NCBI GenBank assembly: GCA_006218035.1
Contig: VBWC01000011.1
Coordinates: forward strand, 62,001 to 126,000
Length of the DNA stretch: 64,000 bases
Direction: 5' to 3'
Source: Gammaproteobacteria bacterium
GTDB taxonomy: Bacteria; Pseudomonadota; Gammaproteobacteria; VBWC01
Shown: in pieces, positions 1 to 64,000 of the stretch
Layout of the letters: every line of letters begins with the position of its first letter
Numbering within the stretch: position 1 is the stretch's first letter
Position numbers and translations under genes: made by a program
Notes under the pieces: model-generated
Databases searched by the model: none
Told to the model about the DNA's origin: nothing
What the model saw: the letters and a program-made list of their open reading frames with translations, nothing else

Positions 1-363
<363 letters not shown>

Positions 364-376
364 AAGGCAGGCTCCT

Positions 377-1462
377 ATGACAACGCTAAAAAACGATCGA
401 CTGTTACGGGCCCTGTTGCGTCAGCCGGTCGATGTCACGCCGGTCTGGGTGATGCGTCAGGCGGGCCGCTATCTGCCCGAGTATCGCGCGACGCGTGCGC
501 GGGCCGGCAGCTTCATGCAGCTGTGCACGACGCCGGAACTGGCGTGCGAGGTGACGCTGCAACCGCTGGAGAGGTTTGATCTCGATGCGGCGATCCTGTT
601 CTCCGACATACTGACGATCCCGCACGCGATGGGTCTTGGTCTGCATTTCGTCGAGGGCGAGGGCCCGCAGTTCGAGCGTCCCGTGGCATCGCCACAGGAC
701 GTTGCGCGCCTCGGCGTGCCCGATCCGGAAACCGATCTCCGCTATGTCATGGACGCCGTGCGCGTGATCCGTCGCGAGTTGTCCGGTCGCGTGCCGTTGA
801 TCGGTTTTTCCGGCAGTCCGTGGACGCTCGCAACCTATATGGTCGAAGGCCGTGGCACCAAGGAATTCGCCAAGGTCAAAGGCATGATGTTCGAACAGCC
901 GGCGGTAATGCATCGTCTGCTTGAGGTGCTGGCGCGTTCGGTCACCAGCTATCTCAACGCGCAGATCGCTGCCGGTGCACAGGTCGTCATGGTGTTCGAT
1001 ACCTGGGGCGGCGTTCTGACGCCGCGCGACTACCGCGAGTTTTCGTTGCGTTATATGGAGCAGATCGTCAGTGGCCTGACGCGCGAAAGTGACGGCCGAC
1101 GCGTCCCCGTCGTGCTGTTTACCAAGGGTGGCGGCGCGTGGCTGGAGGCGATGGCAGACACGGGTTGTGATGCGCTCGGCATCGACTGGACGCAGGATAT
1201 CGGCGCGGCGCGCGACCGCGTCGGCGACCGCGTTGCCCTGCAGGGCAATATGGACCCCTGTGTTCTGTACAGCTCGCCGGAACGCATCAAGAGTGAAGTC
1301 CGCGCGATACTCGACAGCTTCGGCGCCGGGCCCGGTCATGTGTTCAATCTCGGCCATGGCATACACCAGCATGTGAATCCTGACCATATGAAGGTGCTGG
1401 TCGATGCTGTGCATGAACAGAGCGCTGCCGGACGGCGGGGGCACGCGGCGAAAACCCGATGA
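377..1462 (+). CDS. hemE: Uroporphyrinogen decarboxylase
   Basis: The 361-residue product has the family's usual length. The ATG at 377 fits because the family signature [16 protein letters not shown] lies at residues 22-37. An upstream in-frame start at 188 would lie inside gltD and was rejected. A second signature, [16 protein letters not shown], and the active-site region FSDIL are present. The cytosolic enzyme decarboxylates the four acetate side chains of uroporphyrinogen III to give coproporphyrinogen III in heme synthesis. Its stop overlaps the start of the next gene by 4 nt (ATGA), implying translational coupling to a protein of unknown function. Confidence 0.97.
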
Positions 1463-2313
1463 GTTTCGAGAAACTGCGTGACATGGATACGTTTACCGAT
1501 GCGATGTTCAATCGCATCGTTGCCTTCCAGGAACGCAAGCATCCGGCCTGGGATCAGTCGTCACCGTTTGATGAGCGCATCCGGGATTTGCCGCTGCATT
1601 ACCTGATCTTCAGCAATGCCGATCGTGACCCGGCCAGATACCGTCAGACTGTCGCGCCGTACTATCCGCTGAGTGACGAGATCCGCCGGATTGCGGGTTA
1701 TGTGCGTCTGGTGGCGGACGCACCCGTCGTCGCGGATATGCACGGCGGCAACGGATTTATCGGCAGTCTGATCGGGCGCGAGGGCGCGAAGGTGATTGGG
1801 GTGCGTGATCCGTCCGCCAAGCCAAACCAGATAGAAGATTTTTACGATCCGGCTTGTTACGAGGTTCGGCAAACGACGATCGCCGGAATCGATTTTTCGT
1901 TCGATGTCGCGTTCTCGTCGTGGATGCCGGCAGGGGTGAATCAGACGCCCGACATAGTCAAACACAGGCCGAAGTTGATCGTGTTCGTTTTCACTGATCA
2001 TGTCGACAATGATGGCAAACCGCAGACCGGTGTGCCGGCGGCCTTTACTCACTTGCCCGAGCCGTACCGGATGATAGAGGAGTGGTCGATCACGCGTCCG
2101 CGGAATATCCTGCATGACATCTGGCCCGACCTGACGCCGAGCCTTGAAGAAATACGCCATACGCGCATCTATGCCGACACGCCTTACCACGCCATTTGTT
2201 TGCCGGACGAGCAGTCTGCCGGCGGGTCGTACGACTGGGAAGGCGAGCTCGAAATGGCTCTGCTCGCGCTGCAAGCGAAACACTCCCTGCGGGCGACCGG
2301 CCTGGTAAGTTAG
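1459..2313 (+). CDS. Conserved hypothetical protein, possible Rossmann/methyltransferase-like fold
   Basis: The 284-residue soluble protein has no signal peptide or membrane segment, and I do not recognise the family. Around residues 85-115 it reads [17 protein letters not shown] then AKVIGVRDP. This glycine-rich loop followed by an acidic strand end resembles motif I of class I SAM-dependent methyltransferases. Later strands such as DVAFSSWMP and [10 protein letters not shown] fit an alternating beta/alpha fold. Activity is not shown, and no clear catalytic motif was seen. The ATG overlaps the hemE stop by 4 nt, so it is translated from the hemE message. It ends convergently, 9 nt from the DUF1820 gene. 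Confidence 0.7.
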
Positions 2314-2322
2314 TGCGAGGAC

Positions 2323-2667
2323 TTAGCGCGAGTCGCCGCGCGTCGGATACAGCGGCGTCGGAAACGGCGTCACCTTGTCGCCGGCAGCGCCTTCGATGAT
2401 CTTGTTGGCGCCCTCCTTTTCAACCTCGTCGACGCGTATCACCGCATGCATTGGCACGTAGGTGCGCGTAACGCCCGAGAACTCCGCCTTCAGGCGCTCT
2501 TCCGAGGGATCGACGACGACGGCGGATCTTTCGCCAAAGATCAAACCTTCGATCTCGACGAATCCGAGCATGGCGCTTTGATGTACGCCGCGCGCATACA
2601 GCTCGTAAATCTTGCCCTGATTGTGAAACAGGATCTTGTATACCCGCTTGCTGCGTTTGCCTGCCAT
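2323..2667 (-). CDS. DUF1820 family protein
   Basis: This is a 114-residue soluble protein of the DUF1820 family, recognised from the N-terminal pattern RVYKILFHNQGKIYELYAR and the central GFVEIEGLIFGERSAVVVDPSEERLK. The family is common in Gammaproteobacteria and its function is unknown. It lacks a signal peptide, membrane segments or cysteine clusters. It sits 18 nt downstream of the fructosamine-kinase gene on the same strand, so the two probably share a transcript. Confidence 0.85.
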   Translation of the reverse strand: MAGKRSKRVYKILFHNQGKIYELYARGVHQSAMLGFVEIEGLIFGERSAVVVDPSEERLKAEFSGVTRTYVPMHAVIRVDEVEKEGANKIIEGAAGDKVTPFPTPLYPTRGDSR

Positions 2668-2685
2668 GACGTTGACCTGTTTTCC

Positions 2686-3555
2686 TCAGTACAACAGTGT
2701 ATCCATCATATGTTCGGCCTGGGAAAGGTACCCGCCGCCAAACAGATTCAGATGGTTCAAGACGTGATACAGATTATAGAGCGTTTTCCGGACGCCGTAG
2801 CCGCGATTCAGCGGATACTCGTCCTCGTAGGTCTCGTAGAAAGCCGCCGGGTAGCCGCCGAACAGTTCGGTCATCGCCATATCGGTTTCGCGGTCACCAT
2901 AATAGACGGCCGGATCGAAAATAACCGGGGTTCCGTCGGGCGTGATGCCGTAATTGCCCGCCCACAGGTCGCCGTGCAATAGCGACGCCGCGGGTTCATG
3001 ATTTACAAAGAAACGGTCGATGTCGGCCAGCAGGCGTTCACCCTTGCGTTGCAGATTGCCTCCGTAGCCGTTGTGTGCAGCCAGTTGCAGTTGAAATCCG
3101 AGCCGCTGTTCGCGCCAGAACCCGGCCCATTGGTTAGACGGTGTATTCGGTTGGCGCGTCGATCCGATCGTGTTGTCCATGCGCCAGCCGTAGGTATCGC
3201 TGGTTGTTCGGTGCATGCGTGCAAGTTGCCGGCCCAGTTCAGCAACGCCGCCGGGACCACCCTTGCCAAATTCGATGTGTTCGAGAACCAGAAAGGCCGT
3301 GTCGCCGGTGGTGCCGTGACAGGCAGGGAGTGGCACTCGGATCGTTTTGGATCGCGCGATTTCTTGAAGTCCGGCGGACTCCGCGGCGAACATCGATACC
3401 TTGTCCGCTGTATTGGTTTTGACGAAATAGCGGCGCTCGCCTTGCTCTAGCCTGTAGGCCGCATTAATACACCCGCCGCCGATGGGCGTAGGATGTTGTG
3501 CCGAAAATCGTCGGCCGGTAGCCTCGCTGATGCGATCGCTGATGACATTCCACAT
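2686..3555 (-). CDS. Fructosamine kinase family protein
   Basis: The 289-residue cytosolic protein belongs to the fructosamine-3-kinase/YniA family, which phosphorylates glycated amines or proteins and so promotes deglycation. The ATP-site loop IGGGCINAAYRL lies near residue 25. The aminoglycoside-kinase-like catalytic loop LLHGDLWAGNYG is followed by the metal-binding segment FDPAVYYGDRETDMAMTELF, both diagnostic. Length and full motif set suggest an intact enzyme. The true substrate in bacteria is generally uncertain. It follows transaldolase on the same strand after about 130 nt, and DUF1820 follows closely. Confidence 0.93.
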   Translation of the reverse strand: MWNVISDRISEATGRRFSAQHPTPIGGGCINAAYRLEQGERRYFVKTNTADKVSMFAAESAGLQEIARSKTIRVPLPACHGTTGDTAFLVLEHIEFGKGGPGGVAELGRQLARMHRTTSDTYGWRMDNTIGSTRQPNTPSNQWAGFWREQRLGFQLQLAAHNGYGGNLQRKGERLLADIDRFFVNHEPAASLLHGDLWAGNYGITPDGTPVIFDPAVYYGDRETDMAMTELFGGYPAAFYETYEDEYPLNRGYGVRKTLYNLYHVLNHLNLFGGGYLSQAEHMMDTLLY

Positions 3556-3683
3556 GACGTGTCGCTGTCGACTGGATGGCGAAACTGGTTCGGACCGGGG
3601 AGAACCCGGACCGTCATTTTATTTCATTGAGGATATTATGCCACCGGGCGTGAGTCCGGGGCGGTACTGCGGGGCCAGGTCGG

Positions 3684-4868
3684 TCAGGAAGATGTGCCGA
3701 ACTGCGTCTTCAGTTTTGCCTGCGCGCTGGTATAGGCGGCCTGATTGATCGCGATCGCCTTGCTTTCCATGGCGCTCAGCAAGGACTGGAAAGAATCGGA
3801 AAAACTGGCCATGCCCTGGGTGAGCAACTCAGCGGTAACCGTATCCATATCGATGCCCAGTGTCTTGAGCGAGGCGAGCTGGTCGCGGGCCTCCTGGACG
3901 TTGCCGGGTAATGAAGGCTGCGGTTCGCCATGATCGCGAAACGCCTGGTAGGTGGCCGGCGGCAGTGTGTTAACCGTGCCGTCGCCGATCAATGACGAGA
4001 CGTACAGAATGTCGCTGAGGGCGGGGTTTTTGGTACCAGTGCTCGCCCACAACAGCCGTTGTGCCTGCGCATTGGACTCGCGCAGCGTTGCGAACCGGCT
4101 GGAGGCGAACTGCTCGCGGTATAAGTCGTAGGCGACCCGGCAATTCGCAATGGCAATCTTGCCTTTAAGTTGCTCCAGCGACTTGCGCTCTGTCGGGGAC
4201 GCGGACGTGAGCTTATGGTCAAGTGATTTATCGACGGCCTGGTCGACGCGGCTGACGAAGAAGCTGGCAACGGAGGCAACATTGTTCAATACCTGCCCGC
4301 GTTTGACCCGCGATTCGAGTCCCAGCAGGTAGGCGTTAATCACCTGTTTATATCGCTCGACGGAGAACAGCAGTGTGACGTTGATATTTATACCGTCCGC
4401 AATCAGTGCCTGAATGGCCGGCAAGCCTTCCTGTGTCGCCGGTACCTTGATCATCAGGTTTGGGCGCGCTACACGCCGCCACAACTGACGTGCTTCCGTG
4501 ACCGTGCCTTTGGTGTCATGGGCCAGGTCCGGCGATACTTCAAGGCTGACGTAACCATCGACACCCTTGGTATCGGTATACACCGGCTCCAGCAGGTCGG
4601 CGACGGCTCGTATGTCCTGAATCGCCATCTCGAAGAACAGGTTCCTGCCGTTGAAATCAGGGTGTCGCTTTAGAATATCGTCGAGTATGGCGTCGTAATC
4701 GTCAGTGCCGTTTATGGCCTTTTCGAAAATGGTCGGATTCGACGTCACGCCCGTCAGGCCGTCTTCGCTGATCATGCGCCGAAGTTCGCCAGAGACAATC
4801 ATTGAATGTTCGAGATTGTCGTACCAGATGCTCTGATTGAAGCCCTGAAGTTTCCGAAGAGGATTCAT
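3684..4868 (-). CDS. tal: Transaldolase, long form
   Basis: The product has 394 residues, so it is the longer transaldolase type of about 370 residues known from cyanobacteria and actinobacteria rather than the E. coli TalB length. It transfers a dihydroxyacetone unit between sedoheptulose-7-phosphate and glyceraldehyde-3-phosphate. Diagnostic segments are GVTSNPTIFEKAI near residue 40, GYVSLEVSP, and NLMIKVPATQEGL, whose lysine is the expected Schiff-base residue. The ATG is at 4866-4868. With prk and rpiA also in this window it fits a carbon-fixing sugar-phosphate network. It is the first gene of a minus-strand group continuing into the fructosamine kinase. Confidence 0.95.
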   Translation of the reverse strand: MNPLRKLQGFNQSIWYDNLEHSMIVSGELRRMISEDGLTGVTSNPTIFEKAINGTDDYDAILDDILKRHPDFNGRNLFFEMAIQDIRAVADLLEPVYTDTKGVDGYVSLEVSPDLAHDTKGTVTEARQLWRRVARPNLMIKVPATQEGLPAIQALIADGININVTLLFSVERYKQVINAYLLGLESRVKRGQVLNNVASVASFFVSRVDQAVDKSLDHKLTSASPTERKSLEQLKGKIAIANCRVAYDLYREQFASSRFATLRESNAQAQRLLWASTGTKNPALSDILYVSSLIGDGTVNTLPPATYQAFRDHGEPQPSLPGNVQEARDQLASLKTLGIDMDTVTAELLTQGMASFSDSFQSLLSAMESKAIAINQAAYTSAQAKLKTQFGTSS

Positions 4869-5137
4869 GCCTTAAGCACCACCGTTGCGTTGTTGTATCA
4901 CCGTGGAGTATAGGACGGCCCAGTACAGATGCCGTTATCGGCCGGAATGTCCGGTAGTTTACTTCCTGATGTCGCGGAGAAAAAACTTATCCGGATTTCG
5001 TTCACCCGGCACGAATTGCGTCGGCAAACGGGCGGGAGTAAGATCAAATCAAAGGAATACAACCACCATCCGGCAGGTTATTGACCCCAAGAACTGCGGA
5101 ATCAGCCACCTGCCTGTCTGCAATACAAGGAGGCGAT

Positions 5138-5344
5138 ATGTACCTCAAACACATACCCAGCGGCGACCTCGTCGAGATACTCAATGTGGGGATTCTGACC
5201 AACCCATCGGAGCCGTCAGTGTCCGGCCGGTTTCATGTTGGCGAGGAAATGCAGGAGCCGGCCAAATTCGCCAAAAGGGAACTGGCATTTCCGTCGGACG
5301 AACGGTTGCCCCAGTGCTGGCTTGATCCTGACTACAAGCATTAG
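5138..5344 (+). CDS. Conserved small hypothetical protein (68 aa)
   Basis: This is a 68-residue ORF with a strong ribosome binding site (AAGGAGG at 5127-5133) just upstream of the ATG at 5138. That favours this start over an earlier in-frame one at 5081. The protein is small, acidic and soluble, rich in short turns, and ends with an aromatic/proline motif (CWLDPDY). It resembles, from memory, a short family seen in sulfur-oxidising Gammaproteobacteria that lacks an assigned function. No catalytic motif or signal peptide is visible. It stands alone, divergent from transaldolase, with about 270 nt upstream. Confidence 0.7.
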   Translation: MYLKHIPSGDLVEILNVGILTNPSEPSVSGRFHVGEEMQEPAKFAKRELAFPSDERLPQCWLDPDYKH

Positions 5345-5603
5345 GTGGCCGTTGGTGATCCGCTCAGGCGCCGTGTGGTCGCACCGGGCGGCGCAGAGAT
5401 GGTAGCTGTTCGTTTATAAAAGCACGACCCGCCAGTCTTCCCGGCCCAGTCCTCCCGTTTCGCGACAAGTGGCTGAAACTGTGAGCAAGCTCGCGGGCCG
5501 GTGCGTGCCGATTACCGATACCTAGTACAAGTGCACACCCCCTAGCTGCACTTCCTCAAACCGATATACGCCAGGGACGGCTTAAGGCGCAGTCGCGAAG
5601 ATA
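5345..5603. other. Non-coding gap
   Basis: These 259 bases separate two small plus-strand genes. I see no convincing coding frame, terminator with U-tract or structured RNA. The stretch 5529-5560 repeats TGCAC/GTGCA words around a CCCCCTAG run, but this is too short to call a site. Confidence 0.4.
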
Positions 5604-5948
5604 ATGCAGAAACGAAGCCCCGATCTGATAGTAATACTGGCCCTGTTTGTAGGGATCGGCGTCGTGGTAACGGCGACCGTGCAGGGCGCCGAGTTTGCGC
5701 CGGCGGGATTCGGCCACACGCAAAACGAGTTTACACACGCACCGCATCACCGTCGCGTGACGTCCGATTTTTCCGCGGGCGATCCTTTAAAATGGGTGTT
5801 GAGCGCTTTGCCGCTAAGGCCGACGCTAATGCCCGGTGAAATCAGCGTCGACCTGTATGGCGTTGATATTGGATTCCGCGACGACCAAAACTTCACCCAG
5901 GCAACGGGCGGGTCATACTGGTTCGTCGGCGTCGAACACCGCTGGTAA
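5604..5948 (+). CDS. Hypothetical exported or membrane-anchored protein (114 aa)
   Basis: The 114-residue ORF starts at ATG 5604. Residues 8-28 form a hydrophobic stretch (LIVILALFVGIGVVVTATVQG) that could be an uncleaved anchor or a signal peptide with a possible A-E cleavage near residue 30. The rest is polar, histidine-containing (HTQNEFTHAPHHRR) and ends in aromatic-rich sequence (GGSYWFVGVEHRW), a pattern reminiscent of outer-membrane or periplasmic proteins. The family is not recognised. The ribosome binding site is weak (GCGAAG). It ends convergently with the DUF2892 gene, so it is probably a monocistronic unit. Confidence 0.55.
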   Translation: MQKRSPDLIVILALFVGIGVVVTATVQGAEFAPAGFGHTQNEFTHAPHHRRVTSDFSAGDPLKWVLSALPLRPTLMPGEISVDLYGVDIGFRDDQNFTQATGGSYWFVGVEHRW

Positions 5949-5995
5949 CCCTGCTTGATTCCGTGACGTTGTGACGTCTGGAGGAATCGGCAATA

Positions 5996-6199
5996 TCAGC
6001 GTCCTGTCTTCTGTCCCTGCTGTCCGCAGGTAGACGCACCGAGCAGAAAATACGCCGGGCACCATCCGGCAAACGCGGTGAAAAGAAAAACCAGTCCGAT
6101 GGCGCCCCACCCGCTACCGAAGTAGATACCTGCACCGATAACCGCAAGCCCTGCGACGATTCGTATCACGCGATCCGTTTTTCCGACGTTGCATTTCAT
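5996..6199 (-). CDS. DUF2892 (YgaP-type transmembrane) protein
   Basis: The 67-residue inner-membrane protein belongs to the DUF2892 family, the membrane portion of E. coli YgaP. The N-terminus MKCNVGKTDRVIRIVAG is typical. Two hydrophobic segments follow (about residues 14-31 and 33-50) with conserved cysteines in FAGWCPAYFLLGASTC. The ATG at 6199 has an AGAGGGA ribosome binding site and is preferred to the start at 6232. DUF2892 proteins are repeatedly found with rhodanese, persulfide dioxygenase and BigR/YgaV regulators, which fits the regulator encoded just upstream. A 93-nt structured spacer separates it from that regulator, so it may be the distal gene of the RND operon or have its own promoter. 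Confidence 0.9.
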   Translation of the reverse strand: MKCNVGKTDRVIRIVAGLAVIGAGIYFGSGWGAIGLVFLFTAFAGWCPAYFLLGASTCGQQGQKTGR

Positions 6200-6220
6200 G
6201 ATGGTTCCCTCTTGCTGTCC

Positions 6221-6261
6221 GTAACACAGCATGGAAAGGCTGTATCCATGCTTTGCGTTAC
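6221..6261 (-). other. Stem-loop between regulator and distal DUF2892 gene
   Basis: AGCATGGA (6228-6235) pairs perfectly with TCCATGCT (6245-6252), and GTAAC (6221-6225) with GTTAC (6257-6261), giving an extended hairpin with small internal loops. No T-tract follows on the minus strand, so it looks more like a processing or mRNA-stability element than a clean terminator. Confidence 0.5.
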
Positions 6262-6292
6262 TCTATTTTAAAAGTGCCTTTTCTTGTTGGCT

Positions 6293-6739
6293 TCATTTCA
6301 ACGTACAAAAAATATCAGTCCGTTCGTTAACGCCTAACAGGCTGTTGAGAAACAGCCTGCTAAGGAAGCTCTGATTTATTCTGCTATTGTTATTCCCGTA
6401 CCCTCCGGGCATAAACTTCGCGGGAATCCAGTAAACCGTTGAATTTGTAGCCGGACAATAAATTGACTGCAGCGCCTTGATGACGCGCTTGAAGCCGGGC
6501 TGCGCCAGGCGATAGTAAACCTGTGTTCCGCGCCGTTCCGGCACAACGATGTTCAGCAGCCTCATCTTCGCAAGATGTTGCGAGAGGTTGGACTGCGATG
6601 TGCCGGTCGCCTCGACCAGTTCGCTGACATTCATCGGCCGGTCGGCGAGATAGCACAGAATTGCCAACCTGACTTCATGGGCGATCGCACGCAGACCTTC
6701 CGCTGCGTCTTCGATGCTGCGTTCCGGAAACTGCTTCAT
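6293..6739 (-). CDS. ArsR-family repressor of the YgaV/BigR/SqrR persulfide-sensing type, with abnormal C-terminal extension
   Basis: The protein has 148 residues, while family members have about 100-110. The ATG at 6739 is chosen because the family N-terminus (AAEGLRAIAHEVRLAILCYL) follows directly; the earlier start at 6883 lies inside the preceding gene. The winged helix spans about residues 15-90 with recognition helix SQSNLSQHLAKMRLL. Cys29 (in AILC) and Cys95 (in SIYC) occupy the positions of the redox pair that forms disulfide or polysulfide bridges in BigR, SqrR and YgaV. After Cys95 the frame runs through a dispersed repeat (6392-6431), adding WIPAKFMPGGYGN and a further tail. It lies 17 nt behind a DUF2892 gene and probably represses the operon promoter at 11527-11555. 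Confidence 0.88.
   Translation of the reverse strand: MKQFPERSIEDAAEGLRAIAHEVRLAILCYLADRPMNVSELVEATGTSQSNLSQHLAKMRLLNIVVPERRGTQVYYRLAQPGFKRVIKALQSIYCPATNSTVYWIPAKFMPGGYGNNNSRINQSFLSRLFLNSLLGVNERTDIFCTLK
6338..6359. repeat. Hairpin CAGGCTGTT-GAGA-AACAGCCTG
   Basis: A perfect 9-bp stem with a 4-nt loop lies inside the 3' extension of the ArsR reading frame. A degenerate copy (two substitutions) lies at 20626-20647. Both copies lie near a 40-bp shared repeat, so this may be a mobile or terminator-derived repeat family. Confidence 0.6.
6392..6431 (-). repeat. 40-bp dispersed dRS3-like repeat, copy 1
   Basis: This 40-base block is identical to 20091-20130 on the opposite strand. Its core is bounded by ATTCCCG and CGGGAAT, as in dRS3-like repeats of Proteobacteria. 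Here it is translated as part of the ArsR-family regulator, encoding YWIPAKFMPGGYGN. Confidence 0.85.
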
Positions 6740-6756
6740 TAGCTGTTGTGATCCAC

Positions 6757-6990
6757 TCAATGCTGGGTGGCCGTGTCTGCGCAACCCGACTTGACACCGA
6801 GCCGCAGCAGAATCTTCTCCATCAGGCACCAGCGCGTGAAGCCGGATTGAAACAGATTCAATCCAACAAATGCGGTGAACCACAGCCAGGTCGGTTGTGT
6901 GAGCACGACATCGTTATAGATAGCCGCGAGCGCCAGTGACAGCAGGACGATGCTACCGGCAATGATGCGTATCAGTCGTTCGGTATTCAT
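6757..6990 (-). CDS. DUF2892 (YgaP-type transmembrane) protein
   Basis: The 77-residue inner-membrane protein has an N-terminus NTERLIRIIAGSIVLLSLAL and a second hydrophobic segment LWFTAFVGLNLFQSGFTRWCLMEKIL. This is the DUF2892 pattern with the conserved cysteine found at the end of the YgaP membrane domain. It is distinct from the other DUF2892 protein encoded at 5996-6199, which has the MKCNVG start. The gene is 33 nt downstream of the RND pump and 17 nt upstream of the ArsR regulator, so it is inside the operon. In YgaP this region anchors a rhodanese. Here no rhodanese domain is attached and the role is unknown. Confidence 0.9.
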   Translation of the reverse strand: MNTERLIRIIAGSIVLLSLALAAIYNDVVLTQPTWLWFTAFVGLNLFQSGFTRWCLMEKILLRLGVKSGCADTATQH

Positions 6991-7023
6991 TGTATTTACC
7001 TCTTGGTTGACGACAAATTATTT

Positions 7024-10000
7024 TCAGATTTTCCGGCGTTGCCATAAGTAGTAGATCAGCGGAATCACGAACAACGTCAGCACGGTTGACGCCAGTGTGC
7101 CGAACGCCATCGATACACCGAGCCCGCCGAACACGGGATCCATGATCAGGATGGAGCTGCCGGCGATAATGGCCAGCGCGGTCAGCAGGATCGGCCGCGC
7201 ACGCACCGCGCCTGCTTCGCGCACGGCATCCTCCAGGCTCGCGCCTTGCGCGCGATAAGCCAGAATGAAATCGATCAGCAGAAGAGAATTACGCACGACG
7301 ATACCGGCCAGCGCGATCATGCCGATCATCGACGTCGCCGTGAACGGCTGTTGTGTAATCCAGTGACCGGGAAATATGCCGATCATCGTCAACGGGATCG
7401 CGCCCATCACGATCAACGGCAGGATGAAGCCGCCATAGTACGCAACGAGCAGCAGATAGATCAGTACCAGCGCGACGATGAACGCGGCACCGAGATCACG
7501 GAATACATCCAGCGTCAGGCGCATCTCGCCATCCCATAACAACTGGTAACCGAAGGTGTTGTCGGGAACCGAGCGCGTGAAGCCCATTCCGCCAGTGGTC
7601 AGGCGTGAACCCGCGGCGACATCCACGCCATCAAGCTGCGCGTCCATCGCGAGCAGCGGATAGACCTGCGAACGTGTCGCCGGTTCGGCGCTGACATAGG
7701 CGACCGGGTTCATGTCCTTGGTATATATCGGCCTGTCAGCCACAACTTCCTCGATCCGTGCCACGGCTGCCGCAGGAATCTGATCGCCCCTGTCATTGGT
7801 GATGAAAAGGCGGTCGAAGTCGCGCGGCGCGATACGAAAATGCCGCGGCATTTGAATGCGGATCGGCACCGGTTCACGTGCGGTGGGTACCTGAAGCTTG
7901 CCTATGTCATGGCCGCCGACGAAGTTTCGCATGAGCTCGCCGAGCTGACCGGCGTCCACACCGGCAAGCGCCGCCTTTTCCTTGTCGACCATCACGCGGT
8001 ATTCGATCTGGTCGTCGCCCACGGAATCGTCATGATCGACGACATCCCATGTTGCGGAAAACTGCTGTCTGACGCGCCGGGCGATGTCGCGTATCCTGTC
8101 ATAATCCGGCCCGTAAACTTCAGCGAGAAAGGTCGCCCGCACCGGCGGGCCAGGCGGATCCTCGACGAGTTTTATGTTCGCGTCCGGCCATGCCGCGTAT
8201 ACCGGTTCAAGCTGTCGACGCAACTCAAGGACAATATCTTCCGATTGCATCCGGCGATCGCGTTTATCAACCAGGTTGACGCGTATTTCAGCGACATGCA
8301 TGCCGCGTTTGTTGACAGCGCCTCTCAGCATGCCGTTGAAATCGACCGGACCGGCGATGCCGACGTAGGTTTCGTAGTCGGTGATCACCGGTTGACGGCG
8401 CAGCACATTACCCACGTCACGGGCGACGGCGTCGGTAATTTCAAGCGGCGTGCCTTCCGGCATGTCGATGGTGATATTGAATGTGTTCTTGTCCGCCTTC
8501 GGCAGCATCTTCAATTCCACGGTGCCCGGTGTCGGCGGTCCATTGACACCGGCGGGCCGGACGAACTGCCACACAACCTGCCACATGGCGAGCATCATCA
8601 ACACGCCGGTCACTGCGAAAAAGATCGTGCGCCGGCGTCGCGAATCAAACAGCGGTGAAGATAACCGCGTATAAAGACGTTGCAACCAATCCGGTCCGCC
8701 GGCTTGCGTTGATTCGTGGCGAACCGTCTGGACAGGCAGCCAGCGCAACGCGATCCACGGCGTCAGCATGTAGGCGATGATCAACGATGCCAGCATCGCG
8801 ACCGGTACGTTGAACGGAATCGGCCCCATGTACGGTCCCATCATGCCGGTGACGAACGCCATCGGAATAAACGCAAGTATCACCGTTAACGTTGCCATGA
8901 TGGTCGGGGGGCCGGTTTCATTGGTCGCCTCGATAATGACACGGGCCTTGTCTGCGGCCGTGTCTGTTATCGTCGTCAGGCTCTTGGCCAGGTGCCGGTG
9001 GATATTTTCGACAACGACGATCGCATCATCCACGAGCAGGCCAAGAGACAGGATCAGCGCGAACAGCGTGATCCGGTTGATCGTCTGGTCGGCAAGCAGT
9101 CCTGCCGCGAGCACAATAAACAGTATCAGGGGAATGTTCAGCGTGACTATGGAGGCTTCGCGCCAGCCAAGAAACACCAACAGGATGACGATAACGCTGG
9201 CGATCGCCATGCCCAGATGCTCGATCAGCATGTTGACGGCGGCGTTGGCCTCCGCGCCGGAGTCGCGTGTGACGGTGACCATCACGTCATCGGGAATGAA
9301 GTCGCCCTGCAGCGCAGCAACGCGATCACGGATACGCCCGGCGATCGCCACGGCGTTTGTGCCGCGCTTCTTGGCCAGCGTCAGCGTAACGGCCGCATGT
9401 TCCGGCTCGCTGGCGGAAGCGAGACCGGTTTTGGATGCTCCACCGAAACCGATACGATGCACATGCCCGATTTCCCCGACGCCGTCGCGTATGTCCGCGA
9501 CATCACTTAGATACACCAGTCGGTTATTGCGCGCGGCGACCACAATGTTCTCGATGTCACTGACCGAAGCGAGAGCGCCCTTGAGCCGGATGGTTTTTAC
9601 GCGATTGGCGTCAACCGCGTAACCGGTAGGCAGGTCGCTGTTCTCCACGCCGAGGCGCTTGTGCAGCGTGGTCAGTGATACCTCGTGCGCCTCAAGCCGC
9701 GCGGGATCGATCTCGACCGTGATCTGACGGTTACGCCCGCCGATCACGTCCAGCACCGACACGCCGGGCACCTGGGCCAGCTGCTCCCTGACGCGGTCGG
9801 CGAGTTCCTTGAGGGCTAGTTCGTTATGCGTATCGCTCGATAATGTAATCGCGACGATTGGCACGTCATCGACGTCGAGCGGTTTGACGAGCGGCTCGGA
9901 TGCGCCCGGTGGAATCCGGTCAAGGTTATGCATCATGCGGTCATAGAGTTTGACGAGGCTGGCTTCCTTGTCCTCGCCGACATTAAATTGCACCGTCACG

Positions 10001-10290
10001 ATGCCAAGTGAATCCAGCGCCATGCCGAACGTGTGATCGACGCCTGGCATTTCACGCAACACCATCTCCATCGGCCGGACCACAAGATTCAATATTTCCT
10101 CTACGGTCGCGCCCGGCATCGATACAGAAACATTTGCCGTTGGTACATCGATCTGCGGATTTTCCTCGCGCGGCGTTACAAACAGCGCGACGAGGCCGAC
10201 CAGAAAGATCACGAGGCTCAATAGCGGCGTGATATGCGAGCTCATCGCGGCGCGCCCCAGCCGGCCCGCGATGTTGAGTTTGTCACTCAT
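7024..10290 (-). CDS. RND efflux transporter permease (HAE1/AcrB-like)
   Basis: The 1088-residue inner-membrane protein has RND architecture: TM1 at about residues 20-40, a large periplasmic loop, a TM2-6 block near residues 350-520, a second loop, and a C-terminal TM block. The proton-relay region LILSLGLLVDDAIVVVENIHRH contains the paired aspartates of TM4. The porter-domain start NVSVSMPGATVEEILNLVVRPME is typical. The last segment (GGLGVSMAFGTLASTVLTLFVIPLIYYLW) closes the fold. It overlaps the adaptor gene upstream by 8 nt and is followed after 33 nt by DUF2892 and ArsR genes. Substrate cannot be read from sequence. The operon context suggests sulfide- or persulfide-linked stress. No outer-membrane channel gene is present nearby. 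Confidence 0.95.
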   Translation of the reverse strand: MSDKLNIAGRLGRAAMSSHITPLLSLVIFLVGLVALFVTPREENPQIDVPTANVSVSMPGATVEEILNLVVRPMEMVLREMPGVDHTFGMALDSLGIVTVQFNVGEDKEASLVKLYDRMMHNLDRIPPGASEPLVKPLDVDDVPIVAITLSSDTHNELALKELADRVREQLAQVPGVSVLDVIGGRNRQITVEIDPARLEAHEVSLTTLHKRLGVENSDLPTGYAVDANRVKTIRLKGALASVSDIENIVVAARNNRLVYLSDVADIRDGVGEIGHVHRIGFGGASKTGLASASEPEHAAVTLTLAKKRGTNAVAIAGRIRDRVAALQGDFIPDDVMVTVTRDSGAEANAAVNMLIEHLGMAIASVIVILLVFLGWREASIVTLNIPLILFIVLAAGLLADQTINRITLFALILSLGLLVDDAIVVVENIHRHLAKSLTTITDTAADKARVIIEATNETGPPTIMATLTVILAFIPMAFVTGMMGPYMGPIPFNVPVAMLASLIIAYMLTPWIALRWLPVQTVRHESTQAGGPDWLQRLYTRLSSPLFDSRRRRTIFFAVTGVLMMLAMWQVVWQFVRPAGVNGPPTPGTVELKMLPKADKNTFNITIDMPEGTPLEITDAVARDVGNVLRRQPVITDYETYVGIAGPVDFNGMLRGAVNKRGMHVAEIRVNLVDKRDRRMQSEDIVLELRRQLEPVYAAWPDANIKLVEDPPGPPVRATFLAEVYGPDYDRIRDIARRVRQQFSATWDVVDHDDSVGDDQIEYRVMVDKEKAALAGVDAGQLGELMRNFVGGHDIGKLQVPTAREPVPIRIQMPRHFRIAPRDFDRLFITNDRGDQIPAAAVARIEEVVADRPIYTKDMNPVAYVSAEPATRSQVYPLLAMDAQLDGVDVAAGSRLTTGGMGFTRSVPDNTFGYQLLWDGEMRLTLDVFRDLGAAFIVALVLIYLLLVAYYGGFILPLIVMGAIPLTMIGIFPGHWITQQPFTATSMIGMIALAGIVVRNSLLLIDFILAYRAQGASLEDAVREAGAVRARPILLTALAIIAGSSILIMDPVFGGLGVSMAFGTLASTVLTLFVIPLIYYLWQRRKI

Positions 10291-11476
10291 TGCTGTCCTG
10301 TCCAGGAACTGGCGTTGCGCTCTGAGGTAATGGGGCGGGTATCGCTGCTTCTATGCGATCGCCGGTACGCAACGTCGCGGTGTTGGTGATCGCAATGCGA
10401 TCGTTTGCGCTCAATCCAGCGACGATTTCTGTCTGATCCTGCCAATGGCGTCCGGTGCGCACCATGCGAAAGTGCGCAATGGCGTTTTCGTCGACGAGAT
10501 ACACACCCGGGATGTCCGAGCGCTCGATGATCGCGCTGTTCGGTATTGCGATGCCGGTCTTTTCGCCAACCGGGAATTCCACGCGGGCGAACATGCCGGC
10601 GCGTAGATCGCTGACATCACTCAGTACCACCTTGACCAGATAGCGGTAAGTCCCCGTCTCGCCGGAGCGCACGACACGGGTTACCGTGCCGGAACCCTGT
10701 TTTCGCAGCGCGTCTATCGAAACCTGGACCTTATCGCCGGGGTTGATCTGATTGACGTAACTCTCCTTGATAAATGTCTCGACCTCGATGTTTGACGGAT
10801 CCTCAATAGTCAGTATCGGCGCGCCCGGTGTTGCCATGTCGCCATTTTGCTTATGCTTGGTTACCACGACGCCGGTGACGGGCGAGCGGATGTCCGTGTA
10901 CTCAAGTTGTGCGCGTATCTGGCTGGTGGCGGCGTCGGCGGCATGGACGCTTTCGCGCGTGACGTCATAACGCAGCCGCGCCTGTTCGACGGCGCGTTCG
11001 GATATCGCCTTTTGGGCAAGCAGCTTCTGATGACGCTCAAGATCGGCACGCGCTTCTTCAGACTGTGCGCGTGCCTCCGAAAGGCGCGCCTGCACTTCAT
11101 TCAACCGGTTGGTAATTTCGGTGGCATCGATCGTCAGCAGACGCTGTCCCGTTGTCACAGCCTGACCTTCGCGCACCGCAAGATTGCGTATCTCGCCGAG
11201 TAAGCGTGACGCGATGTCAACGCGCCCGTTGGCTACGAGCGTCCCGGCTGTCGTATAGGTTTCCGGGATTGCCTGCGCAATAACGTTGATGACGTCGGCT
11301 GTCACGGTTATTGCCACCGGCTTACTTTCGTTGTCCGTCCCGGTGCCGCATCCGCCGGTCAACAACGTGACGACGATAACGGCGGCGAGGCCGGCGATCG
11401 CAAGTCGCCCCGGGGAGTGTTGATCCGGATTTCTCGTTGAGCCGGAGAATTCCTGTTGCCTGTCAGAAGCTCTCAT
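10283..11476 (-). CDS. RND periplasmic adaptor (membrane fusion protein), putative lipoprotein
   Basis: The 397-residue HlyD/AcrA-type adaptor bridges an RND pump and an outer-membrane channel. A hydrophobic segment at about residues 27-44 ends LLTGGCG, a plausible though non-ideal lipobox. The barrel-sandwich halves flank a coiled-coil hairpin (about residues 115-170, RLSEARAQSEEARADLERHQ region). The second half-lipoyl motif reads YTDIRSPVTGVVVTKHKQNGD. Beta-barrel and membrane-proximal domains follow, up to the polar, proline-rich tail. It is the first gene of the operon, about 44 nt downstream of the predicted transcription start, and overlaps the pump gene by 8 nt. Confidence 0.94.
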   Translation of the reverse strand: MRASDRQQEFSGSTRNPDQHSPGRLAIAGLAAVIVVTLLTGGCGTGTDNESKPVAITVTADVINVIAQAIPETYTTAGTLVANGRVDIASRLLGEIRNLAVREGQAVTTGQRLLTIDATEITNRLNEVQARLSEARAQSEEARADLERHQKLLAQKAISERAVEQARLRYDVTRESVHAADAATSQIRAQLEYTDIRSPVTGVVVTKHKQNGDMATPGAPILTIEDPSNIEVETFIKESYVNQINPGDKVQVSIDALRKQGSGTVTRVVRSGETGTYRYLVKVVLSDVSDLRAGMFARVEFPVGEKTGIAIPNSAIIERSDIPGVYLVDENAIAHFRMVRTGRHWQDQTEIVAGLSANDRIAITNTATLRTGDRIEAAIPAPLPQSATPVPGQDSNE

Positions 11477-11526
11477 GGCCGGGGTTCCCTGTTGGATATG
11501 AATTGAAAAACTGGCGGACCAGATCC

Positions 11527-11555
11527 ACTATATTAGTATTATCTAATATAGTAAA
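11527..11555 (-). promoter_or_regulatory. Promoter with overlapping ArsR-type operator for the RND operon
   Basis: ACTATATTAG (11527-11536) and CTAATATAGT (11543-11552) form a perfect 10-bp inverted repeat around TATTAT. On the minus strand a -35 box TTTACT (11550-11555) and a -10 box TATAGT (11527-11532) are 17 nt apart, so the dyad fills the spacer and -10 region. AT-rich dyads of this kind are the operators of BigR/SqrR-like ArsR repressors, and such a regulator is encoded in the same operon. Binding by that regulator is inferred. Confidence 0.8.
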
Positions 11556-11741
11556 GCGTGATTTTCGATAGCGCTGCTACCGGGCAGGGTTGTTTCGCGC
11601 GATCTTCCCGATCGTATAACGGAGGTGCCGCAGGTTGACGACCCTGCGCCGATCTCGTTCTATCGCGAGGGCGGAATGTTTACAGCGTGGCTGCGGCGTG
11701 CGCCGAAATTCTGCCGAATCGTTCTCGTGCCCTGACTGGCG

Positions 11742-12536
11742 TTAATGCCGCGCGGAGTCATCGATGGTGAATGCCGGGAAACCCTTGTCATAGGCGGCAT
11801 GGTGACGAATCTGCCGGGCGCCTTCCTCGTAGAAAAAAATGTCCAGCCCCTCGGACAGCAGTTTGACGCAGTCGTCCAGTGACGCATAACCGAAACCGGA
11901 CGTCGCATTTACATCAATCAAATACCACTCTGCCCCGATGACCCAATCCAGTCCGCCCCAGACCAGGCCGAAATCACCCAGCACTTTTCTGCCAAGCGCG
12001 GAAATAGTGTCGGGAATGTCGATACTCTTGCGCGTCAGTTCGTCTGCGCCGATAAACTTGCCGAGCTGTATATGGCCGTAGCATTTTACGACCTGCCCGG
12101 TGACGCGTTCCTGCGCCAACAGGTCGGCATGCGCGAAGGGATTAACGACGCTGTTATTGCTGCCCGAGGTCCGCTTGAAGACAAAGTCTTCGAGCAAATC
12201 TTCGGCACGTACGGTGTCCGGCGTCGGAATTTCGTGCTCCAGGCAGTAGTTGTGCAACATCCACTTGTTCTTGCTGCGCTGCCTGACCTGTTCGCTTGGA
12301 TAGACCGAGTATTCCTGTTCGATCAGCGCCGTCGGTAATTCCGAATTCCGGACCAGGATCAGCGAGTCCTTCTCCGGCCGGTGTTCGGCACGTAGCGGGT
12401 AGGTAAAGCTCTCGACAGCATACTGCTTCTGCCGGGCGATAACGCCGATCGCCCGATCGAAAACCGAGTCTCTTACCTTTCCGTGATAAAGCAGCGAAAT
12501 GGGTCGCATCAGGGCCTCGCTGGCAGTTGTTTTCAT
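11742..12536 (-). CDS. ATP-grasp-like protein of unknown function
   Basis: The 264-residue soluble protein starts at ATG 12536, which has an AAGGACGA ribosome binding site; a longer reading from 12680 was rejected. Features fit an ATP-grasp ligase fold: an N-domain ending KNKWMLHNYCLEHEIPTPDT, a nucleotide-lysine strand DFVFKRTSGSNN, and a C-terminal LVWGGLDWVIGAEWYLIDVNATSGFG. In that last segment the aspartate and asparagine (DVNATSGF) correspond to metal-binding residues of RimK/carboxylate-amine ligases. The substrate is unknown. It is divergently oriented from the membrane-protein gene next to mpl and has no obvious partner, so it is probably a monocistron. Confidence 0.75.
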   Translation of the reverse strand: MKTTASEALMRPISLLYHGKVRDSVFDRAIGVIARQKQYAVESFTYPLRAEHRPEKDSLILVRNSELPTALIEQEYSVYPSEQVRQRSKNKWMLHNYCLEHEIPTPDTVRAEDLLEDFVFKRTSGSNNSVVNPFAHADLLAQERVTGQVVKCYGHIQLGKFIGADELTRKSIDIPDTISALGRKVLGDFGLVWGGLDWVIGAEWYLIDVNATSGFGYASLDDCVKLLSEGLDIFFYEEGARQIRHHAAYDKGFPAFTIDDSARH

Positions 12537-12673
12537 GGCGTCGTCCTTGTCACGCGGTATTCGCACAAGCGGCGCACCGCTCTGCTGCGAGTATACGTCA
12601 GCAGTGGTATTACACGATACGATGGTCCGTGTTAACGTGTTATCCGTCTGGACACAATACAATATCGGTCGAA

Positions 12674-13189
12674 ATGACACGCATTCTCCATACTGTGATC
12701 GACATCTGCCTGCTGCGCGCCGGCCCGCAGGATTTGCCGGGATCGTCGGCAGTGTTTGGGCCGACGCTGGCGGCGTACGCCTGCACCAGCTGGCTGGTAG
12801 CAGCGATTGAACTCGGCGGGACGAACGCGTTATGGCTCGCCGTCGCCGATGTCGTCATGCTCATCGTGCTGGTGCATTTCGTACTGTTGGTGCGGAATTT
12901 CCCGCATCGGCAGCTTCAGACGCTGACCGCGTTGATGGCGTGTGGCGCGTTGTTCGGCGCCATCGGCTGGATTTTGCTGCTGTGGCGCGACGGCGTGGGT
13001 GACGAGATCGAGGCCTTGGTCCTGCCGACGTTGCTGTTGATGACATTGACCTTGTGGAATCTCATCGTGACAGGCCATATTCTGCGTCACGCATTGTCGA
13101 CTTCGCTGTTTAACGGTATCTTGCTGTCCATTCTGTATATGCTGATTTCACTGACGATCTACGAAACGGTGTTTACGCCCCCGGCCTGA
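12674..13189 (+). CDS. Four-helix inner-membrane protein upstream of mpl
   Basis: The 171-residue protein has four predicted membrane segments at about residues 26-43, 50-70, 86-103 and 112-165 (the last possibly two helices). The N-terminal stretch LLRAGPQDLPGS is distinctive. The ATG at 12674 is preferred because upstream sequence in the longer frame is not protein-like. It ends one nucleotide before the mpl start, so it is translated from the same message. Similar unknown membrane proteins accompany mpl in some Gammaproteobacteria (from memory). A cell-envelope role is plausible but unproven. Confidence 0.7.
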   Translation: MTRILHTVIDICLLRAGPQDLPGSSAVFGPTLAAYACTSWLVAAIELGGTNALWLAVADVVMLIVLVHFVLLVRNFPHRQLQTLTALMACGALFGAIGWILLLWRDGVGDEIEALVLPTLLLMTLTLWNLIVTGHILRHALSTSLFNGILLSILYMLISLTIYETVFTPPA

Positions 13190-13190
13190 C

Positions 13191-14564
13191 ATGCACATAC
13201 ATATTCTCGGCATCTGCGGCACATTCATGGGCGGCCTTGCGATACTCGCACGTCAGCTGGGGTATCGCGTTACCGGCTCGGATGCGAATGTCTATCCGCC
13301 GATGAGCACGCAACTCGAACAGGCAGGCATTGAGTTGATGGAAGGGTATCACGCTGCTCACCTCGAGCCGGTGCCTGATCTGGTGGTGATCGGCAACGCG
13401 TTGTCGCGCGGTAATCCGGCCATCGAGCATGTGCTCGCCAACGGTCTGGCCTATATGTCCGGGCCCGAATTCCTGTCGCATCATGTGCTGCACGGTCGCT
13501 GGGTGCTGGCCGTGGCGGGGACGCACGGCAAGACGACCACCTCGACGATGCTGGCGTGGATACTGGAATATGCCGGGTTGTCGCCGGGTTTCCTGATCGG
13601 CGGCGTACCGCTGGATTTCGGCCTGTCGGCACGCCTCGGCGAGGCGCCTTTTTTTGTCGTCGAGGCCGATGAATACGACACGGCCTTTTTCGACAAGCGT
13701 TCAAAATTCGTTCATTACCGGCCGCGCACGCTCGTCATGAACAATCTCGAATATGATCACGCGGACATATTTTCGGATATCGCCGCGATCAAACAGCAAT
13801 TCCATCATCTGGTGCGTATCGTCCCCGGTAACGGACTGATTATCACGCCCGCTGCCGATGCCAACCTGAACGATGTACTGGCCAAGGGCTGCTGGACGCC
13901 TGTCGAACGGTTTCTGGCGCCCGGTGGTGATATCACGCCAGGCGCGTGGCGGGTCGACAACTTCACACCGGATGGCGGTGCGTTCGATGTCTGTCTGGGC
14001 AACGACAGGCTGGGCCGGGTGAACTGGCCACTGACTGGCCATCACAATATGGAGAATGCGCTCGCCGCAATCGCTGCGGCGCGGCATGCGGGCGTCGCGC
14101 CAAAGCACGCGATTGACGCATTAAGCCATTTCCGCGGCGTCAAGCGACGCATGGAAGAACGTGGCAACGTCGACGGTATCACCATCTATGATGATTTCGC
14201 GCACCACCCGACGGCCATTGCGAAGACCCTCGACGGCCTGCGCAAGCGTGTCGACGGCGCGCGCATCGTCGCGGTGCTGGAGCCGCGCTCCAACACCATG
14301 CGTCTCGGTGTGCACAAGCATACCCTCGCACCGTCGCTGAACGCGGCTGATCGCGTGCTGCTGTTCCAGCCCCCCGATCTGGGCTGGCCGCTGGACTCTA
14401 TCGCGCGCGAACTGGGTGACAAGGGGCAGGTATTCGAAACCGTACCGGCGATCGTCGATCACATCAAGGCAATCGCACGTCCGGGTGACCATATACTCAT
14501 CATGAGCAACGGCGCCTTCGGCGGCATTCATGATCTGTTGATAACAGCACTGGAAAAGCGATGA
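13191..14564 (+). CDS. mpl: UDP-N-acetylmuramate:L-alanyl-gamma-D-glutamyl-meso-diaminopimelate ligase
   Basis: The 457-residue Mur-ligase family enzyme recycles the murein tripeptide by joining it to UDP-MurNAc. The N-terminal HIHILGICGTFMGGLA loop, the ATP P-loop AGTHGKTTTSTMLAW (about residues 107-121), EADEYDTAFFDKRSKFVHY and the C-terminal DDFAHHPTAI motif are all characteristic of Mpl rather than MurC. It is cytosolic and of full length. It forms a tight cluster with the preceding membrane-protein gene (1-nt gap) and ubiX (4-nt overlap). Confidence 0.96.
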   Translation: MHIHILGICGTFMGGLAILARQLGYRVTGSDANVYPPMSTQLEQAGIELMEGYHAAHLEPVPDLVVIGNALSRGNPAIEHVLANGLAYMSGPEFLSHHVLHGRWVLAVAGTHGKTTTSTMLAWILEYAGLSPGFLIGGVPLDFGLSARLGEAPFFVVEADEYDTAFFDKRSKFVHYRPRTLVMNNLEYDHADIFSDIAAIKQQFHHLVRIVPGNGLIITPAADANLNDVLAKGCWTPVERFLAPGGDITPGAWRVDNFTPDGGAFDVCLGNDRLGRVNWPLTGHHNMENALAAIAAARHAGVAPKHAIDALSHFRGVKRRMEERGNVDGITIYDDFAHHPTAIAKTLDGLRKRVDGARIVAVLEPRSNTMRLGVHKHTLAPSLNAADRVLLFQPPDLGWPLDSIARELGDKGQVFETVPAIVDHIKAIARPGDHILIMSNGAFGGIHDLLITALEKR

Positions 14565-15187
14565 GCCGCAAACCGATCGCCCTGGCGATGACCGGCGCGT
14601 CCGGTGCGGCGTACGGTTTACGGCTGCTCGAATGTCTGTTACGGGCGGGCGAGCCGGTCTACCTGATGCTGTCGCAGCCCGGGCAGATCGTCATCGGCAT
14701 GGAGACCGATCTGAAACTGCCGGCACGGCCGAAGGAAATCGAGGAGTTTCTGTCGCGCCTTTATCAGGCGCAGCCGGGTCAACTGCGCGTCTTCGGCCGG
14801 GACCAGTGGACGGCGCCGGTCGCGAGCGGCTCGCACGCGCCCCGCGCGATGATTGTCTGTCCGTGCACCAGCGGTACGCTGGCATCGATAGCCAACGGCG
14901 CCAGCAAGGATCTGCTGGAGCGCGCCGCCGATGTGGTGCTGAAGGAACAGCGAAAACTGATATTGGTATTGCGCGAAACGCCGCTATCCGCGATACATCT
15001 GGAGAATGCGCTGAAGCTCGCCCGGCTGGGCGTCACCATCATGCCGGCCTGTCCGGGATTCTATAACCTGCCGCAGTCGGTCAATGACCTGGTCGATTTT
15101 ATGGTGGCGCGCGTGCTCGATCATCTGGACATCGAGCACGCGCTGATCCCGCGTTGGGGTGGCGAGACTGAAACGTATCTCGCCTAG
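14561..15187 (+). CDS. ubiX: Flavin prenyltransferase UbiX
   Basis: The 208-residue protein makes prenylated FMN, the cofactor used by UbiD in ubiquinone synthesis. The FMN-binding start MTGASGAAYGLRLLECLL, the PCTSGTLASIANGASKDLLERAADVVLKE core and the RETPLSAIHLENALKLARLG segment are the family hallmarks. The ATG overlaps the mpl stop by 4 nt, so translation is coupled. The same mpl-ubiX adjacency is common in Gammaproteobacteria. It ends 12 nt from a convergent lipoprotein gene, with no clear terminator between. Confidence 0.97.
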   Translation: MSRKPIALAMTGASGAAYGLRLLECLLRAGEPVYLMLSQPGQIVIGMETDLKLPARPKEIEEFLSRLYQAQPGQLRVFGRDQWTAPVASGSHAPRAMIVCPCTSGTLASIANGASKDLLERAADVVLKEQRKLILVLRETPLSAIHLENALKLARLGVTIMPACPGFYNLPQSVNDLVDFMVARVLDHLDIEHALIPRWGGETETYLA

Positions 15188-15199
15188 ACGGGCCGCGAC

Positions 15200-15889
15200 C
15201 TATTCGCTGGGCCGGAACGACAACGCCATCTGGTTGAAGCGCTGCCATTTGCCGGCGCGTAGTTCCTGTTCGATACGGTACGATTGCGCCGGGTCCACCC
15301 TGGCCATGATGTTTGCAGCGCCGGCGTCGTAATTAATCAGGCAGAATACCAGGTAGTGACGCGTGGAACCGGTCATCGTCATGTCGTTCAGTTCCAGCGA
15401 ATCCAGCGCATAGACCGCATATATCGCCGCCTTGCCATTGATCCAGGTTTTCTTGAACGTCACTTGCTGTGGCGCTATGTTCTCGCTGCCGGCGATGGTT
15501 TGCATCTGGTTGTCGAAGACCCGTTGCGCCCATATCGGCAACAGTTCGCTTTCAAAATTTGCCGGGTGCTCAACGAACGTCGCGCTATAAAGATTGTTAT
15601 CCGATATCTGTGGCCCGATCACCGGTCCCTGTACCGGGCCGAATTCGACATAGGTCAGCCGTCCGCCGTCTCGCCCTTCGTTGACCTTCATGTACTGCCA
15701 CTCGGGAGATTTTTCCGCATAGGGCAGCGCGACAGTGAAGCTTTTGTCCGGCGCGGTATAGCGACCGTTGGCTACCATGCCCTTGAGATTCTTGCCGGCG
15801 GTTGCCACATGGTTTGCGCCGCCGGAGCTGGCACAACCCGCGACAAACAGAATTCCCAACCACATCAATACCACTGCATAACGATGCAT
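15200..15889 (-). CDS. Putative lipoprotein of unknown function
   Basis: The 229-residue precursor starts at ATG 15889 with a GGGAG ribosome binding site; the longer start at 15940 adds non-signal sequence. Residues 2-18 form a signal peptide ending FVAGC, a good lipobox, so the mature protein is probably membrane-anchored in the periplasm. The mature part contains FTVALPYAEKSPEWQYMKVNEG and an ordered alpha/beta region, but I do not recognise the family. No catalytic motif is apparent. A 33-bp perfect palindrome lies 86 nt upstream of the start. Confidence 0.75.
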   Translation of the reverse strand: MHRYAVVLMWLGILFVAGCASSGGANHVATAGKNLKGMVANGRYTAPDKSFTVALPYAEKSPEWQYMKVNEGRDGGRLTYVEFGPVQGPVIGPQISDNNLYSATFVEHPANFESELLPIWAQRVFDNQMQTIAGSENIAPQQVTFKKTWINGKAAIYAVYALDSLELNDMTMTGSTRHYLVFCLINYDAGAANIMARVDPAQSYRIEQELRAGKWQRFNQMALSFRPSE

Positions 15890-15974
15890 CTGCTCCCTTC
15901 CCCTCATCACCAACAAACTCGAATATGCCAGTATCGGCACCGGAAATTTTTATTAAAGCATTCTACGCAATGCG

Positions 15975-16007
15975 GCTCCCATGCGGCAAAATTTGCCGCA
16001 TGGGAGC
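15975..16007. repeat. Perfect 33-bp palindrome
   Basis: Two exact 16-bp arms (GCTCCCATGCGGCAAA at 15975-15990 and its complement at 15992-16007) flank a single A. It lies between the DUF2237 gene and the lipoprotein gene, both on the minus strand. No T-run follows on the minus strand. It could be a terminator-like hairpin, an mRNA stabiliser, or a protein-binding site for the lipoprotein gene. Confidence 0.85.
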
Positions 16008-16034
16008 GATAACTGTATGGGTCGGAAGAAAAAA

Positions 16035-16421
16035 TCAGTTCAGATCGGCTGCATAGTCACGCAGAATTTCCAGCGGCACAATACCCAGCGCGCGGATATG
16101 CGTGCGCGACAGGAACACCTTCGGCGCCATTCCGTCCCGCTGCGCCTCCAGCCAGCGGGCGGCACACAGGCACCAGCGATTGCCCGGCTTCAGTCCGGCA
16201 AACCCCCATTCCGGCACCGGTGTCGACAGGTCGTTGCCCTTGAAGCGCGAATATTCAAGGAACTCCTGCGTGACTTCGATGCAGACGGTATGGGAGCCGA
16301 CGTCGTGATCGCTGGTATTGCAGCAACCATCACGAAAAAACCCGGTGACCGGCTTGTCACTGCAGGTCTGCAGCGCCTCGCCAAAGACGTTGATCGATTC
16401 ATCCTGTTCGACAATTTTCAT
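16035..16421 (-). CDS. DUF2237 family protein
   Basis: The 128-residue cytosolic protein starts at ATG 16421 because family similarity begins there (NVFGEALQTCSDKPVTGFFRDGCC). The longer frame from 16625 adds unrelated residues. Conserved cysteines (TGFFRDGCC, HTVCIEV and WCLCAARW) and the PGNRWCLCA block define DUF2237, a family of unknown function common in Proteobacteria. The clustered cysteines suggest metal or redox chemistry, which is not established. It appears monocistronic. Confidence 0.88.
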   Translation of the reverse strand: MKIVEQDESINVFGEALQTCSDKPVTGFFRDGCCNTSDHDVGSHTVCIEVTQEFLEYSRFKGNDLSTPVPEWGFAGLKPGNRWCLCAARWLEAQRDGMAPKVFLSRTHIRALGIVPLEILRDYAADLN

Positions 16422-16741
16422 AATGCAGTCATTATAGCGGCGAAGCGGCCCAGCGGCAGCTATTGTTTGCGTTAAAAATCGCAAGCCCGCCGATAGGGAA
16501 ACCCGGACACGCCGTTGCGACGCACACACCGAAAGCCGTAGGTATAGTCCGGGTTGCTGTCGGGTTAAATGCTCAATACGACCCGTTATCGAACACGGAA
16601 CGGTAACGGGCGTACCGGTTTTCACACCGGTTACCCGAGAGCGCTGAATTAATGGCTATGACTACCTGCGAGGTGCCGAGCGTTTTCTAATATGCGGGAT
16701 ATGCCCGGCAGCAAGGTTGGGGTAATTTTCATGGCGAGGCA

Positions 16742-18778
16742 TCATCGCTGCTGTAGCAACAGTACAGTGCCGTCCCATCGCAGAGGCGGTCGTACGGCAT
16801 TGGTTTCCGCTAACGGGCGTAAGGCCTCGCGTGAAACAAGACCGCTGACATCCTCGCGGAACATGGTGAGCGGCGTGTCAAAGTCGTGGCCGGTATATGC
16901 GGTCGTAAACAGCGGCATCGGAGCAAAGCGCTCATAGAACGAGACGTTGCCTATCCATAAAGGCGCGGTTTCATTGTTTTCCGTGCCCAGCTCGACATAC
17001 GACGGCCACAGGCGCAATACCAGTCCGCGGTCGGGCGATCCCGTGTCGCGTACCAGCACCAGCGACTCGTACCAGCCGTCATGTACCTGCGGCAGTACCG
17101 GCAGTTGATTGATCGTGGCGTCGGAACTGAACCAGTAAAGGCCCGATGTGAATGACAACGGTAGGCGCGGTTGCCAGCCGTGTTGTTCCAGCTGCGTCCG
17201 CAACGCGTCCAGCTGTCCGGCGTATTGCACGGTCAATGGATGATGATGGCGCGCACGCAGGTCGGCGCGGTAAGCCGGCAATGTCTGCCAGCTGTGATTC
17301 CACCACTGCTCCAGGTCCATGACCTGTGTTTCGATTACCGGTGTGTAGCGTCGCAGCTCATCGGCATGATGTTGGTTGACATGCCACGTGCCGGAAATCA
17401 GAAACGTGCTGGCGACGAGCATCGTGAGCTTGCCGGCCGAGACCGGCGGCGGCCGGTGCCGCCGGTAGGCGATGCCGAGCAACGCCACCCAGGCGAGCCC
17501 AAGCGCGATGCCACCGAGCACATCGGTCAGCCAGTGCGCGCCGAGATAGAGCCGCGACAGCGCCACCATCGCCACCCAGCTGCCGGCGGCAACGTATGGC
17601 AGCCAGCGCACCGGGCCGGCGCGTTCGCGGGCGATCATCACCGCAAGAAAACCGTAGATGACGACACTCATCGTCGCGTGGCCGCTGGGAAATGCATAGT
17701 CGGCGATTTCCGCATAAAGCGTCGGCGGACGTTCAACGTGCAGCAGCGCCTTCATTGCCGATGCCATCAGCGTGCCGAAAATTACCGCACCCATCCAGTG
17801 TCCGGCGGCCAGCCAGCGCCGCTGCCACGCCAGCCAGCCGAGCACGGCGATAAATACCGGCACATTGACGCGCGAACTGCTAAGTTGGGAAACGGCGACC
17901 ATGATCCCGTCGGCAAACGGCGTGCGCAGGCCTTCGAAGAAATGAAACACCATCGTGTTGACGCGTGTGATCGAGTCGCCGCCCAGACTTTCGACGACAA
18001 TAAAAAATGCCGTCGCCGCGACAATCAGCACCGTGCCCAGGATCAACAGTCCGCGCAGTTCCGGGTGATTCGGATCGATGACCGACGCGGTCAGCGGACC
18101 CAGCACGCGGCGCGAGCGGCTCCATGCCAGCGAGCGTTGCAGCATGTCATTGGCGCGCGGCTGGATGAATATAGCCACCTTGCGTACCATCCACTGCACG
18201 AGCCACAGCGCCGCCACCAGTACGACCACCAGGATAGCGAGCCGCGCGGCCACCTCCGAGGCGAGACCGAGTGACGCGCCGAACGCCATGCCGGGCAGGA
18301 TATTCGCGGGAGCCCACACGAGGGCCGATGACACATTGATGAGTAGAAAATAGCCCGGCGACATGCCGGCCATGCCGGCGACCGCCGGGATGATCGGGCG
18401 TACCGGTCCGACGAAACGTCCGAACAGGATGCTTTTACCGCCGTGTTTTTCGAAAAACCTTTCGCCGCGCTCCATCAGCCGCGGATAGCGGCGAAACGGC
18501 CACATTGTGCGCAGTCCCTGTTTATAGTGATGACCGATCCAGAAACTGATGCCGTCACCGGCGATCGCGCCGGCGATCGCCCAGGCCAGCGTGCTCCACA
18601 GATTCATGCTGCCGGTGGCGATCAGCGCGCCAACACCGAAGATCAGCGTTGCGCCCGGAACGAACAGCCCGATGATTACCAGCGACTCGGTCAGCGCAAT
18701 CAAGAACACGAGCAGACCGGCCCAGGTCGGATGATGCGCAACCCAGTCGAGCAGCGCCTGGAGAAAGGAGGTGTCCAT
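16742..18778 (-). CDS. DedA-PAP2-LssY three-domain membrane protein
   Basis: The 678-residue protein fuses three modules. Residues 1-205 are a DedA/VTT membrane domain with FGRFVGPVRPIIPAVAGMAGM, characteristic of lipid scramblase-like DedA proteins. Residues of about 235-450 form a type-2 phosphatidic acid phosphatase (PAP2) domain with all three motifs: KALLHVERPP, PSGHATMS and SRLYLGAHWLTD. The remaining C-terminal region (TPVIETQVMDLEQWW onward) resembles the LssY C-terminal domain. The predicted job is lipid or undecaprenyl-phosphate recycling at the inner membrane. The downstream neighbour is a minus-strand DUF2237 gene about 320 nt away. An uncharacterised lipoprotein gene lies upstream. 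Confidence 0.92.
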   Translation of the reverse strand: MDTSFLQALLDWVAHHPTWAGLLVFLIALTESLVIIGLFVPGATLIFGVGALIATGSMNLWSTLAWAIAGAIAGDGISFWIGHHYKQGLRTMWPFRRYPRLMERGERFFEKHGGKSILFGRFVGPVRPIIPAVAGMAGMSPGYFLLINVSSALVWAPANILPGMAFGASLGLASEVAARLAILVVVLVAALWLVQWMVRKVAIFIQPRANDMLQRSLAWSRSRRVLGPLTASVIDPNHPELRGLLILGTVLIVAATAFFIVVESLGGDSITRVNTMVFHFFEGLRTPFADGIMVAVSQLSSSRVNVPVFIAVLGWLAWQRRWLAAGHWMGAVIFGTLMASAMKALLHVERPPTLYAEIADYAFPSGHATMSVVIYGFLAVMIARERAGPVRWLPYVAAGSWVAMVALSRLYLGAHWLTDVLGGIALGLAWVALLGIAYRRHRPPPVSAGKLTMLVASTFLISGTWHVNQHHADELRRYTPVIETQVMDLEQWWNHSWQTLPAYRADLRARHHHPLTVQYAGQLDALRTQLEQHGWQPRLPLSFTSGLYWFSSDATINQLPVLPQVHDGWYESLVLVRDTGSPDRGLVLRLWPSYVELGTENNETAPLWIGNVSFYERFAPMPLFTTAYTGHDFDTPLTMFREDVSGLVSREALRPLAETNAVRPPLRWDGTVLLLQQR

Positions 18779-18810
18779 CGGGCGGCGATTATACCCGGTC
18801 GCTCAGCGAA

Positions 18811-19848
18811 CTATAGCCGCCAGCCCCAGTATTCAAGAAAGTCGGCGAACGGCCACATGTCCGACGCGTTGCGCCGCCAGGGCTTGAGGCTGGTATAAAA
18901 CACGCTGCCGGTCTCGGCGGCGGGTCCGTAGTCCTTGTCGATACCGACGCGCGGGTCCAGCGCCCACCAGCTCATCAACAGAAACTCGAACGGTTTGCGC
19001 GCGTTTTTCACATAGCCCTGGTTCCGGCCGGACGGTTCGTAGAACGAGGTGGTTCCTTGCCCCAGCGGTAACTGCTGCAGCGTCGCCATCGGCGCGATAG
19101 TCGCCGGAATGATCCGGTAGTTCGCGGCGACCTGTGCCGGTGATACGACCTGGACATCCATGACCCGGTGTGTGCCACTGCGCAGATAAACGACGATACG
19201 CTGGTCAGGCGTGAACGCTGCCGGGTAATCCAGACGTGCCGGCAGCACTTCGCCGAACACCGGCTGCGTGTAGGCCGGCCAGTCCGCCGGGTAGGCGCGG
19301 CGATCGAGGTAACTGGTCGGGACGAAGGCCAGGTAACAGCCGCAGGTATGCACGGTAGTAATCAGCAACGGCTGTTGTTTTTCATTCAGGGTGACAATGA
19401 CGAACAGGCCGCCGTTGCTGCCCGCGGTCAGGTGAAACGGCCACAGGCTATAGGGCACGCGCTCGAAATGCACGCGGTAGATCAGGTTGATGTAGGTGCT
19501 GTTGCCGGCGGTGAACTCGCGCTGCTGCACATAGTAGACCGGCTGCTGCGGATCGACGTACACCTGTTCCGTGCCATCGTCATCGGTACGCGCGCTGGCG
19601 CGGCCGATGCGATTGAACGATTGCCGCTGATCCTGCGGCACGATAAGCGGCGCGTAAAGCGTCAACAGATCGCGGTGATCGGCCGCGTCATAGGCGGCGG
19701 CGGGGCCTGTCAGCAACGGCGGCTGCGATGCGCATGCCGACAACAGCACCAGCCAGGCGAGCACCGCGGCGGCAAGCGCCGCCCGGCCCGGGTAGCGCAG
19801 AGCATTCGCCGGCCCGGGGGTGACTGCCCGTCGTGTGGTGTTTAACAT
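18811..19848 (-). CDS. Putative lipoprotein of unknown function
   Basis: The 345-residue precursor has a membrane segment at about residues 22-37 ending LLSACASQ, a clear lipobox. The mature region starts about residue 39 and has alternating beta strands and a CGCY motif (HTCGCYLAFVPTSYLDRR). The family is unassigned. The ATG at 19848 leaves a long N-terminal extension before the hydrophobic core, so a later start cannot be excluded. It lies 32 nt upstream of the DedA-PAP2-LssY gene on the same strand, so the two are likely co-transcribed and may act together at the cell envelope. Confidence 0.75.
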   Translation of the reverse strand: MLNTTRRAVTPGPANALRYPGRAALAAAVLAWLVLLSACASQPPLLTGPAAAYDAADHRDLLTLYAPLIVPQDQRQSFNRIGRASARTDDDGTEQVYVDPQQPVYYVQQREFTAGNSTYINLIYRVHFERVPYSLWPFHLTAGSNGGLFVIVTLNEKQQPLLITTVHTCGCYLAFVPTSYLDRRAYPADWPAYTQPVFGEVLPARLDYPAAFTPDQRIVVYLRSGTHRVMDVQVVSPAQVAANYRIIPATIAPMATLQQLPLGQGTTSFYEPSGRNQGYVKNARKPFEFLLMSWWALDPRVGIDKDYGPAAETGSVFYTSLKPWRRNASDMWPFADFLEYWGWRL

Positions 19849-20203
19849 ATTGCCCGAAAATTCAGTGGTGCGGTTGTTGTATATCGTTATGCTAGATTAC
19901 CTTACCATGTTATCGCGGTGTCGCCGGGCCGTGCGCAAGGGCGCGTCTGATCGGTTTTCGGTCCGTCATTCCCGAGCATGCGCGAGCCCATGGATGGGCG
20001 AGATTGCGTCCTGCCGGGAGCAAGGACCGAGACCATGTCGGGAACCAATGGTCGAGACCCGGAATCCAGCAACACACTGTTTCGAAAGCGCTGGATTCCC
20101 GCGAAGTTTATGCCCGGAGGGTACGGGAATGACGAAAAGGTGATTAATGTGAGAGGCTGGATTAACAATATCAAGCAGGTTTCCCTGGCGGTAAACCGAA
20201 GGA
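19849..20203. other. Repeat-containing intergenic region
   Basis: This 355-bp gap between divergent genes holds the composite repeat at 19964-20134 and no convincing coding frame. Translations across it in several frames are products of the repeat. Confidence 0.7.
19964..20134. repeat. Composite palindromic repeat (dRS3-like), copy 2
   Basis: A 171-bp unit is bounded by perfect 11-bp terminal inverted repeats, CGTCATTCCCG and CGGGAATGACG. Inside, GGAATCCAG (20061-20069) and CTGGATTCC (20091-20099) form a second dyad. The right half (20091-20130) is identical to the 40-bp repeat inside the ArsR gene at 6392-6431. The structure resembles non-autonomous dRS3-type insertion units. Confidence 0.8.
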
Positions 20204-20617
20204 ATGACGTCCGTGGAAGATCTGGTCTATGCGCTGGTTCAGGTGGCACACAATTTCGGTGCTGCGATGGTCGTCGGCGGCAGCGCGGCGGCGGTCTGGT
20301 TTGTCAGTGACGACGCGATATTGCGCCGCCTGGCGCTGCTCGTCGCCGTTGGCTGGGCGCTGCAGGCCGCCAGCGGCGCCGCGTTCGGCGCGACCAGTTT
20401 CTACTATTATGGCGAATTTCCGGATATCCATGGAACCGCCATTGCCGCGCTGGTGATCAAGGTGCTGTGTGCCATGACCGGTTTTGTTCTCGCGGTGGTC
20501 TATATGAAATGGGCGGCCGACTGGGAGGAATATCAGCGCTACGTCGCGCGGCACACGCTGTTCGGTCTGGGCGCGCTGGCATTCACCGCCGCGGCATTCC
20601 TGCGCTGGTTTTCGTAA
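20204..20617 (+). CDS. Four-helix inner-membrane protein (137 aa)
   Basis: The protein has four hydrophobic segments, about residues 12-30, 38-64, 74-98 and 116-135. A histidine in VAHNFGAAMVVGGSA (TM1) and another in the loop before TM3 (DIHGTA) are spaced as in small cytochrome- or copper-related membrane proteins, but no heme-binding signature is proven. The ATG at 20204 has an AAGGA ribosome binding site whose surroundings repeat the GGAATGACG word of the adjacent repeat. I do not recognise the family. It faces the YugP gene convergently. Confidence 0.65.
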   Translation: MTSVEDLVYALVQVAHNFGAAMVVGGSAAAVWFVSDDAILRRLALLVAVGWALQAASGAAFGATSFYYYGEFPDIHGTAIAALVIKVLCAMTGFVLAVVYMKWAADWEEYQRYVARHTLFGLGALAFTAAAFLRWFS

Positions 20618-20625
20618 TCGTCCGG

Positions 20626-20647
20626 CAGGCGGTTTCTCAACAGTCTG
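20626..20647. repeat. Degenerate copy of the CAGGCTGTT hairpin
   Basis: CAGGCGGTTTCTCAACAGTCTG differs at two positions from the reverse complement of 6338-6359. It sits at the convergent ends of the membrane-protein and YugP genes and may act as a weak terminator. Confidence 0.5.
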
Positions 20648-21331
20648 TCAGCGGCGCAGTACGGCGATCCAGCGTGCCATATTGAGCAGGCCGGCGAGCG
20701 AGCTTGCCACATAGGTGAACGCGCAGGCGCGCAGTATGCGGCGGACGTGACGTTCCTCGTCGTCATTGATATACCGGCCGCCTTTCAACAGCGGCAGCGC
20801 CCGCGTGAAGCTGGCATCCCATTCGGTCGGCAGCGTGACCAGATGCACCAGCGAGCTCACGCCGATCGACACCAGCCCGATCAGAAACATGGCCAGACCG
20901 GCGGATGGTGCCCGTGCGGCGAGCGCCACCACCGGAATCGCCAGCATCGCGACCGAGCCGATCTTCTCGGCGTGCCGGGCGATGATCACCAGCCGGGTAC
21001 GTGCCCGCAGCGGCGGATAGCCGGCGTGGTCCTGGATCGCATGGCCGACTTCGTGCGCGGCAGTGGCGATCGCCGTCAGTGACTTGCCGTTGATGTTTTC
21101 CGGCTGCAGGCGCACACACCTGGCGATGGGATCGTAATGATCGCCGGCCGCGGTGGTTTCCACGCCGACGTTTTGCAGGCCGCACTGGTTCAGCAGATGG
21201 CGCGCGAGCTCGCCGCCTGTCCCCGGGAAATGCGGTTGCGGCTTGCTGTACCGCGCGAGCACGCGGCGCACCCACCACTGGGGCCCGAAGATCAGCGCGA
21301 TGACGACCAGGAACAGCAGTACGAAATGCAT
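20648..21331 (-). CDS. YugP-type zinc metallopeptidase, membrane-bound
   Basis: The 227-residue protein has an N-terminal membrane segment (LLFLVVIALIFGPQWW), the zinc-binding AAHEVGHAIQ motif at about residues 91-100, and further membrane helices in the C-terminal half (SVAMLAIPVVALAA, AMFLIGLVSIGVSSLVHLV). The glutamate in TEWDASFTRAL is the probable third ligand. This is the YugP (DUF-type neutral zinc metallopeptidase) family, integral membrane proteases of unknown substrate. It seems complete and is monocistronic. Confidence 0.92.
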   Translation of the reverse strand: MHFVLLFLVVIALIFGPQWWVRRVLARYSKPQPHFPGTGGELARHLLNQCGLQNVGVETTAAGDHYDPIARCVRLQPENINGKSLTAIATAAHEVGHAIQDHAGYPPLRARTRLVIIARHAEKIGSVAMLAIPVVALAARAPSAGLAMFLIGLVSIGVSSLVHLVTLPTEWDASFTRALPLLKGGRYINDDEERHVRRILRACAFTYVASSLAGLLNMARWIAVLRR

Positions 21332-21381
21332 AGCCGACAGGGTAAACCGGCAGGTTCCGGTTTTACCAGCGCTGCGGGTTT

Positions 21382-21924
21382 TTAAAGGGAGCCTATGGGC
21401 CGGGACTGCGCCGCGTTACCGACGGCGCGCATCCGCTTGGTCAGTTTTTTCGCAGCGTCGAGATCGATCGCCGTCGGCACGTAATGTACACCGCGGAATT
21501 CACCGTCGACCATGGCGATATTGATCAGATAGGTGCGTCCCGCGGCAAAGTTGAAGGTCCGGGTTTTCGTCTTTTTCGTAAGCTTGTTAATGCGGCCGAA
21601 CGCGGTATCGTTGTGGACCGTGATCTTGGCGCCTGCGGTTTCCTTTAGAAAAACCAGCAGGTACTCGCCCTTGTCGATCTGCAACAATTCCGTGTCGTTA
21701 ATGTCGACCGTAATGATGTTGTCCGCCGCGCCCATCGGCTTCTCGGTACGCGGCCGGATGAAGTAGACCGTCGCGCCGCTGCCTTCACCGACAACATATG
21801 GATTGCCGCTGACGACCTCAGAGCGCGACAGGCTATCGGTTTTTTCCAGGAAGGAACAGCCAGCGAGCAGCCCGAGCAAGGCCACCACGGTGACAAACGT
21901 TTTTGCTATCGCATTGAAATTCAA
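21382..21924 (-). CDS. DUF2846-like lipoprotein
   Basis: The 180-residue precursor is read from a TTG at 21924, upstream of which a GGGG-containing site is found. The longer frame starting at TTG 22014 adds a polar N-terminus incompatible with export. The signal peptide (FNAIAKTFVTVVALLGLLAGC) ends in a strong lipobox. The mature region (GATVYFIRPR, LLQIDKGEYLLVFLKET, RTYLINIAMVDGEF) follows the DUF2846 beta-sandwich pattern of envelope lipoproteins. Function is unknown. The start codon is the least certain point. Confidence 0.75.
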   Translation of the reverse strand: MNFNAIAKTFVTVVALLGLLAGCSFLEKTDSLSRSEVVSGNPYVVGEGSGATVYFIRPRTEKPMGAADNIITVDINDTELLQIDKGEYLLVFLKETAGAKITVHNDTAFGRINKLTKKTKTRTFNFAAGRTYLINIAMVDGEFRGVHYVPTAIDLDAAKKLTKRMRAVGNAAQSRPIGSL

Positions 21925-22226
21925 ACGCTTACCCCGGTCTATCCGATAGACCTGTCGTGACGCAAACCCGGTATCGTCCGAATAATCGCATTCCTCTCGA
22001 GCGAACTCAAGCAATCCGGCGACTTTTCGTCAACGCCTGACGCGGCGTGCGAGGATTTTTCCGCGCTTGTTGCGATGCGGGTGGGGTATACTGCGTTCCC
22101 TCGTGATCGCTTGCCCTGACTCTGGGAGGGGTTCGCGTGCGTTATGCACGCCGGGCCGGGCCGATCCTTGGCTTGCCATTAGTTTTCGATTCCAGGCTTT
22201 CGTGTAGCGTGTAGAAGGAGACAGTT
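21925..22226. other. Intergenic region upstream of prk
   Basis: This 302-bp divergent gap contains a TATACT hexamer at 22087-22092, a possible -10 for prk with only a weak -35. It also contains a short hairpin GCGTGC-GTTAT-GCACGC at 22135-22151 in the untranslated leader. No coding frame is supported. No CbbR-like gene lies next to it. Confidence 0.4.
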
Positions 22227-23102
22227 ATGTCAACCAGGCACCCCATTATTGCAGTGACCGGTTCCTCGGGGGCGGGAACCTCGACAGTCAAGGCGGCGTT
22301 CGAACATATCTTCCGGCGCGACGACATCAAGGCCGAGATCGTCGAAGGCGACAGTTATCATCGCTATGATCGCGTCACAATGAAAAAGAAGATGGAGGAA
22401 TACGCCAGCGAAGGGAGAACGCTGAGCCATTTCGGGCCGGAGGCCAACGTGTTCGACAAGCTTGAAGAGCTGTTCCGGGCCTACAGCGAAACCGGTACCG
22501 GCGAGAAGCGTTACTACCTGCACAACGAGGAAGAGGCGAAACCGTATAACCAGAAGCCCGGCGAATTCACGCCATGGCAGAAACTGGCCGCCGGCGCCGA
22601 CCTGCTGTTTTACGAGGGGCTGCACGGCGGTGTCGTGACTGACACGGTCGATGTGGCGCGCTGGGTGGACCTGCTGATCGGCGTCGTGCCGATCGTCAAC
22701 CTGGAGTGGATACAGAAGATCCATCGCGATACGTCGGCGCGCGGCTATTCCGCCGCGGCAGTGACCGACACGATCCTGCGCCGCATGCCGGACTACGTGA
22801 AAACGATCACGCCGCAGTTCTCGCGCACCGATATCAATTTCCAGCGCGTGCCGATCGTCGATACGTCGAACCCGTTCATCGCGCGCGATATCCCGACGCC
22901 GGACGAGAGTTTTGTCATCATCCGTTTCCGTTACCCGAAAAAGCACGATTTTCCGTATTACCTGCAGATGCTGCATGGCTCGTGGATGTCGCGCCATAAC
23001 ACGCTGGTGGTGCCGGGCGGCAAGATGGGTATGGCGATGGAGATCATTATCTACCCGGTCATTCACGATATGATGGAAAAGAAGCGCAAGGCCGCCGTCT
23101 GA
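22227..23102 (+). CDS. prk: Phosphoribulokinase
   Basis: The 291-residue cytosolic kinase makes ribulose-1,5-bisphosphate from ribulose-5-phosphate and ATP, the step committing carbon to the Calvin cycle. The P-loop GSSGAGTST is at residues 12-20. The EGDSYHRYDR segment carries the catalytic aspartate, and ADLLFYEGLHGG and the KIHRDTSARGYS region match the short class I proteobacterial enzyme. A GGAG-type ribosome binding site precedes ATG 22227. A GC-rich terminator follows at 23123-23150. RuBisCO is not in the window. The presence of prk is the main evidence for autotrophy. Confidence 0.97.
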   Translation: MSTRHPIIAVTGSSGAGTSTVKAAFEHIFRRDDIKAEIVEGDSYHRYDRVTMKKKMEEYASEGRTLSHFGPEANVFDKLEELFRAYSETGTGEKRYYLHNEEEAKPYNQKPGEFTPWQKLAAGADLLFYEGLHGGVVTDTVDVARWVDLLIGVVPIVNLEWIQKIHRDTSARGYSAAAVTDTILRRMPDYVKTITPQFSRTDINFQRVPIVDTSNPFIARDIPTPDESFVIIRFRYPKKHDFPYYLQMLHGSWMSRHNTLVVPGGKMGMAMEIIIYPVIHDMMEKKRKAAV

Positions 23103-23122
23103 GCGGCCATGCCAGTCACAAT

Positions 23123-23150
23123 ACGGGGGGTCCGGACTGCCGCCCCCCGT
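23123..23150 (+). terminator. Intrinsic terminator after prk
   Basis: ACGGGGGG (23123-23130) pairs with CCCCCCGT (23143-23150) around a 12-nt loop, 20 nt after the prk stop. The following TGCTTGCTC is only weakly T-rich, so termination may be partial. Confidence 0.6.
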
Positions 23151-23248
23151 TGCTTGCTCACCGGTCTGCCGCGGCGGTACTTCCCTGCACCGCACGGAAC
23201 CCCTGAATAAATCTGGATGCTCGTGAACCAGCCGATGGCAGCCCGCTT

Positions 23249-25339
23249 ATGACCGACCATTTTCCCGCCAACCATCTCGCCAACGAAACCAGCCCGTATT
23301 TGCTGCAACACGCGCACAACCCGGTACAATGGCACCCGTGGGGCGCCGCCGCGCTGGCAACCGCGCGGCAGCAAGACAAACCCATCCTGCTGTCCATCGG
23401 CTACTCGGCGTGTCACTGGTGTCACGTGATGGCGCACGAGTCGTTCGAGGATGAGGCCACCGCGGCGTTGATGAATGAGTTATTCGTCAACATCAAGGTC
23501 GACCGCGAGGAGCGCCCCGATCTCGACAAGATCTATCAGCTCAGCCACAGCCTGCTGACGCGCCGCAACGGCGGCTGGCCGCTCACGGTATTCCTGGCGC
23601 CCGGCACGCATGTGCCGTTTTTCGCGGGCACCTATTTTCCGAAGGAGCCGCGTTACGGCATGCCGTCGTTCCAGGAGCTGCTGCGCCATATCGACCGCGT
23701 CTACCGCGAACATCGTCCGGAGATCGACGAGCAGAACACGATGTTCCTGAACGCGCTGCAACAGGTGAGTACCGCGCCGTCAGACGCTGACGCAGCGATC
23801 GGGCCGGCAGTACTCGACATGGCGCGCAACCAGCTTGAGCATAGTTACGACCCCGCGCATGGCGGCTTCGGCGGCGCGCCGAAATTCCCGCACCCGCCGA
23901 ATCTGGAGCGGCTGTTGCGGCACTGGTCGGCAACGGCGGTCGCCGGCAACCCGGACGGCAAGGCGCTCGACATGGTGCTGAACACGCTGATGAAGATGGG
24001 CGACGGCGGCATCTTCGATCAGCTCGGCGGCGGCTTCTACCGCTATTCGGTCGATGAACGCTGGATGATCCCGCATTTCGAGAAAATGCTGTATGACAAC
24101 GCGCTGCTGCTCGCCGTCTGCGCGCAGTCGCTGCAGATCAGCGGCAATCCGTTATTCGAGCGCCTCATCACCGAGACTGCGGACTGGGTGATGCGAGAGA
24201 TGCAATCGCCCGACGGCGGTTACTATTCGACGCTGGATGCCGATTCCGAAGGCGAGGAAGGAAAGTTCTATGCGTGGACGCGCGACGAGATCGCTGCGGT
24301 ACTGTCCGGCAATGAACGCGCGCTGATCGAGCGCCGCTTCGGTTTCGACGGGCCGCCGAACTTCGAACACCAGTGGCATCTGCACATGCAGGCCGGCCTG
24401 AGCCAGCTGGCCGGTGAGTTCTCGCTGAGCCGTGAACAGGTGCTGGCGACGGTCGATGCCGCGCGGCGCAAGCTGTTCGCCAGGCGCGAACAGCGCGTGC
24501 GCCCGGGCCGTGACGAAAAAATCCTGCCGGCCTGGAACGGCCTGATGATCAAGGGCATGGCGCTGGCGGGGCGGGTGCTGAATCGCGCGGACATTATTGA
24601 GTCCGCGCAGCGCGCTGTCGATTTTGTCTACCAAACGATGTGGCGGAACGGTCGCCTGCTGGCGACCTGCAAGGACGGTCACGCGCATCTGATGGCGTAT
24701 CTTGACGACCACGCGTTTCTGCTCGACGGCCTGCTCGAGTTGTTGCAAACGCGCTGGCGGCGCGCCGATCTCGATTTCGCCGTTGCGCTGGCCGAGGTGC
24801 TGCTGAGCCATTTTGAAGACAACGCCGACGGCGGGTTCTTTTTCACCGCCCATGATCACGAGCAACTGATCCAGCGTCCCAAACCGTACGCCGACGATGC
24901 GCTACCGGCCGGTAATGGCGTTGCGGCGCTGGCACTGCAACGGCTCGGACATCTGCTCGGCGAGACACGCTATCGGGCGGCAGCCGAACGCGCGATCAAG
25001 GCGGCGTGGCCGGCGGTCATGCAGGCGCCGTATGCCCACAACGCGATGCTGGCAGCAGTCGAGGAATATTTGTATCCGCCGCAGGTGATCGTGTTGCGCG
25101 GCGTATGGCCGGATATGGAGCCATGGCTGACGCGCTGCAATACGCCTTATGCACCGCGGCGCAGCGCGATGGCGGTGCCGGACGATGCGAGCGGATTGCC
25201 CGGGTTGCTCGGTGAGCGCCGCGCGGCTGACGGTCACGTCGTTGCCTACGTGTGCAGCGGCACGGTATGCGCGGCGCCGGTCACGTCATTGGCCGGACTC
25301 GATGCCGCGCTACGCGACGCCGAGGCCCGGGCGGACTGA
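23249..25339 (+). CDS. DUF255/YyaL thioredoxin-domain protein
   Basis: The 696-residue cytosolic protein belongs to the YyaL/SPATA20 family. The N-terminal thioredoxin-like domain ([21 protein letters not shown], then [12 protein letters not shown] with a CHWC redox pair at about residues 54-57) is followed by an (alpha/alpha)6-type domain resembling glycosidases and epimerases, with [21 protein letters not shown] and [21 protein letters not shown]. The biochemical role is not settled. The stop codon touches the GTG start of the following Kelch gene (TGAGTG), so the two are translationally coupled. It lies 146 nt downstream of prk, separated by the terminator. Confidence 0.93.
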
Positions 25340-26659
25340 GTGGCCGCTTTTGTTCTCCGCTGTATCCTCTGTAGCGCATTGCTGGCCGCGCCTGCGATCG
25401 CGGCGCCGGTATGGATACCCGGCTGGTTGCCGGATGCACCGCTGACGACGCCGCGTGTCGGCGCGGCAGTGATCGCGGTACGCGGCGTGATCTACGCGAT
25501 CGGCGGTATTGACGGCAGCGATTTTCTGTCATCGACAGAATACAGCCGGATACAAGCGGATCAATCGCTGGCGCCGTGGCGCATCGCCTCGCCACTGAAC
25601 GAGCCGCGCGGTTTTTTTGCGGCGGCGAACTTTGGCGATTATCTGTATGTCGCTGGCGGCGGCAACGGACCTGGCGGGCATAATCTGCTGCGCAGCGTCG
25701 AGCGTGTCCGTGTGCTCGCCGACGGCGGCCTCGGTGCCTGGGAGACCGAGCAGCACACGCTGAACCTGCCGCGCCGGTGCAGCAAACTGGTCGTCGCCGG
25801 GCGTTATGTCTACGCGTTGGGTGGCTTCGGCGGTACCTTGCTGGATTCGATCGAGCGCGCCGAGATCCTGGCCGACGGTCATCTGGGCCCATGGCGGATG
25901 CGGGAGGATCGCCTGACGGTGCCGCGTTATGTCAGCGCGATTACCACCGCCGGCGATCAGGTGTTCATCGTCGGCGGTCATGACGAGCATGGCGGCGCCG
26001 GGATTTCCGGTGTCGAGTACGCGACGATCGCGGCCGGCGGCGATATATCAACGTGGCGGACGGCGCCACCGTTGCTCACCGGGCGTTATGGCCTGTCCGC
26101 CACCGCGTGGCGCGGCCATGTCTATGCGCTGGGCGGACTTGCTGGCGCGACCTATGTCGATGCGATAGAGCAGGCGTTAACGAGTGACGCGGGTGCCGGC
26201 GCATGGCGCGTGACGACGCCGCTGCCAATGCCGCTCGCCAATCTCGCCACCGTCGTGTCCGGGGATGCCATTTATATCATCGGCGGCACCAATCGCGACG
26301 GCTATTACAAGCGCGTTTATCGAGCGAGTTTCGACGCGCAGGGGGATATCGGTTATTACGGCAGCGCCGCAGACGCCAGACAGTTCGAGGAGCGCCGCCA
26401 GGCGCCGTCGACGCCGGCGCGATCCGCGTTACCGTTTCACGGCCGGGTACTGGAGGTGGTGCAGACCGGCGCCTACACCTATCTGCGTATTGCCGGCGAC
26501 GATGGTGAGCGGTGGCTGGCCGGTCCACAGATCGATCTGGCGGTCGGTGATCATGTGCAGTTCAGCCGCGGTGTCGAGATGGTGAATTTCTACAGCAGAA
26601 CCCTGCAACGCGACTTTGCCGCGATCCGCTTCGTCGAGCGCCTCGAAAAACTACCGTGA
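25340..26659 (+). CDS. Exported Kelch-repeat protein with C-terminal NrfJ-like OB-fold domain
   Basis: The 439-residue protein starts at GTG 25340, abutting the previous stop codon. A signal peptide (residues 1-21, ending AIAAP) directs export. Residues of about 35-345 contain repeated Kelch-type blades (VYALGGFGG, VFIVGGHDEHGG, VYALGGLAG, IYIIGGTNRDG), a beta-propeller like N-acetylneuraminate mutarotases. The C-terminus from about residue 372 (GRVLEVVQTGAYTYLRIAGDD, then GPQIDLAVGDHVQFSRG, then NFYSRTLQRDFAAIRF) resembles the small NrfJ-like OB-fold domain of cytochrome maturation loci. The function of the combination is unknown. It ends 15 nt from the convergent PfkB gene. Confidence 0.85.
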   Translation: MAAFVLRCILCSALLAAPAIAAPVWIPGWLPDAPLTTPRVGAAVIAVRGVIYAIGGIDGSDFLSSTEYSRIQADQSLAPWRIASPLNEPRGFFAAANFGDYLYVAGGGNGPGGHNLLRSVERVRVLADGGLGAWETEQHTLNLPRRCSKLVVAGRYVYALGGFGGTLLDSIERAEILADGHLGPWRMREDRLTVPRYVSAITTAGDQVFIVGGHDEHGGAGISGVEYATIAAGGDISTWRTAPPLLTGRYGLSATAWRGHVYALGGLAGATYVDAIEQALTSDAGAGAWRVTTPLPMPLANLATVVSGDAIYIIGGTNRDGYYKRVYRASFDAQGDIGYYGSAADARQFEERRQAPSTPARSALPFHGRVLEVVQTGAYTYLRIAGDDGERWLAGPQIDLAVGDHVQFSRGVEMVNFYSRTLQRDFAAIRFVERLEKLP

Positions 26660-26674
26660 CGCCGGTCCGTGCGA

Positions 26675-27607
26675 CTACAGGCGCTGGCCGAAGTTTTCCT
26701 CGAAACGGTCTTCGAACTCGGCGCGCGTGAACCGGTGGTTTTGCGTGCCGGGGTTTTCAATCTTGATTGCGCCCATCATCGAGGCGATCCGGCCGGTGGT
26801 TTCCCAGTCCATCTTGTTCATCAGCCCGTACAGCAACCCGGCGCGATAGGCATCGCCGCAGCCGGTCGGGTCGACCTGGGCGATCGGTGTCGCGGCGGGG
26901 ATGTCGATACGATGGCCTTCGGTATAGATTTGCGAGCCCTTGGCGCCGAGCGTGACGATCAATGCGTCGACCCGTTCGGCGAGTTCATGTGCGGACAGCC
27001 CGGTGCGCTGTTCGAGCACCTGCGCCTCGTAGTCATTGACGGCAACCCAGCTTGCCTTGTCGATGAAGGCCAGCAGATCGTCGCCGTTAAACATCGGCAG
27101 GCCCTGGCCGGGATCGAACATGAACGGAATACCGGCGTCGGCGAACTGCCGGGCGTGCTCGATCATGCCGTCGCGGCCGTCCGGCGCGATGATGCCGATG
27201 GTCACGCCGCGTGTATCGGTGACGCGGTTCTCGTGCGAGAAACTCATCGCGCCGGGGTGAAACGCGGTGATCTGGTTGTCATCCATGTCGGTCGTGATAA
27301 AGGCCTGGGCGGTGTAGCTGTTCTTGATCGGCTTGATGCGCGACATATCAATGCTGTGGGTTTCCATCCATTGCGCATACGGTGCGAAGTCGGTGCCGAC
27401 CGTGGCCATCGGGATGCCATCGCCGCCGAGCAGTGTCATGTTATAGGCGATATTGCCGGCGCAGCCGCCGAACTCGCGGCGCAGCTTCGGCACCATAAAC
27501 GACACATTCAGGATATGGATACGCTCGGGCAGGATATGGCGGCTGAACTGGTCGGGAAACACCATGATGGTGTCGTAGGCGACAGAGCCGCAGATAAGTG
27601 CTGACAT
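26675..27607 (-). CDS. PfkB-family carbohydrate (adenosine-type) kinase
   Basis: The 310-residue cytosolic kinase starts at ATG 27607 with a GGAG site; the 363-residue reading would extend into dgkA. PfkB signature 1 (GGCAGNIAYNMTLLGG) and signature 2 (DPTGCGDAYRAGLLYG with the catalytic aspartate) are both intact. It resembles the adenosine/ribokinase branch, but the substrate cannot be told. It follows dgkA by 37 nt on the same strand and may be the last gene of the glycine-cleavage transcript. Confidence 0.93.
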   Translation of the reverse strand: MSALICGSVAYDTIMVFPDQFSRHILPERIHILNVSFMVPKLRREFGGCAGNIAYNMTLLGGDGIPMATVGTDFAPYAQWMETHSIDMSRIKPIKNSYTAQAFITTDMDDNQITAFHPGAMSFSHENRVTDTRGVTIGIIAPDGRDGMIEHARQFADAGIPFMFDPGQGLPMFNGDDLLAFIDKASWVAVNDYEAQVLEQRTGLSAHELAERVDALIVTLGAKGSQIYTEGHRIDIPAATPIAQVDPTGCGDAYRAGLLYGLMNKMDWETTGRIASMMGAIKIENPGTQNHRFTRAEFEDRFEENFGQRL

Positions 27608-27644
27608 TGTGTTGGTCTCCAGCCGTTTTCGGGCAACCAGATTG

Positions 27645-28004
27645 TTATACCAGAACCAGCCACCAAATGGCGGCGGCATTGACCAGCGCGATAAATACCG
27701 CGGCCGATCCCATGTCCTTCGCGCGTCCTGACAGTTCGTGACGCTCGCTGCCGATCCGGTCGACAATCGCCTCGATTGCCGAGTTGATTACCTCGACGAT
27801 CAGCACCAGCAGCAGGCTGCCGATCAACAGCGCGCGCGCGATACCGCCGTCGCCCAGCCAGTAAGCGAGCGGCGCGAGTATCGCGAACAGCACCAGCTCC
27901 AGCCGGAACGCCTCTTCATGACGAAACGCGCTGACCAGCCCTTGCCACGAATACACCGTCGCGTTGACCAGCCGCTTCAAGCCGCGATCGGGTGAGCCGG
28001 CCAT
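27645..28004 (-). CDS. dgkA: Diacylglycerol kinase
   Basis: The 119-residue protein is an integral-membrane DgkA with three transmembrane helices. It phosphorylates diacylglycerol (or undecaprenol in related forms) to recycle lipid released during envelope glucan synthesis. The family hallmarks are EAFRLELVLFAILAPLA, then IEVINSAIEAIVDRIG and RAKDMGSAAVF, with the conserved glutamates. Only 3 nt separate it from the preceding gcvPB, so it is likely co-transcribed. Confidence 0.96.
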   Translation of the reverse strand: MAGSPDRGLKRLVNATVYSWQGLVSAFRHEEAFRLELVLFAILAPLAYWLGDGGIARALLIGSLLLVLIVEVINSAIEAIVDRIGSERHELSGRAKDMGSAAVFIALVNAAAIWWLVLV

Positions 28005-28007
28005 CGT

Positions 28008-29462
28008 TCAACCGGCCGCCGGCCGCCAGACCAGATCCAGCTCGCGGGCGGCGCGCACGTCATCGAGCCGTCGTACCGGTAACTTGTGGGGCGCACCTTT
28101 GAGCAGTGCGGCATCGGTGTTTGCTTCGGCGAGTATCTTGAGCATCGCGACGATGAAGGCATCCAGCTCCTCTTTGGTTTCGGTCTCGGTCGGCTCGATC
28201 AGCAGGCATTCCGGCACCAGCAGCGGGAAATAGGTCGTCGGCGCATGGAAGCCGTAATCGAGCAGGCGCTTGGCGAAATCCATGGTGGTGATGCCGAGCG
28301 CCCTGGCCTGCCGTTTGAGCGTGACGATGAATTCGTGTGTTGCGCGCCGTTGCGGATAGGCGAGGTCAAAACCATTCTTTTGCAACTGCGCCATCAGGTA
28401 GTTGGCGTTCAGCGTCGCGAACTCGGCGACGCGATGCATGCCGTCGCGTCCCAGCAGCCGCGCATAGATATAGGCGCGTAACAGAATACCCACGTTGCCG
28501 TTGGACGCGGCGAGGCGGCCCATGGTCTGCGGGCAGTCCTGCTCGGTCAGCCAGCGATAGCCCCCGTTGTCGCGCGCGACCATGGGCACGGGCAGGAACG
28601 GTATCAAACGCTCGTTGACACCGACCGGCCCGGCGCCGGGTCCGCCGCCGCCGTGCGGCGTCGAGAAGGTCTTGTGCAGATTCATATGGATCACGTCGAA
28701 TCCCATGTCGCCGGGTTTGACCTTGCCGAGGATCGCGTTCAGGTTCGCGCCGTCGTAATAGAGCAGGCCGCCGGCCTGATGGACGACCTTCGCGATTTCC
28801 ATGATGCGCCGCTCGAACACGCCGAGCGTCGACGGATTGGTCAGCATGATGCCGGCCGTCTGCGGACCGACCGCGCTGCGCAGCGCGTCCAGATCGACGT
28901 CGCCCTGGTCGTTGGTCGGGATTTCGCGGACCTTGTAGCCGCACATCACCGCAGTCGCCGGGTTGGTGCCGTGCGCCGCATCGGGGACGAGTATTTCCGT
29001 GCGGGCATGATCGTTGCGCGAATTATGATAGGCGCGGATCATCGCCACACCGGCGAACTCGCCCTGTGCCCCGGCCATCGGCGCCATCGACACGGCACGC
29101 ATGCCGGTGACGTCCTTGAGCATTTCCTGCAGTTCATACATACAGGCGAGCAGACCCTGGCCGGTGTCGTCAGGGGCCGCCGGATGACGCGCCAGGAACT
29201 CCGGCAGCATCGCCAGCGAGTTGCAGGCGCGCGGGTTGTATTTCATCGTGCAGGAGCCGAGCGGATAGAAGTGCGTGTCGATCGAGAAATTTTTCTGCGA
29301 CAGCCGTGTGTAGTGACGCACTGCCTGCATCTCGGAGACCTCCGGCAGCAGCGGTCTGTCGCTGCGCAGGAACTGCGCCGGAATGTCGCTGCAGTCGGCC
29401 TTGTGATGTGGCGCCTGTCCGGGGTTGCGTCGTCCTGTCTGTGACTGTTCGAAAATCAGCAT
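28008..29462 (-). CDS. gcvPB: Glycine dehydrogenase (decarboxylating) subunit 2
   Basis: The 484-residue protein is the C-terminal half of split P-protein of the glycine cleavage system. The P-protein decarboxylates glycine and passes the methylamine group to lipoylated GcvH. The pyridoxal-phosphate lysine lies in [17 protein letters not shown] at about residues 265-281. The length fits the split form, whose other half, gcvPA, ends 6 nt upstream. The order gcvT-gcvH-gcvPA-gcvPB is a complete set under the tandem glycine riboswitch. Confidence 0.97.
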
Positions 29463-29468
29463 GTCGTG

Positions 29469-30833
29469 TTACCCGTGTGTGAGCAGCGCGCCGGTGGCGG
29501 CGACAAAGGCGTCGATATCCGTCGCGGTCTTGATTTCCGTGGCGCAGACCAGCAGTGCGTTGCCGAGCTCGGGATAATCCCGGCCGAGGTTATAGCCGCC
29601 AAGAATCCTCTGTTCGCGCAGCCCGTTTAGCAGTCCCGCGACCGGTTGATTGAATAGCAGCACCGTTTCATGGAAGCACGGCCGGTCAAACATCTTCCTG
29701 ACCCCGCCGAGCGCAGTAAGCTTGTTCGTCAATGCCACCGTGTTCGCGTGGCAGGCGCGCGCGACGCGCTCCAGCCCGTCAGGACCGAGCAGCGCCATGT
29801 GTATCGTGGCCGCGGTCACCAGCAAGCCCTGGTTGGTGCAGATATTCGACGTCGCCTTGGAGCGGCGGATATGTTGTTCACGCGCCTGCAACGTCAGCGT
29901 ATAGCCCGGATTGCCGTCGAGATCGACGGTGCGGCCGACGATACGCCCCGGCATCTGCCGTACATGTTCCTGTTGGCAGGTGATGAAGCCGAACCACGGT
30001 CCGCCGGACGACAGCGGGATACCGAGCGGTTGGCCGTCGCCGCAGGCGACATCCGCTCCGTGCGCGCCCCACTGGCCGGGCGGCTTCAGCAGTGCCGCCG
30101 CGACGGGGTTGATCAGGCCGATGGCCAGTGCGTTGTTGGCATGCGCCCAGTCGGTCAGCGCGTCGACATCCTCGATCACACCGAAAAAGTTCGGCTGCGG
30201 GATCACCACGGCGGCGACATCGTCGCCCTTGAGCCGGTCGAGCGCGTCGATCGTGACATGACCGCCTTTCGGATCGAAATCGACATCGATGATCTCGATG
30301 TTCTGGTTGCGCACGATCGTCGCCACGACCTTGCGGTAGTTAGGATGTACCGTGCGCGGCATCAGGATGCGTTTGGATTTCGATTGGCGATTGGCGCGCA
30401 CCGCCATCAACACCGCCTCGGCCAGCGCCGAGCCGCCCTCGTAAAGCGACGCGTTCGATACGTCCATGCCGGTCAGGCTCGCCATCATGGTCTGGTATTC
30501 GTACAGCAGTTGCAGCGTGCCCTGGCTCGCCTCGGCCTGGTATGGCGTGTAGGCCGAGTAGAATTCGCCGCGCGTCGCGATCTGCCAGACCGCCGCCGGG
30601 ATGTGATGCTCGTAGGCGCCGGCGCCGATGTAGCACTGGTAGCGGCCGTCCTGCGCCGCGCGTTGCGCCATCAGTCGGGTGATTTCCATTTCCGTCGCGC
30701 CGGGCGGGATTTTGGCGAGACTGCCCTTGCGCAGCTCGGCCGGAATCTCGTCGAACAGTTCTTCGATGCTGGACGCGCCGATCGCCGCCAGCATGGCGGC
30801 GATATCGGCCTGGGTATGGGGGATGAACGGCAC
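29469..30833 (-). CDS. gcvPA: Glycine dehydrogenase (decarboxylating) subunit 1
   Basis: The 454-residue protein is the N-terminal half of split glycine P-protein and pairs with GcvPB to form the heterotetramer. It begins at GTG 30833 with the typical start [16 protein letters not shown]. It carries [18 protein letters not shown] and [17 protein letters not shown]. It has no pyridoxal lysine, which sits in the other subunit. gcvH precedes it by 18 nt and gcvPB follows after 6 nt. Confidence 0.97.
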
Positions 30834-30851
30834 GGCTAACCTCGGTCGCGA

Positions 30852-31247
30852 TCAGTGTGATTCGGATTCCGCCACCGCGGCGTAGGCGTGCGCGTCCAGC
30901 AGCTTGTCGAGCTCGCCCGGGTTCGACGGCGCAATTTCAAACAACCAGCCATCGCTGTAGGGCGCCTGATTGACCGTTTCCGGCGCGTCGGCGACGGTAC
31001 CGTTGGTTTTGATGACGGTGCCGCTCACCGGGCTGTAGACGTCGGATGCCGCCTTGACGGATTCGACGACCGCGATCTCTTCACCGGCGGCCACTTGACG
31101 ACCCACCTCCGGCAGTTCGATGAACACCATGTCGCCGAGCTGGCCCTGCGCGTGATCGGTGATACCGACGCGCACATTACCGTTATCGAGGCGCTGTGCC
31201 CATTCGTGGCTCTTCGCATATCTGAGATTTCCCGGGGTCTTGGTCAT
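30852..31247 (-). CDS. gcvH: Glycine cleavage system H protein
   Basis: The 131-residue lipoyl carrier shuttles the methylamine group between P, T and L proteins. The lipoylated residue is Lys65 in VESVKAASDVYSPVSG. The ATG at 31247 is used; the long frame from 31517 overlaps gcvT out of phase. It lies 64 nt downstream of gcvT. Confidence 0.97.
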   Translation of the reverse strand: MTKTPGNLRYAKSHEWAQRLDNGNVRVGITDHAQGQLGDMVFIELPEVGRQVAAGEEIAVVESVKAASDVYSPVSGTVIKTNGTVADAPETVNQAPYSDGWLFEIAPSNPGELDKLLDAHAYAAVAESESH

Positions 31248-31311
31248 CGTTGTAGCTCCGTACGGCTGGTAAACAAGGTTTAATACTCTATTGCGGATGA
31301 ATCTGTGCCCG

Positions 31312-32397
31312 CTATAAACAGGATTGGCCGGCGCGGACAAACGGCGGTTTGACGATGGTTGCACCCAGCCGTTTGCCGCGTATCTCGACCTCGCAGTTGC
31401 CGCTGACCTGCCCGGCGATGCGCGCCAGGGCGATCGATTTGCCCAGCGTAGGTGAGAACGTGCCGCTGGTGATCTCGCCGACGACCTCGCCATTGGCGAA
31501 TACCTGTTGGTGGCCACGTAACACGCCCCTGTCGTTCAATACCAGGCCGACGAAGGTGCGCTGTGGCCCGCGTTGCCGGTTGATTTCGAGACTGCGGCGG
31601 CCGATGAACTCGCGGTCTGTCGGGTCCCAGGCGACGGTCCAGCCCAGCCCCGATTCCAGCGGATGTGTCGTTTCGTCCATATCGGTTCCATACAGGTTCA
31701 TGCCGGCCTCCAGCCGCAGTGTATCGCGGGCGCCGAGACCGGCGGGTTTCACGCCGGCCTTCAGCAGTTTGCGCCAGAAGGCGCTGGCCTGTGTCGCCGG
31801 CAGCATGATTTCATAACCGTCCTCGCCGGTATAGCCGGTGCGGGCGATGATCATGTCGCGGATGCGCGCGGCGCTGAACGGCGTCAGCAATGCGGTCGCG
31901 GCGCGCTGTGCCTCGTCGAGAATACCGTGTACGCGGTCGCGCGCCGTGGGGCCCTGTACCGCGATCATCGCGGTGTCGGCACGCTCGCTGACGATAACAT
32001 CGCGATTTTTCGCATGCCCGGTGATCCACGCGAGGTCCTTGTCGCGTGTCGCGGCATTGACGACAAGCCGGTAGTGGCGGTCATCGAAGTAATAGGTGAT
32101 CAGGTCATCGATCACGCCGCCGTGATCGTTCAGCATGCAACTGTAGAACGCCTTGCCGGACACTTTCAGCCGGTCGATATTGTTGGCCAGCAATCCGCGC
32201 AGGAAATTTTTAACGTCGGCGCCTTCGAGGTCGACGATGGTCATGTGCGATACATCGAACATGCCGGCGTCGCGGCGCACCTGATGGTGTTCGTCGATCT
32301 GCGAACCGTAGTGCAGCGGCATGTCCCAGCCGCCGAAATCGACGATCCTGGCGCCGGCGTCCAGATGTTCCTGATAGAGCGGTGTGCGTTTTCCCAT
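31312..32397 (-). CDS. gcvT: Glycine cleavage system T protein (aminomethyltransferase)
   Basis: The 361-residue enzyme transfers the one-carbon unit from aminomethyl-GcvH to tetrahydrofolate, releasing ammonia. The start ATG 32397 has an AGGAA site; the longer frame through the riboswitch was rejected. Signatures include TPLYQEHLDAGARIVDFGGWDMPLHYGSQI (N-terminus), the folate-site region FDVSHM and ARTGYTGEDGYEI. It is the first gene of the gcv operon. Confidence 0.97.
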   Translation of the reverse strand: MGKRTPLYQEHLDAGARIVDFGGWDMPLHYGSQIDEHHQVRRDAGMFDVSHMTIVDLEGADVKNFLRGLLANNIDRLKVSGKAFYSCMLNDHGGVIDDLITYYFDDRHYRLVVNAATRDKDLAWITGHAKNRDVIVSERADTAMIAVQGPTARDRVHGILDEAQRAATALLTPFSAARIRDMIIARTGYTGEDGYEIMLPATQASAFWRKLLKAGVKPAGLGARDTLRLEAGMNLYGTDMDETTHPLESGLGWTVAWDPTDREFIGRRSLEINRQRGPQRTFVGLVLNDRGVLRGHQQVFANGEVVGEITSGTFSPTLGKSIALARIAGQVSGNCEVEIRGKRLGATIVKPPFVRAGQSCL

Positions 32398-32462
32398 GGT
32401 TCCTGTGCCGGTTGGCTCGCCTTTGGTTCCCGTTATTTTGTGCTTTGCGCCGGGGCCGCACA

Positions 32463-32499
32463 TAAAAAAAGCGACAGACCGGATGCCGTGTCTGTCGCT
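32463..32499 (-). terminator. Riboswitch expression-platform terminator
   Basis: On the minus strand AGCGACAGAC pairs perfectly with GTCTGTCGCT (10-bp stem, 32470-32499) and is followed by a run of seven T residues. It directly abuts the second glycine aptamer and lies about 66 nt before gcvT, so it is the probable site of transcription control. Confidence 0.85.
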
Positions 32500-32500
32500 C

Positions 32501-32693
32501 CTCTGTCCGGATACCTGAGAGCTTGAGCCCCTTCGGTGAGCATCGTCGTGAACCGCGGTTCCGCGAAACCTCTCTCCAGAGTCAACATACCCGTGCGGTC
32601 CTTTTGCCTGAGCGATTCCGAGCGAGGTTGCGCCTTCGGCGCCCCTGAACACTTTAGCGTAAGCCGGATCAGGGGTCTCTCCCACAGGGGGAT
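32501..32693 (-). promoter_or_regulatory. Tandem glycine riboswitch upstream of gcvT
   Basis: Two consecutive glycine aptamers are recognisable on the minus strand. The first (about 32590-32693) has GGGAGAGAC, then GGCGCCGAAGGCGCAA and CTCAGGCAAAAGGACCGC. The second (32501-32581) has CTGGAGAGAGG, then CACCGAAGGGGC and CTCTCAGGTATCCGGACAGAG, with P1 closed by CTCTG/CAGAG. These are the consensus core elements of the gcvT RNA. A terminator hairpin follows immediately. Proteobacterial gcv riboswitches usually turn expression on with glycine. The exact switching here was not modelled. Confidence 0.96.
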
Positions 32694-32912
32694 AACGTTG
32701 AGCGGGTCACTATACCGGCGGCATCGGAAAAATCCAAGCTGTACGCAATCACGGCGGGTCGGGCGATGCCGTGGAGCGCAGCGCCTTATGGCGGTCGAAT
32801 CGGCACAGGTTCCGCTGATTTTCAGGCAGATTTCGCCGATAACCTGAATGACAGACACGTACGGTGCCAGGGGTCGCCGGTGACCGACCCGGTGCCCGAT
32901 CGGAGGTGGCAA

Positions 32913-33269
32913 ATGCGATCGCTGGAAGGCGGTGTTCTGTACCGGACAAGCGGGTCCCTGAAGTCAGGGTCCTGGCTGGAATCGCTGATTCTATCCGGTT
33001 GTCTGCTGACGTCGCTGTTCGCGCTGTCGGCGCCGGCATTTGCCGCGGAGCCTGCCGAGATCGATGACGTCCTCGAGCCCCGCAACCGGGAGTGGAAGGA
33101 CGTGCGGCTGGACGGCAGTCTGCGTGTGCGCGGTGTCGAGTTTGGCGACCGGGCCTACATCGGGCAGACGAAGGTCGGCGGCAAATGGGGGCTGGGCATC
33201 GTCGTCGACCGTGGCCACTACGCCTACGGCGCAGCCAATCACGGCGTTCTTTTTCTGAAACGATTCTGA
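32913..33269 (+). CDS. Small secreted protein of unknown function
   Basis: The 118-residue ORF begins at ATG 32913, preceded by a strong GGAGGTGG site. The hydrophobic stretch ESLILSGCLLTSLFALSAPAFAAEP (about residues 24-48) has an AFA-AE signal-peptidase site. The mature part is about 72 residues, charged and beta-rich (WKDVRLDGSLRVRGVEFGD). The family is not recognised. It is divergent from the gcv operon and 99 nt upstream of the spermidine-synthase-like gene on the same strand. Confidence 0.65.
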   Translation: MRSLEGGVLYRTSGSLKSGSWLESLILSGCLLTSLFALSAPAFAAEPAEIDDVLEPRNREWKDVRLDGSLRVRGVEFGDRAYIGQTKVGGKWGLGIVVDRGHYAYGAANHGVLFLKRF

Positions 33270-33368
33270 CGATTCATTGTTTCCCGGCCGGCCTGGTGTT
33301 GGTGGCGCCGGTTGGACTTCCCGGGGTGCGTTATATACCATCGGCCGAACACTGTTTCTTGACTGCCG

Positions 33369-35015
33369 ATGACGTTATTCACTGCGATTATCTTCACCAC
33401 GGGTGCGGTCACGCTGGCACTTGAGTTGCTCGCGTCGCGCATCATGACGCCGTATTTCGGCGTCAGTCTCTTTATCTGGACGGGAATCCTGTCGATTACG
33501 CTACTGTCGCTGGCGCTCGGCTATTACCTGGGCGGTCGACTTGCCGTACGCGCGGCGCAGCGCCCGGACTACACGGAGCGGTTACGGTATCTGTTTCTGG
33601 GCATGCCGGCCGTGTCGGCCATCAGCATCGGCGCGGCCTGCCTGGTCTATCCGGCGACCTTCCTGCATCTGGCGAGTTTCAGCCTGGTGTGGGGATCATT
33701 CGTTGCGTGCCTGATTCTGTTGTTTGTGCCGTTGGTCACGATATCGGCGATGAATCCCCTGCTGATCGCGTTGCGCTCGTCCGGGCAGGGCGACCGTGGC
33801 GTGGTCGGGGACAGCGGTTCCGGGCTGGTATTTTTTATCAGCACGGTCGGATCGGTACTGGGCGTCTGGCTTACGGCGTTTCTGTTTATTCCCAACCTTG
33901 CCAACGCCACGTCAGTATTGATGCTCGGCGCGATGTTGTCGAGCATGTCGCTGCTGGCCGGTTTGTTCGCGCCGCAGTTTGGCGGCGGGTTGAAAAAGCG
34001 CCTGGTGATGATTGCCGTGGTCGGGCTGATGATCTGCGGCGGCATACTCGCGGGCCGGTCGCTGCTGTTGAAAAACGACCGGGAAATCGTATTCAACAAT
34101 GCCACCTGGACCGTGGAGAGGGAATATTTGTCGTTATACGGCAATATCAAAGTGCTGGCGCGAACGCGGTTGATGCCGTCGGGCGCCGGCGCGCCTGGCC
34201 CGTATGACCGGCAGATTATTTATTACCAGGACGGCATGGTGCATGGCGTAATCAATCCGCAGGGCGAGTCACAGGTGATGTACAGTTATGCGCTGGAAGG
34301 TCTGGCGAAGGCGTTTCTGTCGCCGGGTAACCGTGCGCTGGTGCTCGGGCTGGCGGGCGGCGTGGTGCCGATGCGTCTGGCGCGACAGGGCGTAGTCGTG
34401 GAGGCGGTTGATATCAATCCGGACTCGGTGCGGGCCGCCGAGGATTTTTTCGGCTACGACGCCGCCATCGTCAAGACGCACCGGCAGGATGCCCGCAGCT
34501 TTATCAATCAATGTACGCAACGCTACGATGCCATCATCGTCGACCTGTTTACCGGTGATGGTATCCCGGATTATCTGCTCACCCGGAATTTCTTCGCTGA
34601 CATGCGCCAGTGTCTGCAGCACGACGGCGTTATCGTCATCAATGCCTTCACCGTCCCGGAACATTTTAAGGCGTCGTACCACATGTTCAAGACCTTGCGC
34701 TCGGTGTTTCGTCACCTGCTGGTGTTTCATGACGACATCCAGAAGCGGGATGAGCCGATGCATCTGTTCATGGTCGCAACCGACCGCGAAGCCGTCGGGA
34801 ATATTTCGATTTCAGTCGGCGGCGTGCCACCGGGGCTGCTCAAGGATCTGCAACGTATTTTCGCTGCCCCCCGGCCGCTGGACGCGGCCATCCTCGCGCA
34901 GGCAACGGCGGTGACGGATGAGTTGAATATTTTTCCGTTACTCAATCTCGATATCTATATGGCATACCGGCGCAAGCTGCTCGAGATCATTCCGCCGGCG
35001 TATCTGGTGAACTGA
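33369..35015 (+). CDS. Membrane-anchored spermidine synthase-like protein
   Basis: The 548-residue protein has at least six to seven transmembrane segments in residues 1-245. A C-terminal SpeE-like methyltransferase-fold domain runs from about residue 290: ALVLGLAGGVVPMRLARQGVVVEAVDINPDSV, then YDAIIVDLFTGDGIPDYLLTRNFF. Known members of this family make polyamines or modify other substrates, and the membrane domain resembles fused MFS/spermidine-synthase proteins. The SAM-type nucleotide loop is intact. Substrate is unknown. A perfect 13-bp terminator hairpin follows. Confidence 0.88.
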   Translation: MTLFTAIIFTTGAVTLALELLASRIMTPYFGVSLFIWTGILSITLLSLALGYYLGGRLAVRAAQRPDYTERLRYLFLGMPAVSAISIGAACLVYPATFLHLASFSLVWGSFVACLILLFVPLVTISAMNPLLIALRSSGQGDRGVVGDSGSGLVFFISTVGSVLGVWLTAFLFIPNLANATSVLMLGAMLSSMSLLAGLFAPQFGGGLKKRLVMIAVVGLMICGGILAGRSLLLKNDREIVFNNATWTVEREYLSLYGNIKVLARTRLMPSGAGAPGPYDRQIIYYQDGMVHGVINPQGESQVMYSYALEGLAKAFLSPGNRALVLGLAGGVVPMRLARQGVVVEAVDINPDSVRAAEDFFGYDAAIVKTHRQDARSFINQCTQRYDAIIVDLFTGDGIPDYLLTRNFFADMRQCLQHDGVIVINAFTVPEHFKASYHMFKTLRSVFRHLLVFHDDIQKRDEPMHLFMVATDREAVGNISISVGGVPPGLLKDLQRIFAAPRPLDAAILAQATAVTDELNIFPLLNLDIYMAYRRKLLEIIPPAYLVN

Positions 35016-35028
35016 GCCGCGCCCGAAA

Positions 35029-35061
35029 CGCGACGGGCCGCTCCATGGGCGGCCCGTCGCG
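35029..35061. terminator. Bidirectional terminator hairpin
   Basis: CGCGACGGGCCGC (35029-35041) pairs perfectly with GCGGCCCGTCGCG (35049-35061) around a 7-nt loop. It lies between the converging spermidine-synthase-like and SEL1 genes. Neither side has a strong T-tract. Confidence 0.65.
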
Positions 35062-35079
35062 TCACCCCGCTGGTGAGCG

Positions 35080-35469
35080 CTAGTTGGCGATGTTTTCATT
35101 CAGGCGGTCGATCCAGTACTGGGCGTACACCATGTTCTGCGGCAACCCGAACCACCCTTCGGTGTAGGCGACCGCCAGGAATTGCTGCGCTTCCGGTACG
35201 CCGTTCTCCGCGGCGCGCTGGTACCAGGTCAGGGCCTTTTCCTCGTTCGCTTCGACGAACAGGCCGCCGTGGTACATCAACCCGAGGTTAAACTGCGCAC
35301 GAGGATCGCCGCCTTCCGCCAGCGACTGCCAGGTCGTGAATGCGGAGCGGTAGTCTCCCTGGAGTGCCGAGGCGGTGCCTTCTCCATAGGTAGTGCCGGC
35401 GACGGAAACCGACGCGGCGGCGAACAGGGAAGCTGCCAATAAGCACTTAATCGAACGGGTAAATTTCAT
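35080..35469 (-). CDS. Exported SEL1/TPR-repeat protein
   Basis: The 129-residue precursor starts at ATG 35469 with a GGAGAGG site. The signal peptide (MKFTRSIKCLLAASLFAAASVSVAG) is followed by SEL1-like repeats (AQFNLGLMYHGGLF and AENGVPEAQQFLAVAYTEGWF). Such repeats mediate protein-protein contacts. The partner is unknown. It ends at the terminator shared with the converging gene. Confidence 0.85.
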   Translation of the reverse strand: MKFTRSIKCLLAASLFAAASVSVAGTTYGEGTASALQGDYRSAFTTWQSLAEGGDPRAQFNLGLMYHGGLFVEANEEKALTWYQRAAENGVPEAQQFLAVAYTEGWFGLPQNMVYAQYWIDRLNENIAN

Positions 35470-35547
35470 ACATCCTCTCCGGATTACAAGCGACAAACTC
35501 GGTAATGTGGTTATCGGACGGAGATCACGATGAATGTGTGATACGGA

Positions 35548-35936
35548 TCACAAATCGGTAAGTTTTGCCGGACAATCAAGACGTCCGGGGGGGCTTTCGC
35601 AGGCGCAGAACCGGCCATCAGGCGGGCGTATCTCCGACCGTGATCGGACCCGCCTGCCTAGCGACAGTCCCTGCACGAGAATCGAGAACACTACGACGGC
35701 GTAGGTCATCGTCAGAATGACCTCGCGATTTGTTCCGGCCGGTAACGACGGCGTCAGCGCGACCGATACGCCTCCTCTGAGCCCTCCCCAGGTCATGATG
35801 CTGACGACGCCGGGCGCACTCGCGGAAAGGCGCGCATCAGGCCGATGGTCGTCAGCGGGGCGATATAGCGGTGATTGATGTCGCTGAACAGTGCCGACAG
35901 CGTGATGAGGATGGCAACGATGTCGAACAGATTTAT
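35548..35936 (-). pseudogene. Decayed NhaP-type Na+/H+ antiporter
   Basis: Two remnants are joined. The N-terminal piece reads NLFDIVAILITLSALFSDINHRYI...LTTIGLM, with ATA (35934-35936) where the start ATG would be expected. It then shifts frame and stops at 35793. The C-terminal piece, in another frame from 35796, reads MTWGGLRGGVSVALTPSLP, then REVILTMTYAVVVFSILVQGLSLGR, the last helices of CPA1 antiporters. A central portion of about 300 residues is deleted. It lies directly downstream of ubiI. Confidence 0.85.
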
Positions 35937-35946
35937 TCGCGGGGGA

Positions 35947-37164
35947 TCACCGCAACGGCTGTTGCGCGAGCCGTGGCAGATCGCCGTGCGTGCCCATGGC
36001 ATGCCGCGCGAGGAAATTTTTTACCGGTACGGCCCTGTCGGTGACCGTCAGGCCGAGGTTGCGCAGCCACACCACCGGCGGAGCCGAGGTACCGAACAAC
36101 CGCTTGAAGCCATCCATCGTCACCATGGTCAGCAGGTTGTCGCCCTTGCGCCAGCGCTCGTAACGGCGCAGCACATGCATCGCGCCGAGTTCCTTGCCGG
36201 CCCGGTGCGCGTCGCACAACACCTCGGCCAGTGCCGCGGCATCGAGCAAGCCAAGATTGACGCCCTGGCCCGCCAGCGGATGGATGGTGTGCGCCGCATC
36301 GCCGATCAATGCAATGCGCGGACGGACGTATTGCGTGGCGGTCTGCAGATGCAAGCCGAACGCGGCGCGCGGCCCGGCGCCGCTCACTACGCCGAGGCGC
36401 TGGTCGAAGGCCCGGGTCAACGCGTCGAGAAAATCGGCGTCGTTCAGCGCGACAAGCTGGTCGGCATGGTCAGGCGATGTCGACCAGACGATGGAGCTCG
36501 CGCCGCTGGCTAGCGGCAGAAACGCCAGCGGCCCGGTCGGCAGAAACCGCTGCCAGGCCGTTTCACGATGCGGCAGTTCGGTCGTTACCGTGGCGACCAC
36601 GGCCTTCTGCCGGTATTCCCAGCCGCGTGTTCTGATGCCGGCCAGCTCGCGCACGCCTGATCGCGTGCCGTCGGCGCCGACGACCAGGCGCGTCTCGATA
36701 CGCCGGTCGTCATCGAGCGTGAGGACGGCGTGCGACTCGCTGACGGTGAGTGCGGTCAGCCGCGCCGGGTGGATCATGTCGATGTTATCGAACGCGCCGA
36801 TGCGTTGTGTCAGCGCGCGCACGATCACGCGGTTTTCGATGATATGGCCAAGCAGCGGCTCACCGATATCGGCGCTGTTGAAATGAATCTCGCCGCTGCC
36901 GCCGGCATCCCAGACGTGCATGTCGCGAAACGGGCTGACGCGATCATCGGCCATGGCCTGCCATGCGCCCAGTGACCGGAAGATATTCTGCGATGCGCGT
37001 GTAATCGCCGACACGCGCAGATCGAATGCGTCGCCTTGCCAGGCGGGCGGCGGATTGGCGTCCACCAGCGCTACACGCAAGCGGCTGCCGCCCAGTGCGC
37101 AACCGAGTGTGGCGCCGACCATGCCCCCGCCAATGATGACCACGTCATAGCGTGGTGGCGTCAC
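35947..37164 (-). CDS. ubiI: 2-polyprenylphenol 6-hydroxylase-like FAD monooxygenase
   Basis: The 405-residue FAD-dependent monooxygenase hydroxylates a ubiquinone ring position. The N-terminal FAD-binding motif VVIIGGGMVGATLGCAL and the C-terminal RIALIGDAAHTIHPLAGQGVNLG (IGDAAH as in UbiI) are intact. The GTG at 37164 overlaps the ubiH stop (GTGA), so translation is coupled. Position after ubiH matches E. coli order. UbiI and UbiF or other Ubi hydroxylases are hard to tell apart, so the ring position is inferred from location. Confidence 0.87.
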   Translation of the reverse strand: MTPPRYDVVIIGGGMVGATLGCALGGSRLRVALVDANPPPAWQGDAFDLRVSAITRASQNIFRSLGAWQAMADDRVSPFRDMHVWDAGGSGEIHFNSADIGEPLLGHIIENRVIVRALTQRIGAFDNIDMIHPARLTALTVSESHAVLTLDDDRRIETRLVVGADGTRSGVRELAGIRTRGWEYRQKAVVATVTTELPHRETAWQRFLPTGPLAFLPLASGASSIVWSTSPDHADQLVALNDADFLDALTRAFDQRLGVVSGAGPRAAFGLHLQTATQYVRPRIALIGDAAHTIHPLAGQGVNLGLLDAAALAEVLCDAHRAGKELGAMHVLRRYERWRKGDNLLTMVTMDGFKRLFGTSAPPVVWLRNLGLTVTDRAVPVKNFLARHAMGTHGDLPRLAQQPLR

Positions 37165-38390
37165 AGCGGCAGGCCTCTGGCGAGCCGCGTCTGGCGGCCG
37201 GCCAGCCCCATCGTCTGGCGCGTCAGCAGATGTTTCGCCGCGGGCAATATATCCACGGCGAGCAGCCCGAGGTTACGTGCCCAGGCGATGGGTGGTAATG
37301 GACTGGAGAATATGCGCACCAGGCCGTCGGTGAACGCGATGACCCGCTGCTGATCGCCGCGCCGCCACTGTGCATAGCGTTGCAGCGCCGTCAGCGCGCC
37401 CGGATCCGCGCCACCGGCGCTCGTCTGGGCGACGATTTCGGCAAGTACCGCGACATCGCGCAGGCCAAGATTGAATCCCTGGCCCGCCACGGGGTGCAGC
37501 GTATGTGCCGCGTTACCGATCAACGCAACGCGCGATCGGACGTGCGCGGCGACACGATTCAGCGACAACGGATAGGCGTGACGGGTGCCGATGCGTTCGA
37601 ACCGGCCGAGCCGGTAACCAAAGCGTTGCTGCAATGCACTCAGGAACTTGATGTCGCCTAGCCCCATTAGCGCGTCGACGTCTTCATTGCGCGCCGTCCA
37701 GACCAGCGCGCAGCGGTTGTCCGTCATCGGCAGCAGTGCGAGCGGGCCGCTATCGGTGAAGCGTTCATAGGCCGTGCCAAGGTGCGGCCGACCGGGGGTG
37801 ACGTTGCTGATAATCGCTGTCTGACCATAATCCCAGCGACGTGCGGGTATGTCGAGTAAGCGGCGCACTGCCGAGTTGGCGCCATCGGCGCCGACCAGCA
37901 GCAACGTGGTGACGGTGCGTTCGGCGCCGTTGTCGTTGATGGTCACAGTGGCGGCGTCACCGTCAATCTGCAACCCGGTCAGTGTCGCCGGGCTGAGCAG
38001 GTCGATATCCGGCCGGGCGGCGAGCATAGCGCCGAACAACGCTCCCAGTATGCGGTTTTCGATCACGTAGCCCAATGCATCGACCCGTTCACGTGCCGCG
38101 TCGAGACGCGTGATGCCAAAGCGGCCGCGGTCGGAGATATGGATGTTTCGTATCGGTGTCGCGTAGTCCGCAAGCGGCTGCCATAGCCCCATGGTTTCGA
38201 AGATACGCCGCGTACCGTAGGCAAGGGCGATCGAGCGGTCATCGTAGCCGGGTTGGGAGGCGGCGCCGAACGGTACCGCCTCGATAACGCCGATCCGTAA
38301 CCGCCGGTCGCGCAGCGCGCACGCGAGACTGGCACCGACCATGCCGCCGCCGACGATCAGGATGTCGTAGTCCGTCTTGCGCGGCGTCAT
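37161..38390 (-). CDS. ubiH: 2-octaprenyl-6-methoxyphenol hydroxylase
   Basis: The 409-residue FAD monooxygenase has FAD motif ILIVGGGMVGASLACAL and the UbiH-type signature VALIGNAAHTLHPVAGQGFNLGLRD, with asparagine in GNAA as in E. coli UbiH rather than aspartate. It acts in ubiquinone ring hydroxylation. It starts directly after the pepP stop and overlaps ubiI by 4 nt, giving the conserved UPF0149-pepP-ubiH-ubiI operon. Confidence 0.93.
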   Translation of the reverse strand: MTPRKTDYDILIVGGGMVGASLACALRDRRLRIGVIEAVPFGAASQPGYDDRSIALAYGTRRIFETMGLWQPLADYATPIRNIHISDRGRFGITRLDAARERVDALGYVIENRILGALFGAMLAARPDIDLLSPATLTGLQIDGDAATVTINDNGAERTVTTLLLVGADGANSAVRRLLDIPARRWDYGQTAIISNVTPGRPHLGTAYERFTDSGPLALLPMTDNRCALVWTARNEDVDALMGLGDIKFLSALQQRFGYRLGRFERIGTRHAYPLSLNRVAAHVRSRVALIGNAAHTLHPVAGQGFNLGLRDVAVLAEIVAQTSAGGADPGALTALQRYAQWRRGDQQRVIAFTDGLVRIFSSPLPPIAWARNLGLLAVDILPAAKHLLTRQTMGLAGRQTRLARGLPL

Positions 38391-39806
38391 TCAGCGGCCG
38401 CCGGCGGCCATCAGCGCCTCGATATCATCGACCGTTTTCGGCGCCGCCTCGGTCAGTACCTGGTTGCCGGCACGGGTGACGAGTACGTCGTCCTCGATCC
38501 TGATGCCGATCTTCCACCACTTCTTCGCGACGCCGCGCGTGCCGGACGGTATATACAATCCGGGTTCCACGGTCAGCACCATGCCGGGTTTGAGCTGGCG
38601 CCATTTGTTTTCGGTCTTGTAATCGCCGACATCGTGCACATCCAGCCCCAGCCAGTGGCCGGTGCGGTGCATATAGAATTTGCGGTAGGCGTCCTGCCTG
38701 ATCAGCGTCGTCACGTCGCCTTTCAGCAGGCCAAGCTCCACCAGTCCCCGGGTCAGCGTGCGCACCGCTGCGTCGTGCGGGGCGTTCCAGGGGTTGCCGG
38801 GCCGAACCTGCCGAATGGCGGCATGCTGCGCCGCAAGCACGATTTCATAGATCGCGCGCTGTTCCTTGCTGAAACGGCCGCTGACCGGAAAGGTCCGGGT
38901 AACGTCGGCCGCGTAACCTTGGTGCTCGGCACCCGCGTCGATCAGTAACAGATCGCCGTCGCGCAGCTCGGCGTCGTTCGCGGTGTAGTGCAGCACGCAG
39001 CTGTTGTTGCCGCTGGCGACAATCGGCGGGTAGGCCGTCTCGCGGCAGCCGCCGTACATGAATTCGTGGCGCAGCTCCGCCTCGATCTGGAATTCGGTCA
39101 TGCCGGGCCGGCACAGCCGCATCGCGCGCCGGTGCGCCGCGGTTGTCACCCGTGCGGCATGACGCATCACGTCGATCTCGGCGCGATTCTTGATCAGGCG
39201 CATTTCATTCAGCACATGATCGAGCGCGACGAAATCGACCGGCGTATGAGCGCCGGTGCGATAGCGCTTGCGCACCTCGTTCAACCAGTCCGTCAACCGG
39301 GTGTCGAGATCGCTCTGGTAGCCCATCGCATGAAACACCCGCTTCGCCTTTTCCAGCAGACCGGGCATGATCTTGTCCACCTGATCGATCGCAAAGGCCA
39401 CATCGGCGCCGTAGATCCGGCACGCGCCGTCCTGGCCGGCGTAGCGTCCGCACCAGCGCTCCACCTCCGGGTTATGTTTGCGGCAGAACAGAATATATTC
39501 GCCTTCGGGGCGACCGGCGACGAGCACAGCGATCGCGTGCGGTTCCGGAAAACCGGTCAGGTAAAGAAAACTGCTGTCCTGGCGATACGGGTGCTCAACC
39601 TCGCGGTTGCGCATCTTCACCGGGGCGGCCGCGATGATCGCGACGCCCCCCTTGCCCATTTTTTTCAGCAGTTTCTGCCGGCGACGGGCGAACTCCTCCG
39701 CGTCGACGGATACGCTATCGCCATGTGAACTTATACCCGGCGAGGCCGAGTGATCGACCGTCACCGCATCGGGCCGGCGCTTTCTGTCAGTGGATGACCG
39801 GTTCAT
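38391..39806 (-). CDS. pepP: Xaa-Pro aminopeptidase
   Basis: The 471-residue cytosolic metallopeptidase releases N-terminal residues preceding proline. Metal-binding residues are in LLIDAGAEHQGYAADVTRTFPVSG (two aspartates), HRTGHWLGLDVHDVG (histidine) and VEPGLYIP (glutamate). The N-terminal domain (SFLYLTGFPEPHAIAVL) precedes the pita-bread fold. The ATG at 39806 overlaps the UPF0149 gene by 20 nt. About 30 residues precede the usual start, so a later start is possible. Confidence 0.95.
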   Translation of the reverse strand: MNRSSTDRKRRPDAVTVDHSASPGISSHGDSVSVDAEEFARRRQKLLKKMGKGGVAIIAAAPVKMRNREVEHPYRQDSSFLYLTGFPEPHAIAVLVAGRPEGEYILFCRKHNPEVERWCGRYAGQDGACRIYGADVAFAIDQVDKIMPGLLEKAKRVFHAMGYQSDLDTRLTDWLNEVRKRYRTGAHTPVDFVALDHVLNEMRLIKNRAEIDVMRHAARVTTAAHRRAMRLCRPGMTEFQIEAELRHEFMYGGCRETAYPPIVASGNNSCVLHYTANDAELRDGDLLLIDAGAEHQGYAADVTRTFPVSGRFSKEQRAIYEIVLAAQHAAIRQVRPGNPWNAPHDAAVRTLTRGLVELGLLKGDVTTLIRQDAYRKFYMHRTGHWLGLDVHDVGDYKTENKWRQLKPGMVLTVEPGLYIPSGTRGVAKKWWKIGIRIEDDVLVTRAGNQVLTEAAPKTVDDIEALMAAGGR

Positions 39807-40386
39807 CGGGCGCCTGGTCGCTGTTCAGATGTTGTAACTCCGCATGCAGCAACAGCACGCCGATGCGCAGGTATTCGACGATTTCCACGTAGGCGTTTTC
39901 CTCTTCCTCATCCTCGACTACGGCCGCCGGATCGGTGCGGGTGAGATCGATCAGGTCCTGCATGAATTCGTTGATTTCGTCCGGCAGACGGTCGAAGTCC
40001 TCGAAGCCCGCGGTGCCCAGTCCGTAGAGGAATCCCTTGCACCAGTTCATCAGCGCTTCCATGCGGATATTCAGGGGCAGTTCGTCAGCGGGCAGTAACA
40101 GCCGGAAGCTTAGTTCCGGATCACGCAGCTGGCGCAAGGTCTCCTGGCGCAGCGCATCCAGTAGCGGGTCATGCCCGGGCGCTACGGTGAGTTCCGGGTC
40201 AGGCGGCATGTCTGTGCCGACAATACCGGAAATGTGCGGTGCCAACGCCGCCTCGTACTCGGCGCTGTTATCGACGCATAGCAGGCCGCAGAGCGTGCCA
40301 TGATGTCCGGCGGCATCTTCGTCGCTGCCGATTTGCTGAAGGGCTGCTGATATTTCCGCATGATTCGCCATCGCAAACTTGGTCAT
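39787..40386 (-). CDS. UPF0149 family protein (YgfB-like)
   Basis: The 199-residue soluble, acidic protein is of the UPF0149/YgfB family, first gene of the YgfB-PepP-UbiH-UbiI operon. The signature HGTLCGLLCVD and the C-terminal MNWCKGFLYGLGTAGFEDFDRLPDEINEFMQDLIDLTR fit. The start is ATG 40386; a TTG four codons upstream is in frame. In other Gammaproteobacteria YgfB is linked to regulatory effects, but its biochemical job is unsettled. The region up to the divergent TIGR02449 gene (207 nt) holds promoters for both directions. Confidence 0.93.
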   Translation of the reverse strand: MTKFAMANHAEISAALQQIGSDEDAAGHHGTLCGLLCVDNSAEYEAALAPHISGIVGTDMPPDPELTVAPGHDPLLDALRQETLRQLRDPELSFRLLLPADELPLNIRMEALMNWCKGFLYGLGTAGFEDFDRLPDEINEFMQDLIDLTRTDPAAVVEDEEEENAYVEIVEYLRIGVLLLHAELQHLNSDQAPDEPVIH

Positions 40387-40593
40387 GATGTTATACAAGG
40401 TTGGCGGAGAGAGTGATGGAGGGCGCCCGCTTCTTATTTGAAATCAGTAAATTAAGATCGGCATAACATCGCTTTGCAGGCTGGCCCCGATGCGCCTGTG
40501 CCGACCATCCTACCACTTGTCGCCGCCGATACTCAAAGTATCGCCTGACGCGCAGCCGTTGACCAGTATTTGGGCGCCATCTATATTGAACGG

Positions 40594-40845
40594 ATGAAAC
40601 CAGTAAAAACCAGAGCCCGCGCGCCGAAGCACGCGTCATCGGCGGAACAGGAAATGACCAAGCTTGAGTACTGGGTCGATGAATTGCTCAAGACCTGCGA
40701 ACGTCTTGCCAAGGAAAATCGTCTGTTGCGTGCACAGGAATCGGAGTTGTTGTCCGGCCGTGAACGCTTGACTGAAAGGAACGAGCGGGCACGTGATCGC
40801 GTTGAAGCGATGATCATGCGGCTTAAAGCATTGGAAAAGAATTGA
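40594..40845 (+). CDS. TIGR02449 family coiled-coil protein
   Basis: The 83-residue, largely helical protein (LEYWVDELLKTCERLAKENRLLRAQESELLSGRERLTERNE) is the TIGR02449 family, a short coiled-coil encoded upstream of zapA in Gammaproteobacteria. Its heptad pattern resembles SlyX and ZapB. It lacks catalytic residues. Its TGA overlaps the A of the zapA ATG at 40845, so the two are coupled, consistent with a cell-division role. Confidence 0.88.
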   Translation: MKPVKTRARAPKHASSAEQEMTKLEYWVDELLKTCERLAKENRLLRAQESELLSGRERLTERNERARDRVEAMIMRLKALEKN

Positions 40846-41153
40846 TGAGCAGCAAGCTGGTGCCGGTGTCGGTACAAATACTCGACAAGGAATACCGGGT
40901 CGCCTGTCCCGAAGAGGAGCGCGACGAATTGCTGGCGTCCGGACGCCATCTCAACCAGAAGATGAAGGAAGTCCGTGATGCCGGCAGGGTTGTCGGGGTC
41001 GACCGGATTGCAGTGATGGTCGCGCTCAATATGGCACATGATGTGTTGTACCGTGCGACTGATGACGACGCCGACGTGCCGAACAGAAGGGTACAGTTAT
41101 TGCAGCAGAAAATTGAAAAGGTGCTGCACAAGCTCAATCAAATCGAGCTATGA
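40845..41153 (+). CDS. zapA: Cell division protein ZapA
   Basis: The 102-residue protein binds FtsZ and promotes bundling at the Z-ring. It has VSVQILDKEYRVACPEEERDELLASGRHLNQKMKEVR, a typical N-terminal domain, and a C-terminal coiled coil (RRVQLLQQKIEKVLHKLNQIEL). The ATG at 40845 is used rather than the TTG at 40842. It is followed by the 6S RNA gene, as in E. coli. Confidence 0.95.
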   Translation: MSSKLVPVSVQILDKEYRVACPEEERDELLASGRHLNQKMKEVRDAGRVVGVDRIAVMVALNMAHDVLYRATDDDADVPNRRVQLLQQKIEKVLHKLNQIEL

Positions 41154-41170
41154 ATGTCGGCGGTTGCCGA

Positions 41171-41176
41171 TATAGA
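41171..41176 (+). promoter_or_regulatory. Putative -10 box of the 6S RNA gene
   Basis: TATAGA lies about 10 nt before the predicted 5' end at 41186. A clear -35 was not identified, and the box lies just after the zapA stop. Confidence 0.5.
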
Positions 41177-41185
41177 ATGGGGTAC

Positions 41186-41375
41186 AGGCGTCCCCTGCGA
41201 CGTTCGAGAGCAGACTGGGTATTATCTTGAGCCTAACTGCGTACCCTGGGAACGAAATGTCGATGTTGTTGTGCATGTCTGCCTTCGGCGGAAAGCCTGA
41301 TACATCGCAATGAGTGCCCACTTGAGCCCTTGGTTCAAGAGCGAAGGTCTGCAGCGGCGTAGGCGGGGGGCGCCT
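41186..41375 (+). ncRNA. ssrS: 6S RNA
   Basis: The region between zapA and fau, the normal location of ssrS, holds a conserved 6S sequence. The ends AGGCGTCCCC and GGGGGGCGCCT form the closing stem. Internal blocks CCCTGCGACGTTCGAGAG, CTTGAGCC, CACTTGAGCCCTTGGTTCAAG and CTGCAGCGGCG are recognisable 6S elements. The length is about 190 nt. 6S RNA binds sigma-70 RNA polymerase during stationary phase. Exact ends are estimated. Confidence 0.92.
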
Positions 41376-41414
41376 CTTTATATCTGCCTGCTCCCGATGC
41401 CGTTATCCGCACTC

Positions 41415-41441
41415 CATTCGTTGCATTCGTTGCATTCGTTG
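41415..41441 (+). repeat. Three exact 9-bp tandem repeats
   Basis: CATTCGTTG occurs three times consecutively, starting 54 nt before the fau GTG and ending 27 nt before it. The copies are identical. They lie in the spacer between 6S RNA and fau. Confidence 0.9.
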
Positions 41442-41468
41442 AAACCCCGACGGTAGAAATCGCCACCC

Positions 41469-42086
41469 GTGTCGTCCAAGGCCGATCTCCGCAAACAGAT
41501 GCGCCGCCAGCGGCGTGATCTGTCGGCTCAGCAGCGTCGGGCGTCCGCCGAACAGATGGCATATCACGTGGCGGGAAGCGCGTTGTTCCGCCGTAGTCGG
41601 CATATCGCCGGTTACGTCGCCAACGATGGTGAACTCGATCCGATGCCCCTCGTCGAGATCGCCTGGGCCATGCAAAAGACCTGCTATCTGCCGGTGCTGG
41701 ACGCGTTGCACCCCAGCCGCCTGTGGTTTACCCCCTATTTCCCCGACAGCGAACTGGTGCCAAACCGGTTCGGTATACCCGAACCGAAAGTGTTGCGGCG
41801 CCGGCGGGTACCGCCATGGCGACTGGATCTGATGTTGGTGCCGCTGGTAGGTTTTGACGCTGACGGTAACCGGCTCGGCATGGGCGGCGGTTTCTATGAT
41901 CAAACACTGGCGTTTCTGCAGCGCCGCCGCTGTTGGAAGAAGCCCCGGCTGCTGGGGGTCGCCTACGATTTCCAGCAGGTGAACCGCCTGCCGGCGGAAT
42001 CGTGGGATATTCCGCTCGATGGCATTGCAACCGAGTCATGCATTCACGTCATCGATCGCGGTCGAACGGGGCGCTCAGGAGTCTGA
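41469..42086 (+). CDS. fau: 5-formyltetrahydrofolate cyclo-ligase
   Basis: The 205-residue protein starts at GTG 41469. It converts 5-formyl-THF to 5,10-methenyl-THF with ATP, linking to folate one-carbon metabolism. It contains the family end signature GFDADGNRLGMGGGFYDQTLAFL. It is co-located with 6S RNA as in E. coli. The EVE-domain gene starts 3 nt downstream, so the two are co-transcribed. Confidence 0.95.
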   Translation: MSSKADLRKQMRRQRRDLSAQQRRASAEQMAYHVAGSALFRRSRHIAGYVANDGELDPMPLVEIAWAMQKTCYLPVLDALHPSRLWFTPYFPDSELVPNRFGIPEPKVLRRRRVPPWRLDLMLVPLVGFDADGNRLGMGGGFYDQTLAFLQRRRCWKKPRLLGVAYDFQQVNRLPAESWDIPLDGIATESCIHVIDRGRTGRSGV

Positions 42087-42089
42087 TGG

Positions 42090-42554
42090 ATGCGCTATTG
42101 GCTGCTGAAATCCGAGCCGGAAACATTCAGTATCGACGATCTCAAAAGCCGTTCGGATCGCACTGAGCACTGGGACGGCGTGCGGAATTACCAGGCGAGA
42201 AACATGTTGCGCGACGGTCTGAAGAAAGGCGATCTTGCGTTCTTTTATCATTCGAATTGCGATCAGCCCGGGATCGCGGGTGTTGTTGAAGTTGTCAGAG
42301 AAGGTTATCCCGACTTTACAGCGTTTGATCCGGACTCCGACCACTTTGATCCCAAAAGCACACCCGATACGCCGCGTTGGTACATGGTGGATGTCCGGTT
42401 CAAGCGCACTTTGAGGCGCGTCATCACCCTGGCGGAACTCAAGCGACATCCGCTGTTGCACGAGATGCCGTTGCTTGCACGTGGCAATCGTCTGTCAGTA
42501 ATGCCGGTTACCAAGGTGCAGTGGAACTACATTCTGTCGCTCGTCCAGCGTTGA
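42090..42554 (+). CDS. EVE domain protein
   Basis: The 154-residue cytosolic protein of the EVE (thymocyte nuclear protein 1-like) family has MRYWLLKSEPETFSIDDL, WDGVRNYQARNML and GDLAFFYHSNC segments. EVE domains are PUA-like and bind modified bases in DNA or RNA. It lies 3 nt after fau. Confidence 0.95.
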   Translation: MRYWLLKSEPETFSIDDLKSRSDRTEHWDGVRNYQARNMLRDGLKKGDLAFFYHSNCDQPGIAGVVEVVREGYPDFTAFDPDSDHFDPKSTPDTPRWYMVDVRFKRTLRRVITLAELKRHPLLHEMPLLARGNRLSVMPVTKVQWNYILSLVQR

Positions 42555-43045
42555 TCGAAGGTTGTTTCGTATCGCAACCGGTGATTAGTTTTTACATTCG
42601 AGCCGCGGTTAACACAGTCGACGCGTTGACCGATTGATTGCGCGGGTCACCGGGAAATCGTAGTTACACGCATGTTTTTTGCCAAATTTCGTAAAAAAAT
42701 CGATCATTCACCAGGTTTTTGTTGTGCCCATACAACATTTTTCTGTTTTTCTGATTGGCGCAGTTCATGTCACATGATCATCGCATGAAAGATTTTTTTG
42801 TGATCATGTCGTCATGCGCAAACGTTCGCGCAATCAAAAACTGGTTTGCCGAATACGCTGTCGTGCATGCAGATGCGCAATCGCGAATTAAAAAAAATCC
42901 TAAACTCTTTTGTGATGTCGACGATATAGCGAACTAGACAATGAAAATGGAGTGATGTTAAAAAGTAGATTGCTGGAAAAAAAACTAGCAATATATAAAA
43001 AGACGTTTATACTAATTTCCGGACCAACACCCTGGAGGAAAGAAG
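42555..43045. other. AT-rich intergenic region upstream of the H1-like gene
   Basis: This 491-bp AT-rich gap has no supported coding frame. A short ORF at 42767-42937 is not convincing. It contains TGTTGT/ACAACA (42720-42737) followed by T-rich sequence, possibly a weak EVE terminator. It also has a longer dyad, ACATGATCA (42772-42780) and TGATCATGT (42801-42809), extended by GCGCA/TGCGC. A TATACT box at 43008-43013 precedes the H1-like gene. Confidence 0.6.
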
Positions 43046-43243
43046 ATGGCAAAGAAACGAGCCACCTCTAAAAAGAAGACAGCAACAAAGAAGAAAGCAG
43101 TAAAGAGACGCACCGCCAAGAAGAAAGGCGGCGCAAAGAAGAAAACAGTAAAACGTACCGCGAAGAAGAAAGCGGCCAAAAAGAAAACCGCTAAGAAGAA
43201 GGCAGCCAAGAAGAGAAAGACTGCCAAGAAAAAAGCCAAGTAG
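43046..43243 (+). CDS. Histone H1-like lysine-rich DNA-binding protein
   Basis: The 65-residue protein is almost entirely lysine, alanine and threonine: 32 lysines and 5 arginines in 65 residues, in KKKxA-type repeats. It resembles the C-terminal tail of eukaryotic histone H1 and AlgP/Hc1-like bacterial nucleoid proteins. It has no folded domain. A strong GGAGGAAAG ribosome binding site precedes ATG 43046. Two terminators follow. It probably binds DNA and may compact it. Confidence 0.92.
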   Translation: MAKKRATSKKKTATKKKAVKRRTAKKKGGAKKKTVKRTAKKKAAKKKTAKKKAAKKRKTAKKKAK

Positions 43244-43257
43244 TCATTTGGCTGACT

Positions 43258-43291
43258 AACCACAGGCCTCATCGGGGTCTGTGGTTTTTCA
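43258..43291 (+). terminator. Intrinsic terminator of the H1-like gene
   Basis: AACCACAG (43258-43265) pairs with CTGTGGTT (43279-43286), followed by TTTTC. It begins 14 nt after the stop codon. Confidence 0.8.
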
Positions 43292-43330
43292 AAAAAAGGC
43301 GAAAAGGCACGAGCTTTTCGCCTTTTTTTT
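43291..43330. terminator. Bidirectional terminator between the H1-like gene and ilvA
   Basis: GGCGAAAAG (43298-43306) pairs with CTTTTCGCC (43314-43322), flanked by seven A residues and eight T residues, so it can terminate on both strands. It serves the converging ilvA as well. Confidence 0.85.
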
Positions 43331-43357
43331 CGCCTCGCGATCCGGGGCCGGGTATCG

Positions 43358-44878
43358 CTAACTACTGCTTAAAAACAGCTGATAGGCGGGGTTGCCGGTT
43401 TCATCGCGACAGGTGTAACCGAGCTTATTGAGGAACGCATCGAACTGCTTGCGATCCGCCGGCGGTACCTGAACACCCATCAATACTCGGCCGTAGGCCG
43501 CACCATGATTCCGGTAGTGAAACAGGCTGATGTTCCAGCGTTCGCTCATGCAGGTCAGAAATTGCAGCAGCGCGCCCGGCCGTTCGGGAAATTCGAACCG
43601 GTAGAGAATTTCGTTCTCTATCCCCGGGGCGGTGCCGCCCACCATGTAACGGACGTGCAGCTTGGCCATTTCGTTGTCGGTCATGTCGACCACCTGGTAC
43701 TTCAGGCGGCGCAGGTGTTTGACCAGTTCTTCCCGCTCGTTTTTGCCGGCGGCCAGCTCGATGCCAGCGAACACGTGTGCCTGACGGTTATCCATGTAGC
43801 GATAATTGAATTCGGTAAAGGCGCGTTTGCCGATGGCCTTGCAGAACTTGTAGAAGCTGCCGGGCTGCTCCGGAATGGTCACGGCCAGCAGTGCTTCGCG
43901 CCGTTCGCCGAGTTCCGCGCGCTCGGCGACGTAGCGCAGCCGGTCGAAATTGATGTTCGCCCCGCTGTCTATCGCCACCAGGTGCTGGTCCTTGACGCCG
44001 CTACGCTCGACGTATTTCTTGAGCCCGGCCACGGCTAGCGCGCCTGCCGGTTCGGCGATCGAGCGGGTATCCTCAAATATATCCATAATCGCCGCGCATA
44101 TTTCATCGCTGCTGACCAGGATGACTTCATCGACGCACTTGCGGGCGAGCCGGAACGTCTCCTTGCCGACCTGCCGCACCGCGACGCCGTCGGCGAAGAT
44201 GCCGATCTGATCCAGGACTACGCGTTTGCCGTGGCGCAACGCCTGTTCCATGCTTGGCGCGTCGTCCGGCTCGACACCGATCACCTTGATATCCGGTCGC
44301 AGGTATTTCGCATAGGTGCCGACGCCGGCAATCAGGCCTCCGCCACCGACGGGCACAAAGAGGGCGTGCACGCTGCCGGTATGCTGGTGGAAGATCTCCC
44401 GGGCGATGGTGCCCTGGCCGGCGATGACATCCGGATCGTCATAGGGATGGATAAACGTCAGCTTCTTCTGCTTCGCGAGTTCCTGGGCGTGCTGGTACGC
44501 GTCGTCATAATAGTCGCCGAACAACACGATTTTTGCACCGAAATCGCGTACCGCGGACACCTTGATCGGCGGAGTCGTCGTGGGCATCACGATCAAGGCC
44601 TTGATGCCGAGCCGTTGTGCCGACATGGCGACGCCCTGGGCATGATTGCCCGCCGACGCGGCGATAACCCCGCGGCGGCGCTCGGCCGGCGTCAGATTGA
44701 CCAGCTTGTTGTATGCGCCGCGCAGCTTGAACGAAAAGACCGGCTGCAGATCCTCGCGCTTCAGCAAAACGTGGTTGCCAAGATTTCGGGACAGCTTGGG
44801 CATCGGATCGAGCGGGGTTTCCACGGCAATGTCGTAAACCCGTGCGTTCAGTATTTTCTTGATGTATTGGTCAGTCAT
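43358..44878 (-). CDS. ilvA: Threonine ammonia-lyase, biosynthetic
   Basis: The 506-residue pyridoxal-phosphate enzyme deaminates threonine to 2-oxobutyrate, the first step of isoleucine synthesis. The PLP lysine lies in PVFSFKLRGAYNKL at about residues 46-59. SAGNHAQGVAMSAQRLG and VPVGGGGLIAGVGTYAKYL are conserved. The C-terminal third (from about residue 325) holds two ACT-like regulatory domains for feedback by isoleucine. It is monocistronic and ends at the bidirectional terminator. Confidence 0.97.
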   Translation of the reverse strand: MTDQYIKKILNARVYDIAVETPLDPMPKLSRNLGNHVLLKREDLQPVFSFKLRGAYNKLVNLTPAERRRGVIAASAGNHAQGVAMSAQRLGIKALIVMPTTTPPIKVSAVRDFGAKIVLFGDYYDDAYQHAQELAKQKKLTFIHPYDDPDVIAGQGTIAREIFHQHTGSVHALFVPVGGGGLIAGVGTYAKYLRPDIKVIGVEPDDAPSMEQALRHGKRVVLDQIGIFADGVAVRQVGKETFRLARKCVDEVILVSSDEICAAIMDIFEDTRSIAEPAGALAVAGLKKYVERSGVKDQHLVAIDSGANINFDRLRYVAERAELGERREALLAVTIPEQPGSFYKFCKAIGKRAFTEFNYRYMDNRQAHVFAGIELAAGKNEREELVKHLRRLKYQVVDMTDNEMAKLHVRYMVGGTAPGIENEILYRFEFPERPGALLQFLTCMSERWNISLFHYRNHGAAYGRVLMGVQVPPADRKQFDAFLNKLGYTCRDETGNPAYQLFLSSS

Positions 44879-45055
44879 GGCGCCAAATCTATCATCAGCA
44901 TGACGCCGCTGTCAGTGTTTGCGAAGAATAATCGCGTTTTTCCGGTAGCGACGTGCCACCCGTATCGGGACAGGTAAACGATTGCCGGCTCTTTTCACGC
45001 ATTAGTGGCGAAGGGTATGATTCGATGAACGGGTACGGTGATTTCGGGGGAGCGA

Positions 45056-45712
45056 ATGACTAAGGACGAAATGAAAAAGGCGGTTGCCGAGGCGGCGCTG
45101 ACCTATGTCGAAGCAGGCACCGTCATCGGCGTCGGCACCGGCTCCACGGCCAATTTCTTCATCGACGCGCTGGCGCGCATCAAGCACCGCATCGACGGCA
45201 CGGTCGCCAGTTCGCTCGCCACGGAAAAGCGGCTCAAATCGCACGGCATCCCGGTGCTCGAACTCAACGAGGTCGACGGCCTGTCGGTCTACGTCGACGG
45301 CGCCGACGAGTCCAACCACTACCTGCAACTGATCAAGGGCGGTGGCGGGGCACTGACGCGCGAAAAGATCGTCGCCGCCGCCAGCCGCACGTTCGTCTGT
45401 ATCGCCGACGAATCCAAGCTCGTCGACATGCTCGGCGCGTTCCCGCTGCCGATCGAGGTCATCCCGATGGCACGCAGCTTCGTCGCCCGCCAGATGGTCA
45501 AGCTCGGCGGCAAGCCGGCATTGCGCGAAGGCTTCACGACCGACAACGGCAACCTCATCATCGACGTCCATAACCTCGAAATCATGGAACCCGCCAAGTT
45601 CGAGGCCGAGCTGAACAACATTCCCGGCGTCGTGACCAATGGATTATTCGCCCTGCGCCCGGCCGATGTACTGCTGCTCGGCACGCCGAACGGGGTCAGA
45701 ACGATTACCTGA
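45056..45712 (+). CDS. rpiA: Ribose-5-phosphate isomerase A
   Basis: The 218-residue enzyme interconverts ribose-5-phosphate and ribulose-5-phosphate, feeding prk in autotrophs. Motifs [25 protein letters not shown], and [19 protein letters not shown] are complete. The ATG at 45056 with GGGGGAG site is preferred to the GTG at 45038. The codons are noticeably C-ending, suggesting high expression. Confidence 0.97.
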
Positions 45713-45938
45713 CCGTCCAGCGACGCCATCGTCGCGGTGAGCGAAGGAAGAAGCCAGCGCGGCGCCCCGTTTTGGTTGAGTGAGGGACTTGGGCCAGGTC
45801 TTGCATTGCAACATCACTCACCGATCTGATCAAATTGGACCGGAATGCGGACCCTGAGCGCCGACCTGCGGATTGCTCGCTCTGCCGGGGAACTTTGGTG
45901 AGTCCGGTCGCGTCACCGTTTATTCAAGGACGGAGTCA

Positions 45939-46493
45939 TTGTTCAAATCGAATTATTTACTATTGTCTTTGGTGGTGATCCTCTGTGCGGGATGTTCGAC
46001 GATCCGGGTCAGTCAGGACTATGTTCCCAACACTGACTTCGCGAGCATGGGCAGCTTTGCTTGGCAGAGCGACAGTCAGCCCGAAACAGGTGACATCCGC
46101 CTGGACGATCCGCTTCTCAATGAGCGTATACGAACCGCGATCGAGCGGACGTTTGCGAGCCGGTATGCGAAAGCCGAGCGCGCGTCCGCCAACTTTCTAA
46201 TTGCCTACACGCTCGGTCTTCAGCAGAAGATCAAATCCGATGACACCCAAACGGGCGTCATGGTCGGCACCGGAAGCCGGGGGACGTTCGGCGGATTCGG
46301 TATCGGCACGGGCAGTGGGGTTGAGACGTACGATCAGGTGATATTGTTCATTGATGTGCTGGATCCGCAAAGAGGCAAGCTGTTGTGGCGGGGGAAGGGC
46401 ACGGATATTTTTTCCGAACACGCCGAACCGGAAGAAATCACCCGGCAGGTCAATGAACTGGTGGAAAAAATTCTGGCGAAGTTTCCGCCGTAA
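45939..46493 (+). CDS. DUF4136 family lipoprotein
   Basis: The 184-residue precursor, read from TTG 45939 behind a GGACGGAG site, has a signal peptide ending VILCAGC (lipobox). The mature domain (DYVPNTDFASMGSFAWQ then IRTAIERTFASRYAKAERASANFLIAY) is a DUF4136 fold. The function is unknown. The start codon is inferred, since the longer frame beginning at 45873 has an unlikely N-terminus. Confidence 0.82.
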   Translation: MFKSNYLLLSLVVILCAGCSTIRVSQDYVPNTDFASMGSFAWQSDSQPETGDIRLDDPLLNERIRTAIERTFASRYAKAERASANFLIAYTLGLQQKIKSDDTQTGVMVGTGSRGTFGGFGIGTGSGVETYDQVILFIDVLDPQRGKLLWRGKGTDIFSEHAEPEEITRQVNELVEKILAKFPP

Positions 46494-46583
46494 TCCAGCC
46501 GGGGAGGGTGGGCGCGTTTTCTGTGCCCACGCGGAATAGCTATCCAACCAACAGAGTTCAGGAACAGGATCCAGAACAGAACC

Positions 46584-46925
46584 ATGAGCAACTTTCCCAA
46601 GTGTCCCAAGTGCGGGTCGGAATACACCTACAGCGACGGCAGCATGTACGTCTGCCCGGAATGCGCGCACGAGTGGTCGATGGAAGCGCAAGCCGTCAGC
46701 AGCGATGACGCGCGCGTCATCAAGGATGCCCATGGCACCGTGTTGCAGGACGGCGATACGGTCACCGTCATCAAGGACCTCAAGGTCAAGGGTTCATCGC
46801 TGGTGGTCAAGGTCGGCACCAAGGTCAGGAATATCCGGCTGGTCGACGGCGATCACGACATCGATTGCAAGATCGACGGGATCGGCGCGATGAAGCTGAA
46901 ATCGGAGTTTGTAAAGAAGGCGTGA
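46584..46925 (+). CDS. yjdM: YjdM/PhnA family zinc-ribbon protein
   Basis: The 113-residue protein has a zinc ribbon ([25 protein letters not shown] at about residues 6-30) and a C-terminal domain ([26 protein letters not shown]) typical of YjdM, formerly PhnA. Its function is not well established despite the phosphonate name. Confidence 0.93.
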
Positions 46926-46951
46926 ACCGGTATGGCCGGATGCAAGTAGTT

Positions 46952-46981
46952 GTAGGGCGGATTAGCGAAGCGTAATCCGCC
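46952..46981. repeat. Palindromic repeat GTAGGGCGGATTA...TAATCCGCC
   Basis: GGCGGATTA (46956-46964) pairs with TAATCCGCC around GCGAAGCG. This is a repetitive extragenic element type frequent in Gammaproteobacteria. Confidence 0.75.
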
Positions 46982-47048
46982 GAATGGAAACGGAATGGTG
47001 ACTAAGAGAGTGATCGTTGTAACGAAAGCCTTGACCGGGATTGCACCC

Positions 47049-47075
47049 GGCGCAATGCGCTTTGCTTATTGCGCC
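47049..47075. repeat. Palindromic repeat GGCGCAAT...ATTGCGCC
   Basis: GGCGCAAT (47049-47056) and ATTGCGCC (47068-47075) flank GCGCTTTGCTT. It belongs to the same kind of extragenic palindromes as the adjacent copies. Confidence 0.75.
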
Positions 47076-47135
47076 CTATGCTAGCTGGCGGTGATATTGA
47101 CGATATGACGGTGGATGAACAGGAATAAAGCATGC

Positions 47136-47166
47136 GGCGGAATACGCTGACGCTATTCCGCCCTAC
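47136..47166. repeat. Palindromic repeat abutting the cyclase-like gene
   Basis: GGCGGAATA (47136-47144) pairs with TATTCCGCC (47154-47162), followed by CTAC immediately before the GTG at 47167. It has the same overall form as the repeat at 46952. Confidence 0.75.
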
Positions 47167-48105
47167 GTGAACTTAGCTATTGTGGCCAGAATGTATTTAG
47201 AAAACCGTTTGATTGCGATGCTCGACGTGTTGGGGCTATCAGCTCAGATTTCAAATGAAAGCGGGCTGCATGCGACAATGGAAAAGTATGGCGAACTTAT
47301 TGTGCACGCAAGGGATAAGATTTTTGTATCAAGATCAACAGCCTTTCCTGAGCATGACGCTCATCATTTCGAAGCAACAAATTTCGTTTTCGATACTTTG
47401 GTTCTTGTGTCGCATAGTATAGATCGGCGTGGAAAAGCAGCCGGGTTTATGTCTGCGGTGAGCAATATTATGAGCGTTTTTTCCCTTGCTAATCTTCCTC
47501 TGCGGGGTGCGATCGGAGTTGGTGATTATCTTTATGACGATAAAACCGGTTTATTTTTAAGTGATGTATTCAGGAAATTGGACGACGCGATAAAGCAGCA
47601 AGAGTGGGCGGGATGTTTTTTGCTGCCAGAATACGAAGATTACGTGATGCCGCTTGTTCTAGGCCGCTATACGCTAGATGAATCTAACCAGTCATCAGGT
47701 CTATATCGATATCCCGTCCCTCGAAAGGACGGATCGAGGAAGGAAGCTTGGTGCTTAAACTGGTTGGACATGTTTGTAGATGATGATTTCAGATCGATTT
47801 TGAACTATATGCGCGCCGACGCTAAAAAGGCTATGCATGTCGAAAGGTTTATCACTTTCTATCGACAGCTACCGCGCGACGACAGCCTCGTGCCGAGCGA
47901 ATTTGTTCCCGCAAAATATGCCAAAATAATTAACTTCGGCGAGAGTAAGCGCGTAAGTTTTTGGAATGAGAGGCACGAATCGGTTTGGCCAGTCTGTAAA
48001 CATTTTATTTTCGACCCTAAGCATAGGCAAAGTATTGGTGGCGGGTTCGTTGGATTTGATACTGAAGAAGAACGAATACAGAGAGAAAGGGAGAGGTATA
48101 CGTAG
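47167..48105 (+). CDS. Orphan protein resembling a class III nucleotidyl cyclase domain
   Basis: The 312-residue soluble protein is AT-richer than its neighbours. Starts are GTG 47167, directly against a palindromic repeat, or ATG 47191; neither has a good ribosome binding site. RLIAMLDVLGLSAQI resembles the first metal-aspartate strand of class III cyclases, NFVFDTLVLVS the second aspartate, and LPLRGAIGVGDYLYDD with SDVFRKLDDAIKQQEWAGCFLLPE the later core. The C-terminal half (RKEAWCLNWLDMF onward) has no recognised fold. Whether it makes a nucleotide is untested. It lies between palindromic repeats, so it is probably a recent acquisition. Confidence 0.55.
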   Translation: MNLAIVARMYLENRLIAMLDVLGLSAQISNESGLHATMEKYGELIVHARDKIFVSRSTAFPEHDAHHFEATNFVFDTLVLVSHSIDRRGKAAGFMSAVSNIMSVFSLANLPLRGAIGVGDYLYDDKTGLFLSDVFRKLDDAIKQQEWAGCFLLPEYEDYVMPLVLGRYTLDESNQSSGLYRYPVPRKDGSRKEAWCLNWLDMFVDDDFRSILNYMRADAKKAMHVERFITFYRQLPRDDSLVPSEFVPAKYAKIINFGESKRVSFWNERHESVWPVCKHFIFDPKHRQSIGGGFVGFDTEEERIQRERERYT

Positions 48106-48112
48106 CGTATCG

Positions 48113-48134
48113 CCCGGATGAGATGTAATCCGGG
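48113..48134. repeat. Palindromic repeat on the right side of the cyclase-like island
   Basis: CCCGGAT (48113-48119) pairs with ATCCGGG (48128-48134). It is a degenerate member of the same extragenic palindrome class as the copies at 46952-47166. Confidence 0.6.
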
Positions 48135-48188
48135 ACGTGCCCGGTCGTGCAGGGTGCCACTTGCACTGTGTGTTCAAAGCAATTGAAG

Positions 48189-48395
48189 ATGAACATCCAA
48201 CGTCTGCTGATCACCATCGGAATCGTACTACTGATCCTCGGCCTGGTCTGGCCGTTATTGCAGAAACTGGGACTGGGCAGGTTGCCGGGCGATATCGCCA
48301 TCGAGCGGGACAATTTTCGGTTTTATTTTCCGATCGTCACGTCGATCGTCATCAGCCTGGTGCTGACGCTGTTGTTCTGGCTGTTCCGGAAATAG
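48189..48395 (+). CDS. DUF2905 family membrane protein
   Basis: The 68-residue protein has two transmembrane segments, LLITIGIVLLILGLVWPLL and PIVTSIVISLVLTLLFWLF, with the intervening GRLPGDIAIERDNFRFYFP typical of DUF2905. The start is ATG 48189. The family is unknown in function. Its stop codon overlaps a hairpin. Confidence 0.9.
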   Translation: MNIQRLLITIGIVLLILGLVWPLLQKLGLGRLPGDIAIERDNFRFYFPIVTSIVISLVLTLLFWLFRK

Positions 48396-48419
48396 GTGCA
48401 CCGGTTTTGCCGGTGCACC
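48395..48419. terminator. Terminator-like hairpin in a convergent region
   Basis: GGTGCACCGG (48395-48404) pairs perfectly with CCGGTGCACC (48410-48419) around TTTTG, directly between the converging DUF2905 and sulfite reductase genes. It lacks a strong T-tract. Confidence 0.6.
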
Positions 48420-48428
48420 CGATTCACA

Positions 48429-50741
48429 TCAGTTGCTCGCGGCCGCCGTTTCGCGGGACTTCTGCACGGTCACGCGCGGCGATTTGTCGTTGTCGTCGAC
48501 CGACAGCACGAAGTGACCGTCGGTTTCGAGACTGCCGGCCAGTTTGCGCGCGGACTCGGGGGAGTCGACGATGAATTCGACGACCTCGCCGGTCTCCAGC
48601 GTCTTCAGCGCATTGCGGGCCTTGATGTAATGCAGCGGGCAGCCGTACGTGGACAGATCGATCTCGCGCGGCGCTGCGCTCGGCGCCGGTTGCGTTTTGG
48701 GCAGTGAGGCCGACAGATCGAGTTGCTTGTCGATGTTCTGGCAAACCGCCGCCGCGTCGCGCATCCACTGATCAGTATCGGCGGCGAGCTTCAGATAGGC
48801 CGCATTGTCGAACGATGCCTTCAGCTTTTCGACTTCGGCGACGATCGCGGCCAGCCGTCGGCCCATGTCGGCGCTCGCTGGCGCGGCGGTCTGCAACGAC
48901 GCGGCGATGTCCGCCGCCGCCTGTCCCTGCTTCAATCCGGACACGAACAGCAGCGACTGGCCGACCAGGCGGCCGATCTGTTCGACGCACTCGATGGCTT
49001 CAGCGAACTTGCGTTGCGACGCAAACGAGTTGCGGCAATCGCGTTCGTAGCTCGCTTCGGAGAAATTCGATGCGACCAGATCCTGCGCGGCGCCGGCGCA
49101 TTCGCCGCCGCCGAGTTGCAGCACCTTGAACGCGGCCTGGTCGCCGTGGTCGAGCAGCACCGAGGCGATCTCCTCGGGCGCGACGGCGGTCAGGTCCCGC
49201 AGCAGTTCCGAGAAGTATTCCTTGCCCTTGCGGCGCGTCCATTGAAAGAACGTCTCGTCTGCGCTGCGATCACTCGCGAACGTGTCCTCGACGCGCTGGA
49301 TCGCGGTCTTGATGCGCACCGACGGTATTGACGGGCCCTTGAAGCCGATGCCGCCGCCGTTGCGGCCGTCGCCGCCGAAATACATCTGGTAATGCGGGAC
49401 CAGCTTGCCGTGCAGGCGGCTGCCTTCGCCGTAGATACCGATGTCACCGGACTCCGGTTGTGCGCAGCCGTTATGGCAGCCGCTGACGCGCACGCGCAGG
49501 TCGTGCTGGCCGCCGCTCAGTTGCGGGCCGAGTATGGTTGATGAGGTGATGCCAAGGCGGCAGGTCGACGTGCCGGGGCACGCGACCACGTCGTCGCCGG
49601 TTTTCGGTTCGCCCAGACCGAGCGTACCCAGCGCGTTGCGGATCGCGGCGACGCGGGCCGTCGGCACGTTGCACAGCATCAGGTTCTGGTCCTGCGTCGC
49701 GCGAATATCGTCCAGTCCTTCCTGTTCCATCATGGCCGCGACACCGCGCAGTTGCGCGACGGTGATGTCACCGATCGGCAGGCGGATCGGAAAGATGTTC
49801 AGGCCGTTCTGTTTCTGGCCGAGCAGCTTGCGCGGCGCGCCGGCGACCACGCGCACGTTGCCGTCCGCGCCTTTCTGCCACGCGCTTTTCATATGGGGCT
49901 GGTTGGTGTAGGCGAGCCGCGTGCGCGCGACTTCTTCCTTGTACTTCTCGATGAATCCCTCCGGTCCGAAGCGGTCGACCAGGAACTTGATGCGCGCCTT
50001 GGCGCGGCGCTTGCGATCGGAATAGCGGTGGTGCAGTGAAATCACCGCCTCCATCACTGGCAGCAGATCTTTTTCTTCGATGAACTCCTCAACGGTGACC
50101 GCCTCGTGCGGCTTGTGACCGAGCCCGCCGCCGGCCATGACCTTGAAGCCGAAACGGCCGTCTTTATGCCGTGCGACGACGGCGAGGTCGTGAATCATGC
50201 CCTGCGCGCAATCGGACTCGCAGCCGGAGAAGCTGATCTTGAACTTGCGCGGCAGATGTTGCGTCAGCGGATGGCGCAGAAAGCGGTTGGCAGCGCCATG
50301 CACCAGCGGCGTGACGTCGGTATGTTCATGCGGGCAGACGCCGGCCAGCGCGCATGCGCTGATGTTGCGCACCGTGTTGCCGCACGCCTCGCGCGTGGTC
50401 AGGCCGGCCTCGCCGATGCGGCGCATCACGGCCGGCGTGTCTTTCAGCGGGATGTAATGAACCTGAAAATCCTGACGGGTCGTGACATGCGCGGTGCCGT
50501 GCTGTGAATATGTCTCGACGACATCCGCCACCGCCCGCAGCTGATCCGGTTTGAGGCCGCCGCCCGGCAGTTTGATGCGTACCATCTGTACGCCGTCTTG
50601 GCGCTGGCCGTAGATGCCGTGCTGCAAACGAAACGCCATGAAGCGTTCGCCGTCCATGCCGCCGTTGAGGAACGAACGGACGTTGTCCTCGTAACGATCG
50701 ATCTCGTCGTAATTCACCAGGCTGACTACTTTTTCATCCAT
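48429..50741 (-). CDS. Siroheme nitrite/sulfite reductase fused to a helical domain and a TusA-like domain
   Basis: The 770-residue protein starts at ATG 50741 with a GGAG site. Residues 1 to about 530 are a nitrite/sulfite reductase with [4Fe-4S]/siroheme ligands in CPGTSTCRLG (Cys-x5-Cys) and GCHNGCAQP (Cys-x3-Cys). It is followed by a helical HEPN-like region (about residues 550-680), then a TusA-like domain with the sulfur-accepting cysteine in STYGCPLHYIKARNAL. The CPLH replaces the usual CPxP. It probably reduces sulfite to sulfide with sulfur passed to the TusA cysteine. It is downstream of a TauE exporter in a minus-strand operon. Confidence 0.88.
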   Translation of the reverse strand: MDEKVVSLVNYDEIDRYEDNVRSFLNGGMDGERFMAFRLQHGIYGQRQDGVQMVRIKLPGGGLKPDQLRAVADVVETYSQHGTAHVTTRQDFQVHYIPLKDTPAVMRRIGEAGLTTREACGNTVRNISACALAGVCPHEHTDVTPLVHGAANRFLRHPLTQHLPRKFKISFSGCESDCAQGMIHDLAVVARHKDGRFGFKVMAGGGLGHKPHEAVTVEEFIEEKDLLPVMEAVISLHHRYSDRKRRAKARIKFLVDRFGPEGFIEKYKEEVARTRLAYTNQPHMKSAWQKGADGNVRVVAGAPRKLLGQKQNGLNIFPIRLPIGDITVAQLRGVAAMMEQEGLDDIRATQDQNLMLCNVPTARVAAIRNALGTLGLGEPKTGDDVVACPGTSTCRLGITSSTILGPQLSGGQHDLRVRVSGCHNGCAQPESGDIGIYGEGSRLHGKLVPHYQMYFGGDGRNGGGIGFKGPSIPSVRIKTAIQRVEDTFASDRSADETFFQWTRRKGKEYFSELLRDLTAVAPEEIASVLLDHGDQAAFKVLQLGGGECAGAAQDLVASNFSEASYERDCRNSFASQRKFAEAIECVEQIGRLVGQSLLFVSGLKQGQAAADIAASLQTAAPASADMGRRLAAIVAEVEKLKASFDNAAYLKLAADTDQWMRDAAAVCQNIDKQLDLSASLPKTQPAPSAAPREIDLSTYGCPLHYIKARNALKTLETGEVVEFIVDSPESARKLAGSLETDGHFVLSVDDNDKSPRVTVQKSRETAAASN

Positions 50742-50801
50742 CACTGAATCTCCGGGGACTGACGGGCGCGGAAAAGGCGCCGATTATACGTCAATTGCTG
50801 T

Positions 50802-51584
50802 TCATGCCAGAACAAATTTGAAGCCAATCAACATCAAAACGCTGGCCAGTATCGGCCGCGTCACGCGCTCGGGAATCACCGATCCGAGATGGCTGCCGAC
50901 GTAAATGCCCGGCAGCGAACCCAGTAACAGCGCGCCCAGTAACGAAAAATCCACATTGCCGAGGTGCAGGTGCCCGAGTCCGGCGACCAGCGTCAGGGGC
51001 ACCGCATGGGCGATATCCGTGCCGACAATACGGATAACGGGCAGCCGCGGATACAGGAAAAACAGGATCGCGACCCCCAGCGCCCCGGCGCCTACCGAGG
51101 ATATCGGCACCAGTATTCCTAATAGAACGCCGGCGAGGACGGTGATCGCCGGGCGACGGGCGGCAAGCCGCGGTGCCCCCGCCGCGAGCTGCGTACCGAG
51201 TTGCTGAATGCGTTGCTTGAACAGGATCGCAATCGCGGTCAGGATCAGCGCCACTCCCAGTCCGCTCGTCACCAGCGTGTCGACTTTCCAGCCCTTCGCG
51301 TCAATAACGCTCAGGAAATAGACGGTTACGAGCGCAGTTGGTACGCTGCCGCTGGCCAGCAGCCGCACAACAGGCCAGTCCACCGTCGAGCGGCGCGCGT
51401 GCGCCCAGATGCCGCCGGTCTTGGTGATCGCGGCAAACAACAGGTCTGTGCCTACGGCAAGCGCAGGTTGGATGCCGAAGACGAAGATCAGCAACGGCGT
51501 CATCAGCGAACCTCCGCCGACGCCGGTCAATCCGATGAGCGCGCCGACCAGGAATCCGGACGCGGTATAACCCCAATCGATCAT
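50802..51584 (-). CDS. TauE/SafE family sulfite exporter-like protein
   Basis: The 260-residue integral-membrane protein has about eight helices and the TauE/SafE repeats GALIGLTGVGGGSLMTPLLI and GVLLGILVPISSVGAGALG. Family members export sulfite or sulfoacetate. It lies 60 nt upstream of the sulfite reductase-TusA gene, so both form one operon. It is divergent from cysB. Confidence 0.92.
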   Translation of the reverse strand: MIDWGYTASGFLVGALIGLTGVGGGSLMTPLLIFVFGIQPALAVGTDLLFAAITKTGGIWAHARRSTVDWPVVRLLASGSVPTALVTVYFLSVIDAKGWKVDTLVTSGLGVALILTAIAILFKQRIQQLGTQLAAGAPRLAARRPAITVLAGVLLGILVPISSVGAGALGVAILFFLYPRLPVIRIVGTDIAHAVPLTLVAGLGHLHLGNVDFSLLGALLLGSLPGIYVGSHLGSVIPERVTRPILASVLMLIGFKFVLA

Positions 51585-51655
51585 AGGTCCAAGAGATCCA
51601 TGAATTTCCGTAATAACGGGTGGCCGGTCACGTGATCGGACCCGCTTGGCGCCGA

Positions 51656-51702
51656 ATATAGCAAAGTGCCTATATCATAGGAACTGCCAATAACTGCTAT
51701 AT
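51656..51702. promoter_or_regulatory. Possible operator between tauE and cysB
   Basis: ATATAGCA (51656-51663) and TGCTATAT (51695-51702) are inverted repeats 31 nt apart, and CCTAT/ATAGG (51669-51673, 51677-51681) forms an inner dyad. The location between divergent tauE and cysB suggests a LysR-type (CysB) binding region. Confidence 0.5.
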
Positions 51703-51739
51703 TAATCATCTTTACGTATATCGGTCAGGGTCTGCGATT

Positions 51740-52660
51740 ATGAAACTGCAACAACTGAGGTATATCCGTGAGGTTGCCCGTTGCGGCTTGAGCGTATCCG
51801 CCGCCGCCGCTGCGTTGCATACGGCTCAGCCGGGCGTGAGCAACCAGATACGTCTGCTGGAGGACGAACTCAACGTCCAGATCTTCGAGCGTAACGGCAA
51901 ACGTTTTGTCGGCGTCACGCAGCCGGGGCGCGCGATACTCGCCAAGGCCGAGCGGATATTGAGCGAGATCGATAATATCCGCCAGATCGGTTTCGAGTTC
52001 ACCGACGAGGCACAGGGCAATTTGTCGATCGCGACGACACATACGCAGGCACGTTATGCGCTGCCGCCGGTGATCAAGCGATTCACGGAGCAATATCCCA
52101 ACGTGCGGCTGAGTCTGCATCAAGGCAGCCCGACGCAGATTTCCGACATGGTGGTATCGGGCGTGGCGGACATCGCGATTGCGACCGAAGCGATCCATCT
52201 GTTCGAGGATTTGGTGATGCTGCCATGTTACGAGTGGAATCGCTGTGTGGTTACGACGCCCGGTCACCCGCTGCTCGACGAACAGCCGTTGACGCTGGAA
52301 GCGATCGCGAAGTATCCCGTCGTGACCTATGACTTTGCGTTTGCCGGCCGCTCGAAGATCAACCAGGCGTTCGAGGAACGTCACCTGAAACCCAACGTCG
52401 TGCTGACCGCGATCGATTCCGATGTGATCAAGACGTATGTGGAACTGGGGCTGGGCGTCGGGCTGCTGGCGTCGATGGCGTTTAATCCGCAGAAGGATAC
52501 CGGTCTGCGCGCGATCGACGCGGGTCATCTGTTTGAACCGAGCACGACGCGAATCGGTATACGCCGGGGCGGATTTTTACGTGGCTATATGTATGCGTTT
52601 ATCGAGCTGTTTGCGCCGCACCTGGATCGCAGGACGGTCGACGCCGCCACGCACACCTGA
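51740..52660 (+). CDS. cysB: LysR-family regulator CysB
   Basis: The 306-residue LysR-type regulator has an N-terminal helix-turn-helix (LHTAQPGVSNQIRLLEDELNVQIFER, about residues 30-55) and an inducer-binding domain with the CysB-typical THTQARYALP and HQGSPTQI, which bind O-acetylserine or sulfate analogues. It is divergent from the tauE-sulfite reductase operon, suggesting it regulates that operon and itself. It ends 14 nt from topA. Confidence 0.94.
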   Translation: MKLQQLRYIREVARCGLSVSAAAAALHTAQPGVSNQIRLLEDELNVQIFERNGKRFVGVTQPGRAILAKAERILSEIDNIRQIGFEFTDEAQGNLSIATTHTQARYALPPVIKRFTEQYPNVRLSLHQGSPTQISDMVVSGVADIAIATEAIHLFEDLVMLPCYEWNRCVVTTPGHPLLDEQPLTLEAIAKYPVVTYDFAFAGRSKINQAFEERHLKPNVVLTAIDSDVIKTYVELGLGVGLLASMAFNPQKDTGLRAIDAGHLFEPSTTRIGIRRGGFLRGYMYAFIELFAPHLDRRTVDAATHT

Positions 52661-52674
52661 TCGAAAACATCGCT

Positions 52675-54972
52675 TCAGCCGGTCTCGGATTCCTCTTCGG
52701 CATCATGCGGCACGGCGTAGCCGCATTCCTTTTGCGGGCAGACCTTTTCAGTGCCGCGGCGTTTGGTGGTTTTGATGGTCAGCATCGGCCAGCTGCATGA
52801 CGGACAGGCCTCATTGACCGGTTCGTTCCATACCGCATATTTGCATTTCGGATAGTTGGCACACGAGTAAAAGATCTTGCCGTTGCGCGATTTGCGTTTC
52901 AGCATGTTGCCCTTGTGGCACTCGGGGCACTCGACGCAGGTATCCGACGGCTTTTCCAGCGGCTCCATGTGATTGCAGTTCGGATAGGCGCTGCAACCGA
53001 TGAATTTTCCGTAACGGCCGTGGCGCACTACCAGCGGCGCGTTACATTTGGGACACGTGCGTCCCTCTACGACCTCGGCCTCTGGGGCATTGGAGTCGTC
53101 GCCCAGATTACGCGTGTAGTCACACTCCGGGAACGCAGAGCAACCGACGAACCGGCCCCGGCGGCCAAGCCGTATGGTCAGGGTCTTGCCGCACTTGGGA
53201 CACTGCTCGTCGAGCGCTTCCTGAGTCACGTCCTTGCGCTGGACGTTTTCCTCGGTGGTATCGACGAGCTTCTTGAACGGGGCCCAGAATTTCTTGAGCA
53301 GCGGCACCCATTCCTTTTCGCCACGCGATACCGCGTCTAGCTCGTCCTCAAGCCGTGCGGTGAAGTCATAGTCGACATAGTCGGAAAAATAGGCGGTCAG
53401 AAACTTGTTGACGACATAGCCGACGTCGGTGGGCTTGAAGCGCCGCTTGTCGAGCACCACGTACTCACGCGCGAGCAGGGTCGAGATGATCGATGCATAG
53501 GTGGATGGCCGGCCGATGCCATACTCTTCGAGCGTCTTGACCAGTGTCGCCTCCGAAAAGCGCGGCGGTGGCTCGGTGAAATGCTGCTCCGCACGGATCG
53601 CCTGTAACAGCACCTGCTGCCCGGTCTGCAGCGGTGGCAGCAGGTTTTCCTCCTCGCCGCCCTTGCTGTCATCGACGCCTTCCTGATACACGGCCATGAA
53701 GCCGGGGTCGGTGATGGTCGAGCCGGTGGCACGGAAAATATTGTCCTTGCCGGCGCCCAGGTTGACGCCGACCGTATCAATCGTTGCGTGGATCATCTGG
53801 CACGCTACTGTGCGCTTCCAGATCAGCTCATAAAGTCTGTGCTGATCCTTGGACAGATGGTCCTTGATGTCGTCGGGCTGACGCTCTATCGACGTCGGAC
53901 GGATCGCCTCATGGGCTTCCTGGGCGTTCTTGGATTTTGTCTTGTAGAGATTCGCTTCCTTTGGAAGATTGGTGTTGCCGTAGCGTTTCGCGATGTAGCT
54001 GCGGATTTCCTCGAGCGCTTCAGTCGCGAGATTCAGCGAATCGGTGCGCATATAGGTGATCAGACCTTCGGCGCCATTGCCGGTATCAATACCTTCATAA
54101 AGCTGCTGTGCGGTGCGCATCGTGCGCTGCGCATTGAAGCCGAGTTTGCGTGAGGCCTCTTGCTGCAGCGTGGAGGTCGTGAACGGTGGCGCCGGCTTGC
54201 GTTTGCGCTGTTTTTTCTCGATGTCCAGTACCGTCAGCTTGCCGCCGGCCGCCTTCAGCAGCGCATCTCTGGCCTGATGTGCATCATCGGTTGCGGTGAT
54301 GCTGAACTGGGCGATCTTCTCGCCACGGTACTGGCTGAGCTTCGCGACGAACGCGCTGTCTTTCTCCTGCGCGTCGGCCTCTATCGTCCAGTATTCACGC
54401 GGCTGGAATTTGGTTATTTCCAGCTCGCGCTCGACGATCATCCGCAACGCCGGGCTTTGCACGCGGCCAGCCGACAGCCCCGTGCGGATTTTTTTCCACA
54501 GCAGCGGCGACAGGTTGAAACCGACCAGATAATCCAGTGCGCGACGCGCCTGTTGGGCGTCGATCAAATCCACTGACAACTCGCGTGGATGCTCAATTGC
54601 CTCGCGGATCGCCCGCTCGGTGATCTCGTTGAACACGACGCGGTAGACCGTCTTTTTATTAAGGGCCTTCCGGTTCTTCAAAATCTCGTAAACATGCCAC
54701 GAGATCGCTTCTCCCTCGCGGTCAGGGTCGGTTGCCAGGTAAAGTACATCGGCGCTCTTCATCGCCTTGATGATCGCATCGACATGTTTCGCGTTTTTTT
54801 CGATCAACTGATACTTCATCGCGAAGTCATGTTCGGTATCAATGGCGCCTTCCTTGGGCACCAGATCGCGGACGTGGCCGTACGACGCCAGAACCTGGAA
54901 ATCATTGCCAAGATACTTCTTCAGCGTCTTGGTCTTGGCCGGCGATTCGACGATGACGAGATTCTTACTCAT
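52675..54972 (-). CDS. topA: DNA topoisomerase I
   Basis: The 765-residue type IA topoisomerase relaxes negative supercoils. The N-terminal Toprim segment is VIVESPAKTKTLKKYLG; the catalytic tyrosine is in GLITYMRTDS. Four C-terminal cysteine clusters (CPKCGKTLTI, CPKCNAPLVV, CVECPECHKG, CPSCSWPMLT) fit zinc ribbons. ATG 54972 is used. Smg and DprA genes lie upstream on the same strand. Confidence 0.98.
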   Translation of the reverse strand: MSKNLVIVESPAKTKTLKKYLGNDFQVLASYGHVRDLVPKEGAIDTEHDFAMKYQLIEKNAKHVDAIIKAMKSADVLYLATDPDREGEAISWHVYEILKNRKALNKKTVYRVVFNEITERAIREAIEHPRELSVDLIDAQQARRALDYLVGFNLSPLLWKKIRTGLSAGRVQSPALRMIVERELEITKFQPREYWTIEADAQEKDSAFVAKLSQYRGEKIAQFSITATDDAHQARDALLKAAGGKLTVLDIEKKQRKRKPAPPFTTSTLQQEASRKLGFNAQRTMRTAQQLYEGIDTGNGAEGLITYMRTDSLNLATEALEEIRSYIAKRYGNTNLPKEANLYKTKSKNAQEAHEAIRPTSIERQPDDIKDHLSKDQHRLYELIWKRTVACQMIHATIDTVGVNLGAGKDNIFRATGSTITDPGFMAVYQEGVDDSKGGEEENLLPPLQTGQQVLLQAIRAEQHFTEPPPRFSEATLVKTLEEYGIGRPSTYASIISTLLAREYVVLDKRRFKPTDVGYVVNKFLTAYFSDYVDYDFTARLEDELDAVSRGEKEWVPLLKKFWAPFKKLVDTTEENVQRKDVTQEALDEQCPKCGKTLTIRLGRRGRFVGCSAFPECDYTRNLGDDSNAPEAEVVEGRTCPKCNAPLVVRHGRYGKFIGCSAYPNCNHMEPLEKPSDTCVECPECHKGNMLKRKSRNGKIFYSCANYPKCKYAVWNEPVNEACPSCSWPMLTIKTTKRRGTEKVCPQKECGYAVPHDAEEESETG

Positions 54973-55012
54973 AAGAAGTCTACGAGTGGGTTTACCAACG
55001 GTTTACGAGCGG

Positions 55013-55492
55013 CTAGTGAATGCTGACGACGGACTCTTCGAAGAAGAGATCCTCCATCCAGGCGATGGCGGCTTCCTGGCCGGGCTGGTTGAACAGCACC
55101 ATCAGGACGATCCACTTGAGTTGGTCGAGACTGATCTCCAGCGATTCGAGGGCCATGACGCGATCGATAATAAGTTCACGGGTGGTGGTATCAACGATGC
55201 CGTTCTGTTCCAGGTAAAGCATGAAACCGCGGCATTCCAGATTGAGCTTGCGCATTTCGTGCAGCGTATAGATGCGGGTGGACTGGGCCGCAGGTTCCGG
55301 TTTTTTCAGAATACCGTCGTGCACGATCGACAGGCCTTCGAGCCAGTTGAAGGCCTTGGCGATCTCCGCGTGCGGGAAACCGGCCGCCGTCAACTCGACC
55401 TTGAGGGTCTCGCGGTCCGAGCCGATCTCGAGGTCGCCATCGATATAGTTCTGGAACAAATACATCAGTACATCTATGACGGTTTCTTTCAT
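55013..55492 (-). CDS. smg: DUF494/Smg family protein
   Basis: The 159-residue protein is the Smg family (DUF494), with KETVIDVLMYLFQNYIDGD and the C-terminal LDQLKWIVLMVLFNQPGQEAAIAWMEDLF. Function is not known. ATG 55492 is chosen, one nucleotide after the dprA stop. The dprA-smg-topA order is conserved. Confidence 0.94.
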   Translation of the reverse strand: MKETVIDVLMYLFQNYIDGDLEIGSDRETLKVELTAAGFPHAEIAKAFNWLEGLSIVHDGILKKPEPAAQSTRIYTLHEMRKLNLECRGFMLYLEQNGIVDTTTRELIIDRVMALESLEISLDQLKWIVLMVLFNQPGQEAAIAWMEDLFFEESVVSIH

Positions 55493-55493
55493 C

Positions 55494-56660
55494 TCACCTG
55501 CTCTTATGCACGCGACAATATCTGCCGCCTGCCGCGGATGATACCTGACCCAGCAATTCCAATGCCACCAGCGAGGCCGAAACGATTTCCGGCGCCATGC
55601 CGCTCTTTGCCACCAGTGTATCGATGGACAAGGCCTCAAAACCCAAGTGTTTCAACACTATATTTTCCGGGCCAGAAAATTCCGGCGTGGGTTCAACCAC
55701 GTCCTGCCGCGGCAGATTCGCTGCCGCCACGCCCGCGAGCGGCCCCAGTTCCTCGAGGACATCGCCCGCGTTTTCAACGAGTTTCGCGCCCTGGCGTATC
55801 AGCAGATGGCAGCCCTTGGCGAGCGGATTGTGGATCGAACCCGGAATCGCGAACACTTCGCGTCCCTGCTCGGCGGCCAGACGTGCGGTCACCAGCGAAC
55901 CGCTGGATATGCCGGCTTCAATGACCAGTGTGCCGAGGCTCAACCCGCTAATTAGACGGTTACGGCGCGGAAAGTTCTCCGGGCGTGGCGCCGTGCCGAG
56001 TCTGAATTCGGATACCAGCGCGCCGTTATTGGCAATCTGGTGGGCCAAATCCCGGTGACGAGCAGGGTAGACGCGGTCGAGACCGGTACCCATCACCGCG
56101 ATCGTCATCCCGCCGCCGGCAAGCGCGCCGCGGTGACTGGCGGCATCCACCCCCAACGCGAGGCCGCTGCAGATCGCGAGACCGGCACCTGCCAGAAAGC
56201 GCGCGAAATCGTGCGCGGTGTCGACGCCGCCCGGTGTCGGGTTACGGCTGCCGACGATGGCGAGTTGCAGCGCGCTGAGTGCAGCGGGATTGCCGTGCAG
56301 GTAAAGCAGCGGTGGCGGATCGGCAATCTCGCGCAGCAGCGCCGGGTAGCGTGGATCACGAAACGTGATGACATGGTTGTCCGGTTGCCGGGCCCAGGCG
56401 AGTTCCGCGTCGACCGCCTGCCAGTCGGGGGCGGCCAGGTAGTCCAGTGTCTGGCGCCGCCAGCGGCCCGTGGAAAATGCACCGGCGCCGGACTCGAATG
56501 CTGCCTGAGGGCTGCCGAATTGCTGCAGCAACTGATGGAATGCCGCCACGCCGACGCCGGGCGCGTGATGCAGCGCGAGCCAGTAGCGTAGATCGCCGGG
56601 GGCGGTTGGCGATATCTGGCGTTCGTTTCGGGCTGTCTGTTGACCGGCGGGGTCAGTCAA
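55494..56660 (-). CDS. dprA: DNA processing protein DprA
   Basis: The 388-residue single-stranded-DNA-binding protein protects incoming DNA and loads RecA. It has the Rossmann-like core: IVGSRNPTPGG, SGLALGVDAASHRGAL and VMGTGLDRVYPARH. A C-terminal winged helix follows. It starts at TTG 56660 behind an AAGGAA site. It is followed by smg. Confidence 0.95.
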   Translation of the reverse strand: MTDPAGQQTARNERQISPTAPGDLRYWLALHHAPGVGVAAFHQLLQQFGSPQAAFESGAGAFSTGRWRRQTLDYLAAPDWQAVDAELAWARQPDNHVITFRDPRYPALLREIADPPPLLYLHGNPAALSALQLAIVGSRNPTPGGVDTAHDFARFLAGAGLAICSGLALGVDAASHRGALAGGGMTIAVMGTGLDRVYPARHRDLAHQIANNGALVSEFRLGTAPRPENFPRRNRLISGLSLGTLVIEAGISSGSLVTARLAAEQGREVFAIPGSIHNPLAKGCHLLIRQGAKLVENAGDVLEELGPLAGVAAANLPRQDVVEPTPEFSGPENIVLKHLGFEALSIDTLVAKSGMAPEIVSASLVALELLGQVSSAAGGRYCRVHKSR

Positions 56661-56702
56661 CCTGGGGTTCCTTGCGTGGCCAAGGCTGATCGATGGCGGC
56701 GT

Positions 56703-57737
56703 TCAGGGATTTTTAACCGCGTCGTTCAGCCGGATATCGTACGCGGCCTCCATCACCAACGCGTAGCTGACGCGCTCAAAGGTACGGAACACCATTAACT
56801 CACCGGCACGCCGTTCCGGCAACGTCACCTGTTTGCCGCCGGAAACCACGTCCCGGATAGTATCGCCCTTCTGGAAAATCGCCAGCACATGACCACTTTC
56901 GAGGCCATCGTTGGCGCCGAGATCGATTACGACAACCTGATACCGTCCGACGCGAGACACGGCGTCACGTACCGCAATGATGTTGCCGTTGACAATGCGG
57001 CCCGGCGCGCGCGGCATGAAATAGGCCTCGAACGGCTTGGCATCGACCTGAACCAGACGGTCGCCGATCAGTACCTCGCGCTTTGCATCCACGATCTGCA
57101 GGGTCGCCGGATCGCCGAACGCCTCGACCACGGCATCACCCGCGTGGATCGCCTCGTAGCCGAGTACTTCCTTTTTGCCCGGTTGACGCAACGCTTCGCC
57201 GATGTGCACGATGCTGTAACGGCTGCCGGCCGCCTCATTGAGGCCGCGCACATAGATCTTGTTGGAGGTGCCGCTGATCAACCGGCTTTCTTCGCCGGCG
57301 ACGACGTACGGGGCCTTTTCATATTCCGTCTTGGACAACACCTGTGGCTGTTCAAGAAACGGCTTGATGAGTCCCGGCGTGATGGTCGGAATCGCCTGGG
57401 CGATATCTTCCGTTCTGATCTGTGGTGACAGCTTGACCGTCGTCGCCTGGCCGCGCTCGACGGATAACACCGGTGTGCCGTCTTCACGGAAACTCAGCGC
57501 GATAACGTCACCGGGATAGATCAGATGGGGATTGGCGATTTCGGGGTTGATATGCCAGATTTCCGGCCACAGCCATGGCTCGCGCAAAAAACGCCCCGCA
57601 ATATCCCACAGCGTGTCGCCCGCGACGACGACGTAACGATCCGGATGATCAGGATTGAGTTTCACCGTATCGGCGAACGCAATACCGGCGAAGATCACGC
57701 CGAATAACAGGCTCAATAATGTTCTTTTTGTTAACAT
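56703..57737 (-). CDS. LysM peptidoglycan-binding protein
   Basis: The 344-residue precursor has a signal peptide (LLSLLFGVIFAGIAFA) and one LysM domain (VVVAGDTLWDIAGRFLREPWLWPEIWHIN, about residues 35-63). The remaining region is beta-rich, without a known catalytic motif. It is encoded between dprA and def, the usual location for this family. It probably binds murein in the periplasm. Confidence 0.92.
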   Translation of the reverse strand: MLTKRTLLSLLFGVIFAGIAFADTVKLNPDHPDRYVVVAGDTLWDIAGRFLREPWLWPEIWHINPEIANPHLIYPGDVIALSFREDGTPVLSVERGQATTVKLSPQIRTEDIAQAIPTITPGLIKPFLEQPQVLSKTEYEKAPYVVAGEESRLISGTSNKIYVRGLNEAAGSRYSIVHIGEALRQPGKKEVLGYEAIHAGDAVVEAFGDPATLQIVDAKREVLIGDRLVQVDAKPFEAYFMPRAPGRIVNGNIIAVRDAVSRVGRYQVVVIDLGANDGLESGHVLAIFQKGDTIRDVVSGGKQVTLPERRAGELMVFRTFERVSYALVMEAAYDIRLNDAVKNP

Positions 57738-57873
57738 GGCCGCTCCCCAAGGTCACGTGTGCGCGAGTTTAGCCAAATTGCCGTCCTGGCTCCAGCCGTC
57801 TGGTGCAGGACGCCGGTAATCATTAATATCATGCTATCAGTCCATGCGCTATATATTAGGTGAAACGGGTCAC

Positions 57874-58377
57874 ATGTCGATACTTCACGTCTTGCATTAT
57901 CCGGATCCGCAGTTGCGGATAATCGCCGAGCCTGTTCCGGAGGTCTCCCGGGACATCCGTACGCTGATCGACGACATGCTGGAAACGATGTATGACGCGC
58001 CTGGCGTCGGGCTTGCCGCCCCGCAGGTCGACGTCGCCAAACGGGTTATCGTGGTCGATATTACGGACGATAAGAGCAAACCTTTAGCGCTGGTCAATCC
58101 GGAAATCGTGCAGCGGCAGGGCACAGTGCAGATGGAAGAGGGCTGCCTGTCGGTGCCGGGAATCTACGAACCGGTCGAGCGCGCCGAGTGGATCAAGGTG
58201 CGGGCGCTGGATCGCGGCGGCCATGTACTGGACATCGAGACCGGCGGCGTGCTGGCGGTGTGTATTCAGCACGAAATCGATCATCTGGATGGCAAATTGT
58301 TCGTCGACTATCTGTCGGAACTCAAGCGCGGGCGGATACGCAAGAAGATGGAAAAACTGCGGCGTCAAACGATGTGA
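57874..58377 (+). CDS. def: Peptide deformylase
   Basis: The 167-residue metalloenzyme removes the formyl group from new polypeptides. The three motifs [17 protein letters not shown] and [10 protein letters not shown] are complete. The start ATG 57874 is preferred to 57844. It is divergent from the LysM gene and followed by fmt after 90 nt. Confidence 0.98.
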
Positions 58378-58467
58378 GCGGTGCGGGCGATATTTCCTCG
58401 CGGGTCAGCCGGACGGGCTGAGCGGAATGACAGCGACGCGGACCGCGATGCGGTGGTATGGAACGCC

Positions 58468-59415
58468 ATGAAGGTGATTTTCGCCGGCACCCCGGAATTT
58501 GCCGCAACCGTTCTAAAGAGTCTGTTGTCTTCATCGCATCACGTGTGTGCGGTGCTGACGCAGCCCGACCGGCCGGCCGGCCGGGGCCGCAAGCTGGCGC
58601 CGTCGCCGGTCAAGCAACTGGCGGCTGTCGGGCGTATCCCGGTTTTGCAACCGGACACGCTAAGGAGCCCGCAAATTCAGCAAACCTTGCGCGAACTGAC
58701 GGCGGATATCATGGTGGTGGTCGCCTACGGGCTGATATTACCGGCGGCCGTGCTGGACATACCGCGCCACGGTTGCATCAACGTCCACGCCTCGTTGTTG
58801 CCGCGCTGGCGCGGTGCGGCGCCGATCCAGCACGCGATTCTGTCCGGTGACGCGATGGCCGGCGTGACGATCATGCAGATGGACAAAGGCCTGGATACCG
58901 GCGACGTGCTGGTCAGCGCGGCCTGTCCGGTGCTGCCGGACGATACCGCGCAAACCCTGCATGACCGGCTGGCGCTGGTTGGCGGCGATGTTCTGTTGCA
59001 GGCAATGACCGACATCGAGCACGGTTGCGCTAACGCCATGCCGCAGCCGGAGGACGGTGTTTGCTATGCCCCGAAAATCATCAAATCGGACGCGATGCTG
59101 GACTGGACCGTCGCCGCGGCGGATCTTGAGCGCCGGGTCCGCGCGTATAACCCGTGGCCGGTCGCGTACACCCGCGCGGGCGACGTAATCTTGCGCGTGT
59201 GGCAGGCGGTGGCGATAGAGTGCGAGCTCGCCGCGCCGCCCGGTACCGTGACCGGGCTGACGCGGGACGGCATCGATGTCGCCACCGGCCACGGTATGCT
59301 GAGAATAGCGGAGCTCCAGCTGCCGGGCGGCAAGCGCATGCCGGTCGCCGATTTCCTGAACGCGAACCGCGATCGCATCCGGCCTGGCATGCGTCTGGCG
59401 CCGTCGTCCCCATAG
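58468..59415 (+). CDS. fmt: Methionyl-tRNA formyltransferase
   Basis: The 315-residue enzyme formylates initiator Met-tRNA. The start KVIFAGTPEFAATVL, the folate-binding NVHASLLPRWRGAAPIQHAI and the C-terminal OB-like domain are normal. ATG 58468 is chosen; the frame opening at 58381 has unlikely upstream residues. It sits between def and rsmB. Confidence 0.97.
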   Translation: MKVIFAGTPEFAATVLKSLLSSSHHVCAVLTQPDRPAGRGRKLAPSPVKQLAAVGRIPVLQPDTLRSPQIQQTLRELTADIMVVVAYGLILPAAVLDIPRHGCINVHASLLPRWRGAAPIQHAILSGDAMAGVTIMQMDKGLDTGDVLVSAACPVLPDDTAQTLHDRLALVGGDVLLQAMTDIEHGCANAMPQPEDGVCYAPKIIKSDAMLDWTVAAADLERRVRAYNPWPVAYTRAGDVILRVWQAVAIECELAAPPGTVTGLTRDGIDVATGHGMLRIAELQLPGGKRMPVADFLNANRDRIRPGMRLAPSSP

Positions 59416-59450
59416 CGGGACGATGCAGTTCTTCCGGCGCATAGAAACCG

Positions 59451-60749
59451 ATGGATGCCCGCACCCTTGCCGCCACCGTACTGACCGACGTTATCGCCGC
59501 GCGCCGCAGTCTCGGCACGACACTGACCGCGCGCCTGGAGCTGGCGGCATCGCCGCGTGACCGCGCGCTGGTGCAGGAACTTTGTTACGGCGTGATGCGC
59601 TGGCACCTGCGGCTCGCCGCCGTGATCGGTCGTTTGCTGGACCGTCCGCTCAAACCGGGCAACGATGACATTCATTGCCTGCTGTTACTCGGTCTCTACC
59701 AGTTGATCTATATGCGCGTGCCGCCGCACGCGGCCATTTCGGCAACGGTGGATTCCTGCAAACATCTGAAGAAGTCCTGGGCGACCGGTCTGGTCAACGG
59801 GTCGTTGCGTGCGTTCCAGCGCAACGCGGCGGCGCTGCTCGCGGAGGTCGACCGTGATATAACCGCGCGCACCGCGCATCCGGCGTGGTTGCTCGATCGT
59901 CTGCAACAGGCGTGGCCGGACGACTGGCAGGCGTTGCTGGATGCCAACAACCGGCACGCGCCGATGACGCTGCGCGTCAACCGCTGCCGGATCAGCCGCG
60001 ACGATTATCTCGCGTGTTTGCGGCAGGCCGGATACGAGGCGCGGGCCGTCGTTCACGGCAGCACCGGTGTCATTCTTGAGAAACCCGTTGATGTCGCCAG
60101 GCTGCCCGGCTTTGGCGATGGCCTGGTATCGGTGCAGGACGCCGCCGCCCAGCTCGCCGCGCCGCTGCTGGCGGTGCGAGCCGGCCAGCGTGTGCTGGAC
60201 GCCTGCGCGGCGCCCGGCGGCAAGACCGCGCATCTGCTGGAGGCGCAACCGGGGTTGACGGAGCTGGTGGCCGTCGACAACGACGCCGACCGCGCAACGC
60301 GCATCGACGACAACCTGCGCCGGCTCGGTTTGCATGCACGTATCGTTGTTGCCGATGCCGCGCAGCCCGATGCCTGGTGGGATGGCCGGCCGTTCGACCG
60401 GATACTGCTCGATGCGCCGTGTTCGGCGACCGGCGTGATACGCCGCCATCCGGACATCAAATACCTGCGGCGACCGGCGGATATCAACGCCGTCCGTGAC
60501 GAACAGCAACGCCTGCTGGAATCCCTGTGGCCCTTGCTGGGCTCCGGGGGTATGCTGTTGTACGCGACTTGCTCGGTGCTTCCCGAGGAAAACGTCGCCC
60601 AGACAGCATGGTTTCTGCGCACTCACGGCGATGCCGTTGAGCGGCCGCTCGATGTTTCCTGGGGACATGCATGTGATGCAGGGCGCCAGATCCTGCCGGG
60701 GGAAGACGATATGGACGGATTCTATTATGCATGCCTGCAAAAGGCCTGA
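59451..60749 (+). CDS. rsmB: 16S rRNA m5C967 methyltransferase
   Basis: The 432-residue protein has an N-terminal NusB-like domain (residues about 5-130) and a SAM-dependent methyltransferase domain with LDACAAPGGKTAHLLE, ILLDAPCSATGVIRRHPDIK and LLYATCSVLPEENVAQTAWFL (the two catalytic cysteines). It modifies 16S rRNA at C967. It follows fmt in the usual order. Confidence 0.97.
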   Translation: MDARTLAATVLTDVIAARRSLGTTLTARLELAASPRDRALVQELCYGVMRWHLRLAAVIGRLLDRPLKPGNDDIHCLLLLGLYQLIYMRVPPHAAISATVDSCKHLKKSWATGLVNGSLRAFQRNAAALLAEVDRDITARTAHPAWLLDRLQQAWPDDWQALLDANNRHAPMTLRVNRCRISRDDYLACLRQAGYEARAVVHGSTGVILEKPVDVARLPGFGDGLVSVQDAAAQLAAPLLAVRAGQRVLDACAAPGGKTAHLLEAQPGLTELVAVDNDADRATRIDDNLRRLGLHARIVVADAAQPDAWWDGRPFDRILLDAPCSATGVIRRHPDIKYLRRPADINAVRDEQQRLLESLWPLLGSGGMLLYATCSVLPEENVAQTAWFLRTHGDAVERPLDVSWGHACDAGRQILPGEDDMDGFYYACLQKA

Positions 60750-60788
60750 TTAAGCGACTACCCGCGTGGCGTCCGCGCCTGACACGAT

Positions 60789-61364
60789 ATGCAGCGACTG
60801 CGTCATAACCTTCGATGGATGTTGCTACTCGGCGGCCTGCTGCCGCTGGCCGTCATGCCCGGTTTCGCCGGCGCGGCCGATTTCAAGATCAAGCACGCCG
60901 AAACGACGCTGGTGGACTCGGTCTACTGGCTCGACGCGACGATAGATTACGCTCTGAGCGAGCAGGCACTGGAGGCGCTCGATAACGGTGTGCCGTTGAC
61001 GTTCTTGCTGGAAATCGATGTCATGCGTATCCGCGATTACGTCTGGGACGAGGATGTCGCCAGCCTGCAGCAGCGCTACCAGCTGCAATACCACGCACTG
61101 ACCGACCAATATCTGGTCAAGAACCTCAACAGCGGCGCCCAGCACGCGCTGCCGACGCTGGGTATCGCCCTGTCGGTGCTGGGGGCCGTCCTCGATCTGC
61201 CGATACTCGATCGAAAATTGCTGGTACCGGGCGAGCGTTATATGGTGAGCATGGGCGTCTCGCTGGATATCGAGGCACTGCCGGTGCCGATGCGCGTCAT
61301 CGCCTACTTCAGTTCTGACTGGCGTCTCGCCAGCGCAAGGTATACATGGCCGCTCCCATTTTAA
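60789..61364 (+). CDS. DUF4390 family exported protein
   Basis: The 191-residue protein has a signal peptide (MLLLGGLLPLAVMPGFAGAADF, about residues 14-35) and a DUF4390 domain with YWLDATIDYALSEQALEALDNGVPL. It is encoded between rsmB and ntrY in many Gammaproteobacteria. Function is unknown. It overlaps ntrY by 19 nt. Confidence 0.9.
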   Translation: MQRLRHNLRWMLLLGGLLPLAVMPGFAGAADFKIKHAETTLVDSVYWLDATIDYALSEQALEALDNGVPLTFLLEIDVMRIRDYVWDEDVASLQQRYQLQYHALTDQYLVKNLNSGAQHALPTLGIALSVLGAVLDLPILDRKLLVPGERYMVSMGVSLDIEALPVPMRVIAYFSSDWRLASARYTWPLPF

Positions 61365-63610
61365 AGCGTTTCGGCAGCGAGGCCGCTCCGGTCATTGTGA
61401 TCGTCGCGCTGCTGCTCGGGTCGCTGTACCTGATGAGCGTCGCGACCGAGAACTCGGAAAAGTTCGGCCGCCTGTATTCGCTGTTGTTCATTTTCAATCT
61501 GGCGGGGTTGATCCTTCTCGTCTGGCTGATCATCGTCAACATGCAGCGCCTGGTGCGCCAGTATCGTCTCAGGGCGATGGGTTCACGCCTGACGGTGCGC
61601 CTGGTGGTCATCTTCGTGCTGCTCGCTCTCGCGCCGGTGACGGTCGTGTACTACTTTTCACTGCAGTTTCTGCATCGCGGCATCGACAGCTGGTTCGACG
61701 TGCGCGTTGAGCGGGGTCTGCATGATGCGCTTGAGCTGAGTCGCGCCGCGCTGGATATGCGTATCCGCGAATCGCTGCGGCAGACGCAACAGATGGCTGA
61801 ATCACTTTCCGGTCTGCCGGAACGCCAGCTGGCGCCGCGGCTCAACGATTTGCGCGATCAGCGCGAGGCGAACGAGTTGACGTTGCTGACGCCGAGCGGC
61901 CATATCATCGCGTCCAGCAGTGTCGATGCCACCCGGATCGTGCCTGACCGGCCGAACAGCGCGATACTGTCGCAGCTGAAGCAGGGCCATCCGTTTGCCG
62001 GACTGGATCCGGTCAGTGATACCGGTCTGGCCATCCGTGTCGTCGTGACCGTCGACCAGTCCGACACGATCGCCGAACAGATCATCCTGCAGGCGCTGTA
62101 CCCGGTGGCGCAGCGGCTGAATATACTGGCCGAAAGCGCGCAGGCGGCGTTCGCCGACTACGAGCGGCTGTCCTATATGCGCGGTCCGTTGAAGTTCAGC
62201 TTTACCGTGACCTTGTCGCTGGTGTTGTTGTTGAGCCTGCTCGCGGCGGTCTGGACCGCGTTCTACGCGGCACGGCGCCTGGTGGCGCCGATCCGCGTGC
62301 TGGCGGTCGGCACCCGCGCGGTAGCCGCCGGCGACTACGACCGGCGCCTGCCGCTCACCAGCAATGACGAACTCGGGTTTCTTGTCGAATCGTTCAACGA
62401 CATGACGCGCAAGATCGCGATCGCACGCGATGACGCGGAGCGCAGCCAGGCGCAGGCGGAGCGCCAGCGCGCCTACCTGGAGGCGGTGGTCGGACGACTG
62501 TCGTCGGGCGTGCTGACGCTCGGCGCGGACGGGACGTTGCGCACCGCCAATGCGGCGGCCAGCCTGATCCTCGGTGTCGACATGGAAGACTGCGTCGGCG
62601 GGCCGTTGCACGGCTTGCTCGACGCCAATCATTATCTCGGTCACTTCGTCGATTCGATCGAGAATCATCTGACTGGCCGTGCGCAGGAGTGGCGCGAGGA
62701 GATCACGTTCTTCGGTCCGGGCGGGCGCCAGGTGCTGATGACCCGTGGCGCGCCGCTGCCGAATGTCGGCGACATGACGGCCGGCCACGTGATCGTATTC
62801 GATGACGTGACCACGCTGGTGCAGGCGCAGCGCGATGCCGCCTGGGGCGAAGTGGCGCGGCGTCTCGCGCACGAGATCAAGAATCCGTTGACGCCTATCC
62901 AGCTGGCCGCCGAACGTCTGCGGCACAAGTATCTGGGTACGATGAGCCCGGCGGATGCCGACGTGCTGGACCGCGCCACGCATACCATCGTCCAGCAGGT
63001 CGAGGTGATGAAGGAAATGGTCAAGGCGTTCAGCGACTACGCCCGGGCGCCCCATCTGAAGCTGCAGTCGCTGAACCTGAACCGCGTTATCAATGAAGTG
63101 CTGGAACTGTATCGCGGCGCCGAGCCGCATATTCCGATTGAGGCGCGCCTCGACGGGCAGCTGGCGGATATCCAGGCCGATCCGGGGCGCATCAATCAGT
63201 TGCTCCACAATCTGGTCAAGAATGCGATCGAAGCGGTCGGCGAAGTCACCGACGGCAGGATCATCGTCACGACGCGCGCCATCGATGAGGATGGCTTCCG
63301 CATCGCGGAACTGTGCGTTGAGGACAATGGCCCGGGATTTTCGAGCGGACTCGAGGGCAAGATGTTCGAACCGTACGTCACCACCAAGCCCAAGGGCAGC
63401 GGGCTCGGGCTCGCGATCGTGAAAAAAATCGTCGAGGAGCACGGCGGCGTGGTGCTTGCCGAGAGTATCACCGCCGGCGGCGCGCGTATCACGGTGCAGC
63501 TGCCGCATGCCGCCACTGGTGTTGACGACGCGGATTGGGATTACAATGACGAACCACAGCCAGGTAATTGGACTCATGATGACCCGCGAAAGAAACAGTC
63601 GCATCGTTAG
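61346..63610 (+). CDS. ntrY: NtrY-like sensor histidine kinase
   Basis: The 754-residue membrane sensor has an N-terminal membrane block (four helices within about residues 13-110), a periplasmic portion, a helix near 285-308, a HAMP domain, a PAS domain (LEAVVGRLSSGVLTLGADG region, about residues 377-395), a HisKA motif LAHEIKNPLTPIQLAAERLRHKY with the phosphorylated histidine, and a GHKL ATPase (LHNLVKNAIEA, DNGPGF, GSGLGLAIVKKI). It is the partner of NtrX downstream. It responds to nitrogen or redox cues in studied species. Confidence 0.95.
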   Translation: MAAPILKRFGSEAAPVIVIVALLLGSLYLMSVATENSEKFGRLYSLLFIFNLAGLILLVWLIIVNMQRLVRQYRLRAMGSRLTVRLVVIFVLLALAPVTVVYYFSLQFLHRGIDSWFDVRVERGLHDALELSRAALDMRIRESLRQTQQMAESLSGLPERQLAPRLNDLRDQREANELTLLTPSGHIIASSSVDATRIVPDRPNSAILSQLKQGHPFAGLDPVSDTGLAIRVVVTVDQSDTIAEQIILQALYPVAQRLNILAESAQAAFADYERLSYMRGPLKFSFTVTLSLVLLLSLLAAVWTAFYAARRLVAPIRVLAVGTRAVAAGDYDRRLPLTSNDELGFLVESFNDMTRKIAIARDDAERSQAQAERQRAYLEAVVGRLSSGVLTLGADGTLRTANAAASLILGVDMEDCVGGPLHGLLDANHYLGHFVDSIENHLTGRAQEWREEITFFGPGGRQVLMTRGAPLPNVGDMTAGHVIVFDDVTTLVQAQRDAAWGEVARRLAHEIKNPLTPIQLAAERLRHKYLGTMSPADADVLDRATHTIVQQVEVMKEMVKAFSDYARAPHLKLQSLNLNRVINEVLELYRGAEPHIPIEARLDGQLADIQADPGRINQLLHNLVKNAIEAVGEVTDGRIIVTTRAIDEDGFRIAELCVEDNGPGFSSGLEGKMFEPYVTTKPKGSGLGLAIVKKIVEEHGGVVLAESITAGGARITVQLPHAATGVDDADWDYNDEPQPGNWTHDDPRKKQSHR

Positions 63611-63622
63611 GGAGTGATCGTT

Positions 63623-64000
63623 ATGAGCGCACCTCATATTCTCGTCGTCGACGATGAACCCGATATCCGGCGCCTGATGCGCGAGATACTCGAGGACGAA
63701 GGGTATGTCGTCAGCATTGCCGAAAACGGCGAGACCGCGCGCGAGGCGCGCCGTACCCGCCGACCCGACCTCGTGTTGCTGGATATCTGGATGCCGGACA
63801 TCGACGGCATCAGTCTGCTGAAGGAGTGGGCGCCCGAAGGCAAGCCGGAGCCGCCGGTCATCATGATATCCGGCCACGGCACGGTCGAAACCGCGGTCGA
63901 GGCGACCCGCTACGGCGCCTATGATTATCTCGAAAAGCCGCTGTCACTGGCGAAGCTGCTGATTACCGTCAAGCACGCGCTGGAGGCCGACAAGCTGCGG
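63623..64000 (+). CDS. ntrX: NtrX-like response regulator, 5' part
   Basis: The 126 visible residues form a receiver domain. Asp54 in LVLLDIWMPD is the phosphorylated residue, with acidic VVDDEPD and lysine in YDYLEKPLS. It runs off the right edge; the AAA+ and DNA-binding domains lie outside. ATG 63623 has an AGGGAG site and is 13 nt after ntrY. Confidence 0.93.
   Translation, partial: MSAPHILVVDDEPDIRRLMREILEDEGYVVSIAENGETAREARRTRRPDLVLLDIWMPDIDGISLLKEWAPEGKPEPPVIMISGHGTVETAVEATRYGAYDYLEKPLSLAKLLITVKHALEADKLR

Follow-up and report, generated by a model that had tools for sequence, protein, structure and literature searches.

The best-described relatives of the regulator encoded at this locus are SqrR of Rhodobacter capsulatus, BigR of Xylella and Acinetobacter, YgaV of Escherichia coli and HlyU of Vibrio. 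The ArsR-family protein of the window (the whole 64 000-nucleotide stretch of DNA that was analysed) resembles these repressors in its winged-helix fold, in the alignment of its cysteines with their sensing cysteines and in its AT-rich operator, but differs from them in being the regulator of an RND pump operon and in carrying a repeat-derived tail. The bigR and pdo/sqr sulfide-detoxification operons have the same type of repressor and presumed signal, whereas a Pfam scan revealed no persulfide dioxygenase, SQR or TauE among the genes of the window operon, nor a dioxygenase or SQR among the neighbours scanned. The autoregulated ygaVP operon of E. coli likewise encodes a repressor of the SqrR type together with a membrane protein of the YgaP type (DUF2892); YgaP, however, joins a rhodanese and DUF2892, whereas the window proteins have only DUF2892 and are accompanied by a pump. 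Sulfane-sulfur control of an RND pump is known for MexR–MexAB–OprM of Pseudomonas aeruginosa (cited in PMC8614764), in which, as proposed here for the window, sulfane sulfur inactivates a cysteine-based pump repressor. This system differs in that MexR belongs to the MarR and not the ArsR family, its pump is only distantly related and it includes no DUF2892 or rhodanese. Finally, section 2.1 of a 2025 survey of sHdrR (PMC12423496) states that genes for ArsR proteins with a Cys pair of the sulfane-sulfur type can adjoin RND pump genes, and suggests transport of sulfur compounds; an operator, DUF2892 or rhodanese partners and a wider regulon are not given in that section. According to the original prediction, no operon of this composition had been described. 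This stands insofar as none of the papers covered by our literature search joins DUF2892, RND and ArsR, but both the adjacency of Cys-pair ArsR and RND genes and the control of an RND pump by MexR were already known from the two sources above. The search also did not find a BigR/SqrR operator consensus given as text, only an hlyA operator oligonucleotide (PMC10509353). RND genes of Allochromatium that are induced on pyrite have been described as RND/CzcA-family metal efflux genes (PMC11267869), and for the RND proteins of the Riftia symbiont (PMC3136470), considered as possible members of the window pump family, no tie was established.

Analysis of the locus confirmed a five-gene operon running in a single direction on the minus strand, in the order adaptor, RND permease, DUF2892 (a), ArsR, DUF2892 (b) (Table 1). 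All five proteins matched Pfam models over their full length (HlyD_3/HlyD_D23, ACR_tran, HTH_5 and, twice, YgaP-like_TM, PF11127) and the genes are closely spaced, with an overlap of 8 nt between adaptor and RND genes and gaps of 33 nt (RND/DUF2892a), 17 nt (DUF2892a/ArsR) and 93 nt (ArsR/DUF2892b). The window operon contains no rhodanese gene, and neither of its DUF2892 proteins was found to carry a rhodanese domain in addition to PF11127 in the Pfam search.

Table 1. Features of the RND pump operon, with positions in the window.
Feature	Position	Strand	Basis or remark
Periplasmic adaptor (membrane-fusion protein, RND_mfp), 397 aa	10283..11476	-	TIGR01730, HlyD_3, HlyD_D23
RND permease, 1088 aa, HAE-like	7024..10290	-	ACR_tran, full length
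DUF2892 (YgaP-like TM) protein a, 77 aa	6757..6990	-	PF11127
ArsR-family repressor, 148 aa	6293..6739	-	ArsR domain, residues 1-96, with C29 and C95; tail, residues 97-148
Dispersed repeat over 3' end of ArsR gene	6332..6451		Genome matches and sister comparison
DUF2892 protein b, 67 aa from likely start	5996..6199	-	PF11127
Putative operator, perfect inverted repeat ACTATATTAG-TATTAT-CTAATATAGT	11527..11552		Arms and conservation
Candidate sigma-70 promoter, within operator	11527..11555	-	-35 TTTACT, 11555-11550; -10 TATAGT, 11532-11527; spacer 17

The dyad ACTATATTAG-N6-CTAATATAGT, with the core ATATTAG-N6-CTAATAT, proved to be as perfect as first described: its 10-nt arms are 100% complementary, and shuffled sequences gave an expectation of 0 such dyads in the window even with three mismatches allowed. 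It overlaps the predicted -10 element and the spacer completely, and the -35 element by half. The original prediction had spoken of the only good promoter, which was overstated, as the candidate scores 9/12, two others tie with it, and the sigma-70 scan found three matches against 3.5 expected in shuffles. Because comparable matches are equally frequent in shuffles, this promoter is weak by itself, and the strong element is the dyad rather than the promoter call. The operon carries the only near-perfect operator site in its genome; the single further match, which is weak (three mismatches) and lies next to an unrelated ArsR gene, was rejected as a second target, as that gene is of the arsenic type.

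In the promoter of a sister genome the dyad core was kept though its flanks had diverged, and the operator was also conserved upstream of diverged RND operons. Of 32 RND-orthologue loci, 19 had a site with at least 12 of the 14 positions matching close to the start of the operon; in the other 13 a strong site was missing from the scanned interval, a few having one just outside it. Sites of this quality numbered 20 in 14 kb of upstream sequence versus 8 in 492 kb elsewhere (reversed-pattern control, 0 and 1, respectively), and 17 whole genomes contained 39 sites with at most one mismatch versus 2 for the reversed pattern. Some operator-bearing RND operons have no local ArsR gene; where this was checked, a Cys-pair ArsR is encoded at another place in the genome. 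Judged by its sequence, the dyad is thus a conserved, genuine operator to which the regulator is predicted to bind.

The window ArsR matched HTH_5 with 52.6 bits, and its assignment to the persulfide-type regulators of the SqrR/BigR/YgaV/HlyU kind was borne out. SqrR was the solved protein nearest to its core by sequence, and C29 and C95 align with the SqrR pair, located in alpha2 and alpha5 of SqrR, and also with the cysteines of HlyU. Both residues were invariant in all RND-linked ArsR proteins examined and across 24 aligned relatives. An AlphaFold model of the protein matched the structures of HlyU, SqrR, YgaV and BigR, the top-ranked match being an SmtB entry. With the BigR equivalog NF040642 it scored 66.1 bits, below the curated cut-off of 155, and is therefore filed as a relative of BigR and not as BigR itself. 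No other SqrR-type Cys-pair ArsR was found in its genome and, from its homology to the proteins named above, we infer that it senses sulfane sulfur.

The same grouping was kept in the sister genome and recurs in more distant bacteria. Zetaproteobacteria have the order ArsR-OMF-adaptor-RND-DUF2892-rhodanese(s), some with a second DUF2892 gene, a Legionella sp. has ArsR-OMF-RND-DUF2892, locus L149 has OMF-MFP-RND-DUF2892-ArsR, and further variants occur in several gammaproteobacterial families. In related genomes the operator was also found before sulfur-globule-protein-like genes (three loci), FadL-type porin genes (three loci), an SQR-like flavoprotein gene and a lone DUF2892 gene, and many further sites lie near genes without an obvious sulfur role. 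The rhodanese genes of the zetaproteobacterial versions and the sulfur genes behind the same operator strengthen the link to sulfur. In the host genome, no dsrA or soxB scored over the cut-off in a profile search, which sets the host apart from canonical sulfur oxidisers of the Sox/rDsr type; it does have an ArsR-rhodanese fusion, DsrE-like and type III SQR-like genes together, which makes a source of sulfane sulfur plausible.

The locus is therefore likely to be an autoregulated RND pump operon under a SqrR/BigR-type ArsR, released by sulfane sulfur, whose pump may remove sulfur species or their products. ArsR bound to its operator over the promoter would repress the operon; when sulfide is oxidised, sulfane sulfur (persulfide, polysulfide) would accumulate and bridge C29 and C95, the repressor would come off the dyad, and all five proteins of the operon, the repressor included, would be made. 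An outer-membrane factor, present in most relatives, was not found in the window operon, and the pump would pair with a channel encoded elsewhere in the genome, where 14 OEP matches were detected. More speculatively, the pump may clear reactive or hydrophobic sulfur species or their reaction products from the periplasm or inner membrane, while the DUF2892 proteins, together with rhodaneses in relatives, may handle sulfur at the membrane. As the same pump with the same operator occurs in many sulfur- and iron-oxidising bacteria, it very probably helps these cells to cope with sulfur or to move it; that it exports a product of sulfur stress, as originally proposed, we only infer.

The permease matched ACR_tran over its full length with 485 bits and all named RND subfamily models far below their cut-offs. 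It has the acidic pair of TM4 (GLLVDDAIVVVENIHR in the translation), and the excess of synonymous over non-synonymous codon differences from its sister (126 versus 53) indicates purifying selection. The permease is of an HAE-like type, and the solved proteins nearest to it are multidrug pumps; this would fit a multidrug or envelope-stress pump of the ordinary kind, recruited to the sulfide response by an ArsR sensor of reactive sulfur, with drugs, lipids or damaged molecules as its exports in place of sulfur compounds. The induction of MexAB by sulfane sulfur via MexR (cited in PMC8614764) and the altered antibiotic tolerance of YgaV mutants (PMC9774250) agree with such a recruitment, which we nevertheless consider rather unlikely, because a sulfur-specific role is indicated by the conserved rhodanese and DUF2892 partners and by an operator that also precedes sulfur-globule and SQR-like genes. 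Considerably less probable is a Cys pair whose signal is not sulfane sulfur but another oxidant or electrophile (an organic hydroperoxide, an organotin or heme): tributyltin is reported to derepress ygaVP and heme to affect DNA binding by SqrR (PMC9774250), but HlyU, a member of this subfamily, is reactive towards persulfides and unreactive towards peroxide (PMC10509353), and sulfur genes share the operator. A metal or arsenic efflux operon with a metal-sensing ArsR is more improbable still. The regulator matched the ArsR/SmtB family model NF033788, and the adaptor, which exceeded the cut-off of TIGR01730 (215 versus 94.9 bits), also reached 159 bits, below cut-off, with the metal-pump adaptor model TIGR00999. 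However, no CxC-type metal ligand motif was found in the HTH helix of the window ArsR (NVSELVEATG there), in contrast to the other ArsR of the genome (ELCVCEL), the permease scored 252.9 bits with the CzcA model of HME metal RND pumps (TIGR00914; cut-off 701.45), the Cys pair matches that of SqrR, and relatives carry rhodaneses. That the genes are accidental neighbours in one strain, as a gene order varying by lineage and the missing outer-membrane gene might suggest, is refuted by the survey for which the original prediction had called, in which grouping and operator recur widely, from the sister genome to Zetaproteobacteria, Legionella sp. and several gammaproteobacterial families.

Beyond the pump operon, we tentatively raise the possibility that Gamma- and Zetaproteobacteria share a conserved sulfane-sulfur regulon marked by the ATATTAG-N6-CTAATAT operator, with a dedicated RND pump at its core that would export zero-valent sulfur or polysulfide, be fed by DUF2892 proteins and rhodaneses and be linked to sulfur-globule proteins and FadL-type porins. 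How zero-valent sulfur and polysulfide cross the envelope of sulfur-handling bacteria is poorly understood; a pump family predictable from gene content and operator, with Mariprofundus among its culturable hosts, opens the export step to experiment, and the operator sequence provides a handle for finding the sulfane-sulfur regulon of sulfur and iron oxidisers that are uncultured.

The 52-residue tail of the window ArsR (residues 97-148) derives from a dispersed repeat with about 40 partial copies in the genome (41 matches), whereas the ArsR of the sister genome has 98 aa and stops after ...YCPDYC; by this comparison, the repeat has replaced the native 3' end of the gene. A functional role for the extension was rejected, as it is repeat-derived, absent from relatives and predicted to be disordered (pLDDT < 50 for residues 98-142), and the aberrant tail might impair the repressor. 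A third cysteine (CPxxC), frequent but not universal in ArsR relatives, is lost in the window protein. As to the small membrane proteins, DUF2892a (PF11127, 49 bits; cut-off 25.3) belongs by alignment to an RND-linked subfamily with the motif ...FTAFVGxNLxQSGFTxWC. DUF2892b (78 bits) is of a type that also ends three of the zetaproteobacterial clusters; its first ATG, at 6232, would give 78 aa, but the start probably lies at 6199, since relatives begin with MKCNVG or MKANVG and a purine-rich stretch resembling a ribosome-binding site precedes this position.

A perfect dyad with 10-bp arms and a 6-bp spacer is located upstream of the operon. It never arose in shuffled window sequences, even when three mismatches were allowed, and the 3.0-Mb genome has no other near-perfect site. 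A candidate −10 box lies within the dyad and the −35 box overlaps its end; as this promoter match by itself is no better than chance, it is the dyad that carries the weight, and of the original prediction of an operator over a good promoter only the dyad was confirmed. In the sister genome (L038, same genus) the promoter flanks have diverged, with TTTACTATATTAGATAATxCTAATATA retained. On these sequence grounds the dyad is a conserved operator, and layout and conservation together strongly suggest that the ArsR regulator represses by covering the promoter. The five tightly packed genes all lie on the minus strand of 5996-11555, in one direction as originally claimed, a spacing from which the whole operon, repressor included, would be induced together.

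Features of the RND operon and of the repeat entering its regulator gene (window positions)
Feature	Position	Remark
Operator dyad	11527-11552	
Adaptor (MFP)	10283-11476	minus strand
RND permease	7024-10290	minus strand
First DUF2892 protein	6757-6990	minus strand
ArsR-family regulator	6293-6739	minus strand
Dispersed repeat over ArsR gene 3' end	6332-6451	further partial copies 20091-20133, 20625-20651
Second DUF2892 protein	5996-6199	minus strand; from likely start

Using the consensus ATATTAG-N6-CTAATAT (at least 12 of 14 positions), a site was detected near the operon start in 19 of the 32 RND-orthologue loci. These loci held 20 sites in 14 kb upstream versus 8 in 492 kb elsewhere (reversed-pattern control: 0 and 1, respectively); two of the 8 lie between the ArsR and outer-membrane factor (OMF) genes, and others are also close to the operon. 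Seventeen whole genomes gave 39 sites when no more than one mismatch was allowed, versus 2 for the reversed pattern; of the 39, the roughly two dozen away from RND operons form the unbiased part, as these genomes were chosen for an RND orthologue, most with operator. Several RND operons have the operator and no local ArsR gene, and in all 13 such genomes searched a Cys-pair ArsR gene is present at another locus, pointing to control in trans.

Beyond RND operons, the operator precedes an SQR-like flavoprotein gene (L207), a stand-alone DUF2892 gene (L209) and sulfur-globule-like protein genes (L213, scoring above the SGP cut-off, and L211 and L216, which fall short of it). The latter three start ∼110-125 bp behind the site and would link globule formation to Cys-pair ArsR proteins. 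FadL/TodX-type porins encoded behind or near it in three genomes (L219, L220 and, with one gene between, L208) are candidate proteins for taking up or releasing hydrophobic sulfur. Many of the other sites have neighbouring genes without evident sulfur role, and the mixture supports, without proving, a sulfane-sulfur regulon. In two different families (L218, L221) a match lies on the 3' side of citrate synthase-like genes.

The best solved relative of the window ArsR, whose residues 1-96 form the winged helix, is by sequence SqrR of Rhodobacter capsulatus, followed by HlyU, YgaV and BigR, and C29 and C95 align with the sensing cysteines of all four, in agreement with the predicted persulfide-sensor type. 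The core, as modelled by AlphaFold, matches the structures of the same four proteins, an SmtB entry being first by E-value. As the NCBIfam BigR equivalog cut-off was missed (66 versus 155 bits), the regulator is of this kind and not BigR proper. Section 2.1 of PMC12423496 and a passage of PMC10509353 describe how, in such proteins, the two cysteines become joined by an intraprotomer sulfur bridge and DNA binding is lost; by homology, the window ArsR would respond likewise.

Past C95-P, its codons enter a dispersed repeat with ∼40 partial copies in the genome (41 matches), giving the protein a 52-residue extension that is predicted as disordered. The sister ArsR (94% identity) terminates ...YCPDYC, and its ArsR/DUF2892 junction holds an unrelated 1.7-kb segment (L038, 8300-10030), suggesting an insertion-prone spot; that segment carries a restriction-endonuclease-like gene (Mrr-type, judged by eye). 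Because the sensing cysteines survive, the tail-bearing regulator is likely, though not certainly, functional.

ArsR relatives were sought in genome contigs and RND permease relatives in 369 gammaproteobacterial genomes (matches in 35), and neighbours were annotated. The proposed search for the same grouping elsewhere yielded several variants: ArsR-OMF-MFP-RND-DUF2892-rhodanese x3-DUF2892 in Zetaproteobacteria such as Mariprofundus ferrooxydans PV-1, the closing DUF2892 being of the same type as the second one of the window; ArsR-OMF-RND-DUF2892 in a Legionella sp.; OMF-MFP-RND-DUF2892-ArsR, the window order plus an outer-membrane gene (L149); and ArsR-OMF-MFP-RND with rhodanese in three loci (L143, L152, L168), two with DUF2892. 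Every RND-linked ArsR has both cysteines, and the DUF2892 proteins linked to RND genes group closely as one subfamily (FTAFVGANLLQSGFTxWC, cysteine near-invariant). Within flanks of ∼1.5 kb, distant RND pumps (∼40% identity, L014-L037) lack ArsR and, except for L028, DUF2892.

We propose that ArsR over the promoter would repress, that bridging of C29-C95 by sulfane sulfur would release it and induce the entire operon, repressor too, and, speculatively, that the pump, working with an OMF encoded elsewhere in the genome, would clear a substrate related to sulfur; the main rival is general efflux under sulfide. The DUF2892 proteins might, again speculatively, aid sulfur transfer at the membrane, by analogy with YgaP and given the rhodanese neighbours. 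Induction of an RND pump by sulfane sulfur via MexR is described in a passage of PMC8614764 and references therein. The claim that no such operon had been described holds in that the literature searched contained no paper combining DUF2892, RND and ArsR, but a passage of a 2025 paper (PMC12423496) already places Cys-pair ArsR genes beside those for RND pumps, with sulfur transport as a suggested role. That literature appears to contain no description of the conserved operator, of the DUF2892 and rhodanese partners or of the wider regulon.

In the host genome no dsrA or soxB scored above cut-off. An ArsR-rhodanese fusion followed by DsrE-like and type III SQR-like genes (L232, 3613-5999, contig C47) and several TolC-type proteins encoded in trans can supply the signal and the missing channel. 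On another contig (C51; L231, 5946-6798), an ArsR with a CVC motif adjoins a glyoxalase-like gene (ArsI/CadI-type, by eye), likely an arsenic operon.
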